Source: Rhexocercosporidium sp. MPI-PUGE-AT-0058
Taxonomy: Eukaryota > Ascomycota > Leotiomycetes > Helotiales
Length of the DNA stretch: 64,000 bases
Assembly (NCBI GenBank): GCA_020746875.1
Contig: JAGTJL010000008.1
Span: 1,426,001 to 1,490,000 of the forward strand
Reading direction: 5' to 3'
This document shows positions 1-64,000 of the stretch, in pieces. Positions within the stretch are counted from its first letter, which is position 1, and each line of letters starts with the position of its first letter. A program made the position numbers and the translations under genes. Below the pieces are notes generated by a model, which had not been told where the DNA came from, searched no databases, and worked only from the letters and a program-made list of their open reading frames with translations.

Positions 1-3000
1 ATCGAACCTAATATCTCCTCTTGGAAAGGATACTTCTGTGACTGAGTGTGTCAGTTCAACTTGTCAATCTGTAGGATCGCAAGTATCGTTTCAATTGCGT
101 ACGATTCGAGCATATTTGAGAGGCTGAAGCTGAGGAGGCGCCTCATTGTTTGGAGACTCATCCCAGTGCCGTAAATAGGATGGCAGCTAATTCATGACTC
201 TTGCTGATTTTGGATGGCTTGGTAACATTAGAAGGATGAGCATCCACACTCTAGATACAAAACATCTGCCATCACTGAATTGTCATCCAGTCTTCCAGAC
301 TTAACAACGGATGACGCTTCAACCATACCATGACATTTACATTCACAGACAACTCTCGCATCATCCCATGGCTGAAGATTTCAGAGTTTCTTGGTTTCTC
401 GCAAGCCTCGTATGATAATAGCAAAATGACAGAACATGAGTTTGTTCCATCGGATGACTCGAAACAGTCTGAATTCTCACTGACAATCCTTTGTGGCCAC
501 TGGACGACCTACAGGATGACTGTGCCAAAATAGAAGTCGTAGAAATAGATTGCGAGTCTGTTTCTGAGAATAGAACGGTCCACGAGCAATCGTGCTTCGC
601 ATGCGACCTCAGACACTAGATCCACGTAAACAAAGTTGCCATTTCGTCTCCCTGACGCACCACTGACTCCCAAAAAATCCTGACGCGGGGGAAAATGTTT
701 GAGGATGTCACATGTAGAGCACTTGCGTAGTACACGTGATGGCAAAGAATGTTTCGCGTTACGCAGCAAGGGACTCCAAAAATGGACTCCTCTCGCGAAC
801 CTGCTCGGATGGCGGAATTCCCGTGCAATGTTGAGAAACAACATGTCGGACGAATGTGCGGGTTTCGAAACAAAAACATTCTATTGATAAATTGATAAGC
901 ACTTTGCAAACTGCGGAGGATTCAGAACCTCGAGAGATCACCAGAAAGGACATGCGCGGAAGGAGAAAATCCCCGCACCAAATGGGATACGAAAGAAACA
1001 AGAGGTAAACAAGCCCTTTGGCCACCTACGCAACACACTCAAGATCGGATCAAACACAGCGCATAGATAGAACCCTGCTGCCCCTCACAATTCGTCATTC
1101 GACACTTGTCAGTGCCGAGAGTTTGTAGAATCTGTGACAGCGGTAAAGAGTCGATCCTCATGCCATGGGCGTTCAAATTGACTTGAAATTGGGTGCGGCC
1201 CCCTGGTCATGTTCGGTCGAGACGATGTCCGAACGTTCTGTGTTTGAGAGCTGGCAATCCGCGCCACGTCCCACGGATTCAGCGGCGGCTCAATGGGGAC
1301 CCTTGATTTCCAGCAGAACAAGAGACGAGGGGATCGGATGGCAGATCGCCACGAGCGTCCTGGAGAACGTACGTACGAGGACAACGAGAATTGAGATGGC
1401 AAGGTATCAAGGCCGGGAGGCGTAAGGCTGCTTGATTACTGCAGAAAATAAAATGGTGTTTATGATGGAACGGCACAAGCGAGGCGAGTCGGATGCCGAG
1501 GGCGAGGATTGAGGGATGAGCTGGCCTGGCTTCCAGTCCTCGACGAACGGTTCTTCCCCCTTCCGAATAACCAGCAATCTCAACCGCGTCTGACTACACC
1601 ACCCCATCACCGTGTTTCTTCAGTCGCTTTGATCGACAATGACGGCCGCCACCAGTTGAAGGTTGAGACGAAGATGATTTGCCGCACAGCTCCGGCGACG
1701 AGGTTCTCCAATGCTGCTTTCTTGGCCGCTGCTGACTTCACTTCCCCACAATCATGCACCCGCGCAAAGAGGGAACTCGGAAATCGCGAGAGCGCGCAGG
1801 CAAGCATTGTATCATGCCACAGGTCAGCATCAGCAGTATCGAAGTAGGTGCATCTTGTTCCTAACACATGATTCGAACCCCGTAATAATCGGTGGTCGTG
1901 ATGCTGATGGTGCCGATACCAATACTCTCACAATTGGTGTACAGCGGACCAGCCGATGGACGAACAAGCAACATGTGGAGTCTTTTCCCCCGGTTCAATC
2001 GACGAGCTCTAATTCATCCTGATACACCTGCTGCCTTTGCAGACCAGATTCTAGCTCCCGCGTTCTGGTGATTCGAAAGGGTCTGATTTATGGAGTCCCA
2101 AGATAAAAGCTGCGTCAAAAGCTTCGTGTTCAAGCCGTTTGTCTGGAAGCTCACGGGACAATCCAAACCCAGACTCCCCCATATTGATTGATGAGCATGC
2201 TGTTTTGACAGTTGACGGGCTCTTCCCAGGTCAACAAAGCCTTGCATGCCTGTCCGAGAGGGTCTTTCTCGTTTCTCGTCCTATCCTAGCCTATCATATC
2301 TCGTCCTATTATTATCCCGATGTTTCTACTGTGCTTCGAATCGGTCCCAACTGCGAAACAGACGCGAATCCAGCCATTCACGAGCGCTCCCCAGCCTGGG
2401 CAGCCTCACCCAAGGCCCGTAAGTGTCGTTGTCTTGTGCCCACCGAGGCGCCGCAACATCTGACCGCGGTGTCAATCGTGCAGCTGTGGAGCCACTTGAA
2501 AGAAAAGCTCTTCCCAGCGGTCCAATGAGTCGGACAGATCTAGCTCCATCAGATAGAGTCCATGGTTAGTTGCAGAGCTCGTGCCTCAGCTCGTCGGTGC
2601 CGATTGCTTGGGCACTCCCACCAAACAGCAGGGCTGGCTAAGCGAGGGTTTCGACTGGACAGGGATAACACCCACTGCAGCGGCAGAAGCCTGCACCTCT
2701 TCACGACACTTGAAATCTTAAATTGTGTGTGTTGCAAGATTCAACACAGATTTATGCTGCCTCCCGTGGAATACCGCGCTGTGGCGATGGTGCTGGGCTT
2801 CGCATATTGCCGGTCGAACACTTCAGCTTTTTAGCCATCCAGTGATGGCTTCATGGAATGCCTCTGGAAGTCCTCGACAGCGAAGCCGTGACATTCCAGA
2901 GGCAGCACCCCGCCATCTCAAACAATGCCCCCCGGTCACCAAGAAACGCCAGTATGAAGAGAAACGGGACGAAAGGAGGGGATCCTCCCAAAGAAGATGT

Positions 3001-3139
3001 GAAATCAAGCCATGCATAATTAGAAACCGTCAAGAACACCGGCCACCCCTCCACCCCGGCAAACTTCAGAGGGAAAAAATGCACGGCCACGACTTGCTAC
3101 GGGAGCAGGATACTCCAGATGATCCCATGCAAGGCCATG
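1..3139. other. Gene-free left flank
   Basis: No gene could be supported on either strand. The open frames here (the longest is 167 codons, 2725-3228 plus) are arginine/proline/serine-rich, overlap each other on both strands, and carry no recognisable domain or consistent intron joins. The sequence is of mixed composition without long repeats. The right part is probably the upstream region of the Myb-like gene that starts at 3503. A far-upstream exon or a non-coding RNA cannot be excluded. Confidence 0.5.
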
Positions 3140-3140
3140 C

Positions 3141-3195
3141 TTTCATATATGATCTCTGGTCCGCCCGTCTTGTCTTCTTTTCTTTCTTTCTCCTA
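3141..3195 (+). promoter_or_regulatory. Probable core promoter of the Myb-like gene
   Basis: A TATA-like CATATAT (3144-3150) is followed by a CT-rich run (about 3168-3195), the usual layout around transcription starts in filamentous fungi. It lies about 300-350 bases before the ATG at 3503, leaving a long pyrimidine-rich leader. Assigned from sequence pattern only. Confidence 0.35.
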
Positions 3196-3502
3196 CACTC
3201 GACGTCGACTACACCGTTCCGCAGCTAATACACTCTCTTTTATTGCCCAACTGGCTTGGCTGCTTACATTCTTTACTGTAGTTTATAGCGTTGTTTAACT
3301 TTATTCCATTCTCTTCATATCCATACTTTTTTCCCAACATCTACGCTATCTTCGACAGACAGACCATTACATTCTACCTGCAGCCTCGGCCTGCCCTTTA
3401 CAACAAACCTTCCATTCTATCACTTGCTGGATCAACAAGTCTATTTTCAGCATAAAATTTGAACGTTCCGAACTTCACATTCCTTAACGATAAACGATTG
3501 TC

Positions 3503-4616
3503 ATGTCTTCCCCACAAATGAACACCTCTGCCCATGTGGCTCCATCCAACTACTCTCCAGTCGACGCCATCAACCGACACGACTATGGAGTGCAGAAGAA
3601 CAGAAAGCAGGCATCAACCGGTGGTGGGAGAGCTTGGAGCGAGGACGAGGTACGAAGACAGAGTCAGGGCTGTGCTGGATGTCGCTAACATGTCGCTTGC
3701 AGGAAGTTTATTTGCTTCAGACTCGCCTCCAGAAGATGCCTTACAAGCATATCGCTGCTCACTTGAAGAAGACCGAGTTGGCCTGCCGCCTTCACTACCA
3801 TCAATTGTCCCACGGGAGCAATCGCCGCAAGCGAACCAACTCCGTCACCTCGTCGGGTGCTGGATCCGTGGCCCACTCCCCAATCATGTCTCACTCGATG
3901 CCATCTCCCATCAATGAGAACATGCAACCCGTTACCCCACCCACCTATAACTACTCTCCCCAATCACCCGTCCACGTTCAGCTCCCTTCCGCATCCAGCC
4001 TTCTCCACCGATCCGACTCCAACAGTCCTCCCCGAACTCTTAACCACCCTGTGGCCATCCTTCCCAAGCCATCTCCCCCTCGTCGTGCTCTTTCAGACTC
4101 ATCTGCCAACCCACCACTCCGTCTTGACTGCGATATTGCATCTGGCCAGGTCAACATCTCCAATATCGACAAGGAGCGTCTTCGTCAAATCTACGAGGCT
4201 CACCGAGCCTCATTCTGGGGCGTCATTGCTTCCGAATACGGCGCAGGAGTTTCGCCCCTCTTACTCGAGGAGACATGGAAGCGAGGAATCGCAACCAATG
4301 CTCCCCCAACTCCATGTGTCTCCCCAGACACTCAGACGATCCGCAATGGTGCTTATCAGGGGTACAACCCAAAGCCCATGCACCAACTCCCAACTCCAGT
4401 TCAGGAGAATAAGACCAACGCTACCAGCATTTCTGCTCTCTTGGGCATTGTAAGTTCATACCCTTTTAGATCAATCACTATCACATTCTAACAATATTAC
4501 AGGATGCCAGCCCTCGCAGCCCAAAGGAGCGTGAGATGATCAAGCGCATGGAAGAGCGAAGAGACACCCGAGACATCGTCATGGCTGGCATTGAGATGGG
4601 TCAACGATGCGACTAG
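3503..4616 (+). CDS. Myb/SANT-like DNA-binding domain protein
   Basis: Three exons (3503-3649, 3703-4449, 4503-4616) join in frame into a 335-residue protein; both introns have GT-AG ends and about 53 nt. Residues 43-85 form one Myb/SANT-like repeat. It begins GRAWSEDEEVYLLQ and continues with MPYKHIAAHLKKTELACRLHYHQL, an acidic helix followed by a basic recognition-like helix; intron 1 splits this domain. The middle is serine/proline/histidine-rich and probably disordered. A second conserved-looking block (about residues 205-240, with IDKERLRQIYEAHR) precedes a basic C-terminus (ERRDTRDIVMAGIEMG). It is probably a nuclear transcription regulator; no target is known. The ATG was chosen because the frame opens just after a long leader and continues straight into the Myb block. 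Function beyond DNA binding is inference. Confidence 0.8.
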
Positions 4617-5397
4617 GAGTCTTCGTCAATTATTCTTCGGTGCAGGATTTTAATGATTGAAGTGGTGGATGATGTTTGATTCTTTTGAAGCATTAGGTGG
4701 GAGTTGGGAGGAAGGAGTCTGGACGATTCATGTCTTCATGACTGATGGACTGAATGATGGGCGGGTTTTCTTTGCTTGTTGCGCTTCTGTTCTAGGTATG
4801 ATGTTTCGTCGTTGCTGCTTTGGAGATGAGCGTTTATAAAGAAAAGTGGAGGCAAAGTTGAAGAAATTTGGTGGTTTTGTACGATAGAGTTTTGTTGCTT
4901 TAAAAAAAATGTTACATTCTCCACAACCAGTTCAGTCCTCGTACCTCTGCATTGTTTTGATCAGCTTCAATGTTTGAACTAATGTCAATAATCACTACAT
5001 TCGGATTCGTGTCATTTCAATTTGCATAAAACAGCCTCGTATCTTCGTTCGGAACCTGTTCTTGTTCTGGGATTCGTTTCACTCTGTGACGAATGTGGCC
5101 GCATTGATTTAAGCATGGCATGGCCCATGGCTCAGGGGGTTTCGGCTGTGGCAGGGGGCTGATGCTGATGTTGTTGAGATGAACCCACAGATGTTCGGTT
5201 ATATTCGGAAATATCTCCGAGCACCCGAGGCCCGGATTAAACGTCAATAACAGGAGAGCCAGGCCGTGCGGAGAGCAAAACGCGATCTGAGGACGAAGAG
5301 ATGAGATGACAGGCCCCGCAGCTTGTTGACGTCCAGTCGACGCAATGCCATCGAAACAACAAACGAACCCTACTTGCCAATAATCCGAAGCGTCACC
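4617..5397. other. Intergenic, Myb-like gene to HTD2-like gene
   Basis: About 780 bases. The first half is T/G-rich and probably 3' untranslated sequence of the upstream gene. The second half precedes the dehydratase gene and contains no TATA box that I can see. The open frames on both strands show no family likeness. Confidence 0.5.
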
Positions 5398-6496
5398 ATG
5401 TCCCCGACTCTTCGTTACCTCGGCCAACTGAGCTCAAACGCGAGCTCGAGATCTGCGCCATGTCTTCGTCTTGCCAGACAACCGGTCTACCATCGTCTCT
5501 ACAGCTCCGAGCGTAATGCAAAGGCGATTGCTTCTGAATTCCTCTCGAAGACCCAAGCCAATCCTCCCAATGCCCATACTCAATTGCTGGACGCGAACCA
5601 GCTCCAGCGATTCTCCGCGACCTTCTCCCGCCCTGAGCTCTCGAAAACCTTACCGAAGAACGGCACCCCTCTGCCAGCTGGATATCATCTAGCCTACTTC
5701 ACACCAGCACAAGTTGAAGAAGAGCTGGGACGCGATGGCACAGATACAACGTTCAACCCCCCCAGCCCCTACACCCGGCGGATGTGGGCTGGTGGGGAGT
5801 TGGAATGGGTGAAAGGGAACAAGTTGAGAGTCGGGCAAGAAGTCACAGAGATGACGAAGCTGGTTTCTTCCTATGCGAAGCTGTCCAGAGCGGGGAATGA
5901 AATGATTATCGTCAGTGTGGAGAAGAAGTTCCAGAATGAACATGGCGTGGCATTGCTTGATAAGAGGTAGGACTTTGATGCAAGATGGAGCTTTGATACG
6001 ATGAATATCTTGAAATACTTGCTTGCTTGCTTCTGCTAGCATGAGTTACTGACAAAGTTCTGCTAGGAATTGGGTTTTCCGAGAAGAGATCACAAAACCT
6101 CAAACTCCTGCGCGCCAGCCAGAAGTGGTACCATTTCCGGAAGGCAAGCACGTACGAGACTTCAACCAAACAGATGTCACGCTTTTCCGGTTTTCAGCCC
6201 TTACGTTCAACGGCCACAAGATTCATTACTCTAAAGAATGGTGTCGAGAAGTCGAGGGTCACCGCGGGCTTGTCGTCCACGGGCCATTGAACCTGATCAA
6301 CATGCTCAACTTCTGGAGGGATATTCGAGGCGGTGATGCCACTCCCAAAAAGATTACGTACCGGGCGACGAATCCTCTGTACGCGGGTGAGGCATACAGG
6401 ATTGTCATGGGCGAAGAGGTGCAGAAAGTTACAGAGGTAAAGATTGTGGACAGCTACGGTCAGATGTCGATGCAAGCGACAATTGAAAGTTTTTGA
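5398..6496 (+). CDS. HTD2: Mitochondrial 3-hydroxyacyl-thioester dehydratase (Htd2-like)
   Basis: Two exons (5398-5966, 6067-6496) encode 332 residues. The first 35 or so are rich in Arg/Ser/Leu and lack acids, as in a mitochondrial presequence. The C-terminal half carries the hot-dog/MaoC dehydratase signature, seen as DVTLFRFSALTFNGHKIHY followed by VHGPLNLINML, typical of yeast Htd2p and its relatives. Known Htd2 dehydrates 3-hydroxyacyl-ACP in the mitochondrial type II fatty acid pathway that supplies octanoate for lipoate. The start at 5398 has a good context (CACC before ATG). Some fungal members of this fold are itaconyl- or mesaconyl-CoA hydratases; with no itaconate genes nearby Htd2 is the better reading. 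Confidence 0.85.
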
Positions 6497-7448
6497 TTTG
6501 ACCAAGTATTTCTACATGATGTCTAGCATTTCAGTGTCGAGTGACCTTTTTAAGCTTGTTCTAAAAATGATTTCATCATTTTTCATCTGTCTGCTTCCAA
6601 ATTTTCTCGGCCAGGATGTTAAACTCTAGTAGCGGTGTACAAGTACCTCGCAGCGTTTTCTCTCGTCAGCAAAAGCTTGCATCTAGCGATGTTTCAGCAC
6701 ATGTTTTCCAGCTATAGGAGTCTCTGTCAAGATCGTGGCTATGTATGCCCCAACTTTACTCCCCACTGAAACCCCATCTTCTAGCCTCATGTGCTATCCA
6801 AAAATTCATCACATGATTCGGGTACAATAATCGGCTCTAGATTTATCCCCGCCAAGCATACAGCAGTTTTCGCCAAGGTGTTAGCAAACTGTTTCCTCAA
6901 TTCATTTGTCCATTCTCTGCTGATCTCAGCCAAGAAATCTATCCGCGTCATAGCCTCGTTGCAATGACGAGGTTGCTATATCCCATCAAAAGTCAAAAAG
7001 GTCGGCGAGTCTTGGCCTCAGCTTTCCTCGACGTGGACGCTCTTGGCCCTTCTCCACCTCCAACCAATTCATCAAATTGCCATGCGTTTTTTAAGCATAC
7101 TCCACACATTTTGAAACTTCACTAAATGGCTTCCATGGGTTATGGAAGGTCGGGTAGGACGGCTGTGGCCGGTATTTAGTCAGGTGCCTTGGTGCCTCCC
7201 ATTAAGCGACTCCATGTCGTGCCTCGTCCGACCTGCTGTGAAGAAGACCTAGGGGAGGTCTAGTCGAGTAGCTTCAACTGGTAAATATCTTTAATTAGAC
7301 TTTCGGGCTTTAGTGGATAGCAGCTGTGACGTTGCATCAGTGGCTCAGACTTCATATCCTACTGTCGTGTGCAAATCTGTTGTTTGGTTGGCTTCCCGAG
7401 TTCTAGATCCCTGGGAAATAGCCAGACCAATTTGGCATGACCGATTTG
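6497..7448. other. Intergenic, HTD2-like gene to secreted-protein gene
   Basis: About 950 bases of mixed composition with no long open frame and no repeat. I see no gene in it. Confidence 0.5.
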
Positions 7449-7456
7449 ATATAAGA
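7449..7456 (+). promoter_or_regulatory. TATA-like box of the secreted-protein gene
   Basis: ATATAAGA stands about 100 bases before the ATG at 7555 and is followed by a CA/CT-rich leader ending in CTCATT before the start codon. This fits a strongly expressed fungal gene with a short leader. Pattern only. Confidence 0.4.
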
Positions 7457-7554
7457 ATCTAGGATCCTCGCATTGACATCTCAATGCCCATTTTCACCAG
7501 CACAATCTTCCTCGACATCAACCTTTAGATAGGACTCCCAAACCATATCTCATT

Positions 7555-8296
7555 ATGCAACTCATCAAAGTCTCAGTTCTCGCCCTCCTCTCCAGCTACG
7601 TAGCAGCTCAAGATATCGACAACAACGATGTCCCACCCCAATGCCGAACTGTCTGTGCAACGTCAGTACTAATCTTCAGTGACTTAAAGTAAATGACTTA
7701 CATGACACAGTGTCGTCAATCTAACCGAAACCTGTGATCGCCAAAACAATGATAACGATAGTGGTTACATTAACTGCGTGTGTTCTGGTACCAACGCAGC
7801 AGCAGAGATCCCAGCCTGTGAAGCATGTATCGCGAACTTCGACCGTAACGACGGCTCTGACAACGGTATAGCTCCTCACTTCTCCATACTCAGCCAAATC
7901 AGCAATACTGACACAAATTCAGACGTGAATGATCTTGTCCGCTCCTGCTCATTCTCAAGAACGTCCTACTTGAGCATGTCCGGCCCTCCCACCGCCAGTG
8001 GAACCAAACCAACGGCACCAGGAGCAGGCGGACCCCTCACCACTCTCACCGGCTCGGAAAGCACCAGGACTCCTGCCATCACAGGATCTGCTTCCAGCGC
8101 AATCGCGTCGCTATCTTCAGTTCTCACCGGTCTCTCGGCTACCAACTCGAGGCAGGTCGCTTCGGCATCGTCTGCTTTGGCCAGTTTGACTTCTGCGGCT
8201 GCCGGTCCTCTTGATACCAGCGCTGCCGGCGCAAACAGTGTTAAGGCAGTTGGTGTAGTTAGTGCTTTGTTCTTAGGGGTTCTTGGTCTTGCTTGA
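7555..8296 (+). CDS. Small cysteine-rich secreted protein, probable GPI anchor
   Basis: Three exons (7555-7661, 7711-7865, 7923-8296) give 211 residues. The N-terminus MQLIKVSVLALLSSYVAA is a clear signal peptide. It is followed by a compact domain with eight cysteines (QCRTVC, TETC, NCVC, PACEAC, RSC), then a Ser/Thr/Gly/Ala-rich stalk. The end, GVVSALFLGVLGLA, is a hydrophobic tail after small residues, as in GPI-anchor signals. It probably sits on the plasma membrane or cell wall. The cysteine spacing is not the CFEM pattern, and I do not recognise a named family. Intron 2 is 57 nt with no stop in frame, so its retention would insert 19 residues between cysteines 7 and 8. An effector or wall-structure role is possible but unsupported. 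Confidence 0.78.
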
Positions 8297-8539
8297 TCTA
8301 GCTTGTTGAAAGGGAAGGGAGATGTGAATGGGAGGCGTGGATTGTGGGATTTTAAGGATGAGGCTTTTACTTTCCTTTTTCGTCACTCCTTAACGTTTGG
8401 CCAAGATTCATGAATGATATCACGAATTATGACAGTCCTCTTTCATCCCTTCATAGTAGAAATACCAAAACAAGGTTCAATCTTACACTGCATGCCGTGT
8501 TTCCCCGGATATATTCCAAGCCACAGCAGTCAGAAATCA

Positions 8540-9751
8540 TCACCACGGCATCTTCAAAACCTCTCCCTCCTCACCACTCCCCGGCCGCCCCCACACAACC
8601 TCCGCACTAGGCTCCTCCCCCTCCACAAACCTCATTACGATATTAAAAAGCGTACTACTCCTCGTCTCAACCGGTCTCTTCGGATCCTCCTGGCAGCAAA
8701 TAGCCTGCGGAGCATTAAACCCATCCGAGAAAACCCTTTTCCGCAACACATTGGCATCAACATCCTCGCCACTATCAGCCAACTGATCTGTCAGTTCCTG
8801 TATCCGAGAAAGTCGAATAGGACTCCCGCTCAACCAAGGCGGCTCATCCACGTAGCGGTTTTGGATAAAGTGGTTCGTGTGACATGCTATGCCTTTTGAG
8901 TTCGGTTGGATGTGAACATCACCTTTTGGGGATAGCTCCAGACTTATTGGACCTTTTGAGTCTGCGAGGAGAATGTGTGCAGATGAAGCAATGCCTCCGA
9001 GAGACTCGAGTTTGGCGATTGCAACTGCTGTGGTCTCGGATTCGAGACACAGACGAAGAGCTACGTGGATAGGCAATTTACTCGCATCCGTAGGCCTCGC
9101 ACGAATAGCATTGAGATTCGTGCCTACAGACGCTGAATTAAACCCGATCTTGCCTACGATACCAGCCTATGCCAGATCAGCTTCTCGGTAAGTGGGAATC
9201 GTTTGACGTTATAATGTCATACCTCAGTAACCATCCAAATCTTCGGCCTCCCCACCCCCTCAACAGACATCAAAACGCAATTCTCTTTAACCCTCCTCGT
9301 CCAATCCCAATTCTGCGCCAGCCACGCCTCACCCCCCTCCCTTTTCCACCCTAGACTCGTACACCCATCCGAGAACAAGCCCAACGCAATCTCACTCCTA
9401 CAATTCAGCGCAACGATATCCAGTAAGTCGACATTAGCACCTTCGGCAATAGCTGCCATCTCGACGTGGAGATCGGGGGTCAGGTGCTGGATGGTGGCGC
9501 TGTAGTCTTTGGCTATGGAACGCACGTCGGACCAGGCTAGTTTGGAGGTTTGTAAGAACATAGCTTCGTAGATTTGGATTTGGTTGCGGATTTTGGGGGC
9601 GAGAATACGGCCATGTTGGAGTCCTATCTGTGATTTTGTTAATACCGTAGCAACCATGTTTAGGTTAATATATGTAGTTTCTTACCTCTCTTGGCGGGCC
9701 AGACAGCTCAACAATTTCTGGAGTCTCGAATTCCTGATTCTTGGATGGCAT
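8540..9751 (-). CDS. Acyl-CoA:isopenicillin N acyltransferase-like protein (Ntn family)
   Basis: Minus strand, three exons (9686-9751, 9223-9627, 8540-9166), 365 residues, close to the usual size of the family. It opens with the typical block around SGPPREIGLQHGRILAP. The motif DGCTSLGW places Cys111 after a glycine, matching the Gly-Cys autocleavage site and N-terminal nucleophile of penicillin acyltransferase (PenDE/AatA). AQNWDW follows and is also conserved. The classic enzyme swaps the side chain of isopenicillin N for phenylacetyl in peroxisomes. Here the C-terminus (KMPW) is not a PTS1 signal, and no ACV synthetase or IPN synthase lies in the window, so penicillin production is not implied. 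Related stand-alone copies are widespread in fungi with unknown substrates. Expect self-cleavage into a small alpha and a larger beta chain. Confidence 0.85.
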
Positions 9752-10495
9752 CTTGGGCAATGTTATAGACTCAATTCCGGACAAAGTTCATCTATGCAGG
9801 ACTTGAACTGCGATTAAGATGCAAAGACGAAGGTACTATATTATAGATGTAGACCCCACTTTTGACATGAGTGACCAAGCTAAATGGAGTAAAGATACCC
9901 CAGACCGAGAGCCTGACCTTCCTAATGTTTTTCAAAAACGATGAAAAGAACTTATTTGCAGAGGCAGAGTCCAAATCTGCTCAAATCTAACGTGCTGTAT
10001 CACAAGCACTTGCTTGTAGTTGGGGGAAAGATGAGCTTGCCCACAAAAAGAGCCATGCAAGCGAGGTCTTCGTGGCTTTTCTTTACGCAAATAAGCGAAG
10101 GCTTCCGGAGACTTACTTTCTTAGCCAATACTTTTGTTACTTGAGTTGCGAAGACTGCGTAAACTTCAAAGGTATGGAGACAAGTGAGGTCTCTTATTAT
10201 GAAATCTATCGTGACGACCTCGTCTTACATTTAAGCGAGTCTAAGATCAACAAACGTAACATTGCAGAGCGGGAATCTCATTTTAATACCACTTACTCTT
10301 CTTTACGGAGCCCTACGCGAATAGACCCATGCAATCTTCTGACCCATCACAATCATTCAATCATCATCCTGGCATAGTACACGCATCTCCCATCAACAAA
10401 TAGCTAGCTATCTATACAGAACGGAAGAATGTTCATTTCGGAGCAAACCAGCTCTCATCCTAGCCATAAGCATAAGTTAAACACCTCACCAACCA
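9752..10495. other. Intergenic between acyltransferase-like gene and pseudogene
   Basis: About 740 bases, mildly AT-rich, without convincing coding sequence. It holds the upstream region of the acyltransferase-like gene and the far 3' side of the decayed gene. Confidence 0.45.
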
Positions 10496-12590
10496 TTATG
10501 CAATCTTAAAATCCATCTGCAAAACTCCCGACCTAATGTTGTACGCAAGTTGCGGCTCTAGCAGGAAACCCCTCTTCTCTGCACCTAGGGAAAGTGGCAT
10601 AAAAAGCCAAAGAGTCCCATAGTGTTCAGTGATCTAAAATCCGGCGTTCACCATAGCGTTAAGGAAGTCCTTCTATTGGTATTTCAAGGAGGATAGAGAG
10701 ATGGAGTCGAGAACTTCTTTCGGAAACCTTCAAAGAGCGTTCCGTGAACGTAAAATATGCGGGGTCTATAGCCAGGCATTCTGGGATCGGCAGCGTGCCA
10801 GTTGTTTCCAAATTGGTCTCAGCGGACGAATCCCTAACCACTTTATCGCTCGGTTTGTCAACTCTGGCAATGTTGTCTAGTACGACGCCTGAACCTTTGG
10901 CCTTCTGCTTAGGCTCGGGCTTGTATTGACGGTTGATCTGTCGGTGCTTGAAGACTTGAGGGTCGTGGTCATGGATTGACTTGCCGCATGACGAATGGAA
11001 ACCGTGATCAAATATCTCCCAGTACTCATCCAGACATTCTTTGGCTCATCACGTCTAATCAACGTTCAGCAGTGTTCTTGTTTTCCAGCAGGGATAGTCA
11101 AATTTGCAGCTGTTAAGAGGACCGAAACTCTTATATGATATTTCTTGCACTTCACCTAATGGTTCGCTTGGCACTTGGCCCATCTTTGGAAGGTTTCGAT
11201 ATGTTTTCTGCAGCTTTTTGGCCATTCCAAAGCAGATTTCGGCCATGATGACATGGTAATACGCACTTTCTGCAATAAATCCAGCGCAATCCTCCCAGTT
11301 ATCCTGGTTTTCAGCGGTCGGGTCTGGTTGACTTTGAAAAAATCGTATATAGCTTCCTTTGTCGAAGCCGCATATGCTTTGACAGTTTTCAGAAAGTATG
11401 ATGGATCTATCCTCAGATCCCAAAGATGGTCTAAAAGTTCAAGTTAGCGCTTGATTCATCACTTACCCAGTTGTCGCGTAGAGGTATACCTGCAGTCATC
11501 GTAAGATTGGCAGCAAGAAGGCATATAAGTTGGCGGAGGTCGAAGGACATTGGAGCACGATAGGGCGCACTGTGTTTTATATCGTTCACTGTTATCCAGC
11601 CTTCACTAGGATCTGGTAACGCACTGTTATGTAGAATGCCTTCGTAGCAACTTTCAAGAAATTGCAGCACTTTCTGTTGTATCTGAAGAATGAGTAATGC
11701 CTCAGATATCGTGTAATCAACTGTATACTTCAAGCGATCCTGTCCCTGTCCGTTGCTGACTAGAGAAACCACTCTACCATAGGTATTGGCGGTGTCTCCG
11801 GCGAGCGGTCTATCATGAAGTTCCATACATTAGTTGTCGGTCTCTACAGGTCCAGGAAAATTGATTTTGTGGCTGAAGCACAGGACATGTACAGAAGGTT
11901 CCAGGAAGAAAGAATCGATTGACGTACTGTACAAGGAATGACTAGGACAAGCGCTGACAGAAAATGAGCTCCTGTTTTCGTGAAAAGTTAGCATACTGAG
12001 TGTAACAAACTGAACACAACATATTTTGTATTATTGAGAAGACGTAGAATGGGTGGACTTGCATAACACTGTTCACAACAGTCGCTTCAAGATCCGAGGG
12101 AGCAAAGACTCTTGGAGGATTGCGGGCTCGAGGCTCTATGAACATCGGTAGGAATTTGCCTTTCGACAATTCTTCTAAGTTGATGTATGGGTACTTTGAA
12201 GCAGCTAAGTCTTCCTGATCCGTAACCGCATGTGGTAATAGCTGGAAAGGGTGGAATAGGCGAAGTACGGGCGGTGTACAAGAGGAATTTCAGGCTATGC
12301 TCCTACTAGAATATCTTTCTTCAACCCAGTGCTTTTCCGGACCCATCGACCTGAGATCGTATCCTGGTGGATGTCAAGGATATGCTGTTGTCTCTCCTAG
12401 CTTCTGAAGATCGAGGCAGCTCTGAATGCCGCTTCGTCTCGAATATCCTCAAGGAATCGCTCGACAGTTGCAAGGAATGGTCGCTCAGGGGCGGGTGAAG
12501 CGGGATTTGTGTTATTCTTGTTGATGTGTATAGTCCGGAGGCAATTCATATGGTTAATTGAAGTCTTTTAAATTGTGTCTGACAATCAAA
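10496..12590 (-). pseudogene. Decayed gene of an uncharacterised fungal-specific family
   Basis: Reading the minus strand gives long stretches that resemble one large fungal protein family of unknown function, but not in a continuous frame. In order: ERPFLATVERFLEDIRDEA, then an in-frame TAG before ERQQHILDIHQD, a second TAG before PEIPLVHRPYF, a shift of frame into LLPHAVTDQEDL and KFLPMFIEPRARNPPRVFA. A TAA precedes MELHDRPLAGDTANTYGR. The stretch APYRAPMSFDLRQL is followed, again out of phase, by LLDHLWDLRIDPSYF. Then comes NWEDCAGFIAESAYYHV, a cluster of TAG and two TGA near 11050, ITEHYGTLWLFMP after another stop, and the end near 10496. Some breaks could be introns, but at least three stops have no usable splice sites around them. 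Many stops could arise by C-to-T change of Gln, Arg or Trp codons, as in RIP or simple decay. The family is recognised from memory of its DHxWxLRxDPxYF-type motif. Confidence 0.68.
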
Positions 12591-12795
12591 AGGAACTCGT
12601 GTCAAGCATCCCAAGGTTATTGATGTTATTTCTGGTAGTCCTTTTCGGGTGAGAGCGCCCGAGTTACTCATCTCCAAACAGCAAGGAACGCTGCTGTGCT
12701 GATGAAGTTGCCATTGGCTTCAAGATCTTGTTTGCCCTGGCATTACTGGCTTACTCACTTCGTTGATGTGCCAAAGCGAACGGAAAATGTGTGTT

Positions 12796-14032
12796 TCATA
12801 TTGGTTCTTGATCACCAGCAACCTCCTCATCGTCATCTTCTTCGTCAAGATCCTCCAATGGAAATGTGAGAATGGCAGCAATTCCGCCCAGCCCTTCTAA
12901 CCTCTTCCCACTTTCATGATCACTGCTGAGCACCCTAGCGTCACCTCCTTCCTCCTTGACTTTATCCACCAAAGTAACCCATCGCTTCCGAGTTCCAATT
13001 TCCTGACTCCGAAACAGAGCATTGCTGATAAGCAAGACTCCACCACCACGTCCAACTGCACCTTTGTCAACAGCTTGCTCGACTTCCGTCGGCCCATACC
13101 ACGCTCTTCCATCGTCCTTTCGAAGCAGCGTCATGAAGTCATCCATGAATCGGGTTTCTCTTGAATATTTGGTGTCCTTCAATTTCGCTAGTACTTCAGG
13201 ACTCTTCAGGACTTCGTTCAAGCTGTGAAGATGGCCCGAGCTCGAATGAACGACCACAAAATTGCTCTTGTTTGCTAATACAGCCTTTTCCGCTTTTCGT
13301 GTGGCCTCGTCGATGATATACTTCTGGAATCCAGCAGCTGTGAATCCGGGACTTGCAAGTAACAGAGGCCTCGGTTGCGTGATGTCGACATGCCGCTTCA
13401 ATGTCTCCAGTGTTGTCTCGTAGAATTTTATCAAGCCTTTGTCGTGATCGCCTGCCCTGCCAGATCTTTTCCTCGGAATGCCAGTCTCAACCCTTTGCTT
13501 CAATATCGTTTGGTGCTCTGTGATGAGACAAATGTTCGCCATACCCTCTTGCATGACCACTGCTGGCACAGTCCCTTCCTTATCCTGCTTGACTGCTTCC
13601 CTTACCACGTCCAGGGCCACAGAGTCCCATCCTTGGCTCTTCTCGAGAGTGAAGTTCCGTTGTAGCTCTAGGTCGAGGGTATGGAACGCGCCGACCTTCA
13701 CCCACTTGTTCTCTTCTGCCACTTGCCCACTAACATGCAGCTGTCCGGCTTGCGGATCAAAGTCGATAGACGTGACTCGAATAAGTAGAGTGATGTGAAC
13801 TCGTGTGGAGGATGTGCTGCCTGTAGCAGACTCGGTCGTTACACGACGGATAGCGCTTGCGCGGAGGAGATCAGTAGGTGCGATGAGATTGTAGGCATGC
13901 CACTATCGCCAATTAATTCGCTTGGGAAGAGAGTTCCTAGAGAGGAGGGAATACCATGTCTTCTGGTTCTTCAGGGAACAGGGTGATGGTTCCAGAGCCA
14001 TCGCGCTCAATGTTCTGCTTGATGAGGCGCAT
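12796..14032 (-). CDS. DOM34: Dom34/Pelota ribosome rescue factor
   Basis: Two exons on the minus strand (13955-14032, 12796-13902) encode 394 residues, near the length of yeast Dom34 (386). The N-terminus MRLIKQNIERDGSG and the block EDMWHAYNLIAPTDLLRASAIRRVTTE (split by the intron) are the Sm-like domain A signature. The central domain has LLLASPGFTAAGFQKYI in place of the GGQ of eRF1, so it does not hydrolyse peptidyl-tRNA. The C-terminal domain ends in an acidic tail (DLDEEDDDEEV). Known role: with Hbs1 it binds the empty A site of stalled ribosomes and triggers splitting in no-go and non-stop decay. Nothing unusual in the gene. Confidence 0.95.
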
Positions 14033-14455
14033 TTTTTCGTATCAAGGAATCGAAAAGAGTGGTGAGTTGGAGCTAGAGCTGTATAATATTTTGCATGAGC
14101 CCTGAGGTGAATGCCCCTGTTTTCTTGGTGGTGAACAGCACACCGTGCCAAGGACTTGTGATGAGGTCGGTGGTGGGGTAATTTGGAGGGGCAAATACTT
14201 TTGAGATTTCAAAATACTTGATTTTGGTCACTTTTGGAAAGGTGTGTAATGAAATGTATGCGAAGCGCTAGTAGATCTCTTTCGGACTTATATTTCATGC
14301 ATATTTACGACCCAAAGACTTGCACATTCACTTCCAGGAGCCAGGGCAAGTCTCGTGTAGCCAATCGCATCATGCATTTACATTACCCCACTAAGATACT
14401 CCACACTAAGGTCTTCTTGTTTGTAGTCAACCTCAAATAGGCTCTTCCTTTATCG
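14033..14455. other. Upstream region of DOM34
   Basis: About 420 bases between the DOM34 start and the small minus-strand reading frame that ends at 14456. No gene is visible; open frames are short. Confidence 0.45.
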
Positions 14456-14690
14456 TCATTTGATTAGAGTCTCTGGAAACTCATCGATTATCTCCAATGT
14501 CAAGACTGCACCAAATCCAGCATCATTTAGCAAATTCAAAGCCATTTTCGGGGTTAAGGTAAGTCCTCGGGGATGTTCTGTTCGCTGTCCATCCATAGCG
14601 AGCGTACACATCCTGATTTCAAATCCCACTCCCACCTTCAAACCCTCATGTCTTATACCTGCTATCTGTCTTAAAATTGAACTGTTATCT
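14456..14690 (-). other. Coding-like minus-strand fragment, unrecognised
   Basis: A minus-strand frame from about 14690 to the stop at 14456 reads like the C-terminal part of a real protein: HPRGLTLTPKMALNLLNDAG, then TLEIIDEFPETLIK. The mix of hydrophobic and charged residues is unlike the other shadow frames nearby. There is no proper ATG, the frame closes upstream, and a second short open stretch (MAAIDLLSKRDFVSKCELV) overlaps the 5' end of the aldo-keto reductase gene on the opposite strand. It may be a remnant of a gene, or the last exon of one whose other exons are lost. The LTPKMALNLLNDAG part loosely recalls the end of SAM-dependent methyltransferases, but I cannot assign it. Confidence 0.3.
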
Positions 14691-14749
14691 CCTTCTCCTC
14701 GTCAACCAACTCGCACTTACTAACAAAGTCTCGTTTTGATAGTAAGTCA

Positions 14750-15996
14750 ATGGCGGCCATCAGCATCAACTCTAAGCAACAGATGAACTCTGGCTTTTAC
14801 ATTCCCGTCCTAGGATATGGTGTAGGTAACCTAATCACAGTCAATTTCGCACAAATCTAACAGCGCCCAGGTCTATCAAGTGCAAGTAAGGACTAAGCGT
14901 CTGTGTTTCTGGCGCTGACTTCAGCAAAAGTCCAGCAGATATCTGTGGCGACGTAGTCACACAAGCCCTGAAAGCCGGATATCGTCATGTATAGTTCTCC
15001 TAGTTGATTAAGAGTACAAACGTTTATCTAATACTTGATAGGTCGACTGTGCTGCCATGTACCGCAATGAAATTCCAGCTGGAAAAGCCATTCGAGATTC
15101 TGGAGTTCCTCGTGAAGAAGTGTTCTTCACAAGCAAGGTCTATCAACCCGCACTCACTTATGTAAGTCCAGCTTCTTTAGATTGTCTTCCCTTCCATATG
15201 TCGTTTTCAAAGTGAGGTGTCTGCATGTTTTGTATTGCACTCAGATAATGAAGTCTCCCCCGTATGTACAGTGCAAGCAGCTACTAACTTAAGCTTCAGG
15301 AAGGCGTGAAAGCTCAGATAGACTTGAGCTTGAAGAACTGCGGTCTGGGTTATCTGGATCTCATGCTAATACACGCTCCCTATGGGGGTCGAGAAGGCCG
15401 AAAGGGTGCTTGGAAAGCACTTGTTGAGTCTGTGGAGGAAGGAAAAGTTCGCAGTATCGGTGTCAGTAACTATGGTGTTAAGCATTTGGATGAGATGGAA
15501 GAGTACATGAAGGAGCTTGAGGAAGAAGGTGGCAAAGGGAAGGGTGGCGTGATTAGTGTCGGCCAGTGGGAAATCCACCCATGGCTTCCTCGCCCAGACA
15601 TTGTTGGTATGTTGTACACTTTCTCCTCGACTTGAGCCAACCGCTTCTCGACACGGAATGTTCAATCAATGCTGACAGTCTTGACCACCAGAATGGTGCA
15701 AAACGAGAAATATCGTCATCGAAGCCTATTCTCCTCTAGTTCGCGCGCAGAGACTAGATGACAAGGATCTCCAGCCCTTGACCAAGAAGTACGGGAAGAG
15801 TGCTGCCCAGATTCTCATCAGATGGAGTTTACAACGTGGGTTCGTGCCTTTGCCAAAGAGTGTTACTTCGAACCGGATCGTGGATAATGCCACAGTCTAC
15901 GACTTTGAGTTGACTGAGGAGGATATCAAAAGTCTTACCTTTGACAGCTATAGTGTAAGCGGTTGGGATCCAACAGTTGCCACGCTTGACAAGTAG
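14750..15996 (+). CDS. Aldo-keto reductase
   Basis: Six exons (14750-14821, 14871-14881, 14925-14988, 15042-15161, 15300-15606, 15692-15996) join to 292 residues. It is a standard (beta/alpha)8 aldo-keto reductase. The catalytic tetrad is visible as Asp51 and Tyr56 (HVDCAAMYRNE), Lys81 (FFTSKVY) and His114 (LMLIHAPY). IGVSNYGVKHL, SVGQWEIHPWLP and LPKSVTSNRI (NADPH phosphate binding) follow. It reduces aldehydes or ketones with NADPH in the cytosol; the substrate is unknown. Exon 2 is only 11 nt (GTCTATCAAGT) and the following 43-nt intron starts GCAAGT rather than GT; this is the only reading that keeps GVYQ and PADICGD in frame. Intron 4 (138 nt) is longer than the others. Similar to Gre3/D-galacturonate-reductase-type enzymes in layout. 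Confidence 0.9.
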
Positions 15997-16449
15997 ATAA
16001 GCTTTTTCGGCTGTCAAACGTGTCCTAACTGAGAACCAGCCAGATTTGGTACCCTTATTAGTGGTGTAATGAGATTCTGTCAAATATTCAATGTCTCCCA
16101 GTGACTTTCCAATGGTATTCCAGCTTTCCCCAATGATTACAGCACTGTTCTCCACAGAAGGAGTCTGTAACAATATCTGGTATCTGGACCGTAAAGTTTG
16201 AAAATACTCAATGCGAACGAGTGCTACTTTGGCAGCCCACATGGATATGGGAATCTTGGTAGTGGTGTCCTAGGTAGCTCGCTCATATGAGATTAGAAAG
16301 TTGATATTATTGAAGCGGTACCAGTTTCCTCCCCCCGGAGTCCACTACGATACATTTTGCGATAATGTCTTGGATTTCATACACAGGTAGATGCATTTGG
16401 GAAGCATGCTTCATGGTTCACCAGCCAATGCTAAGTAGGTCACGTTTTC
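15997..16449. other. Intergenic after aldo-keto reductase
   Basis: About 450 bases of 3' flank of the reductase gene and distal upstream region of the next gene. No gene or repeat seen. Confidence 0.45.
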
Positions 16450-16470
16450 TCGCGTCAAGCCACGACGCGT
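16450..16470 (+). promoter_or_regulatory. Pair of MluI-box-like (MCB) sites
   Basis: TCGCGT at 16450-16455 and a perfect ACGCGT at 16465-16470, 15 bases apart, about 200 bases before the ATG at 16669. In yeasts ACGCGT is the binding site of MBF, which drives G1/S genes. Whether it acts so here is inference; the six-base site can occur by chance. Confidence 0.4.
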
Positions 16471-16668
16471 AGAATTCTCAACAACAAGAACTTCGAGCCG
16501 TCATCCCTCGGCTGTCCGCATCCTTTTGAACCCCGCCATCAGACCCCCAGACATTATTGCGACTGCCAAGTGTTGAAGCAAGATCATACAACAATCGTAA
16601 GTATCAGCATATGCATAGTTCACTTGGTCAAGAAAGTGACATTTGCAGATTCGTCGGGATGCAGCAGG

Positions 16669-18960
16669 ATGACGGGTGGTCAACGAACCTTCGAACTTAT
16701 ACCCACTTCGCTGGTAAAATCCAATGGACAACGACGCCCCATGACAAGCAAGGCCGCGAAAAAGGCATACCAGCAAGCAAACCGTGGACCCAAAGTTTCG
16801 AGGGCAGAGCAGCATAGGCGCGACAATGCAGAGTTGGAGCAACAGAAGAGGGAATACGAAAAGGAGCGGGCAGCGGCAAGGGCGAAAGCAGCAAGAGAAA
16901 AGAAAGCGGCGAAGGCGAATGAAGAGAGGGAAGCCCGGAGAAAGCAAGGCCTTCCAGAGCCTAGCAAATTCGTTCATGCGAGTCAGCCTACGATATCGAG
17001 ATTTGTAAGGAGCAACAGTACGAGTAAGCGGACATGGCAGCAGATGGAGAGTGTGGCAGAGGACTCGGACAAGACCATATCGGATACAGAAAAGGATGAT
17101 GAAGGACCACTAGCAAAACGACGACCGCCCGATGAAAGCTCTGATAATGAGTTTGGAGAGTTTCCCTCCCTGTCACAATCGGATCTCCTCGAGCAGATTG
17201 ATAGCTCTATACTATCAGCCAAAGATGGTAAACCTGCATCAGGATCGCTAGCGAAAGCTCATCCACCTCTACAGACTTGTCGCCGTGAAGCCTCGCCAGA
17301 GCTACCGCCAATGAAAGAGAGCGATGCAGACGCGATATTGACTTCTCAGGCGCTCGACGAATTGGTAACGACCCAGCTACTGTCGGATCTGGTTGAAGCG
17401 GTCGCCAAATCCGATTCCATTGAACCACCAAATAGGCATGCTTCACAAAGCCAAGCGGAGACAACTTTAGCGCCAAAGCCTCAGCCATCGCCTAGACGAT
17501 CTGGTAGAGTGGCAGAGAAGTTTGAAAAGGCAGCTACTGTTCTCAACGCTACAAAGCCGGTAACCGTACCTATAGCCGAGATTCCGAAGAGAGTCGTCGA
17601 TACCACGAAACCGTACGATGTAATTGTCAACAGTCTTAGAAATGATGGTTTCAAGACTCCGGCTCCGAAGCCAATATTACAAGGACGATCTGTCAACATG
17701 CCATCTCCACGTCTTCCCACAAGAGTAAGCAGGGCCGCAGTATCAATACACACGCCTCAAAAGCCCTCTGATCTATCACGGCATGCCAGATATTCTGCTT
17801 CTAAACCCTTCTCGAACATCCCTCCGTCTTCTACTCAAGCTTTTCTGGAAAATCACCTGGAAGATTTCTTTCCAAGCCCGACCCAGGCAGTACGGGAACT
17901 CCTCGATGATGTGGATGATTTGCCGTCCAATACACAAGTCGCTAGGGACCTCAGCCCAGAGAAGGCAGAGAAGTTCAAGTTCGAGGACTTTTGCAGTACG
18001 CAAGATCTGATTCTCTCGCCTGAAGACTTAGTTGAGTTGATCACACCAAATTGCAGCCCTCTCAAGCCTCTCGACGAGGCTGCAACGGACTCTCTGAATC
18101 GCAGGGTGCATATTAATGTTGACGAGGAGCTCAATCCTAGCAACACAATAAAAAAAGATCTTAACGACTTTTTTGGTACGCAAGATCTGATTTTGTCCCC
18201 TCAGGACTGGGACGAAATATGCTCACCAAGTCGTGCACCTCCAACCCCTAGTCAGAAGGCAAATTCAGAGGATTCAAGTAGCCGAGCTATTGTACCTCCA
18301 CATCCCACTTCACAAAGGAAAGGACGTTTCTTTCAGGAGAAAGAAGAGGACTTGTATCATGCTGCCATCCAGGAAAGCAAGGCTACTTCAACTCAGGTTA
18401 CTACCAAAGTCCAGGCAGATATTTCAGCGTCATTTGGCCGGAACCAATCTGATTCAACAGACTACGGAGATTTCGACTTCAACTTACCAGGTCTATTCAA
18501 GCAGAAAGAAGACGAGGACCTAGAAGCTGCTATTCATGAAAGCAAAATCACGGCTGAGCTTGAGGCGAAGAGGCTTGCGTTGGTCGGCACGCTAGGCATT
18601 ACTCGGATCCAGTCCAACTCAACCGCCTATGGAGACTTTGACTTACCACGTCTCTTCGAAGAAAATGAAGAAGAGATACACAAAAGCAAGACGGGATCGA
18701 AGGCGCAAGCCCCACAGCACGCAGAAGACTTAACAACCAACAATGGAAAGGGCAAACCCCGACGCTTTTTCGAGGAAAAGTACGAAGACCAACTCCATGC
18801 CGCTACTCACGAGAGTAAAATGCTTGCTGCACAGAAAGTCCCTTTGAAAGAGGGGTCCGAGAAGCCGGAGAGGACTCTTAAGAGAGTTCTGTCCACAGCG
18901 ACGGATTATGGAGATGACGATTTTACAGGCTGCTCTCAGGAGCTTTTGAATCTGTGTTGA
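16669..18960 (+). CDS. Disordered protein with PIP-box-like motif and TQ repeats
   Basis: A single coding exon from the ATG at 16669 gives 763 residues. A 5'-leader intron (16597-16648, GTAAGT to TTTGCAG) is likely, and it removes the sequence that would extend the frame. The N-terminus (about 30-100) is a highly charged coiled coil rich in Ala/Arg/Glu/Lys. Residues 106-113, QPTISRFV, resemble a PCNA-interacting PIP box (Q-x-x-I-x-x-aromatic). The middle holds repeated DF-x-x-TQ units: FFPSPTQ, then FCSTQDLILSP (TQ at 444) and FFGTQDLILSP (TQ at 504), exactly 60 residues apart. The C-terminus has four copies of a unit like RFFQEKEEDLYHAAIQESK (starting near 553, 609, 661 and 699), alternating with TDYGDFDF-type acidic boxes. 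I do not recognise a named family. A nuclear, DNA-replication or repair role is suggested by the motif set, not shown. Confidence 0.75.
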   Translation: MTGGQRTFELIPTSLVKSNGQRRPMTSKAAKKAYQQANRGPKVSRAEQHRRDNAELEQQKREYEKERAAARAKAAREKKAAKANEEREARRKQGLPEPSKFVHASQPTISRFVRSNSTSKRTWQQMESVAEDSDKTISDTEKDDEGPLAKRRPPDESSDNEFGEFPSLSQSDLLEQIDSSILSAKDGKPASGSLAKAHPPLQTCRREASPELPPMKESDADAILTSQALDELVTTQLLSDLVEAVAKSDSIEPPNRHASQSQAETTLAPKPQPSPRRSGRVAEKFEKAATVLNATKPVTVPIAEIPKRVVDTTKPYDVIVNSLRNDGFKTPAPKPILQGRSVNMPSPRLPTRVSRAAVSIHTPQKPSDLSRHARYSASKPFSNIPPSSTQAFLENHLEDFFPSPTQAVRELLDDVDDLPSNTQVARDLSPEKAEKFKFEDFCSTQDLILSPEDLVELITPNCSPLKPLDEAATDSLNRRVHINVDEELNPSNTIKKDLNDFFGTQDLILSPQDWDEICSPSRAPPTPSQKANSEDSSSRAIVPPHPTSQRKGRFFQEKEEDLYHAAIQESKATSTQVTTKVQADISASFGRNQSDSTDYGDFDFNLPGLFKQKEDEDLEAAIHESKITAELEAKRLALVGTLGITRIQSNSTAYGDFDLPRLFEENEEEIHKSKTGSKAQAPQHAEDLTTNNGKGKPRRFFEEKYEDQLHAATHESKMLAAQKVPLKEGSEKPERTLKRVLSTATDYGDDDFTGCSQELLNLC

Positions 18961-19597
18961 TTTGACTACGAGAGTCACTTTTCTTTTGTATCGGATATGC
19001 ATTGGGATTGGGTATGGGAGCATAAATCGGTTCCATTGGGAGGGAGCATTGGGTAGATGGGAATAAGGCATAGAAGCATGGATATGGACAGACAGGACGG
19101 CTAGTTCCGTTGGCTGGCAGCATTATGGATTGCATATTCAGGGTTTCAGACATTGGGAGGATTTGCATATTCCTTAGGACTTGTTGGGCACGCATTGTCG
19201 GTTTGCGTGTATGCATAGGAAAGGAACGATACCCATAGCATTTTTGGAATAGCAAGGAATGGGATGCGCATTATAAGCCCTTCATGCGAGTGCCCATAAC
19301 CAATGCAACAAGGTCGTTCATATTTTGACTTCTAAGCCGTCACATTACAGTTTGGTTCTGGACAGGTCTTCTTCTATTCTCTCTTCCATTGAAAGTAAAA
19401 TCCGCAAAGGGATCGGTCTCGGGGTATGCTAACTAAACTATCTAAAACACAAAATCGCAACGGTTCAATTCCAATCATCCAGTGCCAGTCAACATATAGA
19501 AGACATGCGTGCAAGTCACTACATGTGTGATGCCTTTTCCTCCCATCAATCACTTTTTTGCATTATCATCAAGTCGTCAGTCATCTCTGCAAGCCGC
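18961..19597. other. Intergenic between convergent genes
   Basis: About 640 bases that serve as 3' flanks of two convergent genes. No open frame of note and no repeat. Confidence 0.5.
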
Positions 19598-22500
19598 TTA
19601 TCCTTGAAGAGCGTTCACCAAAGCTGGGTTTGATTGGATCCTGTGATGATCGAGAAGTCAGCAATTACTCGTGTACACTTGTCTCAGGAGCACTTTTAGG
19701 AGTAAAGTACTTCCGAGACACTCAAAAATCTGGGAAGTGGCCACTGCCCGAACAACGTACAAACTTGGATTCTTTTCGGCGATGAACTTGACTGTTGCGA
19801 TGACCTTGGCTCGGGTCTCATCCTCGAGCTGCTCGGATGGCTCGCCGAGGACGGCTGCGAAGACGGGGATGAGTTGTGGGGTGAGAGAGATGACGGCTGC
19901 GTTCTGGTGTTGATCTAGGTAGTCTGTTAGCAAATGGAATTGAAATGAGGGTTTGGAGACAACTTACACAATCCAGCGATGCAGGTGTAGATGGGCTCGT
20001 TCTCCTCATAGTCTTCCTTCAATGGAAGGAGGTCAACGAGAACTGGCAAGATATCGTCGATAGGGACCTTGTCTGGGTGGGCCATGATCATGCGAGTGAC
20101 ACATCCACAAGAGTTATCCAGAGTTCGGGCACGCTGGGTTTGGAGGAGCGGCTCGAGCTTAGAGAGGATTGTGTTGTAGCTTGGGAGGTAGGCGGCTGAG
20201 TCTGTGGAGTAGAAGATCAACAGTCCAATGGCATATGCGGCATTAGACTTGGTCTCCGGGTCCTCGTCCGTCAGCTTGTGGATGAGAAGCTTGAGAAGTG
20301 GTGCAGTGAATGGAGTGACACCAGCGCCCATGTGTCTTGTACATTCAGCGATGACACCGACGGCTGTTGATCGCTCGTAGCTGGTAGATGAAGACGCAAA
20401 CTTGGTGATTGCCTTTTGGTAAACTTTGAAGAGTTCACCAAACTGCTCACCGAGTGCCTTTGCCATGCCGATGATTACGTCAAGGGCAGTGTCAATGACG
20501 AGCCAATCATACTCCGAGGACTCCTCTTCGTCCAAGTCATCATGGTCATCTTCATCACCCATATCATTCTGGCAAGGATGTGTCTTGGTAAGAATGGTGG
20601 CAACGGTTGAAGTCATGCGCTCAGTGAACTTGTCTTGGGTCATGATAGCTGGACCGCAGAGCTTCAAGGACGCGGAGACGTTGCGGTTGATATCGGTAAC
20701 AACTGCCCTATTGAGCCCAAGTAGTTAGCAGATGCAAAACTCATTGTCAACAGATGGAGAGTATTTGCTGTCTGATCAGAATGTAAATACGTGTTCGCAG
20801 CATTCGCAACTTGTGCGTCTGAGTGAGCTGGGTATAACGTCATGTGACTCATCATTTCAGGAGATTCTGCAAAGGGGAACTGTATGAGAAGAGAGCTTAC
20901 CGGTCAACTTCATCGTCCCAAACAGACATTGTCGCAACAGTGACAACTTCTCCAAGCTTGAGCAGCTCTTCGGAAGGTTGGGACTTTAGAGGCAAGCCTG
21001 GAGTCCACTTCTCGCCAGTGTGATCCTCCATCAAGGCCCACAGGCATGCATATGCGCGCCAGAGGGTACCGATAGCAGCCTTTCGTACTCCCTCATAAGA
21101 ATGCTCTACTAACACCACGATGGTCTCAATTGCCTTCTCGAAGTATGGCATGAAGTTCTTCCGAGTATTGGTCAAAACATCTCCTAACACTTCAATAGCA
21201 ACCTCCTTCTCCAAGGCAACAGCAGTCACAGCTGTGAGATCATCCCAGTCCTCATCCTCATCTCCGTCATCCTCCATGTTGTCGAGGTCATCAATCTCCA
21301 CTTTGTGATCTGGGGTAACAAGCTTGACCTTCTTTCCTGCGATGACAACCTCGTCTCCGAGCAACTCCTTTGCCTCTTCACCAATCTCGAAATCGAGATC
21401 AGACTCCTCTTGGTTTAGTGATGCCATGATGGCGCCGACTACACCCTCAAGGAATGGTGTAAACTCTTCTTTGTAGACCTTAGCCAAGGTACTCCAGAGA
21501 ATGTAACTGGTCTCTCGCAATCTTGGGTGGCCGAGGTTCAAGCCTTCCTCACTGGCTTGCATCAGGGGCTGGACGTATTTTTGGAAAGCTACAGGACCAA
21601 CTGCCTCTGCCATGCTTCCCATAGAATCAGTGACGATGCCTCGTAGATCAAGCTCCTCGGTACTGTCTTTGATGGTGACATATTTAGACATGGCATCCAT
21701 AGTACCTTCGAAGTATGGTAGGAAAGCATCCAACGCAGAGCCAGCAATGGACCCAATTGCACCAGCAGCACTTGCTTTGACATTGAGATCCTCGTGGCCG
21801 AGGAGTTGGACAAGACGGGGGACAAGCTCTGGGACATATGAAGCCACGGTTGCCTTGTCGACGCCATCTGTGACGGAATCCAAAGCACTGCAAGCAGCCT
21901 TCAAGATCTCGAGGTTCTTGTCCTTTTCAGCCTGGCTAGATGCCTGGCCAGTGGCAGCATCAAGGTTCTTGACTAAAGCTGGAATGAGCTCTGCATGATG
22001 CTTGCACAGCTCTTCGGCAAGATCGTCGGCCAATCTGGCAACACCATTGAGAGCAGCGCCTCGAACACCAATCACTGGGTCGTTGAGTAGCTTCAGAACT
22101 ACTGGCATCAGACCGTCGAGTTGAGTTGCAATAAAATCCGGTGCTCCTTCAACACACATACCAAGGGACAGAATGCCAGCTTGGCGATATTTCGGCTGGT
22201 CACTGTTGACATATTGTGGCAAGGCCGACAATAGAGGCACAATAACCTGGCGGGGAGGGAGGCTGGTAGCTAGAAGGTCCAAAAGACCAAGGGCCGTCTT
22301 GTGGGGGGTAACATCGTCCTCATCCTCATCATCATCAATCTCGGTGGCAATTTTCATAGCCTTGAGAGTCAAGTTCTCTCCCATATCCTTGATTCCTTGG
22401 ATCTTCATCTTTCTGTATCTTGCGCACTGCATCAAGAAAGATAGAGCTTGTGTTCGGGACTCATCTTGGATGTTTGAATCGGCGGCCAGGTCGATCATGA

Positions 22501-23315
22501 AAGTCAAGAGGTCCTTGAAATGCTTGTTGAGTAACGCAGATTCACATCCTAGAAGTGTCTGGAAGACCTCAAACGCCTGCATGACGCGATCCTCATTCTC
22601 CTCATCAACGGCACCCTTCAGCACAGCCACCATGGAAGGGAAAATTTCCGTGAATCGGGCTAGATTTTCCGGGTCCTCTTCTGGCTGAATCAACATAGCA
22701 ACTCTGCTAAGACAGAGCAGCGTGTTGACGCGAACATCAGGGCTCTCGGGATCCTTGATGGTGTTGCTCAACAGGGAGAAAAGACCAGGCAGCTTATCCT
22801 CGAAGACATCCCCCGCGGTTTCGAGCAAGGAAAAGAGTGTGTAGATTCCAACTTCGCGGTGTGCGACTTTGTCAGATGTAGAGGCTTGGAAGAGGCTGTT
22901 GGGAAGGGAAGCCCACTCTCCATCTTCCAAATCGATAGCAGCGATAGAGGCAATAACGCGTGCAGCGGAGTGTCGAACAAGAGGCTTGGATTCATTGAGA
23001 GTGGACTCGAAAAGCTTTTCGCGAATCGCTGGCTTCTGCTCATCAGGTAGAGCCACCCAGTGTTTTGAGATCAAACGGAGTGCCTCTACGGCAGCTTGTT
23101 GGCGGATTTCGGGAGCATCGTGGGAGGTGAGAATGTGCAAGAGCCACAGCAGAGATTGCGGTTGAGGATAATAGGTCTTTCGAAGTTCGGTGGTCGCGGC
23201 CTTGACGATCTCAGTGTCCGCTGGAAATAATTAGCAGATTGATGGCGGGGTCAAGATGTGAAAACAAACGGGTTTGGATGCCCTTCAAGAGCTCAAGGAA
23301 CTTTTGTTGGTCCAT
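19598..23315 (-). CDS. KAP123: Importin Kap123 (importin-4 family karyopherin)
   Basis: Five minus-strand exons (23270-23315, 20901-23220, 19968-20707, 19761-19923, 19598-19640) sum to 3312 nt, 1103 residues; yeast Kap123 has 1113. It opens MDQQKFLELLKGIQT and continues with HEAT repeats throughout, for example HDAPEIRQQAAVEALRLISKHW, typical of the family. An acidic loop (DDDEDEDDVTPHKTALGLLDLL, then EDDGDEDEDWDDLTAVT) matches the importin-4 arrangement. The last exon gives EKNPSLIQSNPALVNALQG. Kap123 carries ribosomal proteins and histones H3/H4 into the nucleus under RanGTP control. The intron at 20708-20900 is 193 nt, long for this genome. All joins keep the frame. Confidence 0.95.
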
Positions 23316-24142
23316 GGTTTGCTAATAAATGTACGCTATGAAGCATACAAGGACCGGTGTGTGCGAGAAAACAGAAGTGTCTTGGTGCTCAAGACATTAG
23401 TGTTTGTGGAAGAGAGGTTGTGCGAAAGAAAATCACTCGAAAATATAATTTCAGTGGATCATGACGCTAACCCCTCTAGCGTCTCTCAGCCTTGCCTCTA
23501 GCATCACGTGGTATCTCTCGATAACAAATTTGTTTTCATGCTCAAGTTGAACAACGAAAAGTTTTTGGGTTCTTTGATTCCAAAAGAAGGGTCACATTCG
23601 TATCGTTTCTCGGATTGTTTTGTTTCCTACGGCGTCTATTGTCTGCTTTGCTTCATCCAATTTCATTTTGCATCTCATCTCAGCTACTCGTACTGGTGTA
23701 TACCTAGGTTTGGATTACTCAAGCGAGGGATGAACACCATCTTGAAACAAATGCTTTCAAAGACGTGTCTGTAAATTTGACATGAAGAATTGTCTATATT
23801 CAGATACAAAATCAACCGTCCAACAGGAGGGCTGAGATTAGTGGCTTGCCCAGCCTGCTCTAGCCGAATTGACATCTTGAGGCTGAGCTGACCAGGCTCT
23901 GACTCAATGAACTCAATAGCAACTGCACTTGATTCCTTCTCATTCAGGTCAACCATAGACCTCTTTCTCTACTAAATATCCTATAAAACTCTTGAACTCT
24001 ACTCCATAGTAACGTCAGAACTACCTCTACCTAATTCATCCTCAACCTCTACTTCTGGACGCTCCTTCCTAATCCCCGGATCACTTCACTGGGTCAGTCA
24101 ACTCACTCGTCAGCCTCAATCTCGAAAAACATCACATTCAGA
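23316..24142. other. Divergent intergenic region, KAP123 and PPPY-protein gene
   Basis: About 830 bases shared by two divergent genes. CT-rich leader sequence lies just before 24143. No gene is seen in it. Confidence 0.5.
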
Positions 24143-24991
24143 ATGGGAATCTTCAATCTCAATTGGAAAGGCAAATCCAAAGCCGTATCTTCCTCCTTCA
24201 CGGACAATCGCAACACCATCAGCCATGTCCCACAACCTCAGCCACCTCCTCCTGTGACACCAAGATGGGTGGAAACGCCTCACTGGAACCAAGTTCAAGC
24301 TTCAAGTTCTAGCTCTGCCTCGAGCAATTCAGATCCAAAACATTCCGAGTGCTCTAAGAAGACAAGAGAAAGTCAGAAACCTTATCGAAAGGAGAAAGTC
24401 GTGACCGAGACAATCAAGTGCGAACACAAAATCAATTGTCGCCTGAATATCGCTGGATGCTGCGCCTGTCTGGATCGGAGACCGTTGACTAGAGCCTATA
24501 ACGTTTATAAGGATGGCAGAGGATTGGTTCCTGAGGGGACGAGATGGGGGATTATTGTCCTGGGTGCAAAGGCATGTTTGATACTTTCTTCACTGCTTCC
24601 AATGCTCTCATGCTCCATTTTACGTTCTTGTCACAAAGCTATACACTATTTGGCCTTGAATAATGTCTCGGAATAATCCAGTAAAAGGCTTAATTAAACA
24701 TTTTCTATCCAATGCTAACACACGACAGCATATTGGGCCAGAAGACAAGGGAAAGGCATCCCCGATCCATCATCAGTGGTCAAAATAGCTGTCCAACCAA
24801 ATTCCGGACCAACGCCATCCTCAAGTTCAGCAAGTCCAAATCCAACTCCAAGTCTCAAACCACAACAGCCAGAGCATCAGGTGGAGCCAAACGAACCACC
24901 ACCACCGTATTCTCCTTCTGCCTCGTTGGATGGATGGGAGATTCTTCCAAGCTATAGAGAAGAAGAAGAGGAATATGGCGGCAGGGAGTGA
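24143..24991 (+). CDS. Uncharacterised protein with cysteine cluster and PPPY motif
   Basis: Two exons (24143-24575, 24729-24991) with a 153-nt intron (donor GTTTGA, acceptor CGACAG, GCTAAC branch site) give 231 residues. The first 80 residues are Ser/Pro/Gln-rich. The core has a cysteine cluster, KCEHKINC followed by AGCCACLDRRP, then LTRAYNVYKDGRG and RWGIIVLGAK-ASYWARRQGKG across the splice site. The C-terminus is Pro/Ser-rich with PPPPYSP, a PPxY motif that binds WW domains such as those of Rsp5-type ubiquitin ligases, and an acidic end. There is no signal peptide or membrane segment. I do not recognise the family. The start is the first ATG of the frame after the leader. Confidence 0.65.
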
Positions 24992-25396
24992 CTATTGCAG
25001 GGCATTTGGGTACTATGCTAATTGAACGGGTGTGTGCTGCGAAGGTAGCCCTGACTGAGGGTTAGCATGCAGATGGATAGGTCATTGACGAATTATTCGG
25101 CGGATTGTCTTTCGAAGTTTTGAGCACTTGAGTACTAATTTGTTGTTCTCTTTCCAAAGAAAGCCAGGTCACTTCCCGTGCATATGTCCTGCATTACCAT
25201 AAGAACATTAGCTGCCAACCCCCCACTTACCCGCATCCAACCCAACCTCCCATCTCGGGCCGGACCGCAGAGTCTAGTTGACTGACGCAGCATCGGATTT
25301 CTTGCCACTCCACTACCCCTCCTCCTGTCCAGACTCATCTCGTCTCACCCATCCCATCTCCTCTCCTCCCAATCTCATTCCACCACCCACACCACA
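24992..25396. other. Intergenic before GNAT gene
   Basis: About 400 bases; C/T-rich before the next ATG (25320-25396), as in a fungal leader. No separate gene. Confidence 0.5.
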
Positions 25397-26113
25397 ATGT
25401 CCCCACCAACCGAATGGTATAAATCCAACTTCCTCTTCTCCACCAACCCCTCCCTCATCCAACCATCCGCCATCAATGCTGCTTTCGCCACAGAATACGT
25501 GCACTGGGCCAAACCTCTGGACGAAACTCTCTTGAAGAAAATGTTAGACAATAGTCTCTGTTTTGGGGTTTACGAACTGCCAAAATCATCGGCTGAGATT
25601 GCTGGTACACTCCCCTCGTTCCTCAAGGGTTAAAGCAGAAGCGCAATTGACGAAATCTCAGGCCGTTCTAATCCGAGGCAAATTGGTCTCGCGAGATTGA
25701 TAACCGATCACGTCACTTTCGCTTACTTGACAGATGTTTATATCTTACAGCCTTACCAGTAAGAATTTTCGAATTTTTTCTACCTCGAGCACTGTCATAT
25801 CTGGCTCATTTTGAGATCGCTTTTCAAGGCAACCTTCCTCCGTCCATACCCGAGCTTGAAACACCAAGGCACACTAATCAACCAATACTAACACGAACCC
25901 CCCTCTAGAGGTCAAGGGCTCGGCAAATTCCTCATAAAATGCGTCGACGAGACACTAGACAGCTGGCCACACTTCAGACGCGCGCTACTGATGGCGGATA
26001 GCAAGGAGAAGGGCTTCTATGAGCAGATGTTGCAGATGAAGGAGCTTGAGCAGGGTGCGAGTGGGTATACGATGATGACTAGAAAGGGGGCGGGGAGTGT
26101 GATTCCGGTTTGA
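25397..26113 (+). CDS. GNAT-family N-acetyltransferase
   Basis: Three exons (25397-25604, 25662-25758, 25909-26113) encode 169 residues. The GNAT fold is visible from the strand TFAYLTDVYILQPY followed by the acetyl-CoA loop QGQGLGKFLIKCV (the Q/R-x-x-G-x-G/A motif A, split by intron 2). ALLMADSKEKGFYEQM is motif B, with the usual aromatic residue. The N-terminus EWYKSNFLFSTNPSLIQ matches small fungal GNATs annotated only by domain. It probably acetylates a small molecule or a protein N-terminus using acetyl-CoA; the substrate is unknown. Intron 2 (150 nt) is longer than usual. Confidence 0.82.
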
Positions 26114-29072
26114 GATGGGTGTTTAGTTGGAGAAGGGTGGTGAGAAAGGAAGGGGGAGGATAGGGTATGTATTGTAAGTTTGTGAAGTATTGTGTAGCCT
26201 TTTTGAGGTGTTCTGTGTCTTGTTCTGATCTGATGTGATATGATGTTGACTTTTCCTAGCTGAGGAAAGGCTGGCTGTGCTTTAGTAGATGGGCTTGAGG
26301 ACTGTGAATTGTAGCGAATCTGATAACAACATATCTTTTGGGTATCATGTAGCTGTCTGGAGATCAGAGTTTACCGAGCTGTGACTCTAAAGGGCATGAA
26401 ATTACCGCAGAAATATTTTGATTCTGAAGAAACTGTTAACGTCTCGAGATACTACCTCTCGCTACATATGTATCAACATCCTTTTCACATGTTCTCAGAG
26501 TCCAGTCGATAATGCGGGGGATATATGAAGCGCGCTCCACCCTGTCCGCACTCTCAATGGTCAGCATTTATCGAGGAAAGCCTCCAGATACATGCACCCG
26601 AAACACGAAAATCAAAGAACAAATCATGATAAGATTGACGTGGCTCTGCTCACAAACCTTATTCTGTGTTCAGGATATAATCCCTCGATCGTCATGACGC
26701 TACTGGGCAACCTTCCGTGACTTAGGAAGGACAAGCTGCTAGAAATGCCGCAATGTCACTTACAGTAGAGGATCGGCGAGGTAATAGGAGATGAGAGATT
26801 GATGTATACGCATATGATGAAGAGGATAGGAACTGCGGTTAGACAAGTGCGGTATATTTGATGTAATAAGGAAATGCCAATGCCAAACTTCCGGAGTCAA
26901 AGGTCGATCCTGATTCTGGTACGAAAATATGGAAATGTGATAACAGACAACAAGCAACGGGAAACAAAATGATGAACCGCAGAAGGAAATGTAGAGAAGT
27001 AGAAGTGAACAGACAAAGTAGATGCGCAGCAAATTCCAAGGATCTTGCACTAATAGTTCGATATAGTATTTTGAGGCTATTTGATTGTCCATGCCGTTCT
27101 CGCCCTTCAAAACTCGATAAAAGAAAACGAAAGCCGACCCGAACGCTAAAGTCTAGGGCTTCAGAGTTCCGCACCAACGGAACAAAGCAATTTTAAATGC
27201 ATGCAGCGAGCTGGGGCACGATAACCTAGAAATTGTGAGGTTACTTCGCCATCCTTATATATCGGGTTAATCCGGGACGTCTTGGCCGGAAGAACCCCGC
27301 CATTTGATGTCGCCTCGGGAGATATCCGAAGTGTCAGAAGTTGGGATTGTAGACGGGAGCCTTCGCATTCTCGGTGGCTTGACGAGCGACTAATTAAAAT
27401 CTGAGGACTGCAAAATCATCACATGTAAAAATATATTGTCTCTGGGAATAGGAACTGCTTGCCAGTCCAGCGAAAGACATGTCACTTTTGTGCAAGTACT
27501 TTTACCTTGGTAGCTTAGCTTGCCCAGCTCGGGAGTCGAGCTTCAACCCGTCGGAAGACAACCTGGAACAGCCAAAGCCAAAGCCAAAGCCAAAGCCCCA
27601 CATTCCATGCCCCTACGCCCTCGATCCATTGCCCCGCCAAACTCATGCATCCATGGGATCGTTCCCGTCCGTGGATAGGAGGGGGATTATGTAACAAGGC
27701 AAAACTCTTTGCCGCGGGGACGTTCCTGGAGTCCAATCACCATGAACTATTACTGTACAAACTTTTGTTTGCGGTCAGGTCTATCCTTTTTGTGAGACTT
27801 TTCTCATCTGGTGATTGCTTGCCAGCCAGCCTCTCGTTGGCAAATGGACAAGTCAGGGGCAGCCAAGTAAGTGTAGTATGAGTTGTTACGCAATGCAAGA
27901 CGGAAAATACAAACAAAGACCGTGGCTAACGAGGTCCGAACAATTGTTAATCGATGCATCATACCTACAGTATAGTGCAGTGCACTACAGTACAGTGCAG
28001 TACAGTACAGCATCATGTCATGCCATGTACCGTACCGCTCGACCGGTAGCACAATAGCTACGGTTGCTTACCATGATCCTAGCTCAGAAGATGGTCCAGA
28101 CCAAAGATTCAGCGGGCAAGGCGAGAGATATCTGCCCTTGGCGTCCCAAGCAATACCGCTATACCGAGCTGCGGGGAAGGACAAACTCGGGGCACTCCCT
28201 CGTGTGCAGGAGGGCTGTGCTATTTCGTATGCATGCAGATGGGATGGACAAGGGAGAGGAAGGTGAGATACGCAGGGAAGATTGGAATTTGCATTTGCAT
28301 CGGCCATGGCGAACCCCCAAGCCTTCCGGAAGCCCAAAGTCTCCATCGTTTTCAACCCACTACTGTCGCTGTGATCATTCCCCACAGATCGTCCAAGTTC
28401 GTGCGATGAGCCTGCCTTTCCAGTGAAAGGTGTTGAAGAGCCTCAAGAGCAAGTTTGTTCTTTTGGGAAGTTGGCCGGTAACACTGGATAAAGTCGTTCG
28501 CGGCAAGAGGTGCAGGTGCAGTTGCAGTCAGTGCATGTGAAGAAACTCGGCTGCTGATGAGCGCCTCGAGCTCCGACAACAACCTTACTCGATGCCTGTC
28601 TGCCAATTATGCGAACGCCTTCACGATCGCCGTGATTGAAGAAAGCCCAACGTGAAAGTCGTGAAACTGCTCCCTCTTCCGTGTCCGCCCGATGCTCCTA
28701 CTCAGCTCGCCCGTATTGTTTTCGGTCGAGACCCAGTTGACAAGGACGACGAGGATGGCCGGCTTTCGTGATTCGCTAAGGAGGATATCGTCCACCTCGG
28801 TTCGCCCCAGAACCAAACCTCCTCCCCACCACTACTCACTACCATCATCCCGTAACCATAGCCAAAGCAGCCATAGCCAGACCAGCCAGTCCAGGAAGAC
28901 CCGCAATCACAGCCGGTCATTCAAGATGTCGAAGCCCTCGCCCTACTTAAATAACTCTGCCGACCCCGTCGAAAGAACTTCCTCTCCCTATCCAGATCCT
29001 CGCGAACTTGGCCCCAAATCCAAAATCCTCACTACCCGAACTGGCAACTTCCACAGCACCAGCTTAAGAAAC
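26114..29072. other. Long upstream region of PEPCK gene
   Basis: Nearly 3 kb without a supportable gene. It includes a (CCAAAG)n-like run at 27571-27597 and a TACAGT/GTGCAG palindrome-rich patch at 27966-28010. From about 28692 the plus frame is open into the PEPCK start, giving possible N-terminal extensions (ATGs at 28755 and 28926). The rest is mixed sequence with short frames on both strands. It may hold distal control elements for the carbon-source-regulated PEPCK gene or a non-coding transcript. Confidence 0.45.
27571..27597. repeat. Short tandem repeat, GCCAAA unit
   Basis: About four and a half copies of a six-base GCCAAA unit in a row, in the upstream region of the PEPCK gene. No coding context. 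Confidence 0.8.
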
Positions 29073-31450
29073 ATGGTTACCATCAATACTGTCAACAAGA
29101 CGGCCCTTCACCCCGGTGGAGTACAGTACGTTGGATCCTCCATCTGTCGTCGCTGCCAGTGCCGCGGCTGGTGTCTTTCTACAAGACAAAGAACTAACCC
29201 CTCAATAGGCCTGTCAAGGAGCACACAGAGTTGGAAGAAGAGCTACACGAGAAGGCACACATCGACTATGACCGAGTAGCGATTGTAAGTAGTGCCTGGC
29301 TGACCAAGTCCATCCCAATACCATGCTTTGAACACTGTACTAATTCATTTCCCCTCACAGGTCCCCAACCCAAGTGTCGCTGCCCTCTACGAAGATGCCC
29401 TCGTCTACGAAACTGGTTCTGCCATCACATCTACTGGTGCCCTTACCGCATACTCTGGAGCAAAGACTGGTCGATCGCCTTTAGACAAACGAATTGTTAA
29501 GGAACCCAGTTCGGAAAACGAGATCTGGTGGGGGTAAGCAAACACAATCCACATCCTGGTCAATTGGACGAATTCTGACTTTTTCACAGACCTGTTAACA
29601 AGCCAATGACACCCGACGTAAGTTTGAATATTACGAAGAGTCGATTTACTTCAAGCATCCACACCCAGTGACCTGTGGTCAACTTTCCGTTTCTTTGCTC
29701 TCATAGCTGGACATCAATAGAGACTACGCTCCAGGAAATCGTCATTGCATTTCCCTTTCCGCCGGCAGCTTATATCTCTTTTCCATATTTCCGAACTTCA
29801 TCAGCGTCCTTGTCCTTCCTTACCCCCTCTCCAGTTCTCGGGGAGCAACGGAGACAAACGTCACAACAACTTGGCTGTCGTTTCCAAAACCCCGCATTTC
29901 GCATCGAGGGGCTTGCTGCACTATTATGTCATAGCTCCCCCCACACGTGCATCTCGAAACACCCCCTTTTCTTCACGTGGCTCTCGGCGAGATCACTTTA
30001 TTTTGACGACAAGCTTTGCACACGACCTTTTGCTAATTGTATTTTAATAGGTTTGGAGAATCAACAGAGAAAGAGCCATCGATTACCTGAATACCCGAAA
30101 CCGCATCTACGTTGTCGACGGATTTGCAGGATGGGACAAAAAGTACCAGATTAAAGTCCGAGTCGTCTGTGCTCGTGCCTACCATGCCCTCTTCATGAGG
30201 AACATGCTCATCCGACCTGATCGTAAGGATCTCGAGCACTTCCACCCTGATTACACCATCTACAATGCTGGATCTTTCCCAGCCAACAGATACACCGAGG
30301 GCATGACTTCTGGTACCTCGGTTGCCATCAACTTCGCAGACAAGGAGATGGTCATTCTTGGTACTGAGTACGCTGGTGAAATGAAGAAGGGTGTCTTCAC
30401 AGTTCTGTTCTACGAGATGCCAGTGAAGCACAATGTTCTCACTCTCCACTCCTCCGCGAACGAGGGCAAGGATGGAGATGTCACAGTCTTCTTCGGTCTG
30501 TCGGGTACTGGAAAGACAACATTGTCTGCAGACCCTAACCGTGCGTTGATCGGTGACGATGAGCACTGCTGGAGTGAACGTGGTGTTTTCAACATTGAGG
30601 GGGGTGTAAGTTATTTCCCAAGTAGCGGTGTTCAACATGTACTGACTATGATTAGTGCTACGCGAAATGTATTGGCCTCTCGGCTGAGAAGGAGCCAGAT
30701 ATTTTCGGTGCCATTAAGTTCGGTTCAGTTCTTGAGAACGTTGTTTTCAACCCTGAGACTCGTCTTGTTGATTACGATGATTCCACTCTTACCGAGAACA
30801 CTCGCTGCGCATACCCTATCGAATACATTGACAACGCCAAGATTCCCTGCTTATCAGAAAACCACCCGAGCAATATCATTCTCCTCACCTGTGACGCTAG
30901 AGGTGTCCTGCCACCAATTTCAAAACTCAACTCGGCCCAAACTATGTTCCATTTCATCTCCGGTTACACCTCGAAGATGGCTGGTACAGAAGATGGTGTT
31001 ACTGAGCCACAAGCTACCTTCTCGTCTTGCTTCGCCCAGCCCTTCTTGGCTCTACACCCAATGAGGTACGCCAAGATGTTGGCTGATAAGATCGAGCACC
31101 ACAAGGCCAACGCTTGGTTGTTGAACACTGGATGGGTTGGAGCTGGTGCTACCACTGGTGGAAAGCGCTGCCCATTGAAGTACACTCGTGCTATTCTCGA
31201 TGCTATCCACTCTGGTGAGCTCGCTAAGGTCGAGTACGAGACCTACGAGACATTCAACCTTGCTGTACCAAAAACCTGCACAAACGTTCCTTCAGAACTC
31301 CTGAACCCAAGAAACGCCTGGAGTCAAGGACACGACAGCTTCAAGGAGGAGGTAACGAAGCTTGGTGGTCTTTTTGTTGAGAACTTCAAGAAGTACGCCG
31401 ATGAGGCCACAGAGGATGTGATCAAGGCCGGCCCAGAGGTGAAAGTTTAG
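29073..31450 (+). CDS. PCK1: Phosphoenolpyruvate carboxykinase (ATP)
   Basis: Six exons (29073-29125, 29209-29284, 29361-29533, 29590-29617, 30051-30605, 30656-31450) give 559 residues. The enzyme converts oxaloacetate and ATP to PEP, CO2 and ADP, the committed step of gluconeogenesis in the cytosol. Diagnostic blocks are [28 protein letters not shown], the kinase-1a loop [14 protein letters not shown] (259-), and [15 protein letters not shown] near the end. Homologous to acuF of Aspergillus. The start [16 protein letters not shown] fits the family. The frame stays open for at least 127 codons upstream, with in-frame ATGs adding 49 or 106 basic, Ser-rich residues, so the true N-terminus is uncertain. 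Intron 4 is 433 nt and follows a 28-nt exon, both unusual here. Carbon-source control is expected from the family. Confidence 0.95.
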
Positions 31451-32136
31451 GATATTCCCCGGTTGCGTAAAGATTGGATATACTGGATGTAATAATTTGC
31501 AAGGCGTCCCCTGATGTTGTTTAGCATAAGCAAGCAGCACAAGAATACAAAAACATTGTAAAAATTGGCCAGTTGTCTCTACACGAACAACGTTGTGAAG
31601 TTTTATTTCAGTAAATTTACGGTACTCTAGGATCAATCTTCTGGGCCATTGAAACCCGTGAGCTGTCATTATGTAATTTCTCTCGAGTACCACAGACAAG
31701 TTTCGAATTTTCTCTCTCAACAGTTCTAACTAGGTAAGTGAGAATGACCTGATGTGTAAGTCTTCATTCTGATTGGTTGTGTATTGAAAAGAGATTTCTA
31801 AGTGAGGGATTAAGATGTAAAGTATTAGGTAGAATCTAAGATATTTTAATCCCTTGAGGATGTTATGCAGCAATTGTCGTCTTCATTATCAATGAAATTA
31901 AGATTGGGCAGCAACGAAGTTGAGGTGGTAGGAAAGCTACAGGAGAAGCGCGGGATGAGCAAGGCCGAGCCCCTAGCCAACGCATCCGAGCCGTCGACCT
32001 GACTGACTAGCTTGCCCAACCATGCGTCTCTCACAACACGCACTCCCGTAACACAACCAGAAAAGCAATTATTGCTCTGCACTGCAGAGAAATCAAGGCA
32101 GGCCAGACAGGTCAGGCTGGCAAACGACACCACAGA
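31451..32136. other. Intergenic between PEPCK and TCO89-like genes
   Basis: About 690 bases. The AT-rich first part is PEPCK 3' flank. The second part leads into the next gene with an AC-rich leader. No gene seen. Confidence 0.5.
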
Positions 32137-33687
32137 ATGCCATCGGAGCATCCGCACTCGCAATCGCAGTCGCGGCCCTCACCCGGCCATCATCGCTCGA
32201 CGAACTCTGTTAACAGCCAAACGGACTCGCCCTCAACGACCCCGCCGCAACATGGCAAGCCCAAGAAGCACGTAGTAGGCGGCGGAGGTGGAGGACGAGG
32301 CCACGCCAGAGTACCATCGAGTAAAGCGGTGCACAAACCCACGAAGGCCGCCCACGGGAATGAAGGGTCACACACGGATTTGAAGAAGCTGGCGCGGAAT
32401 TCTTCCTCGAAGGACCTGAAGAAGAATTCTTCACATGTCACCTTAAAGCGCAATCGTTCATCTGCAGATGTAACCAAGCGCTCGAAGACACCCCAGGACC
32501 AATTAAAGAGACCGGCATCCGTTCATTTTGAGATTGGAGATCAAGAAGACGCCTGGGAGAACGCGAGCTCGTCAGCGTCGCCAGCTTTGTCCAGATCTGC
32601 TTCAAGACCTGCAAGCGGCCACTCCTCTTCTAAACCCAGTGGCACCAATTCACAATCGCATTCACCACCACAGTCGCCTGCAGGAATATCAAAGTCTAGT
32701 ACTCCTGCGAATGGTTTCGAGGAAAAGCAAGCTTCGCGCCACTCTGCAGATGCAAAGGTCATCACAGAACGACTTCTTCAACGTACGCACTCGCAAAACA
32801 CAACCAAGATGTCTTTAGCTACGGCAACACCCTCAGGATACACCCCCGACTCTCCAGACAAGAGCCAGACCGGTACGCCGACTGTGGGAAGCGGTGGTAA
32901 TGAGGTGGTCTCCCGTTTCGTAGGCGGATCTGGTACACCGAGCGAGAACTCCCCGTTTCTCAACAACCGCAAAAATGAAGGACGGGCGAAGCAAGCCAAT
33001 GAAGATATGAAGAGAGCGCAATCGATGGGCAACTTGACGAGACCGGACCAGGATAGAGATGATGAGGAAGAGAGCGTTCTAGCACCGAGATCGAGAAAGT
33101 CTTCCACAGGCCACGCATACGTCCCACCCCAGCAATCGCGCACACAACAGAAACTCTGGCTCCAAAGAGCAAGCTCGAACATGGAGCCCCAGCAGATGGC
33201 GCCAGGTGTAGCAATGAACGGCCTCGCTGGACTACACGGCGGTCTTGGAGGAACATCACTCGTAGGAGGAGCAGGGTACGATGGACGAGATCCACGCATC
33301 AAACTGCAACTTGAGCGAACAGGCTTGGAATATCTCGTTGTAAGACGCCACCAGGACCCCATAGGGCAAGCCATAAAACGACTCAGCCAGCTCCCAGGCG
33401 CGGAGAAGAACCGCAGGATCCCAGCACACAGACCGAAGACTAGTACCGAGCAAGGCGCGAATACAGGCCGTTATGGTCTCAGCCAGAGTCTGAAGGAGTC
33501 AAGGAGTCGAGCTAAGGAGGGCAATAAGCAGAATGCCAATGGTGCGAACTCGAGCTATGAAGGCCAGTCTGGGAGTCTGGAGGATGGGAATATGAGTGAC
33601 CGGGGTGGTGGTGATAACCTTGACCAGGGAGCTATCCTTAGGAGCATGTGGGATAAGAGTTACGACATCAGCGCGAGTGCTGATTAA
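32137..33687 (+). CDS. TCO89: TORC1 subunit Tco89-domain protein
   Basis: One uninterrupted exon of 516 residues, low-complexity and rich in Ser, Gln, Pro and Gly. Conserved islands match the fungal Tco89 domain family: LKRNRSSADVTK followed by VHFEIGDQEDAWENASSSAS, then ITERLLQRTHSQ, RTQQKLWLQRASSN and DPRIKLQLERTGLEYLVV with a C-terminal ILRSMWDKS. In yeast Tco89 is a vacuole-bound TORC1 subunit needed for nutrient and rapamycin responses and cell integrity; it is disordered there too. A run of glycines occurs at about 49-54. The assignment rests on remembered domain islands, so the exact orthology is less sure than the family. Confidence 0.72.
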   Translation: MPSEHPHSQSQSRPSPGHHRSTNSVNSQTDSPSTTPPQHGKPKKHVVGGGGGGRGHARVPSSKAVHKPTKAAHGNEGSHTDLKKLARNSSSKDLKKNSSHVTLKRNRSSADVTKRSKTPQDQLKRPASVHFEIGDQEDAWENASSSASPALSRSASRPASGHSSSKPSGTNSQSHSPPQSPAGISKSSTPANGFEEKQASRHSADAKVITERLLQRTHSQNTTKMSLATATPSGYTPDSPDKSQTGTPTVGSGGNEVVSRFVGGSGTPSENSPFLNNRKNEGRAKQANEDMKRAQSMGNLTRPDQDRDDEEESVLAPRSRKSSTGHAYVPPQQSRTQQKLWLQRASSNMEPQQMAPGVAMNGLAGLHGGLGGTSLVGGAGYDGRDPRIKLQLERTGLEYLVVRRHQDPIGQAIKRLSQLPGAEKNRRIPAHRPKTSTEQGANTGRYGLSQSLKESRSRAKEGNKQNANGANSSYEGQSGSLEDGNMSDRGGGDNLDQGAILRSMWDKSYDISASAD

Positions 33688-34137
33688 GAGGTGTTTCTTC
33701 GGAAAGGATATTTGGAACTCTGCGTATTGTACTTGTTATCGACTTGCTCAGCACCCTTTTGCGTGGCGTTCGATGGGAAATGGAATGAAAGGGAGAAGCG
33801 ACGAAAGCCTGGTTTTTACTGGACCGCATGATTTGGAGGCCGAAGGCGTCTTTTGGGATGAATTGGGAGAGACATGTCTATTACTCTATTACAGTTCACC
33901 AGAGTATGCTGGGTTCGGCTGGTGAGAGGGCGAGACAAGACAAGGCGTTCATGATGATGGCGAATAGAAGAATCTTCACGGTCGACCAATAAATTGATCA
34001 TATCATCACTAACATAGCCTCTCCATCTTTTCATGCTCGCTTAGGTCAATATTTCTGTTTTTGAAGTGGACTGTTTTCATTCATCAACTCATCATCACCC
34101 TAACAGCGCATCCAGCATCCTACCACGTGCACCTCCA
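33688..34137. other. Intergenic between convergent genes
   Basis: About 450 bases of 3' flank between the TCO89-like and PAN2 genes. Nothing else seen. Confidence 0.5.
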
Positions 34138-37100
34138 CTACCTCAACGGCGACCCACCCAATCCCCCTTTCCCAGGCGTCCATCCAGAACTAAATGTCGT
34201 ACTTCCCGTGCCAGGCGCAAGCCCAATCGGCTTCCTCACCGGTGTCGTAGGACCCGAGCCAGAGCCAGCGGCAGCAACTCCATGATGTGCGCCCTCGATC
34301 GCCAAATCCGGCGTCTGCGTCCTCTCAATAAGATGGCCATCCTTCCTCGCAGCAGGGGCTTTAAACCCCATACTCCTCCCATTCTGATAGATGTCCTGGA
34401 TCATCAGCTCTAAGATCCCCGCGTCCTGGAACTCCAGAAACTTCTTGTAGAGCTTCAGCGCCGTGCGCGCGTCCTCGATACTATCGTGCGTCTCGAGCTG
34501 GATCTCTTCTTTGAGTAGATACGACGCCAGGAAGGAGAGAGAGAGCCGTCGCAGGTGCGACGCACTGTAGAAGAGGTCGATCGTATCGATGACTTTACTC
34601 TTCGGGATGTGGACGTTCAGGACGCGGAAATCCTGCTTGAGGCCGTGGCCGAGGAATTTGCAGCCGAGGTTTAGGAGAATCCAGAGTTTCTTGTAGACGA
34701 CTTTCAGGGCGACGAGGTTGTGTTTGGAGACACCCGGGTCGAGGTCGCCTTTGCGGATCCCCGAGTATTCGGTTAGGTAGTCGACTACTGTGTCGCGAAT
34801 GTGGATGTAGTCGTCGATGAAGGGGAGGCCTTCGTCTTCGCCTGAGCAGCGGACGACGGAGACGCGGGCGAGGGCGTAGACTATGGGACGGACGGTTGTT
34901 CGGTCGCCTTTGGCGTTTACTTCTATCTCTGGTCGTCTTACGGAAACGAATTCTGTATCTAGGGCAATGATCGTTCCCTCGATAGGGGCTTCTTGTGGGA
35001 ATGCGAGAGGTCGATAAGTCTTCACTGGATTGGAACTGTAGAGGTGTCAACTTAGCGAGTTTTTGTTTTGAAAGGAAGGCCGTGACTGACTTGGAATCCG
35101 TATAGAGGACTTTTGTATCCAAGGTCTGTTTCCAGCTATCATCAATCTTGTTGTTATATGCTTTGACCTGATATGTGATCACAGAAGGCAGCTTCCACGT
35201 TGTGTTGAATGTCAATGCTTCTGCCGCCTTGATAGGGCGAACGAGGAAATCGTTGAACAGATGCCATCGGCTTTCATCTGGCTTCGTCGGCAAAGAGTGT
35301 GCAACTGAATTCTGTGAGCTTTGAAAGATTCATTCATGAGTATTTGCTTACCATTTACTAGAGAGACAAGATGTGCCTTCTGATTTACACCGCTCATGAT
35401 CTCTGCAGCAACTCCAACCAACGAATACACAGTGATGTTATGCATTCCACGCTGAATGTGGAGTTTCAGATCGTCACCTTGATAGCAAAAGAATTGGCCC
35501 TGATCAATTATTATTCCAATCTCCTCTGGTAGCCAACCGGGTACAGCCCAAAACTGTTTGGCTTCGGGGCTGTTGACAGCAGCATTGAGCATCAGGATAG
35601 CGGGCACGCCATGAATGGTCTTTTTCGTCGCAAGAGACTGATACCGCTGACATCTGCTACACCATCCTCGACTAGTCGTCTCACGCTCAACACTTGATTT
35701 GAGAATCTGGGAAAATGATGGCTTCTGAGCTCTTGCATTGCGGACGAGAATTTTCTGTTACTGATCAGTTAATAGTCTAGATAAGCATAACTCCGACTTA
35801 CTGGCAGTGGATAGAGAAGTTCGTTGACAAATGTAGTCCCAGGTCTAGTGTGCTCGCTTCGGCAAGCCATGCAACGAATCCCAGTTGTTGCTGAAGTGGC
35901 CAGAATCTATCAGAGTAAGCGAAGCCTTGCAGAATAATAGGAGGTGTTACCTGATCAAACACTGGATTCTGTGGAAGTATGCTTTTCCAATCTTGAGTGA
36001 GTCGATCCAATAAAAAGCGATTCAGTCCTTGCAGCATAGTAGTCAGGGATGAGCCAAGTGCATCTTCTTCCAACAAACCCAAGGGCCCGGCTATCACCGA
36101 TCAGTAAACATTCACCTCAAGAAAGCCATAATTCTTTACCTTGTGGCTGGTAACTGAACGTTTTCAGAAAGTTCGTAGCCTGGCAAATAGACCCTTCGGC
36201 CCTCTCAAGCATGTCAAATAGGAAACCCATCTCACACAGCAGACACAGCTCATTAACACATCTCGTTGCAGTATGTTGCAAAGCAAGATTGCGAATCAGA
36301 GGAGTGAAATGTAAAATCTGCAGCAATGGATTGGCGTAGGAGTTCGGGATGTGGATTTCCAGGCCAGAGTATTTTGTCTTGTTGTAGTATCTAGAAATGG
36401 TTAAGTATGCCCAGTTCAGTTCACAGGGGGACACCTACCCGAAATCAAAGTCGTCCACTCCAAATTTACTGTACTTGATCTCCACGTTTTCATACCACAC
36501 AGGCACGTCTGCTTTCAGACTCAGAACCTCGTTGGCCCCGATGTCGTCGGCATTGCTAGATCTTCGTTCCCCAGACCCGTCGTTAGAAGCCTCTCTCGCT
36601 TTTTCACTCAAAAATTTGGGGGCCTGTAAACTGGCGGGCGTCTTCTCGAAAGTCCTGGTATTCTCGACTTGGTTTCTCTTGAGGGTACGGTTGTTGCGCC
36701 CATAACCGCCCCATTCAGTAGCTTTCAATGATGCCAGAAATTGCTGGTCTATTTTTGGAGGTGGAGCGCCAGTCTCAAAGATCAAATGACTTGGCCAGGA
36801 TGATAGTAACTGCTCACGGTAGTATGGCATGCCGATGCTACTCAGCGGGCTGAAGGCGATTAGAAATGTACATAGTGCTGAAGAATCATGCTTACGTATT
36901 GGGACTCCAATCGACTTCAATGTGAGATTCTTCTGGATCAGCAAACTCCACCGGGTTACTGACATCTCCAAAGCGCATCCTCGAAGGAGATCCCCACAAA
37001 TGAATATTGCATTCAGCATCTGCTAAGACGAGGGCCTCCCCAGATGGTGCGATTTCAATCATGCTAATGTAGGCCAGAGTGCTTACTTGCTTTATGTTGC

Positions 37101-38156
37101 TTGAATTGGGGTTCATGAGATCAACTATATGCATTTGGCCATGCTGGGATACAACAATTAAAGTTGTTGACATTCGCGGGTGCATCCGCAGGTATGCTGC
37201 CCCAGCAGGAAAAGGAACCGGACTCGAGGCAACCATGTTCTTCAGATCAAAGACATTGACCATCACATCCAGAATATAGGGTTGCCCCTGCCGTAGTTGA
37301 CATCCACAACTGACAATAAAGTCATTTTGTGCATCCATATCATGAATAAGTGATGAATGGGCGTTCCAGACTTTGACGACATGGAAGTCAGAAGGATCCA
37401 GAATGTTGATAGAGCCTCTTTGGGTGGCAGCACATATGTATCGACTTCGCCTCATCATGGTGTATTGATCACTGGTAGGGATCTGAGGTTTTAGTACAAA
37501 GAGCTCTTGCGGCTTGGATTGGCGAAGTACCTGTTTCGCGATAGTGCCCTTCTCTACATCAATAACAAACATCTGGTCTTGTAGCCCAGCAACTAGAATC
37601 TCCCCGGTCCCTTTATTTGTGTAACTCATGCATCGGAGGTCCTTCATTTCATTGTGGCTATGTCAATATATCAGCTTCGTTGCAACATATGGTCTGGGCA
37701 GACGTACGTGATATGCCATATCGGAGGGCCCCTTCTCATTGCCATATGCACACTCTTGGACCCCAAAGCAATGACCCCTTTGTCATGGAACAGCAACTGG
37801 TGAACGGGGCCATCTCCGCATTTGAATGAGGTATATCGTTGGAGCTCATTACCGTAAAAAGCAGAGACGCGTCCGAATTGGTTCCCGCACCAGAGCAATT
37901 CCTGCGAGTTGTCGAATGCGAATGTGGACACAGGCGTTGGGAGCGCCTGAGGCCCAGGAGGCGGAAGGAGCAGACGCCCGACCTGTCATAAAACAATTCA
38001 GTATTTCATCAAAGTGAAGCTATCGAGGATGCCGAGGGCGTCCCTCGAGGCTGAAGCCCCGCTGAGTGAGGGTCTTGGATATGCCTCCTCAACCAGCGGA
38101 CGCAAAGAGTGGCTTGCAGTTTTGAAGTGACTTACTTCCTCCCAATCGCCATCCAT
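34138..38156 (-). CDS. PAN2: PAN2, catalytic subunit of the Pan2-Pan3 deadenylase
   Basis: Ten minus-strand exons join without a frame break: 38136-38156, 37708-37982, 36896-37657, 36439-36849, 36140-36390, 35951-36090, 35802-35906, 35352-35754, 35091-35304 and 34138-35035. They give 1159 residues, the usual size. The first exon is only 21 nt (MDGDWEE). The N-terminal half is a WD40 domain ([20 protein letters not shown] onward). It is followed by the linker that binds Pan3 and by the inactive ubiquitin-hydrolase-like domain with a zinc-binding [10 protein letters not shown]. The C-terminal DEDD exonuclease domain starts near residue 865; its first acidic pair is in LDTEF (Asp887, Glu889), with [12 protein letters not shown] and [11 protein letters not shown] carrying the others. 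It trims poly(A) tails in the cytoplasm as the first step of mRNA decay. Confidence 0.95.
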
Positions 38157-38742
38157 CAAGTCTACTCGATATTGCTCTACCAATCCATGGCTGGGTATCA
38201 ATAATTGGTAAGTGAACCTTCAAAGCCTCAAAGCGGGCTGGGATGCATGCGTTTCTGCCGTCTTGAAGTGGCTAGCCAGTGTTGGGCGGTCGGTGATTAG
38301 TCAGCTTTAGATGCCAACCTCGAAACTCCTGCTTTGTTTACGAGAAATGATCCCTCCTGCATTAGTGTGATAGATATGCTGAGACTTGACTTTTCTCACT
38401 CTATCACTTCTTGCTTTGAACCAAAACTTTACGGTCTTTCAAGTCTCCAGTCGTTTTTAAGAGATCAGGATAGATGAGTGGTAGCAACTCTGGAGCTTGA
38501 ACCTTGCGCACGTCGTCTCAGAGTCCCCGCTCGGCGTCTTACCCAGTCGATGAGATGACATGTTTTGTTTGAAGTATTTCTTATTTGTTTGTACTGAAAG
38601 ATAGATCACCCCTGATCGTCACTATGTCGATCACATTCGAGTTTTCATATCATTTAAAGCTTTCTGTTTTGTCTTTATTTATATTTCTTCTTTTCTTCTC
38701 TTCCCTTTTAGCGCTGGCAGCTTTCTAATCCACCATCCCATC
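38157..38742. other. Divergent intergenic region, PAN2 and MFS transporter
   Basis: About 590 bases shared by two divergent promoters. A T-rich pyrimidine run (38650-38710) precedes the transporter start. No gene in it. Confidence 0.5.
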
Positions 38743-40180
38743 ATGATGAACTTTTACGATTCAGCCTTCCTTATCCTGGTAACAGGATGCGGTGTTCTCA
38801 CCTGGCGGCAGTATTACAATAGCGAGAAATATCCGGATGAGAAATCTCTCAACCAGGCGCTTATTACCCCTCGAGCGAAGGCAGAAGCTAGCCAATTTAC
38901 ACGTCTCTTCCTCACGGTATACTGTCTAGTGATGGGGTCGGACTGGCTGCAAGGTTTGCACCCTTCTCAATAATCCACGAATCCGTCATAACATGAACCA
39001 ATCTTAGGTCCCTACGTATACAGCTTATACAAAGACCAATTTGGGCTCCCTGAACGCACAGTAGCAGCCCTCTTCACAACAGGATTCCTCTCAGGCGGTA
39101 TAACGGGATACTTCGTCGGCCAATTCGCTGATCGATATGGCCGCAAGACAGCCTGTCTCGTCTTCTGCGTCACCTACTCTATTGCCTGCTTCTCAACACT
39201 CATCCCCAGCGTACCTGCTCTCTTCTTCGGTCGAGTCTTCGGCGGTCTAAGTACAAGCTTGATGTACAGCGCTTTCGAGAGCTGGATGGTTACCGAATAC
39301 CACAAGAGACAAATAGACAAAGCGGGATCGAGCCTAAGCGGAATGTATGGGATCATGACCACGCTCAATAGCATTGTTGCCATTTTGTCAGGTGTATTCA
39401 GCGAGTGGCTTGTCAACTTCACGAAAACCAAACGAGCTCCCTTCATGGCCAGCGCGGGTTTACTCATGATAGCATTCTGGATCATCCTTGTCTGCTGGGT
39501 AAGACCGTCTCGTCCCCGTCACACAACACATACTCACACTTCCGCAGACCGAAAACTACGGCGACAGTCACGAATCATCCGAGTCTTCCGCTCCGCCCAA
39601 AGACGCCTTGAAGACATTTTTTACAGACAAACGAATCTTGACTCTAGGACTGGCATCCTGTTTCTTCGAAGGCAGCATGTATCTCTTCGTATTCTTCTGG
39701 ACGCCCGCTCTGAAAGCCGCTCAATCACTCGCTAAATCCCCCGATCTCCCACTTGGTATGATATTCGCCTGCTTCATGGGCTCCGTTATGGCTGGATCTC
39801 TGGGATTCAACCTCCTCGTCTCGAAATACCAATTAATCTCCCACGCTCGCCTTCTGACTATCATCTTCGCCACCGCCAGCAGCAGTCTACTCGTCACGGT
39901 CGTGGTGCGGAGCGAGACGGTAACGTTCTGGAGTTTCTGCGTCTTCGAGGCGTGTGTGGGCATGTATTGGCCCAGTGTGGGGTATTTGAAGGGGAGGTTT
40001 ATTGAGGATGGGATTAGAGCGAGGATTTATGGCATGTTGAGGATCCCGTTGAATGTTTTTGTCGTGGTGGCTTTGTCGTTGATCAAGGAGGGCCCGGAGT
40101 ATCGGAATTTGGTGTTTATGACTTGTAGCGGGTTGCTGGTGTTGACTTCGGGTATTTTTCATTACTATGTTAGTGACTGA
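38743..40180 (+). CDS. Major facilitator, MFSD5-like (molybdate-anion transporter family)
   Basis: Three exons (38743-38953, 39008-39498, 39548-40180) encode 444 residues with about 12 hydrophobic membrane segments. The loop 2-3 signature is GYFVGQFADRYGRK, and the order of segments fits the MFSD5 branch. It starts MMNFYDSAFLILVTG and has ESWMVTEYHKRQ after segment 4, and the linker between the halves is short and acidic (ENYGDSHESSESS). MFSD5 relatives in algae and animals are described as high-affinity molybdate transporters; whether the fungal proteins move molybdate is not settled. Probably in the plasma or an internal membrane. Confidence 0.82.
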
Positions 40181-40547
40181 GAAGAGTCAAAAGAGGTAGG
40201 AAAAGGGCATTTTCTGCAGGTAAAAATGGCAATAATATGCAGAAAACAACAAAACATTTCCTATCTATACGAATATCTCGAAACTTTGCAATCTCTCTGA
40301 CAGCCTGACTGAGTTGCGATTGCTCTGTATTCCTATCTGAACTAGTTCTGCGCCAGAAATGAAGCAAGGCAAAAAAGCTCATGGAAATGCTACCAGCCTC
40401 ATACTCCATGGGGAAAAAGTAACTCCGTGTCCCCCACCCCCCGAAACGCTTATGAACACCGTAACAATATGCATGACAGAAAATCCACTGCGCCATATGA
40501 TCACTACCGTGGGGAAACGGGCAGGATGCTCAAGACTAGCCGAGGAC
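40181..40547. other. Intergenic between convergent genes
   Basis: About 370 bases, the joint 3' region of the transporter gene and UBC8. Nothing else seen. Confidence 0.5.
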
Positions 40548-41551
40548 TTATACCTCCTCCATTTGTCCCGCTGGCTCCTCATCCTCATCGTCACCGAAGC
40601 TTCCTACTGAAGACATATCGTCATCATCGTCCGTCTCGGCCCCAGCATCGTCCGCGGCTTCCTTGCTGGCATACTTGGCGACATATTCTGTAAAGTATCA
40701 GCTACGTTCAACAGCTCTTACCATTATTCACCCACCCTTGACCTTAGCATCGTAGCTCTTTGGTTCCCGCATCAGTAACGCAGCAGCCTCGCCATTCAGA
40801 GGATCTGTAGGATTTGGGTATCGAAGGAGCTGTGGGAGGAAGACTTCGAAGATGTTGATCATGTCGAACATGGGGGACCACGTCTGGTTGATTACGTCGA
40901 GGCAGACGGAACCGGATCTAGTCCTCCATCAGAATGTGCCCAATTGTTTCAGAAAGGTCCATACAACTCGTCAATATTTGGGTGAAATATGCGGTTCACA
41001 AAACCGATGCTTGGTGATTTGTAGGGGTACTGATCTGGCAGCTCGACATGAACCTTCCATAGGCCACCCTGAAATGGTGCTACACTTCATCAGATCTCTA
41101 ATTCACATCGCACCTACGTCGAACCTACTCTCTTCGGGTCCCTTGAATCGGACGTAGAATTCCTGCCTATTCCCGACCTATCAATATCTCATGAGGTCAT
41201 CTCGAATATGGGGAGGACATACACTAAATGGGAATCAGTACTTGGAGGAGGAGGAGGAGGATGACTTGAAGCAACTTACTGTTATCATTGACCAGAGTAA
41301 CCTCATAGTCGCTCATCAACCTAGTAACCATCAGCTTCTCCCCAAATCCCAACCTGTAAAGTTTGGAGGGTGTGCATACATCCTAGAAATCTTCGTTAGC
41401 AGTGGCACTACAGTCGAACCAGCCGGAGACTTGACCTACTTCATGACCTATTAACCACAAACAACAGTCAGTCTCTGCCGCTCTCCTCTACATGTTCCAA
41501 GTTTTATTCCTCACTTACATCCGTCTCAATACGTCGTCTTGGGGAAGACAT
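40548..41551 (-). CDS. UBC8: Ubiquitin-conjugating enzyme E2, Ubc8/UBE2H type
   Basis: Nine minus-strand exons: 41519-41551, 41440-41447 (8 nt), 41380-41382 (3 nt), 41280-41320, 41223 (1 nt), 41129-41166, 40965-41079, 40736-40917 and 40548-40687. They total 561 nt, 186 residues. The E2 fold is clear: [36 protein letters not shown], then HPN at 74-76 and the active-site Cys85 in [15 protein letters not shown], as in yeast Ubc8. The C-terminal tail is acidic. Yeast Ubc8 works with the GID ligase to mark gluconeogenic enzymes for destruction. Met15 and Met29, expected at these positions in fungal homologues, are both encoded across splice joins: AA-G, AT-G around the 3-nt exon, and A-T-G with the 1-nt exon supplying the middle base. 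All joins use GT-AG ends. Confidence 0.9.
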
Positions 41552-42501
41552 CTCGGGTACTTGGGCTGGGTGTGGTTCGTTGCACACGCGATCGGGAGGA
41601 TTGAGGGCGCCGGCGTTGTCAAAAAAGCGGGGGTTCCTGCAGAATGGTGGTCTTGAACACTTGAGGAGCGTATTTGCTGTCTTCTAGACAGCTGCGTCGG
41701 AATGTGAGGGATCTGCTTCCTGGGGACGGATTTCGGCAAGGTTTTACTGTAGGTAGTGAGTTGTGGGTGATTGTAAAGTGAGTCGAAGGATGACGGAGGG
41801 AGAAATGAAGGAAAGCAAGCGTCTTGCGAGCAAGTGGCAGGGTCTAGCCTTATCGCTGGTCTTTATCGGCTCGCTTCGAAGCCTTCCCCTTTTTGGCGCG
41901 GGGTAGTTAAGGTAGGCACTTTGTTGTTGGGTTCGAGATGGGTGATTTGTTGGGTTAGTCTTCGTGTTGTTCGTTAAAAAGGCATTTCACATGGAGCTTT
42001 AACATTCAGCAGTCGCTGTCAAATATATGAGTTACTGACTATTGAATCATAAACAAAGAAAATCTACCAACCAGCAAGGTACACGAGTCACCTTTGGATG
42101 ACTTAGTCACACGTACAGTACTGCAACCTCGGGTATCATGCCCGGTCATTCTAAATGGTATGTAATCCTCCAATATAGCAAAGTTACGAGTACTGTCATC
42201 TTGAAAGCCAGAGAGAAAATACCAAACCTCGCAAAAGCTTTCTGGGCAAAACACTCTAAACCTCGTGACTGGAGGTACAAGTACCAAGAACGGTCTAGCC
42301 TCGGCCGAGGCAAATCGGCCTCAACTTAGAACCTCCCGTCAGAACAGCAGTATAGAATCCACCGCAAAGAACTCATCACGACCCATTGCAATAAAACTCC
42401 AACAGTCCCCGCAAAATGCTCCTCTTTCCTTTCTCTTCTGCTAAGACTCATCTCAGTCATCACAATTGCCAACGTTTGCGCAACAACCACCTTTTGCCGC
42501 C
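41552..42501. other. Divergent intergenic region, UBC8 and ECM31
   Basis: About 950 bases between two divergent genes. Small frames (42138-42329 plus; 42039-42287 minus) have no family likeness beyond chance. It probably holds both promoters. Confidence 0.45.
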
Positions 42502-43562
42502 ATGCCATCAGCACATTCCGTCGTGAAAGGGTCTCGTACTCTTCTTTCGCTGTCAATCCGGCCAGCTGTCTTTGCTGCTGGGCCTTCCACCTTCCAATAC
42601 CAGAACAGACACAGCTCTCATTCTCCTATGGGATCGTCAGGTCTAGTTCAGAGGAAGAAAGTCACTTTGAATACTCTTCGCTCCTTGTATAAGAAAGGGG
42701 AACCAATTACTGTCCTCACAGCGCATGACTTTCCCAGCAGTCATGTTGCTGACGCAGCTGGAATGGAAATCGTGCTCGTGGGAGACAGCCTTGCAATGGT
42801 AGCTCTAGGAATGGAAGATACCAGCGAGGTCTTGGTGGAAGAAATGTTACTTCATTGTCGTTCTGTAGCTCGAGCAGCAAAGACGGCCTTCACAGTATGC
42901 AAGCACGTGCTCATCAAAGAACCAAACTGACTTCCTATATTTAGGTTGGAGATCTTCCTATGGGCTCATATGAGATATCTCCCGAGCAGGCCTTGGAAAC
43001 TGCAATTAGATTCGTCAAGACTGGCCGTATGCAAGGCATCAAGCTTGAAGGTGGCCTGGAAATGGCTCCAACCATCAAGAAAATCACAGCCGCCGGCATC
43101 CCAGTCCTCGGCCACATCGGACTAACACCACAACGCCAGAATTCCCTAGGAGGGTTCCGAGTTCAAGGCAAGACCTCAGAAGGTGCCATGAAAGTCCTCG
43201 AAGACGCCCTAGCCATCCAAGAAGCTGGGTGCTTCGCAACAGTAGTCGAAGCTGTCCCCCAAGAAGTTGCCGCTTTGATCACAAAGAAGCTCTCCATCCC
43301 TACTATTGGTATCGGTGCCGGAAACGGCTGCTCTGGCCAAGTGCTGGTCCAAGTAGACATGACCGGCAACTTCCCACCCGGTCGATTCATCCCCAAATTC
43401 GTGAAGAAATATGGTGATGTCTGGAGCGAAAGTCTGAAAGCTATCGAATCATACAGAGATGAGACAAAGAACCGCTCGTACCCTGCACCAGAGCACACTT
43501 ATCCGATTTCGAAGGAGGAACTTGCGGAGTTTGAGCGTCTCTTGGAAGCGAAAGCCATTTGA
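42502..43562 (+). CDS. ECM31: Ketopantoate hydroxymethyltransferase
   Basis: Two exons (42502-42894, 42945-43562) give 336 residues. The enzyme makes ketopantoate from 2-ketoisovalerate and 5,10-methylenetetrahydrofolate, the first step of pantothenate and coenzyme A synthesis. PanB motifs are plain: ITVLTAHDFPSSHVADAAG, VGDSLAMVALGMEDT (metal binding), GIKLEGG, PVLGHIGLTPQ and the catalytic VEAVPQEVAALIT. The first 45 residues are basic and Ser-rich and may target mitochondria, as in fungal homologues. The start lies in a strong context (GCCGCCATG). Confidence 0.95.
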
Positions 43563-43742
43563 AGTATTGTATTATTGTGTTGTCTGTTTTGGGATAGCAT
43601 GTCTGTAGTGTCCCATGCCAGTCGTTGGTATTGCATTATCGGTGTATATTTCTCTTGCATGTTGGGAGTCTGTTTTGGGCGCCATGTAGCAGTATCAGCC
43701 TTTTGATAGATGCATTCGGTTTTCGTCCTCCTGAGCACTTCT

Positions 43743-44269
43743 TCAACCAAATGCCGGTGTCATCGAATAAGTGACAATAAGTTGATCCTTCGAATCCTTG
43801 AAGCACTATCAAATCACAACATATCAGTAAAAGTCCCACAAAGCAACCAAATGCAAAAGAGAAACGGAGTACCAAAACTCACCCTATGCAAATTCCCCAC
43901 AACCTCATCTAGCGCCGGCGCAAAACTAGAATTAACATACAAGAACACACTATCCATCTCTCCGACCTTCAGCACCCTCCTCAGATACGCAACCACGACC
44001 TCGAAGCGCTGCGAGCTCGAGATACTGCAGACCTGCTTCCGCAGCATCGGCGCGCTGCCCACGGCTTTGAAATGTACAGCGACTTTGGGCTTGGGAAAAT
44101 CGCCTGCTGTGGAGAGGGCTGTGGCTGCGTCGCGAGGCAGAGAGGTTAGAATCATGGACGAGGCTAGTGTGAGGGGAATGTCCGGGTCGTGGGATGCAGA
44201 ATCGGGGATCGCGTTGCTGTTTTCTGCTGGAGTGCTGGATCGTGAGGGGGTTGGGGATGGCGAGGACAT
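43743..44269 (-). CDS. ATG12: Ubiquitin-like autophagy protein Atg12
   Basis: Two minus-strand exons (43883-44269, 43743-43805) encode 149 residues. A disordered Ser/Pro-rich start ([16 protein letters not shown]) precedes the ubiquitin-like fold: [51 protein letters not shown]. The end, [12 protein letters not shown], has the C-terminal glycine by which Atg12 is joined to Atg5 by Atg7 and Atg10. The Atg12-Atg5 conjugate helps lipidate Atg8 in autophagosome formation. The gene is convergent with ECM31, 180 bases apart. The frame is open further upstream but the first ATG is at 44269. Confidence 0.93.
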
Positions 44270-44614
44270 TTTGGTGGTGGGTTTGTGGTGGTGTTGGGAT
44301 AGTTGAAAGATTGATGTTTGGAGTGGTGGGATACTTCGCAAGGCTGAAGACCGCGGAATCGCTAAAGCGGTCCCGAGTGAGGCTTCCGGCGACTTCAACT
44401 AAGAATGTTTATTAGAATTGGCTCTAGGGCGCGCCATGTTGGAACTTTGCACGAAAGTGCCAGCAAAGTTGTTGCGCAACCAAACAATGTTTGTTATTGA
44501 ATGTCTGAGTGATAAATATGACTTATGCTTTCTAGAAGTCATGGTGAGCAATTCTTTCTATTACACAATGTACTGTACAAGCTAGTTCTACAAACACGAT
44601 ATGGTTCTTGTACT
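44270..44614. other. Intergenic between ATG12 and ICP55
   Basis: About 345 bases between the ATG12 start and the ICP55 stop. It must contain the ATG12 promoter. No gene seen. Confidence 0.5.
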
Positions 44615-46201
44615 TCAATCCCGTAATGCCTCGATATCTACAACCTCCTTGACGGCCTCTGTAGTCAAAATGAGTGGTGAGTCATCCTGGACGCAAACAC
44701 TGTCTTCTATTCTGATACCCATGCCTCTGAAATGTGCTGGCCATCTTTCATCATCTGGAACATATATTCCTGGCTCGATAGTAACACAGTGACCGGCCTT
44801 CAGCGGTATCGAGCGAGGATATCCAGGGCAGTCATGAACATCTAGCCCGACGTAGTGCCCAACATGATGAGGGAAGAGAACATCCATGGCGTCCCCACTC
44901 ATATTGAAGCCTAGAGACTTAAGTCCCTCTTTCAGCCCATGCTCTGTAATCTGATGGATCTTATCCAGTGTCATGTTTGAGCTCTCTCTGCAGAGTGATA
45001 CACTGCTCCTCTGAACTCGTAGTACAGCTTCGTAAAGGTCCTTTTGGGGATCGGAGAATTTCCCATTGATAGGCCAGGACCTTGTGATATCTGTAATGTA
45101 ACCACCATACTCTCCACCCGCATCCACTAGGACGATTTGGCCGTCTCGAAGCACATCATTATTTCGGACATAATGAATACTCAAAGCATTACTGCCTCCA
45201 GCAATAACGGGAATATATGCAGTCGTGTCACAACCACATACTTTGAAATCGTAGTCCAGGAAAGCTGCTAGATCCTTCTCTTTCGTCCACTCTCGGCGCA
45301 TTGCGTTAGTGATTGCCCTTCCAGAGTATTTTCCAGCAAGTCGCATATTTGTAACCTCAGCTTCGCTCTTGATAATCCTCAGTTCATGCATCAATGGCTT
45401 GAGCGGCTTGATTTTGCTGTCTTTTATCATCTTTTGGAATTCGTTTGGTGGTGCATCTTGGTTCCGAAAGAAAAGCCCAAACCCCGAGCACTTTGCTATA
45501 TCGGTATAGATTTCACTTGCACCTGCAATCAAAGGTGGGAGGAGAGTGTGCAACTGGTTGATGTCACCCGACTACTTTCATCAGCACTTGCTCAGAAGTT
45601 TGAAGAGGTAGACGAACCTCGTCCGCATTGAACACATCTAACGCCGCTTGTTCGCCAGATCGTGCCCCTTCCCATTGTTCTGCTTTTGGATCCTTGGGTC
45701 GGAGAAAAAGGTGGAAAGTATAATCTGCAGAGGATCCCACTCGCTGGATGACAGCTACTGCCTCTGGTTCATTGAATCCAGTCAAGTATAAGAAGTTTGG
45801 TTCTTGGTGAAATTCGTAGAAGACGGCTCCTGATCGGTATTTCGTATTAGATGAAGCCAAGATAGCTATTCCATTGGCAGGTAGACTGGCAGCAAGCTTT
45901 GCTCGTCGGTCAGCATATTCCTGGGCTGTGATGCCAGGAGTTACTGGGGGAAAATGTTAATCATTATCATTCAGAGTTGACCTAGGTACATACTTTCTCC
46001 GGGCCTTAAGATATGCGGATGTGTTTCATAAACAGGTTGTCCAAATTGGAGATCCGCTGCGGATACTGAGGCGTATGTTCTTCGAGATTGGGTTGTGGTG
46101 CGACTTCTCACTGCAGACGCAAGAATTTGGGCTGGATATCTTGCACGGGAGGGTTGGAATGCTTTGTGCAATTGCTGCAAGACAGGTCTCCGGAGTTTCA
46201 T
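44615..46201 (-). CDS. ICP55: Mitochondrial intermediate-cleaving aminopeptidase Icp55
   Basis: Three minus-strand exons (45994-46201, 45618-45943, 44615-45571) give 496 residues. The basic, Ser/Arg-rich N-terminus (MKLRRPVLQQLHKAFQPSRA) is a mitochondrial presequence. The pita-bread metallopeptidase domain has the five metal ligands: two Asp (VDAGGEYGGYITDITRSWP), His (HHVGHYVGLDVHD), Glu (TIEPGIYV) and Glu (IRIEDS). The N-terminal aminopeptidase-P domain begins ITPGITAQEYADRRAKL. Icp55 removes one residue from proteins already cut by the mitochondrial processing peptidase, stabilising them against the N-end rule. It is the yeast counterpart of XPNPEP3. The gene is divergent from the DBF4-like gene with about 500 bases between. 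Confidence 0.93.
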
Positions 46202-46702
46202 GGCTTGAAGAGTATTCGCGAATGCGCTTATAAGAACAGGATGAAAGGCAAAATATCATATCATGGCGTGTGAACTAGAAGCACTGTGTAAAAGTTCCCA
46301 ATCTCGAATCATAGTCAATCAAGCATAATTAAGTTATGTTGCGCGCATAAATGTGGTGCAAGCTTTGTCAGCGGGACGTTGCTGGGTGGTCCACCAACGC
46401 GTTCTGCTTTTCCTGTGGTGGGTCCGAGCACACTGACTGCTTGTTGACCTTGAACCCGCCTTGAACCTTCGAATCCAAACATCCAGGATCCCCAAGACGA
46501 GTGCTCCTTATCCCTCCACGCTCCTTGACTTGTGTAGTCGCGCCGTTTGCAACCTATTCACTACGACTAAAGCATCATTCCTCCCCCAATGTCTTTATAA
46601 TCCTCGCTTGAAGCTGGTTGGACGTACACTGTCGCGTGTACACCCCCACTCCACTCACTCCATCACTGTGTGAAGCTGCCTGAAGCTTAGGAATACCTTC
46701 AT
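46202..46702. other. Divergent promoter region, ICP55 and DBF4-like gene
   Basis: About 500 bases between the two starts, with an ACGCGT at 46397-46402 and a CT/AC-rich leader before 46703. No gene. Confidence 0.5.
46397..46402 (+). promoter_or_regulatory. MluI cell-cycle box (ACGCGT)
   Basis: A perfect ACGCGT lies about 300 bases upstream of the DBF4-like start, the kind of site bound by MBF for G1/S expression in yeasts. It could also affect the divergent ICP55 gene. Pattern only. Confidence 0.45.
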
Positions 46703-48888
46703 ATGGCAGCAGTATCGATATCACCCTTGCCTCTCACTCTATCCACCATGTCAGGGAAGAGAGTGCCCCTATCCAGCAACCCCAATGCCGTCAATTCGCC
46801 CTACAGAGCAGTGGCAGCTGCTGCATCCAAGCAGAAACGATCCTATGCCACAATCCAACGCGAAGAAGCGTATGGCCAACCACCGCCGGCTAAGAAGCAG
46901 ATGCTCGAGAACTACCAGACAATCAGAACGCCGCCTCGTCAACAATTGAACCAGAATTCTGTTGAAGGACGTGTGTTTACCCGAAAGTCCAATGCCTCTC
47001 AGCAGTCCGCGTTCGAACGGAAACTGGTTGCGGTCAGGGAGAAGCCCCAGCAGACCGTCACCAAGACGGACAAGACAACTGAAGAGAACTTGGATACCAT
47101 ACGACAATGGCAGAAGCATTACAGGAAGATTTTCCCTACCTTCGTCTTCTACTTTGAGAGTATCTCGGAGGAGGTGCGTATTAAGTATACGAAGCAAGTA
47201 GTTGCACTGGGAGCAGTAAGTCTTGAACCGTGGTTTCCCCCTCATGAATCTGAGTACTAAGAATCATTGTAGCGCGAAGAAAAGTTCTTCTCGAACGCAG
47301 TAACCCATGTTGTGACAACTCGATCCATCCCTCCAGCTCAACCAAGTAACTCGACAGAAGCTCCCATTACTTCTTCGACCAACGATTCGCAAAATAGCCA
47401 GCTTCAGACGATCAACCCCTCCCTTCTAGACCGGTCATCAGAATCAGCAAACACACATTCCGACTTGGGTGGAAGGGGAAAATTCACTTTCGAGGCACCA
47501 ATCAACCGAAGATTGGCACCGCATGGCCAAGATGGAGATATTAGGAGACAACAAGGTCGCAATGCAGATGTTTTGTATAGAGCCCGGGAATTGGGCATGA
47601 AAATATGGGCACTGGAGAAATTACAACGAATGATGAGTGCTATGTTTGATGCGGAAACAGGACAAGCAAACCATGGACACAACACCAGGAGCAATTCAGT
47701 GTCAACAACACTTCCTAGAACAGCACGTGAGGCGGATCTCTCGCAGCTGCTGCGTAATGAGAGGATCAATGGACCTTCAGATCGTGATCCAACGGTGGCA
47801 ACCAAGGAGATCACACTTTTCAAAGGCCCCTTCATCTACATTCACGATATTGATGAGAAGCAACGGCCAATAATGGTTAGAGAGTATGCCAAAGTAGCAC
47901 ACAAAGAGGATGGTGATTGGCCACAATTCCGAAGCGTGGCTAACGGCAAATGCCCCTTCGTTGAGGAGGTTGACTACAGTCAACGAGAAGCCGAGAAAGA
48001 GAAAGAAGCGATTCGGCTTCAGAGGCAGCAGGAAAAGGAGAAGGCAATGATTCCACGGACTCGTGCCGCAACCGCCGTGCAAGCAGCCAGAATGCAACCT
48101 CCGAAGGTCACTGGTAAGCGAACGCTATCTGAAATGGACAATGCCTCAAATCGGAACGTCACCGTCTCAACTAAGCAAACCAATCCATTTGCTCCTAGTA
48201 ACAGCACGTTTTCACAAAAGACGGAACATGAGGCTTCTTCTCGGGGCAATCAGAACGCTTTCGTCAGCCGTGCTGGTGCCGGTCGACTTTTTGGAGGTGA
48301 GCCTGTCGCATCAGGACTTCAGCCATCAAATATCACATCTGCTATCAGATCCACTATGATCTCCTCTACTGCAGCTCAACCAGGAGCTAAAGCTGGAACT
48401 AGTAAGGAGGTCCACGGTCTGCAAAGAAAGGTTCTCGAGAAGAACAGTGGTGGCCCTGGCTCACACGGATTGACAAGCTCTCATCGTATGACCGACATTG
48501 TTGGCGCTGCTAGAGAGGAAATGGTCCGACCGTCTAGATTGCGAGCACAGGATAAAATGACTCTGATTGAGGAGGACATTGATCCCTCTGAAGCCGAGGA
48601 CACTGCAAGAAAAGTTGAAGCTACTCGAAAAGCAAAGGCTGTTCAACAGAGGAAACTCGAGAAGCGGGATCCAAAACCTGGATACTGTGAGAACTGTCAG
48701 GATAAGTTCGAAGACTTTGATGAGGTATGGTGACCCAACCGCTGACCAACAAGATACAATGCTAACATATATTTCAGCACGTCTTGTCTCGAAAGCATCG
48801 AAAGTTCGCTGAGAAGCCTGAGAACTGGAAGGAGCTTGACGCCTTATTGAAGCAGCTTATCCGGCCTCTTCGTGAGGCCGCCTATTGA
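46703..48888 (+). CDS. DBF4: Dbf4/nimO-like regulatory subunit of Cdc7 kinase
   Basis: Three exons (46703-47215, 47273-48724, 48778-48888) encode 691 residues; a second in-frame ATG at 46748 is an alternative start. Three Dbf4 motifs are seen. Motif N is a BRCT-like block at about 140-190 (FPTFVFYFESISEEVRIKY and SNAVTHVVTTRS). Motif M is at about 356-380 (GPFIYIHDIDEKQRPIMVREY). The C-terminal zinc finger has Cys643, Cys646, His656 and His662 (GYCENCQDKF and HVLSRKHRKFA) and is split by intron 2. Dbf4 activates Cdc7, which phosphorylates MCM to fire replication origins; the Aspergillus counterpart is nimO. The regions between motifs are disordered and charged. An MCB site upstream fits S-phase expression. 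Confidence 0.92.
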
Positions 48889-51518
48889 AACGAAACACTC
48901 TCATGCCTTGACGGCTACACCAAACGGACCATTGGGTGTTAAGTCCAGAGCCCAACGTATAATGAAACCTACATAATCCTCATATCGGCGTCCCGGGAAA
49001 GGTGTTCTGGAGGTTGTGGTACGAGCCTACTTTTTGGTCACGTACAATCTGCTTTTTCGCTTCTTGTTTGTTTCCCCGGCTTTGCAACTATACCATACCA
49101 AGCTTCTTCGACGCATTTCAGCCAGGCTTGCGCGCATTTTGGGCAGGAGCGAGCATTCATTGATTGCTCTGTTTTTTGTGGGAGGGAAACTTGCATTTAC
49201 ATGGGCGCTTTCTGTCTCTTCGTCTCTTCATCTCATCCGTCCAATCATCCTTCCATCAGCTCGCGTGTTTACTGGGAAGGGAAGCAGGGTGCCTACTTTC
49301 TAGCTTGCTTGTTGTCTACCTTCGTACGATACCTGTCTGTCTGTGTCTGTGTATACATGCTGTGCTGGTCCAACCCATCAGCGAGGAAAGGGAAACGCCA
49401 AAAAAGGGACTGAAAAGAATGGAAAGGATAGGGAAGGCGTGTTTGTTGTGATCTTTTCGGTGTAGATACAGAATTTGCGGTCTTCACATGAAAAATTACA
49501 GAAGAAACGATTTAACAATCTTGCTCTTACCCCGTCCGTCTCTTGTGTATTACCTCGGTGAACACTAGTTGCATGGCGTTGGCATTGGCATTGCCATGGG
49601 CCATGAATGACATACATGTGATTGATGATTCGAACTTGACGTTCATACATTACTCGCAGCGTGCAGTAGGTCAGACGATATCCGGGCCCTACTGCGAATC
49701 CACTTATTTCTTGTAACTGAACTAACTACTGTACCTGCTAGCCGTCTAGCTTGAGATGGAATCCCGGCTCTAGGTAAGTCCCAACGGTGCAGCAATTCCT
49801 AGTCCTACTATCAGGTCTAGTTCTGATTCTAGCTCTCGTTCTAGCGAAGTGAGATGGATCTAACGGGGTAGTAGTCCCGCATTGGGAAGCGCGGCTCAAA
49901 GAAACTTTATAGACGAGACTGGGGAGGGTTCCGGGAGAGGGAGAGGAGTTGGTTGGCTGCTTGGCTGCTTGGTGAAATTACCTGCGCTGCTACTTTTCTT
50001 AGTATTTTTGCTTTTGCTTCTGAGGATCTGTTCTTCCTAAGCGCATTAGCAGTGCGCTGTAGACGGGACGGGAGGGGGTTTCGGAGGAAATGGGGAGATT
50101 TTGTCGGGGATAAGCTGGAGTTGGATGTAGATATGGATATGTACGTGAGTGAGTGAGTGAGTGGGTGGGTTTTCAGGAGGAAGGTGTACCATCATCTAAG
50201 GAGGGAGACGTTTCCTTCCCGGTAAGAGTCTTGGTTGTCGATCTTTTATTCCCTTTCCGAAGCTCTAGGTAAGTGATTTCCTTTTGAAGCTGCTCGGCTG
50301 GCCCTCGGCACGGAGTAAGCTCTCCTTTCTTGTTGATCTTTGTCTGATATGCTTTTTGCTGTATTACTCTGCGAGAAACTCCTCCAAAGGAAGTACATAC
50401 TTTGACCTCTTGAGATGCACACGTCCCTTACTTACCTGATGACGGATAACTGCTTCTTTATGACTGACTGACTCACGTTCTTGACTTCTCTTCGTCTCTT
50501 CGTAGTCATGCTAAAAAAAAGAAAAGGATGAAGCAAACCTTATCTCACAAGACACCCAGGTATCAGCCAGCCACAGCCTGATGGCATTCCTAATTGAATC
50601 CGGCTTGCAGGGTTAGGCAGGTAACGAGTCCGTCAATCCACAGCCTTCTAGGTCTAAACTGGAATGATTTCGCAATCCGGTCCAACAATTAAGCCGCAGC
50701 CTTACGGGCGTACTGTACTGTCCGCGTTCCCTCCACGAATATACTAAGTAACATTAAACTTTCTCCATGTCTTGTCTTAGGTGCTAGCCGATAGGTCAGC
50801 GTGTACGACCAAAACACCAAACCAGCCAACCACACACTTTGCCCGTTCTCTCGGGAGGACTGAAGCGCCGGGTTTAAGTTGCTTTAAGTGTTGTGGATAA
50901 GGTAGCACGGTCTGTGGCTTGACGAGGCGTCTTGAACATCACTCAAGAGGGATCGGATTGGAGGGGATGGAGGAGGACGAGGACCTTGAATTGCTTGCCT
51001 TTTCTTCTTTGGTGGGATATTGACTTTGTTTGGGATTACCAATCTAATTGTATGTATTGATGAGATGCATGGTCCTGTACTGTAGGTGGGGTGCAGGTGG
51101 CTCGAGTCAGTTGCAGTGGATGTAAGGTTGGGGAAATAGATTGTGGCTTGAAGGATTGAGGGTTGGTGGAAGATACGGTGAGAAAATACAACTTAAGATA
51201 GGTAATTTGATGACATGCTCTGGCGAGAAAGAGGCGGATTTGAAGGTGGACGGAGGAGGAGGACTAGTATCCTAGCTTCAATCGCATCGAGCTCGAAGAG
51301 CTTATGGTGGAAGCTGTGATGGAAGCTATGGTTATGTTAGGCGAGGAGTAGATGGTGGAGGTTGTACAGTGTGAGAGGCGTTGGTCTGGATGGTGTTCTA
51401 GAAGCCACATCCTGCCATCTCGAAAAGAATGCGAGAATTGATGCGCTGGAAGCGAGGAGGTGTTCGTAGATCAGATCATCCCTGGAGATCAGACGCCTTT
51501 TTCTTCATCTTTTTCTTT
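48889..51518. other. Long gene-free stretch, left part
   Basis: About 2.6 kb after the DBF4-like gene without a supportable coding sequence. Open frames are short and overlapping. It contains CTAG-rich patches near 49740-49860 and a (GTGA)n run at 50146-50170. A transcribed non-coding RNA is possible but not shown. Confidence 0.4.
50146..50170. repeat. (GTGA)n microsatellite
   Basis: A run of about five GTGA units changing into GTGG units. Simple sequence in gene-free DNA. Confidence 0.8.
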
Positions 51519-51567
51519 GGGGCCAGCTAAATCTACATGCTCGAATAGCTAAATCCACATGCCAAGT
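51519..51567 (+). repeat. Left terminal inverted repeat
   Basis: 49 bp, identical over its full length to the reverse complement of 52252-52300. It begins GGGGCCAGCT and holds two tandem copies of AGCTAAATCYACATGC separated by TCGAAT. Confidence 0.9.
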
Positions 51568-52251
51568 AAATCGCTTATTCTAGAGTGACTTGGCTCGTAT
51601 ACGTATTAACCTCGCTTCTCCTAGTAATTAGTAAGGGACGACGAGGCAATTCAATGCAAGGGCTTGTATTTTATGAAAATTATTACATAAGGCTATGTTT
51701 TGATTTTATAGCCTTACTTTGAGCCTCACTATGTACAGCTCCTCCTTCGATTACCATCACCACTATTATTACACTTTAGGTATATGCAAAAGATAATGCT
51801 ATGCCTTCGCTCGCCGCGACTCGAATTCGACTCGATTACCGACCCCAACCCAGGAGGAATTTCACTCCGGAGGTATTATGGCCAGAGTAAGAGTAGAAAG
51901 CGATGCAATTGACGGTGTGCCCTGAGCGAACAGTCGTTTGTAATATCTTGAGATGAGCTAGAAGTCAGATAGGATTTTAGGCTTTGCCATATAGCTTCTA
52001 TCTACCTTCTAGATGCACTCCACTCCTGCAACTGCTGGGATAGAGACGAGAAGAGAAGAGATAACAGAGGTAACAAGCGATAGAAAGAAAGAAGCAACCG
52101 AGGAGGAGAGTAGCCTTTATATAATTAGTTGTGTATATTTATGTCTTGTTATCCACTTCTAAGTTATACATTAGTGGTCCTTGCGTTACAGTAATAAATT
52201 TGCCTAGGAAGCGAGATTTCTTGATGCACACCCTCGGTTTCGGCACTAAAA

Positions 52252-52300
52252 ACTTGGCATGTGGATTTAGCTATTCGAGCATGTAGATTTAGCTGGCCCC
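52252..52300 (-). repeat. Right terminal inverted repeat
   Basis: 49 bp, a perfect reverse-complement partner of 51519-51567. Pairing stops cleanly at both sides, which sets the element boundaries. Confidence 0.9.
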
Positions 52301-54087
52301 TTTTCTTTTTGTTTTAACATACCATACGTACTCATGGCATAAGCATAAAGAACGGAGGTTTGAGAACTGCATTCTAGAACGCCCGGTCTCAGCTTAGAAG
52401 TAAGGAGCGAGCGAAGCTCCGGTTCCACAGAATTTTGTTGGAGTTACAGATGCGCCTTCTCGAAGGGAGGCTGACACGGGATGGAATGGGAAGTTACTTG
52501 TTCATGTAGTCTTGCTTCGTTGTCTTTTGTTGGACTGGTGGGTGAGTGGGTTTGTTGGTAATGCGATGCAGGTACGCGATTTTCCTGATGCGAGCCCTTG
52601 CAGACGACACGTGGAAACGTGGAAACGAGGAAAGGGAGGAAGCATGTCTTAGGCGGGGAAGATGGAATGTGATGAATCTGATTCAAATGCAACTTACTCT
52701 GCAAGCGAGAACTGCGGGAATAACAGAAAACTTACTGGTCGTCATATTCGTCCTTGGGTAAAGCATTTCGGGAAGCGATGATGACGATCAGGGTTCGAGG
52801 GTTCGGCAACGGCGGAATATGTGATAAATTGTTTAAGGTTAATATTCCTTGCGAGGCGGTAAGAGTGTGTTTGGGTTTGCATAATAAGACGGCGATAAGT
52901 TTCCTTTTTGCAACCGGGTTTCCTTTTCTGACAAGTGATGTTCGTCTCAGTCTCAGGCTTGATGTCCTTTTATTTTTGGAATATATCTGCCACTTGTAAG
53001 GTTTATGTGTGTTTGATTTGACTGTGGTTTTTGACATGAAAGAGGTGATGAGCAGGATATACCGCCAGATGAAACGACAAGGCGCTGTCTCACCTGGACC
53101 CTTCCGGGAATGTATGTCCGATGAGATATGGGGTAGATATTTCACTGCTCGCTTGCTCGCACAGACAGACTGTCCCGTAATGGAATGCCGAACAACTTCC
53201 TGCTCACCGCACTTATGACAGAACATTATGGAGACCGATGATCGATGATCGATCGGATAGGTGCTGTATAGGATGTTTGGGGAAAGATAGATGACGGGTG
53301 CATAGATTCCGTAACTGCGTCGAATGGTAGCGCGTTGCTTTATCTAGGATAGATATAGACGGTGAGGATTGCAATCAGTGCAGGGGGAGATGGAATTGGT
53401 ACTTAGTATATTGATGTACTGTATAGTAGAGGGTGCCTGGCGAGCTTACTAACATCGTGCAAGATTGCCTGGTTATTGGATGGGTTCTCGGCAAGCAGGA
53501 CTGTTTTGTTTTGTTTGCATGAGCTTGCATGAGCTGTCTTCTGGTGGTGGGTGGTGGTGTTTGGAAGTAGTCCTTCAGGATCTCGATCTCCAATTCTTTC
53601 CCCTTGTTGATGATTAATCCTGGATGATAGTCTCCGGGATTGATTGTGATAACGGAGAAAAACCGGAGAGGAGGATGCTCTATTCCTGGAGAGTGGGGCT
53701 TATTGAAGACACTTGATGCTTTGAATGGAAGAGAAGAGAAGAGAAGAGCAGGACTTTGAAATCGATAACAGACTATTGATTCAACTCGTCCAGCGCCCAA
53801 ACTAGAAGCATCAGCGTTTGTCAGTAGTGGCAAGTCCCGCATCTGAGTACTCAATTAAGACTTTGATGGTTGAAGGGGTTGTCTGCAGGAATTCTTCAAT
53901 CATTTGCTCTGCCTCTCGCTTCCCTCAGCCCGCACCCGGCCTGCTCCAGACAGAGACAGAGGGAGCGCTCGGCTATCCTTCGGGTAGTACGAAAGTACGA
54001 AAGTTACAGTAGGTACGGAATACAGGACTTGTACTTCTACAAGAAGTAAGTAGCGCCCGCGCCAGCACCAGCCCCAAATAATCTGAA

Positions 54088-54158
54088 GCCCCGCCCCGCC
54101 CCGCTCCGCCCCAGCCCCCTCCCCTCCCTCCCTCCCCTCTCCTCTCCTCCCCTCCCCT
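54088..54158. repeat. C-rich tract, G-quadruplex-capable on the minus strand
   Basis: About 70 bases almost purely C and T on the plus strand. The minus strand has more than eight runs of three or more G spaced by one to six bases, which meets the usual G-quadruplex rule several times over. It lies about 1.4 kb before the kinase start. Confidence 0.8.
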
Positions 54159-54330
54159 GTCCATGCCATGTGTTGCCCCTGTCCATCATCCATCATCCAT
54201 CACTCGCCCACGCGCGCCCCCAGCTCCACCATTTCCTTTGTGCCATGTGCCATGTGCCATGTGTGCCAACCTGCCAGATGCCATGCCATGCCCTGGTACG
54301 AAACGGTGGGATTCAAGAGCATCATCAGAG

Positions 54331-54420
54331 AGCGACAGCAGCAGCAGCAGCAGCGACAGCATATGCAACAGCAACAGCAACATCATCTGCATCTGCATCT
54401 GCATCCGCATCAGCATCAAC
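54331..54420. repeat. CAG/CAA and CATCTG tandem repeats
   Basis: Five consecutive AGC units, then CAACAG units, then CATCTG and CATCAG units. One plus frame would read Gln/His, but there is no gene context. Confidence 0.75.
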
Positions 54421-54484
54421 ACTACTACCTATTCCTGAGCAAGACGCCGGCATTCATTGTCTCAACAGTGAGCTGGGCATCCAC

Positions 54485-54506
54485 CCATCCATCCATCCAT
54501 CCATCC
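54485..54506. repeat. (CCAT)n microsatellite
   Basis: About five CCAT units in tandem in gene-free DNA. Confidence 0.8.
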
Positions 54507-54662
54507 TGCAAGTACCCAGCTAGGTACTTCAACGGCACCCTGAAATCTACTGTACCATATCCTCTGCAGGATCCTGACTGGCCAAAACACCGGGCTGCCT
54601 GCGGTTCAGGGTTCAGAACTGCTATCGGCAGGGAAGCAGTAGGCCGTCGTGGATTGGTGCTA

Positions 54663-54712
54663 CAAGGAGTACGAAGTACAGTCCTGTACTGTACAGTACT
54701 GTACTTTGTACT
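54663..54712. repeat. GTACTGTACAGTAC palindrome cluster
   Basis: Repeated GTACTGTA/TACAGTAC units form a perfect 14-bp palindrome with further half copies on both sides. Similar short units occur near 27966-28010 and 63003-63021. Confidence 0.6.
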
Positions 54713-55578
54713 GTTCGTTCTCCGTCCATTCCTCTGCTCCACTGTCCAGGCCCGGGCTTAGTGACCAAAACCAAAACTCTATCCATCCTCCCCTGTCGCT
54801 GGACGCTGACGGAGCTTTAACTACCAGCCTGGTCCCGTGGCTTCGGCTTGCCCACCATTGCCACGCCAGTTCGAGAAGAGCACAACGCCGACGCCGATGC
54901 CCTGGATCCTGATCTTGACACTTCCGATCGTCGTCCCCTCTCGTTGGCTAGACGCGAGCTGAACGAAACGAAAGGAAGGAAAGAGTTCCGACAGGAAACC
55001 CAAAAAAAGGAAAAAGGGAAAAAAAGAAACAAAGACCGTCACCACAAACAAACAGCTGAACCACAATTGAAAGACATCTCGGCAAGGAGCTACGGTACCG
55101 GACCCTACAACACAGGATAGGCTTGCAGTCAAGAGGTGAGGAGTGGAGTCTAGTCCACTCACTGCCGCCAGAGTCTCAGACACAGTCAGAGAGGAAACAT
55201 TCGAGAATTCCCCTTTGTTCCATCTAGGCCCCCCCATCAGCAGCCGATCGACCACCAACTTCCTTCCATTATTCCATCTAGAAGACGCGGTGTTGCCCTA
55301 CGTTGCCATTTCGTCGGCACGCAATCGTTTGGAAGCTATCGGTGGAAAAGTCTATTCTGGAAGACTTGGAAAGAACTTCGTACCACCCACCCTCGCGACC
55401 TCGACTCGAATCTCGAATCCAAATTACCGACTGCGGTTGTGCCAGCCAAATCTCCCAGCTCAGTTCGTCTTCTGTGCATGATAGATTGTCACATGCTAGC
55501 ATGCCCGCGGGCACCAACTCCATTCTGAACATACAACTCAACAAATAATCATCTGGCGGGCAAGTCTACAACGCGCCA

Positions 55579-57652
55579 ATGGGTAACGGCCAGTCTGCCG
55601 TGTGCTTCTCAGACGAAGGTATGTGCATGATTCCGCTCTTGCAGATATTGGCACCGAACGACAGTCCCAAAATCCTCAATTGTGCGCTCGCATCTAGTCA
55701 GGAACATCTGCTAACCTTCACCCCCGCTACAGTGAACCTCAACCACTTCAGGCTGTTACGAGTTGTCGGGAAAGGCGCCTTTGGGAAGGTCAGGATTGTG
55801 GAGAGGAAAGACACTGGCTTGACGTTCGCCCTGAAGTATGCATATCTAATGTCCCTTGCTGGGAAAGTGCTGACATGATACCCTGAAGATACATTAGGAA
55901 GGATGAAGGTACGCAAGTAGGGATTTCCATACTGTAGCAGCTGCTGATTGGATATCTAGTCGTTCGATCCGAGAGCGTGCGGAACATACTGAGGGAAAGG
56001 CGGATGTTGGAGCATTTGAATTACCAGTTCATTTGCAATCTGCGATACTCCTTCCAGGACATCGAATACATGTGAGGGATGATATTTTTCGAACCCAAAA
56101 CGACTACTAATGGCATACCCAGGTACATGGTAATCGACTTGATGAATGGAGGTGATCTACGGTTCCACATCTCGAGGAAGACCTTCACGGAAGAGGCTGT
56201 GCAGTTTTGGATTGCGGAGTTGGGTTGTGCCTTGAGATATATCCACAAGCAGGGCATTATTCACCGAGATATCAAGCCAGACAATGTTCTGCTGGATTCG
56301 GAAGGTCACATTCACTTGGCAGATTTTGTGAGTGTCTGATTATGGCTGGAAGAGGACAAATTACTAATATTCACTAGAATGTTGCATCCGACTTCACTCC
56401 AGGAAAACCTCTGACGAGCAAATCGGGAACCCTGGCATACCTTGCACCAGAAGTCTACAAGGGAATAGGATACTCCGATGGAGCAGATTGGTGGTCATTG
56501 GGGGTCTTGTTCTACGAATGCATATATAACAAGGTGAGGAAGTACTGACTCTCCCCATTCGAGGTTTTTGACTGACATATGACCCTCCAGAGACCATTCG
56601 AAGGTAGCACACAAAGTACACTGGCTGTCCAAATCACAAAAGCCAAACCAAAATTTCCAGTGACTGACCCTCCGGTATCAATGCCATGTCTTCATGCGAT
56701 CAGCTCGTTCCTGGAGGAGGATCCAGCAAAACGTATCGGATCTGCAAGTTTCTATAGCTTCACAGACAACCCATTTTTCCGACCTATAGATTTCGAAGCT
56801 CTGGAGAGAAAAGAGATAGAGCCTGTTTTTGTCCCTTCATCCGAAAAGACGAATTTCGATGCCACATATGATCTCGAGGAGCTATTGTTGGAGGAAGCGC
56901 CATTAGAGGCTCGGGCTCGCAGGCAAAAGCCTAGAGAACAGCTCAAGGACGATGCAACGGAGAAGGAAATTCGGGAAGACGAACTATACAAGATGATTGA
57001 AGTCCAGTTTACGCCGTTCGACTACACAACTGCAGCGTATGACAGGTCTGTCCTCTTTCCCATTGCACACACTCTAACACTAACTAGGCTCGCCAGGTTC
57101 GTCGAAGCCTCTGATCCAAATGCCCCGACCAACACATCTCCGTCTGACTGGACACAACCTCCCCCGATCCCGCACGAGCAACCGTCCAACGTCGGCAGAG
57201 CAATCAGCAAGACGTCATCGAGAAAGAGATCGAAATCAAAATCACAAGCCTCGTCGGTTTCGGGATCACCACCATCGATGCCCCCACCACCGCTTCCCAA
57301 CGGACAGCCAAGTTCGATTTCAAGACAACAGGGACGTCAGGGTCCTAGCCAGCCTCCTCCTCTTTCGCCTTATCAGCCATCGTACAGCCGATCACAACGA
57401 CCAACTGGAACCCGGAAGGAATCAATGGGTGGTGGTATGCAAGTGGTATTGGGCGAGACAGGCAGCTGGTCTGATCTTGCCAAAAACGACACAACTTTAC
57501 CTGCGGATGCGAAGCTCGAGGTCGCACCAAAGCCAACGGGTATGCTCTCGTTCTTAGGAAGGAAGAAGGGTAGAGGGCACAGCCCGAAGCCTCAAGAGCG
57601 TGGAATTCTCGGCAAAGAGGGAGCGAGAGTGGTGATTAGCAGCGGGGAATGA
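55579..57652 (+). CDS. AGC-type Ser/Thr kinase, YANK/STK32-like
   Basis: Eight exons (55579-55618, 55733-55835, 55889-55908, 55960-56071, 56123-56327, 56378-56533, 56591-57045, 57097-57652) give 548 residues. MGNGQS at the start fits N-myristoylation. The kinase domain runs from about 19 to 285: glycine loop GKGAFGKV (26-33), Lys48, HRDIKPDN (139-146), and a metal motif that reads DFN (159-161) instead of DFG. SGTLAYLAPEVY and DWWSLGVLFYE follow. DFN, the DEVNLNHFRLLR lead-in and the order of motifs are features of the STK32/YANK branch of AGC kinases. The C-terminal 170 residues are Ser/Pro-rich and disordered, with poly-proline stretches. Substrates are unknown in fungi. Exon 3 is only 20 nt. 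Kinase activity is expected since other catalytic residues are present. Confidence 0.9.
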
Positions 57653-59923
57653 ATCCAACGATATGAACCTAGTATGAACAAGACACGAGAAGATGGCAGC
57701 CATCTCAACACAAAAGCAATAGACAGAAGCAACAGCGCGTTATCTGAAATACAGCGGGGGAAACCGAAGACGTGTAAACAAAGACAAATGTTTCAGCACA
57801 TACTTTGGGAGCGTTGAACGGAAAGGTAGCGTAGCGATGGAGGCGGGTTTGTCGATATTTCATGCATTGCGAGGTCTGGTCTGGTTCGGTTCGGCTCCGT
57901 CTGGACAAACAAGCGGGAGTTTCGTCAATTAATTTATGGTCATTGGGACGGAGCTTGTTTTTTTCTTTTCTCTCTGTCTTTGTTGATATGATCAAGGGCT
58001 GCTCTTGCTTTGGGATGGCATACGGTGTGGGGCATTGGGTATGGACAGGAGGGGTCAGGGAGAGCATCGGGAATAAGGGCCAGGGAGGACAGGAGGAAAG
58101 GCGAGAGCCCGCGACTATGATGTACTTGACCCATCCGGACAAATGCAGGATATACAGAGGCCTTGCTTAGATAGGGGTTAGACAGGTGTAGGAGGGGTGG
58201 GAAAGGGGTGGCTTGTAGATATGATACCAACATTAGTTTTTTCTCCTCCGATCTCCTTTTTTTTCTTTCTATTGTCAGGGTGTGACATTCCCTCACTCAT
58301 CCGCGTTGTGTTTTCCAGGTATATTTATTTGCTTGTGTTTAGCGAGTTGAGTGGACTTAGCCGATGTGAGTTTTAGACCTAGGTCTCGTTTGAAGTTTAA
58401 ATTTCTAGATAGGTACTGTACTCACTCTGGGTTCTGTTTACTTTGGTGTTTATTTTATTTTCTGTTGGTGTTGAGAGTTTATTTTTTCTGACGTCTAATT
58501 AGTCTGGCATTTATTCACCTTAATGTTTATTCACTATTCACTATTATCTATTCTCATCTCACCTCACTTCACTCTTCATCCCTTTCCAATCCGCTCACAC
58601 TCACCTCGTATATCCAATAAGTCCATCCACACCATCCACCTACCAAGTAACGCTCTACCTCCCAGTACGACGGCGTCATTTCCCTTCTTATGCTATTAAG
58701 CAGATGGAGGATCGTAGAAGACAGGAAAAGCAGAAAGGAAGAAGAAGGAAAAAGAGAGGACAGAAAGAGTGTATTTTAATCCCTCTCCCATCTTTTTATT
58801 CCCTCTTTATTCTCATTCACCGCACTACAGTAACTTAACATCCAATCCCCATTCCCCATCACTTAACCCCAAATAAGCATCAAGCAAGGCAAGTTTAACG
58901 AGTCGACATTCTATCGTACATGTATATACATCTCAAAAAATCCAAATGAGTTTCAGTCCATGAAGTCTGAGACTAGGAAATGAGTGAATAAGATAGGTAG
59001 GTAGAGAGAGGTGTATACCACTAGCTAAAGAACCCACAAGTACGAGGAGAAGGGGATAAAAAATATGGGATTGTATATAATAAACGACCCGATTCCGGTC
59101 GCAGGAAGAAGAAGAAGTGGGTGAGTGGGTGAGTGAGTGAGTGAGTCTCTATAAAGTTGTCACAAGTGAAGTTCTCGGACGGTAGCACAGACGTTTCTTT
59201 ACTTAGAGTAGAGCTTTAGAATGTAATTTGAAGTGAGGTGTAAGAGAAGTTGTGTGATATCGCCTCCTCCTGGGAGTACGTACACCTGCATTGGAATAAT
59301 TAGCCCGGCCTAGTATAAGCAAGAGCAGTACGTAGCTTCATGTTGAGGACGGATAGGAGTGAGGATCCTTTACCTTAGAAGTGAGTTGTTGACATTTACA
59401 ACCGCAGGTCGGACGGGAATGTTGACATGTCGTACTTGGCGAGGTTTGAAACTCCTCTCGTGACGACCTTTTGCTGCATCTCTACACATGACAGACATAT
59501 AACAAAGCAAGTACTCATTGGAGAGCAGTGTGGATTTGTGTAGATTTTCATTTCGTACTTGTAGCATTGCAAGGAAAAAAGGTGTGCAAGCAAGTAAAGC
59601 AACTAACTGTAAGGCACATCGAGCCAAGCCGAGCCAAACCGAAAAACTCCAACACATGATAACCATCAAGATCCCAATCCAGACCATTTCATCCCAACAT
59701 TCACAAAATGCGAAGGAGAAAAGTGCACCCGTCCATCCCCTCAGTAGAAGCAATCCGTAAGGAGGGGTGTTCATGTGTAACCTCCGACGCCGATTATGAC
59801 CATTCCATAATATATTCCGTGGCTCTCATCATGAAGACGGCCTTTTGTATTAACGCCTCCATATTCCATAAAATGCTTGCTGTCTGCTGCTGTTGGTGTC
59901 AAGTGGGCCGATTTCCAATGTAT
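57653..59923. other. Intergenic between convergent kinase and AP-1 genes
   Basis: About 2.3 kb without a supportable gene. T-rich and CT-rich sequence around 58250-58620 looks like a fungal promoter or leader, so a non-coding or very short transcript is possible. A (GTGA)n/(GAA)n run lies at 59105-59147. Part is 3' flank of the two genes. Confidence 0.4.
59105..59147. repeat. (GAA)n and (GTGA)n microsatellite
   Basis: Four GAA units followed by GTGG and GTGA units. Simple sequence, no coding context. Confidence 0.8.
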
Positions 59924-61975
59924 CTAAGCTCCAGGAGGCTTCATCTTGCCGCTAGTGTACGATTTCATGATCTTGTTGAAGTCGGATTCGTTGACTACCG
60001 CGCCGGTTTCCGAGCACTTGGCCTTCTTTTGGAGGTCCTTGCAGAGGAGGTCGAGGTCAAATTCACCATCCTTGACCTTGGGGCAGGCCTGTAAGCGATC
60101 CCTGGGATCTCAGTTAGCTATTTGTTCGGGTAATGAAAAGGACCTCGTTTGTAGTTAAGCGAGTCAGAGGTGAGGGTACGTACCAAATTGTGTTACAGCT
60201 CAGCATTTGTGCAGGATCCTCTCCTGGGACAACCTCATCTTCCTCATTCTGCTTCTCGTCGATTTGGGCAACCAGATCCTTCTTAGGTGGAGCAGGACTT
60301 GGTGCCATATTGAATGGACTAGTGAAGTCTCCCAAGGCAAAAGCGTCGGTGAAGAAGGTATCTCCAAAAGGTTCACTCGATAAAATGTTGTCTTGTGGCT
60401 CTCTGTAATCGCCGAAGAGTTGAGGATCGAATTGATTATTGTTTTGTTGAGCGAACCAGTCAATTCCGTTGATATCAAAGGCGGGGGTGTTAAAAGTTCC
60501 TGAATTCGCACCAGGCTCAGACATTGTACGTGGAATGGGATTGTTGGGGTTGCCACAAGCCATGTTAAGCTTATCGCAGAAGGTGAGCTCACCTTCGCCA
60601 GTTGCAATCGTTGCAGAATGTTCCTCGCCAATTGTGGTCAGTGTGCTGTCCAAAGGCTTGCTGTAAACTGGAGATTGCATAGTAGGCTCCGGAGAGGTAC
60701 CGCAAGATGAGCTTGGTCCATGGTTTGAATTCGACGATGCTGAAGGGGAGCTGTATGATGTATTGTGACCAGTACTCATGTTGCCATTAGCAGAATCTGT
60801 GCTGGATCTGGATCCATTTGAGCTGTTGTTATTGTTCGCAAAGTACTCGAATGGTGGAGACTTTCCGACGCTTTCAAGTAGTGAAGGGCTGAAAAGACCA
60901 GAAAGACTTGACATGTCTCCACTGTCAAGTTGAGCGGGGGTTTGTGTCAGACCAGCGCTGGAACCATTGCTTGCTGGGTACTGCAATGATTGATTGCGAG
61001 GACTGATTTGGCCCTTCTCAACTGGACTTAGACCTTGCTTGCTTGCAACAGATGGTGAAGTGGAACTCCTTGTAGGATTGACGATGGTAGTAGCTGGAGG
61101 TCCAGGGAGGCGACCAAATCTCGGGAATTCGAATTGAAAATTGACATCGTTGGGGTTGTTAAGTCCTCCATTGCCAAAGCCCTTGCCTGTAAGGTATGTG
61201 GGCAGGCCGCTGTTGAGGGAAGCATTGCGTCCGGCAGCTCCGCTGAGAGAAAGTCTCTTGCGGTACTCTCGCAACTCCATTGACATCTTCTCGATTTGAG
61301 CACGAAGAATGCTGTTTTCGTGGTTGGCCGACTCTGATGCCTTTTCAAGATCCTCAACCTTGGTCTCCAAGTCCTTCAAATGCTTTTCCTTGCGTTCCCG
61401 GAATGCCCGTTGAGCGGCACGGTTTTGAGCCTTCCGCTTCTGTTACGGACTATCAGCAACAGCCGCGAGCAAGATGGTCACCAAGGAGTACTCACCGAAG
61501 TTGGCTCAGATGTCAAGGGCTTTCGTCCTGGCTTCTTTGCAGCCTTTTCATCGCCCTCTCTTCGCTTTCCACCACCCTCTTCTTCGTTGTCATCATCGTC
61601 AGGATGGCTTCGTTTATCATGATTGTCGTTATCACCATCCGAAGATGTACCTGGCAGATTGCCAATCATTTGGGCTTGCGACTCGTTGTTGAAATCGCCA
61701 TAGTCAAAGCTTCCGTCGCCGTCAAACTCGTAGTCGTAATCAATGAAAGGGCTCTCCTCAAAGCCGTTCAGGGTAGCAGAACCCGGAGCCTGAAGAGGCG
61801 ATTCGGTGAAAGAGCCAGGCGCCATTGTATACTGATCCTTTGATTGGAGGTTGGAGGTATCTAGATTGGAGACTTTGTTATTGGAGTTTAGAGCCGCAAA
61901 CAGAAGCTCCTCTTGACGGGCAGATAGGGTAAATCGAGAGTTGACTGTAGCGGAGCGGGATTGAGTAGAATCCAT
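59924..61975 (-). CDS. YAP1: AP-1-like bZIP transcription factor (Yap1 homologue)
   Basis: Three minus-strand exons (61496-61975, 60184-61439, 59924-60101) encode 637 residues. The acidic N-terminus leads to a bZIP domain at 161-223: basic region KRKAQNRAAQRAFRERKEKH, then a leucine zipper. The n-terminal redox domain holds Cys448 and Cys455 (FCDKLNMACGNP), the same 7-residue spacing as Cys303 and Cys310 of yeast Yap1. The c-terminal domain has SCNTIWDRLQACP and LLCKDLQKKAKCSETG with Cys599 and Cys608 nine apart, again as in Yap1, embedded in the export-signal region. Peroxide forms disulfides between the two domains, hides the export signal, and the factor gathers in the nucleus to induce antioxidant genes. 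Intron 2 (82 nt) separates the c-CRD cysteines. Counterpart of napA and Bap1. Confidence 0.95.
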
Positions 61976-63474
61976 ATGGAACGTTCTCCGAAGTTAGATA
62001 GGAACTGAAGAGGCGACTGTCAGCAAGCAGTCCCAACCTCGTTTGACGTTGGTGAATTGGAGTAAGTAGGAGGGTATGGTGATGTCAAGAGAAGAAGACG
62101 AGGCGAAGCAGACGAAAGGGACAGACATACAAGAAGGTCGGCGTCAGCTCGCAGCAGGAATATGCCGACGGATATCCAAGGGGGTCTGACCCAGAGGGAG
62201 GTGAGGGGCTGGAAAGCGACAACGGCAGGGACAGGACAGGGCAGGACAATGGAATGGAATCGGGAGGGTAGGTAGGTAGATGCAGCCTTAGGAAGACAAT
62301 GTAGGTGACATAAGGTAGGGAGCGGAGAAGGATTTTCCAAAAAATCTTATGGATAGAGATAGAGACACAGTTTTGTTGACTGATCAATGGACATGGACAA
62401 GGGCTTCGACTTGACTCGAGAGGTTGACTGGTCTTGCACGAAGAGGGCTGGGTGAAGAGGGCAAGTCGAGGAGGGTGAGTGGTGGGCGCGGGATTATGGT
62501 GGGGAAGAGGGGGATGGAGCATTTGTAATCCGCTAAGTCCGGATTTCGAAGGCCGCAGAAGGCGTGCATGGTCGAGAACATGAGGTGAAGGCGGCATGGC
62601 ATGGATCATCCTCTGCTGCCCTCTCCAATAATATCATATTATATCTTCCTAGGTGGGTAGAACCCGGATCATATTGTCTCTCGTGTGACTCTTGCGGCGG
62701 GTGAGAAACATGCTACACTGACGCCATTGTACGTATGGGATGGATGGATGGATGGGTTGATGGCATTCTACGAAGTATTGTTTGTTTGTACTGGACTGTC
62801 ATCTATACTGTACCACACATACATGAAAGCTGATATGCCTCTTCGCCTTCGCCTCCCAAGTAGTCGATGTGGCAAAAGGTCCTCTTTCTTGCCCCGACAG
62901 GACAGGCTACTACCTAACGATGAGATCGAACTCCCCCAGGCACAAGCCGTCTTTAGCCAAGCCAAGAATGCAACATGCATGAAATGAACGAGGCGAGGCG
63001 CATACTGTACGAAACAGTATGTTTTGAAGAAGGGAGGGGAGAGTGGGGGATCTCGACTTAAATCGGGGGTTGGTCCTCGAGGTGTCAAAGGGTCGAACTC
63101 ACTTCGGCTTTGGTCTTTCTTTACTGTACCTACTCCGTACTTAGGACCACCTTGGGGCGGGGAGCTTTGGGTGGCAACTGTCAAGTCTCATTGCCTGTTG
63201 AGTTGTGTTGATCATGCAAAGTACAGGCATATCCCGTCTAAAGCAAAAGTCAACCTCAAGCCTGCACAGGTTGCATACTTGGATCGGAAGCTTTACAGTG
63301 AAGGGACTCGAAAGATGAACCTTCGCCCACATGTAAAACATCATGTGACCACGCTAAGACGCTTTCGGAGTGTTGTCTTGATCGACAAGACAACCACTCC
63401 ACTTCTCCATGAAGCTGTAAGAGCCGCGCTCCAGGGAACTTCTGGCCCTTTACCACCGCAGAAACACCTAAGCC
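61976..63474. other. Divergent intergenic region, YAP1 and BSD-domain gene
   Basis: About 1.5 kb. The C/T-rich minus strand from 62000 to 62600 is likely the long YAP1 leader. A (GGAT)n run lies at 62736-62756. CATACTGTACGAAACAGTATG at 63001-63021 is an imperfect palindrome. No gene seen. Confidence 0.45.
62736..62756. repeat. (GGAT)n microsatellite
   Basis: Four to five GGAT units in tandem in the YAP1 to BSD-gene interval. Confidence 0.8.
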
Positions 63475-64000
63475 ATGGATCTTGCCTACGATCACATCCA
63501 GGAGCAGGCCCTGGCTCCTGAGAATGAAGCAGAGAAGCAGCAGAAGAAGCCCGAGTCCACTCTCAACTCCGACTTCCAAGAAGCATACAAAGCCATCTCC
63601 TCAAGTCCATGGGGTGCAAGGCTAGGAGGCTTCTTCGGAAATGTAGTCAAGCAGGTGAGTGATACTCGCTATGCAGATGCAGTATACCAGACTCACATCT
63701 TTACAGGGCGAGTCTGTTTACAAGCAAGGCCAACAAGAACTCACTGCTGTTGGTGAAGAAGCAACCAAAGGATTTGAAGATCTGCGATCGTCCATTATCA
63801 GTCGAACCCGAGCCCTATCCACCGCGCAAGCACCGGTAGTCAACGATGCAGCCGACAAGGAGAAGAGCGGAGAGGCCAGCGGGGAGAAGGAGATCTCTAC
63901 AGAGGAGGCATTGAAGGAATCCGAGGGTGTTCTGGCTAGACTGCGATCCGAAGCTGCGAAGCGATTGAAGGAAATTGAGAAGGCTGAAGATGCTGCAGAT
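63475..64000 (+). CDS. BSD-domain protein, N-terminal part (cut by window end)
   Basis: Exon 1 (63475-63654) and the open part of exon 2 (63707-64000) give 158 residues; the gene continues beyond the window. The start MDLAYDHIQEQALAPENE, the block SSSPWGARLGGFFGNVVKQ-GESVYKQGQQEL across the intron, and SIISRTRALS match the front of fungal BSD-domain proteins related to fission yeast Dos2. The BSD domain itself should lie further right and is not seen. The visible part is followed by a charged coiled-coil-like stretch (VLARLRSEAAKRLKEIEKAE). In the family the role is poorly known; Dos2 is linked to heterochromatin and transcription. Assignment is from the N-terminal likeness only. Confidence 0.72.

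Follow-up and report, generated by a model that had tools for sequence, protein, structure and literature searches.

A highly probable one-nucleotide exon inside the Met29 codon of UBC8 in a filamentous ascomycete

Introduction

How does the reading frame of UBC8 pass from its fourth coding segment to the next sizeable one, when joining the two directly destroys it? The question is raised by a locus within the 64,000-nt stretch of Rhexocercosporidium sp. MPI-PUGE-AT-0058 DNA analysed here, which we call the window and whose positions are used throughout (the genome carrying it measures 62.7 Mb). A sequence-only reading of this DNA had proposed that a lone T provides the central base of one UBC8 Met codon, that the two introns around it may be removed in a stwintron-like manner and that skipping the base could work as an off switch. 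We examined the architecture of the gene, the frame, the probability of the arrangement arising by chance and the corresponding region of homologous proteins. The one-base Met exon was upheld; the stwintron-like and off-switch interpretations were not.

Results

UBC8 is split into nine exons

The minus strand from 41551 to 40548 holds a complete UBC8/UBE2H gene with nine exons and eight introns. The exons measure, in order, 33, 8, 3, 41, 1, 38, 115, 182 and 140 nt, the 5' part of the gene running 33-8-3-41-1-38; the introns are 47-71 nt long and the genomic coding span is 1004 bases. The predicted product of 186 amino acids matches the Pfam family UQ_con (PF00179, E 2e-39) and, among solved structures, is best matched by yeast Ubc8 (8pmq_E, E 3.3e-70) and then by E2 H (8pjn_2). 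With a UQ_con domain and full-length similarity to Ubc8/UBE2H, the predicted protein is assigned to this family of ubiquitin-conjugating (E2) enzymes, whose yeast member works with the GID ligase. The coding segments and the two introns that concern us most are as follows.

41519..41551, minus strand: exon 1, 33 nt, from the start codon, 11 residues; N-terminus identical in the environmental homolog P0002
41440..41447, minus strand: exon 2, an 8-nt micro-exon, GTCATGAA; its omission disrupts the frame and brings a stop at codon 18
41380..41382, minus strand: exon 3, a 3-nt micro-exon, GAT, giving VMK-M-LMSD; placed by splice reading and homologs
41280..41320, minus strand: exon 4, 41 nt, 3' end AAC A
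41224..41279, minus strand: intron 4, 56 nt, GTAAGT ... CTGAT ... TTTAG, phase 1 in codon 29
41223..41223, minus strand: exon 5, putative single-nucleotide exon T, middle base of the Met29 codon; placed by frame and comparative evidence
41167..41222, minus strand: intron 5, 56 nt, GTATGT ... TTGAT ... AATAG, phase 2 in codon 29
41129..41166, minus strand: exon 6, 38 nt, 5' end G CAG GAA TTC
40965..41079, minus strand: exon 7, 115 nt; overlaps a UQ_con match
40736..40917, minus strand: exon 8, 182 nt; overlaps a UQ_con match
40548..40687, minus strand: exon 9, 140 nt, to the stop codon

Among the matches listed, the nearest named relative is Cadophora sp. M221 (99% identity over 85% of the query), whose gene model lacks the region around the one-base exon; further near named relatives are Drepanopeziza brunnea (96%, Helotiales) and a Mollisiaceae isolate (91%). 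Elsewhere in the window, ORF pieces at 12799-13722, 20900-23140, 36895-37647, 44618-45553, 47312-48730 and 60117-61379 have Pfam matches, the families being eRF1 domains, importin-beta-like HEAT repeats, the PAN2 N-terminus, peptidase M24, Dbf4/Dfp1 and PAP1 transcription factor. Three other window ORFs scanned against Pfam gave no match.

A single T restores the frame and the expected Met

The coordinates originally given for the end of exon 4 (41320-41280), the T (41223) and the start of exon 6 (41166) all proved correct. One base lies between an AG and a GT inside an interval bounded by valid outer splice sites, and that base is needed both for the frame and for a conserved residue. Its inclusion assembles A|T|G ahead of CAG GAA TTC and yields NDNMQEF, with the same spacing as yeast Ubc8 (8pmq_E, INDSMQEF); the Met29 codon is split by two introns, one in phase 1 and one in phase 2. 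Joining exon 4 directly to exon 6 loses the frame, and translation then ends in exon 7, at codon 69. The two introns each measure 56 nt, as had been noted, and CTGAT does precede the intron 4 acceptor. The corresponding motif of intron 5, TTGAT, is of the YTRAY type and weaker than CTGAT.

The statement that other acceptors nearby lose the frame went too far. Twenty single-intron joins keep an open frame, though none of the 20 restores NDNMQEF; when the T is left out, either the frame breaks or the protein gains or lacks residues. The closest combines a donor at 41275 (GTTGCT, the inner GT of GTAAGT) with the same acceptor and gives NDNSKQEF, one residue longer. This search covered GT-AG, GC-AG and AT-AC pairs, with donors taken from 30 nt before the end of exon 4 and acceptors up to 30 nt past the start of exon 6.

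The likelihood of a chance occurrence was estimated from 20000 dinucleotide-preserving shuffles of the 113-nt interval, six bases being held fixed at each end. A bare AG-N-GT with at least 45 nt on each side appeared in 1658 shuffles (8.3%), so this pattern by itself is not rare; the full architecture is, YAG-N-GTRNG with YTRAY before both acceptors being found in 3 of the 20000 (2 of the 20000 with T as the single base). In the real interval, AG-N-GT with 45-nt flanks occurs exactly once. The main evidence for the proposed one-base exon is comparative.

Homologs share the Met spacing that most Pezizomycotina gene models lack

Conservation was read from predicted proteins, grouped by hand. Three protein searches were made and the best 120 of 5726, 5713 and 6264 hits were kept, giving 247 distinct proteins that do not form a random sample. 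Three records were left out, two from plants and one a UniRef entry labelled as plant. The groups comprised 69 environmental or assembly-only proteins, 118 gene models from Pezizomycotina (a sample without Orbiliomycetes) and 57 gene models from other fungi. The group nearest to each environmental protein was assigned by identity outside the N-terminal region.

Among these best matches, the exact Met spacing was found in all 50 of the environmental, transcript-like proteins nearest Pezizomycotina and in all 57 gene models of other fungi, as against 17 of the 118 Pezizomycotina models. The remaining 101 of the 118 public models inspected are without the expected residue spacing. The figure of 17 is that of the category table; the count shifts between 16 and 20 with the pattern used, some patterns wrongly letting in three NDNSMQEF models and P0020 (NDNMYDLF) and missing P0142 (KDDNMQEF). 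Only two of the 69 environmental proteins, P0192 and P0247, fall outside the Met pattern, and both are nearest other fungi.

The defects of the Pezizomycotina models cluster at two places. Gaps at residues 26-32 affect 94 of the 118 models, none of the 69 environmental proteins and none of the 57 models from other fungi; gaps at the 3-nt exon affect 60/118, 0/69 and 1/57, respectively. In the other bins of residues 1-146, gaps were seen in 0 to 8 of the 118 models (the 8 at intron 1). The gaps that environmental proteins have elsewhere lie in the intron-7 bin (6/69) and at the N-terminus (3/69).

The closest environmental homolog among the matches listed, P0002, is 95% identical, has 186 amino acids and reads NDNMQEF. 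The longest contig of its cluster, at 928 bases, is shorter than the 1004-base genomic coding span, so this protein presumably derives from cDNA. The same presumption holds for at least the 12 environmental proteins, out of 69, whose longest contig is below 1004 bases; four of these 12 are nearer other fungi. Yeast Ubc8 (8pmq_E) is gap-free over residues 1-102 of the alignment. Human UBE2H lacks one residue immediately ahead of the Met29 place and has Leu instead of Met, indicating that this turn can vary in distant relatives. Related loci were also sought in viral contigs, and none was found. Three prokaryotic E2-like loci in genome contigs have only 31-35% identity and were not used as relatives.

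Many gene-model errors can be read as neighbouring splice sites

A gene finder unable to place an exon of one base would fall back on nearby sites. In 62 of the 118 Pezizomycotina models, the erroneous residues could be decoded as neighbouring splice sites read as codons, the code being read backwards from the predicted proteins of those species. Fifteen models have the form NS(K/E/M/T/G/R)QEF, as would follow from use of the inner GT in a GTNNGT intron-4 donor, the residue after S being set by the donor (K from GTAAGT, E from GTGAGT, M from GTATGT, T from GTACGT and G from GTGGGT). A further 31 begin with S, the outcome expected from reading A|GT into the intron-4 donor, and 16 begin with M-Y or M-F, as if A and T were followed by read-through of a GTATG or GTTTG intron-5 donor. 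The same two beginnings result when the introns of the window gene are retained by computation: intron 4 gives NDNSK.., the S form, and intron 5 gives NDNMYV.., the M-Y form, with 39 residues left.

Carriers of the M-Y and M-F forms include Beauveria, Fusarium, Hortaea, Coniosporium, Aureobasidium, Aspergillus, Penicillium, Paecilomyces and Diplocarpon. Lineages were looked up for Beauveria, Hortaea, A. tamarii, Drepanopeziza, Tuber, Geoglossum and Saitoella. The carriers so placed belong to Sordariomycetes (Beauveria), Dothideomycetes (Hortaea) and Eurotiomycetes (Aspergillus), and Fusarium belongs to Sordariomycetes, Coniosporium and Aureobasidium to Dothideomycetes, Penicillium and Paecilomyces to Eurotiomycetes and Diplocarpon to Leotiomycetes. 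Tuber (Pezizomycetes) reads NSEQEF, and Geoglossum (Geoglossomycetes) has an S form.

The 39 models that remain undecoded comprise 14 NDNKF, 5 NDNRQEF and 20 others. The NDNKF models (P0038, P0048, P0128 and 11 others) come from several genera and all are without Q-E. The five reading NDNRQEF (P0025, P0034, P0045, P0080 and P0154) have the right length with Arg for Met; judging from these proteins, they could be artefacts or could point to genuine local loss of the one-base exon. Some of the 17 correct Pezizomycotina models may in turn reflect intron loss.

Comparable traces surround the 3-nt exon. A read-through signature, MKMY, occurs in 9 of the 118 models (retention of intron 3 in the window gene is computed to give MKMYA), and 37 read K-LMSD or K-MMSD, as if the 3-nt exon had been skipped. 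Skipping exon 3 of the window gene removes one residue (VMK-LMSD) and keeps the frame.

Altogether, the clustered errors and read-through signatures in predicted proteins make a strong, if indirect, case that relatives share the one-base exon, which is probably ancestral to Pezizomycotina.

The two introns could be removed stepwise

Short fungal introns are generally taken as recognised across the intron. Each of the two 56-nt introns could then be defined through its own donor, branch motif and acceptor, and the one-base exon, its neighbours being recognised in this way, would need no exon recognition at all. Only one base separates the AG of intron 4 from the GT of intron 5, leaving little room to engage both sites together, which makes it plausible that introns 4 and 5 leave one after the other.

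U1 duplex energies were -5.6 kcal/mol for the intron 4 donor and -2.6 kcal/mol for that of intron 5; the donors of introns 3 and 7 are equally weak at -1.9 kcal/mol. Having the stronger donor and the better branch motif, intron 4 would most likely leave first. We also considered that its departure might improve the donor of intron 5, an idea we rejected: once intron 4 is joined out, the energy of that donor goes from -2.6 to -1.9 kcal/mol. As joining exon 4 to the T brings no improvement, the order of removal is suggested only weakly.

Alternative explanations

Four other accounts of the locus were weighed. The join closest to the Met pattern implies a single 109-nt intron (donor 41275, acceptor 41167) and no one-base exon. 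Its product, NDNSKQEF, is in frame and open, and it also appears in the Drepanopeziza brunnea model P0003 and five other models. Against this, its donor is poor, the other UBC8 introns measure 47-71 nt, none of the 69 environmental proteins has an insert at the Met29 place and yeast Ubc8 lacks the extra residue. That residue varies among models (K in 6, M in 3, T and E in 2 each, G, R and Q in one each) as the donor letters predict, which fits a gene-finder artefact, and we regard a 109-nt intron as most improbable. The chance that a sequencing or assembly error dropped a base from exon 4 or 6 and so created a false need for the T seems negligible: an indel would indeed create a one-base need, but 94 of 118 gene models from other Pezizomycotina go wrong at this codon too, and the exon residues on either side of it in the window gene match those of its homologs.

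A stwintron, as defined in PMC6616335, is an arrangement in which one intron lies within, and so breaks up, a splice element of another. The presence of two short introns one base apart, in a subphylum where nested introns are known (PMC6616335), lends this idea some appeal. Yet in the genomic sequence neither intron has an interrupted donor, branch motif or acceptor; each carries its own complete set, so that the arrangement lies outside this definition. Moreover, were the removal nested, with A|GT and AG|G as the outer ends, the T would be left out, the frame lost and the stop at codon 69 reached again. We give the stwintron reading next to no chance. The proposed switch, whereby conditional skipping of the base would turn UBC8 off through a frame-shifted, decaying mRNA, is very unlikely. 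The frame shift itself holds: without T41223, translation stops at codon 69, in exon 7 and ahead of further introns, and retention of intron 5 leaves only 39 residues. But neither a gap nor an insert at Met29 occurs in any of the 69 environmental proteins, although this speaks only weakly against a switch, truncated forms being hardly listed by a protein search. Nor is truncation special to exon 5, as no more than 49 residues remain when any of introns 1-6 is retained singly. Regulated inclusion of the one-base exon is unsupported by these data.

Discussion

In conclusion, the one-base exon put forward by the sequence-only reading is upheld by the frame, by the spacing of homologs and by the errors of gene models. 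In our judgement, T41223 is very probably a constitutive one-nucleotide coding exon of UBC8, flanked by two 56-nt GT-AG introns that would be removed stepwise and shared across Pezizomycotina. The fuller proposal is likely as well, on present comparative grounds: the one-base exon and the 3-nt exon some 157 bases upstream would both have been kept since the ancestor of Pezizomycotina, their splicing would depend on obligatory stepwise intron definition and most public gene models would be wrong here.

If so, no other single-nucleotide exon known from fungi would be as widely conserved; the gene that carries it is a core one of the ubiquitin system, and the short-intron spliceosome of Pezizomycotina would join a one-base exon routinely. 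Since the signs span six classes of filamentous ascomycetes, Aspergillus included, such joining can be tested in tractable organisms. Gene finders and splice-aware aligners can readily be benchmarked on UBC8 as well. The literature on one-nucleotide exons, stwintrons and microexons (fungi, Neurospora, ascomycetes), surveyed largely outside subscription journals, showed no title on UBC8 among those listed, which for stwintrons or microexons were 20 of 735, and a search of the same reach pairing UBC8 with microexons found none. As a probable exon of a known type, it is notable for its apparent breadth and frequent mis-annotation.

Mitochondrial single-base exons belong to organellar genes and do not involve spliceosomal introns. 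Such exons are reported for placozoan cox1 (PMC5436844) and for Ophiostoma mitogenomes (PMC12308204). The papers cited here on nuclear genes describe three one-nucleotide exons, two in plants and one in Fusarium, to which UBC8 would add a core gene. A one-nucleotide exon is described in plant APC11, for which Guo and Liu proposed stepwise removal (PMC4674806), and those of APC11 and VPS55 are conserved in land plants (PMC8831610). As in these genes, the UBC8 exon would be a one-base coding exon between two introns, missed by annotation and probably old in its lineage. The plant genes have other functions, though APC11 also belongs to the ubiquitin system; and the Arabidopsis APC11 exon lies in a 422-nt interval and has reporter proof, whereas that of UBC8 sits between two 56-nt introns and is predicted from sequence.

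With the stwintrons of Pezizomycotina (PMC6616335), UBC8 shares two short adjoining introns and, as proposed, stepwise removal. Unlike in stwintrons, a coding base stands between two complete introns, no splice element being interrupted.

A fungal parallel is the Fusarium CYP621A exon, called the first in a fungal gene by its authors (PMC12940212). Both lie in nuclear fungal genes and supply the middle base of a conserved codon (in CYP621A, the Gly of PKG); that exon was found from a phase mismatch, with nearly all gene models wrong, much as in UBC8. The CYP621A exon concerns one P450 subfamily in one genus, its base is G and it is supported by 18 SRA reads (PMC12940212). UBC8, by comparison, encodes a core E2 and has T as the single base; the signs of its exon, drawn from predicted proteins, extend over six classes of Pezizomycotina.
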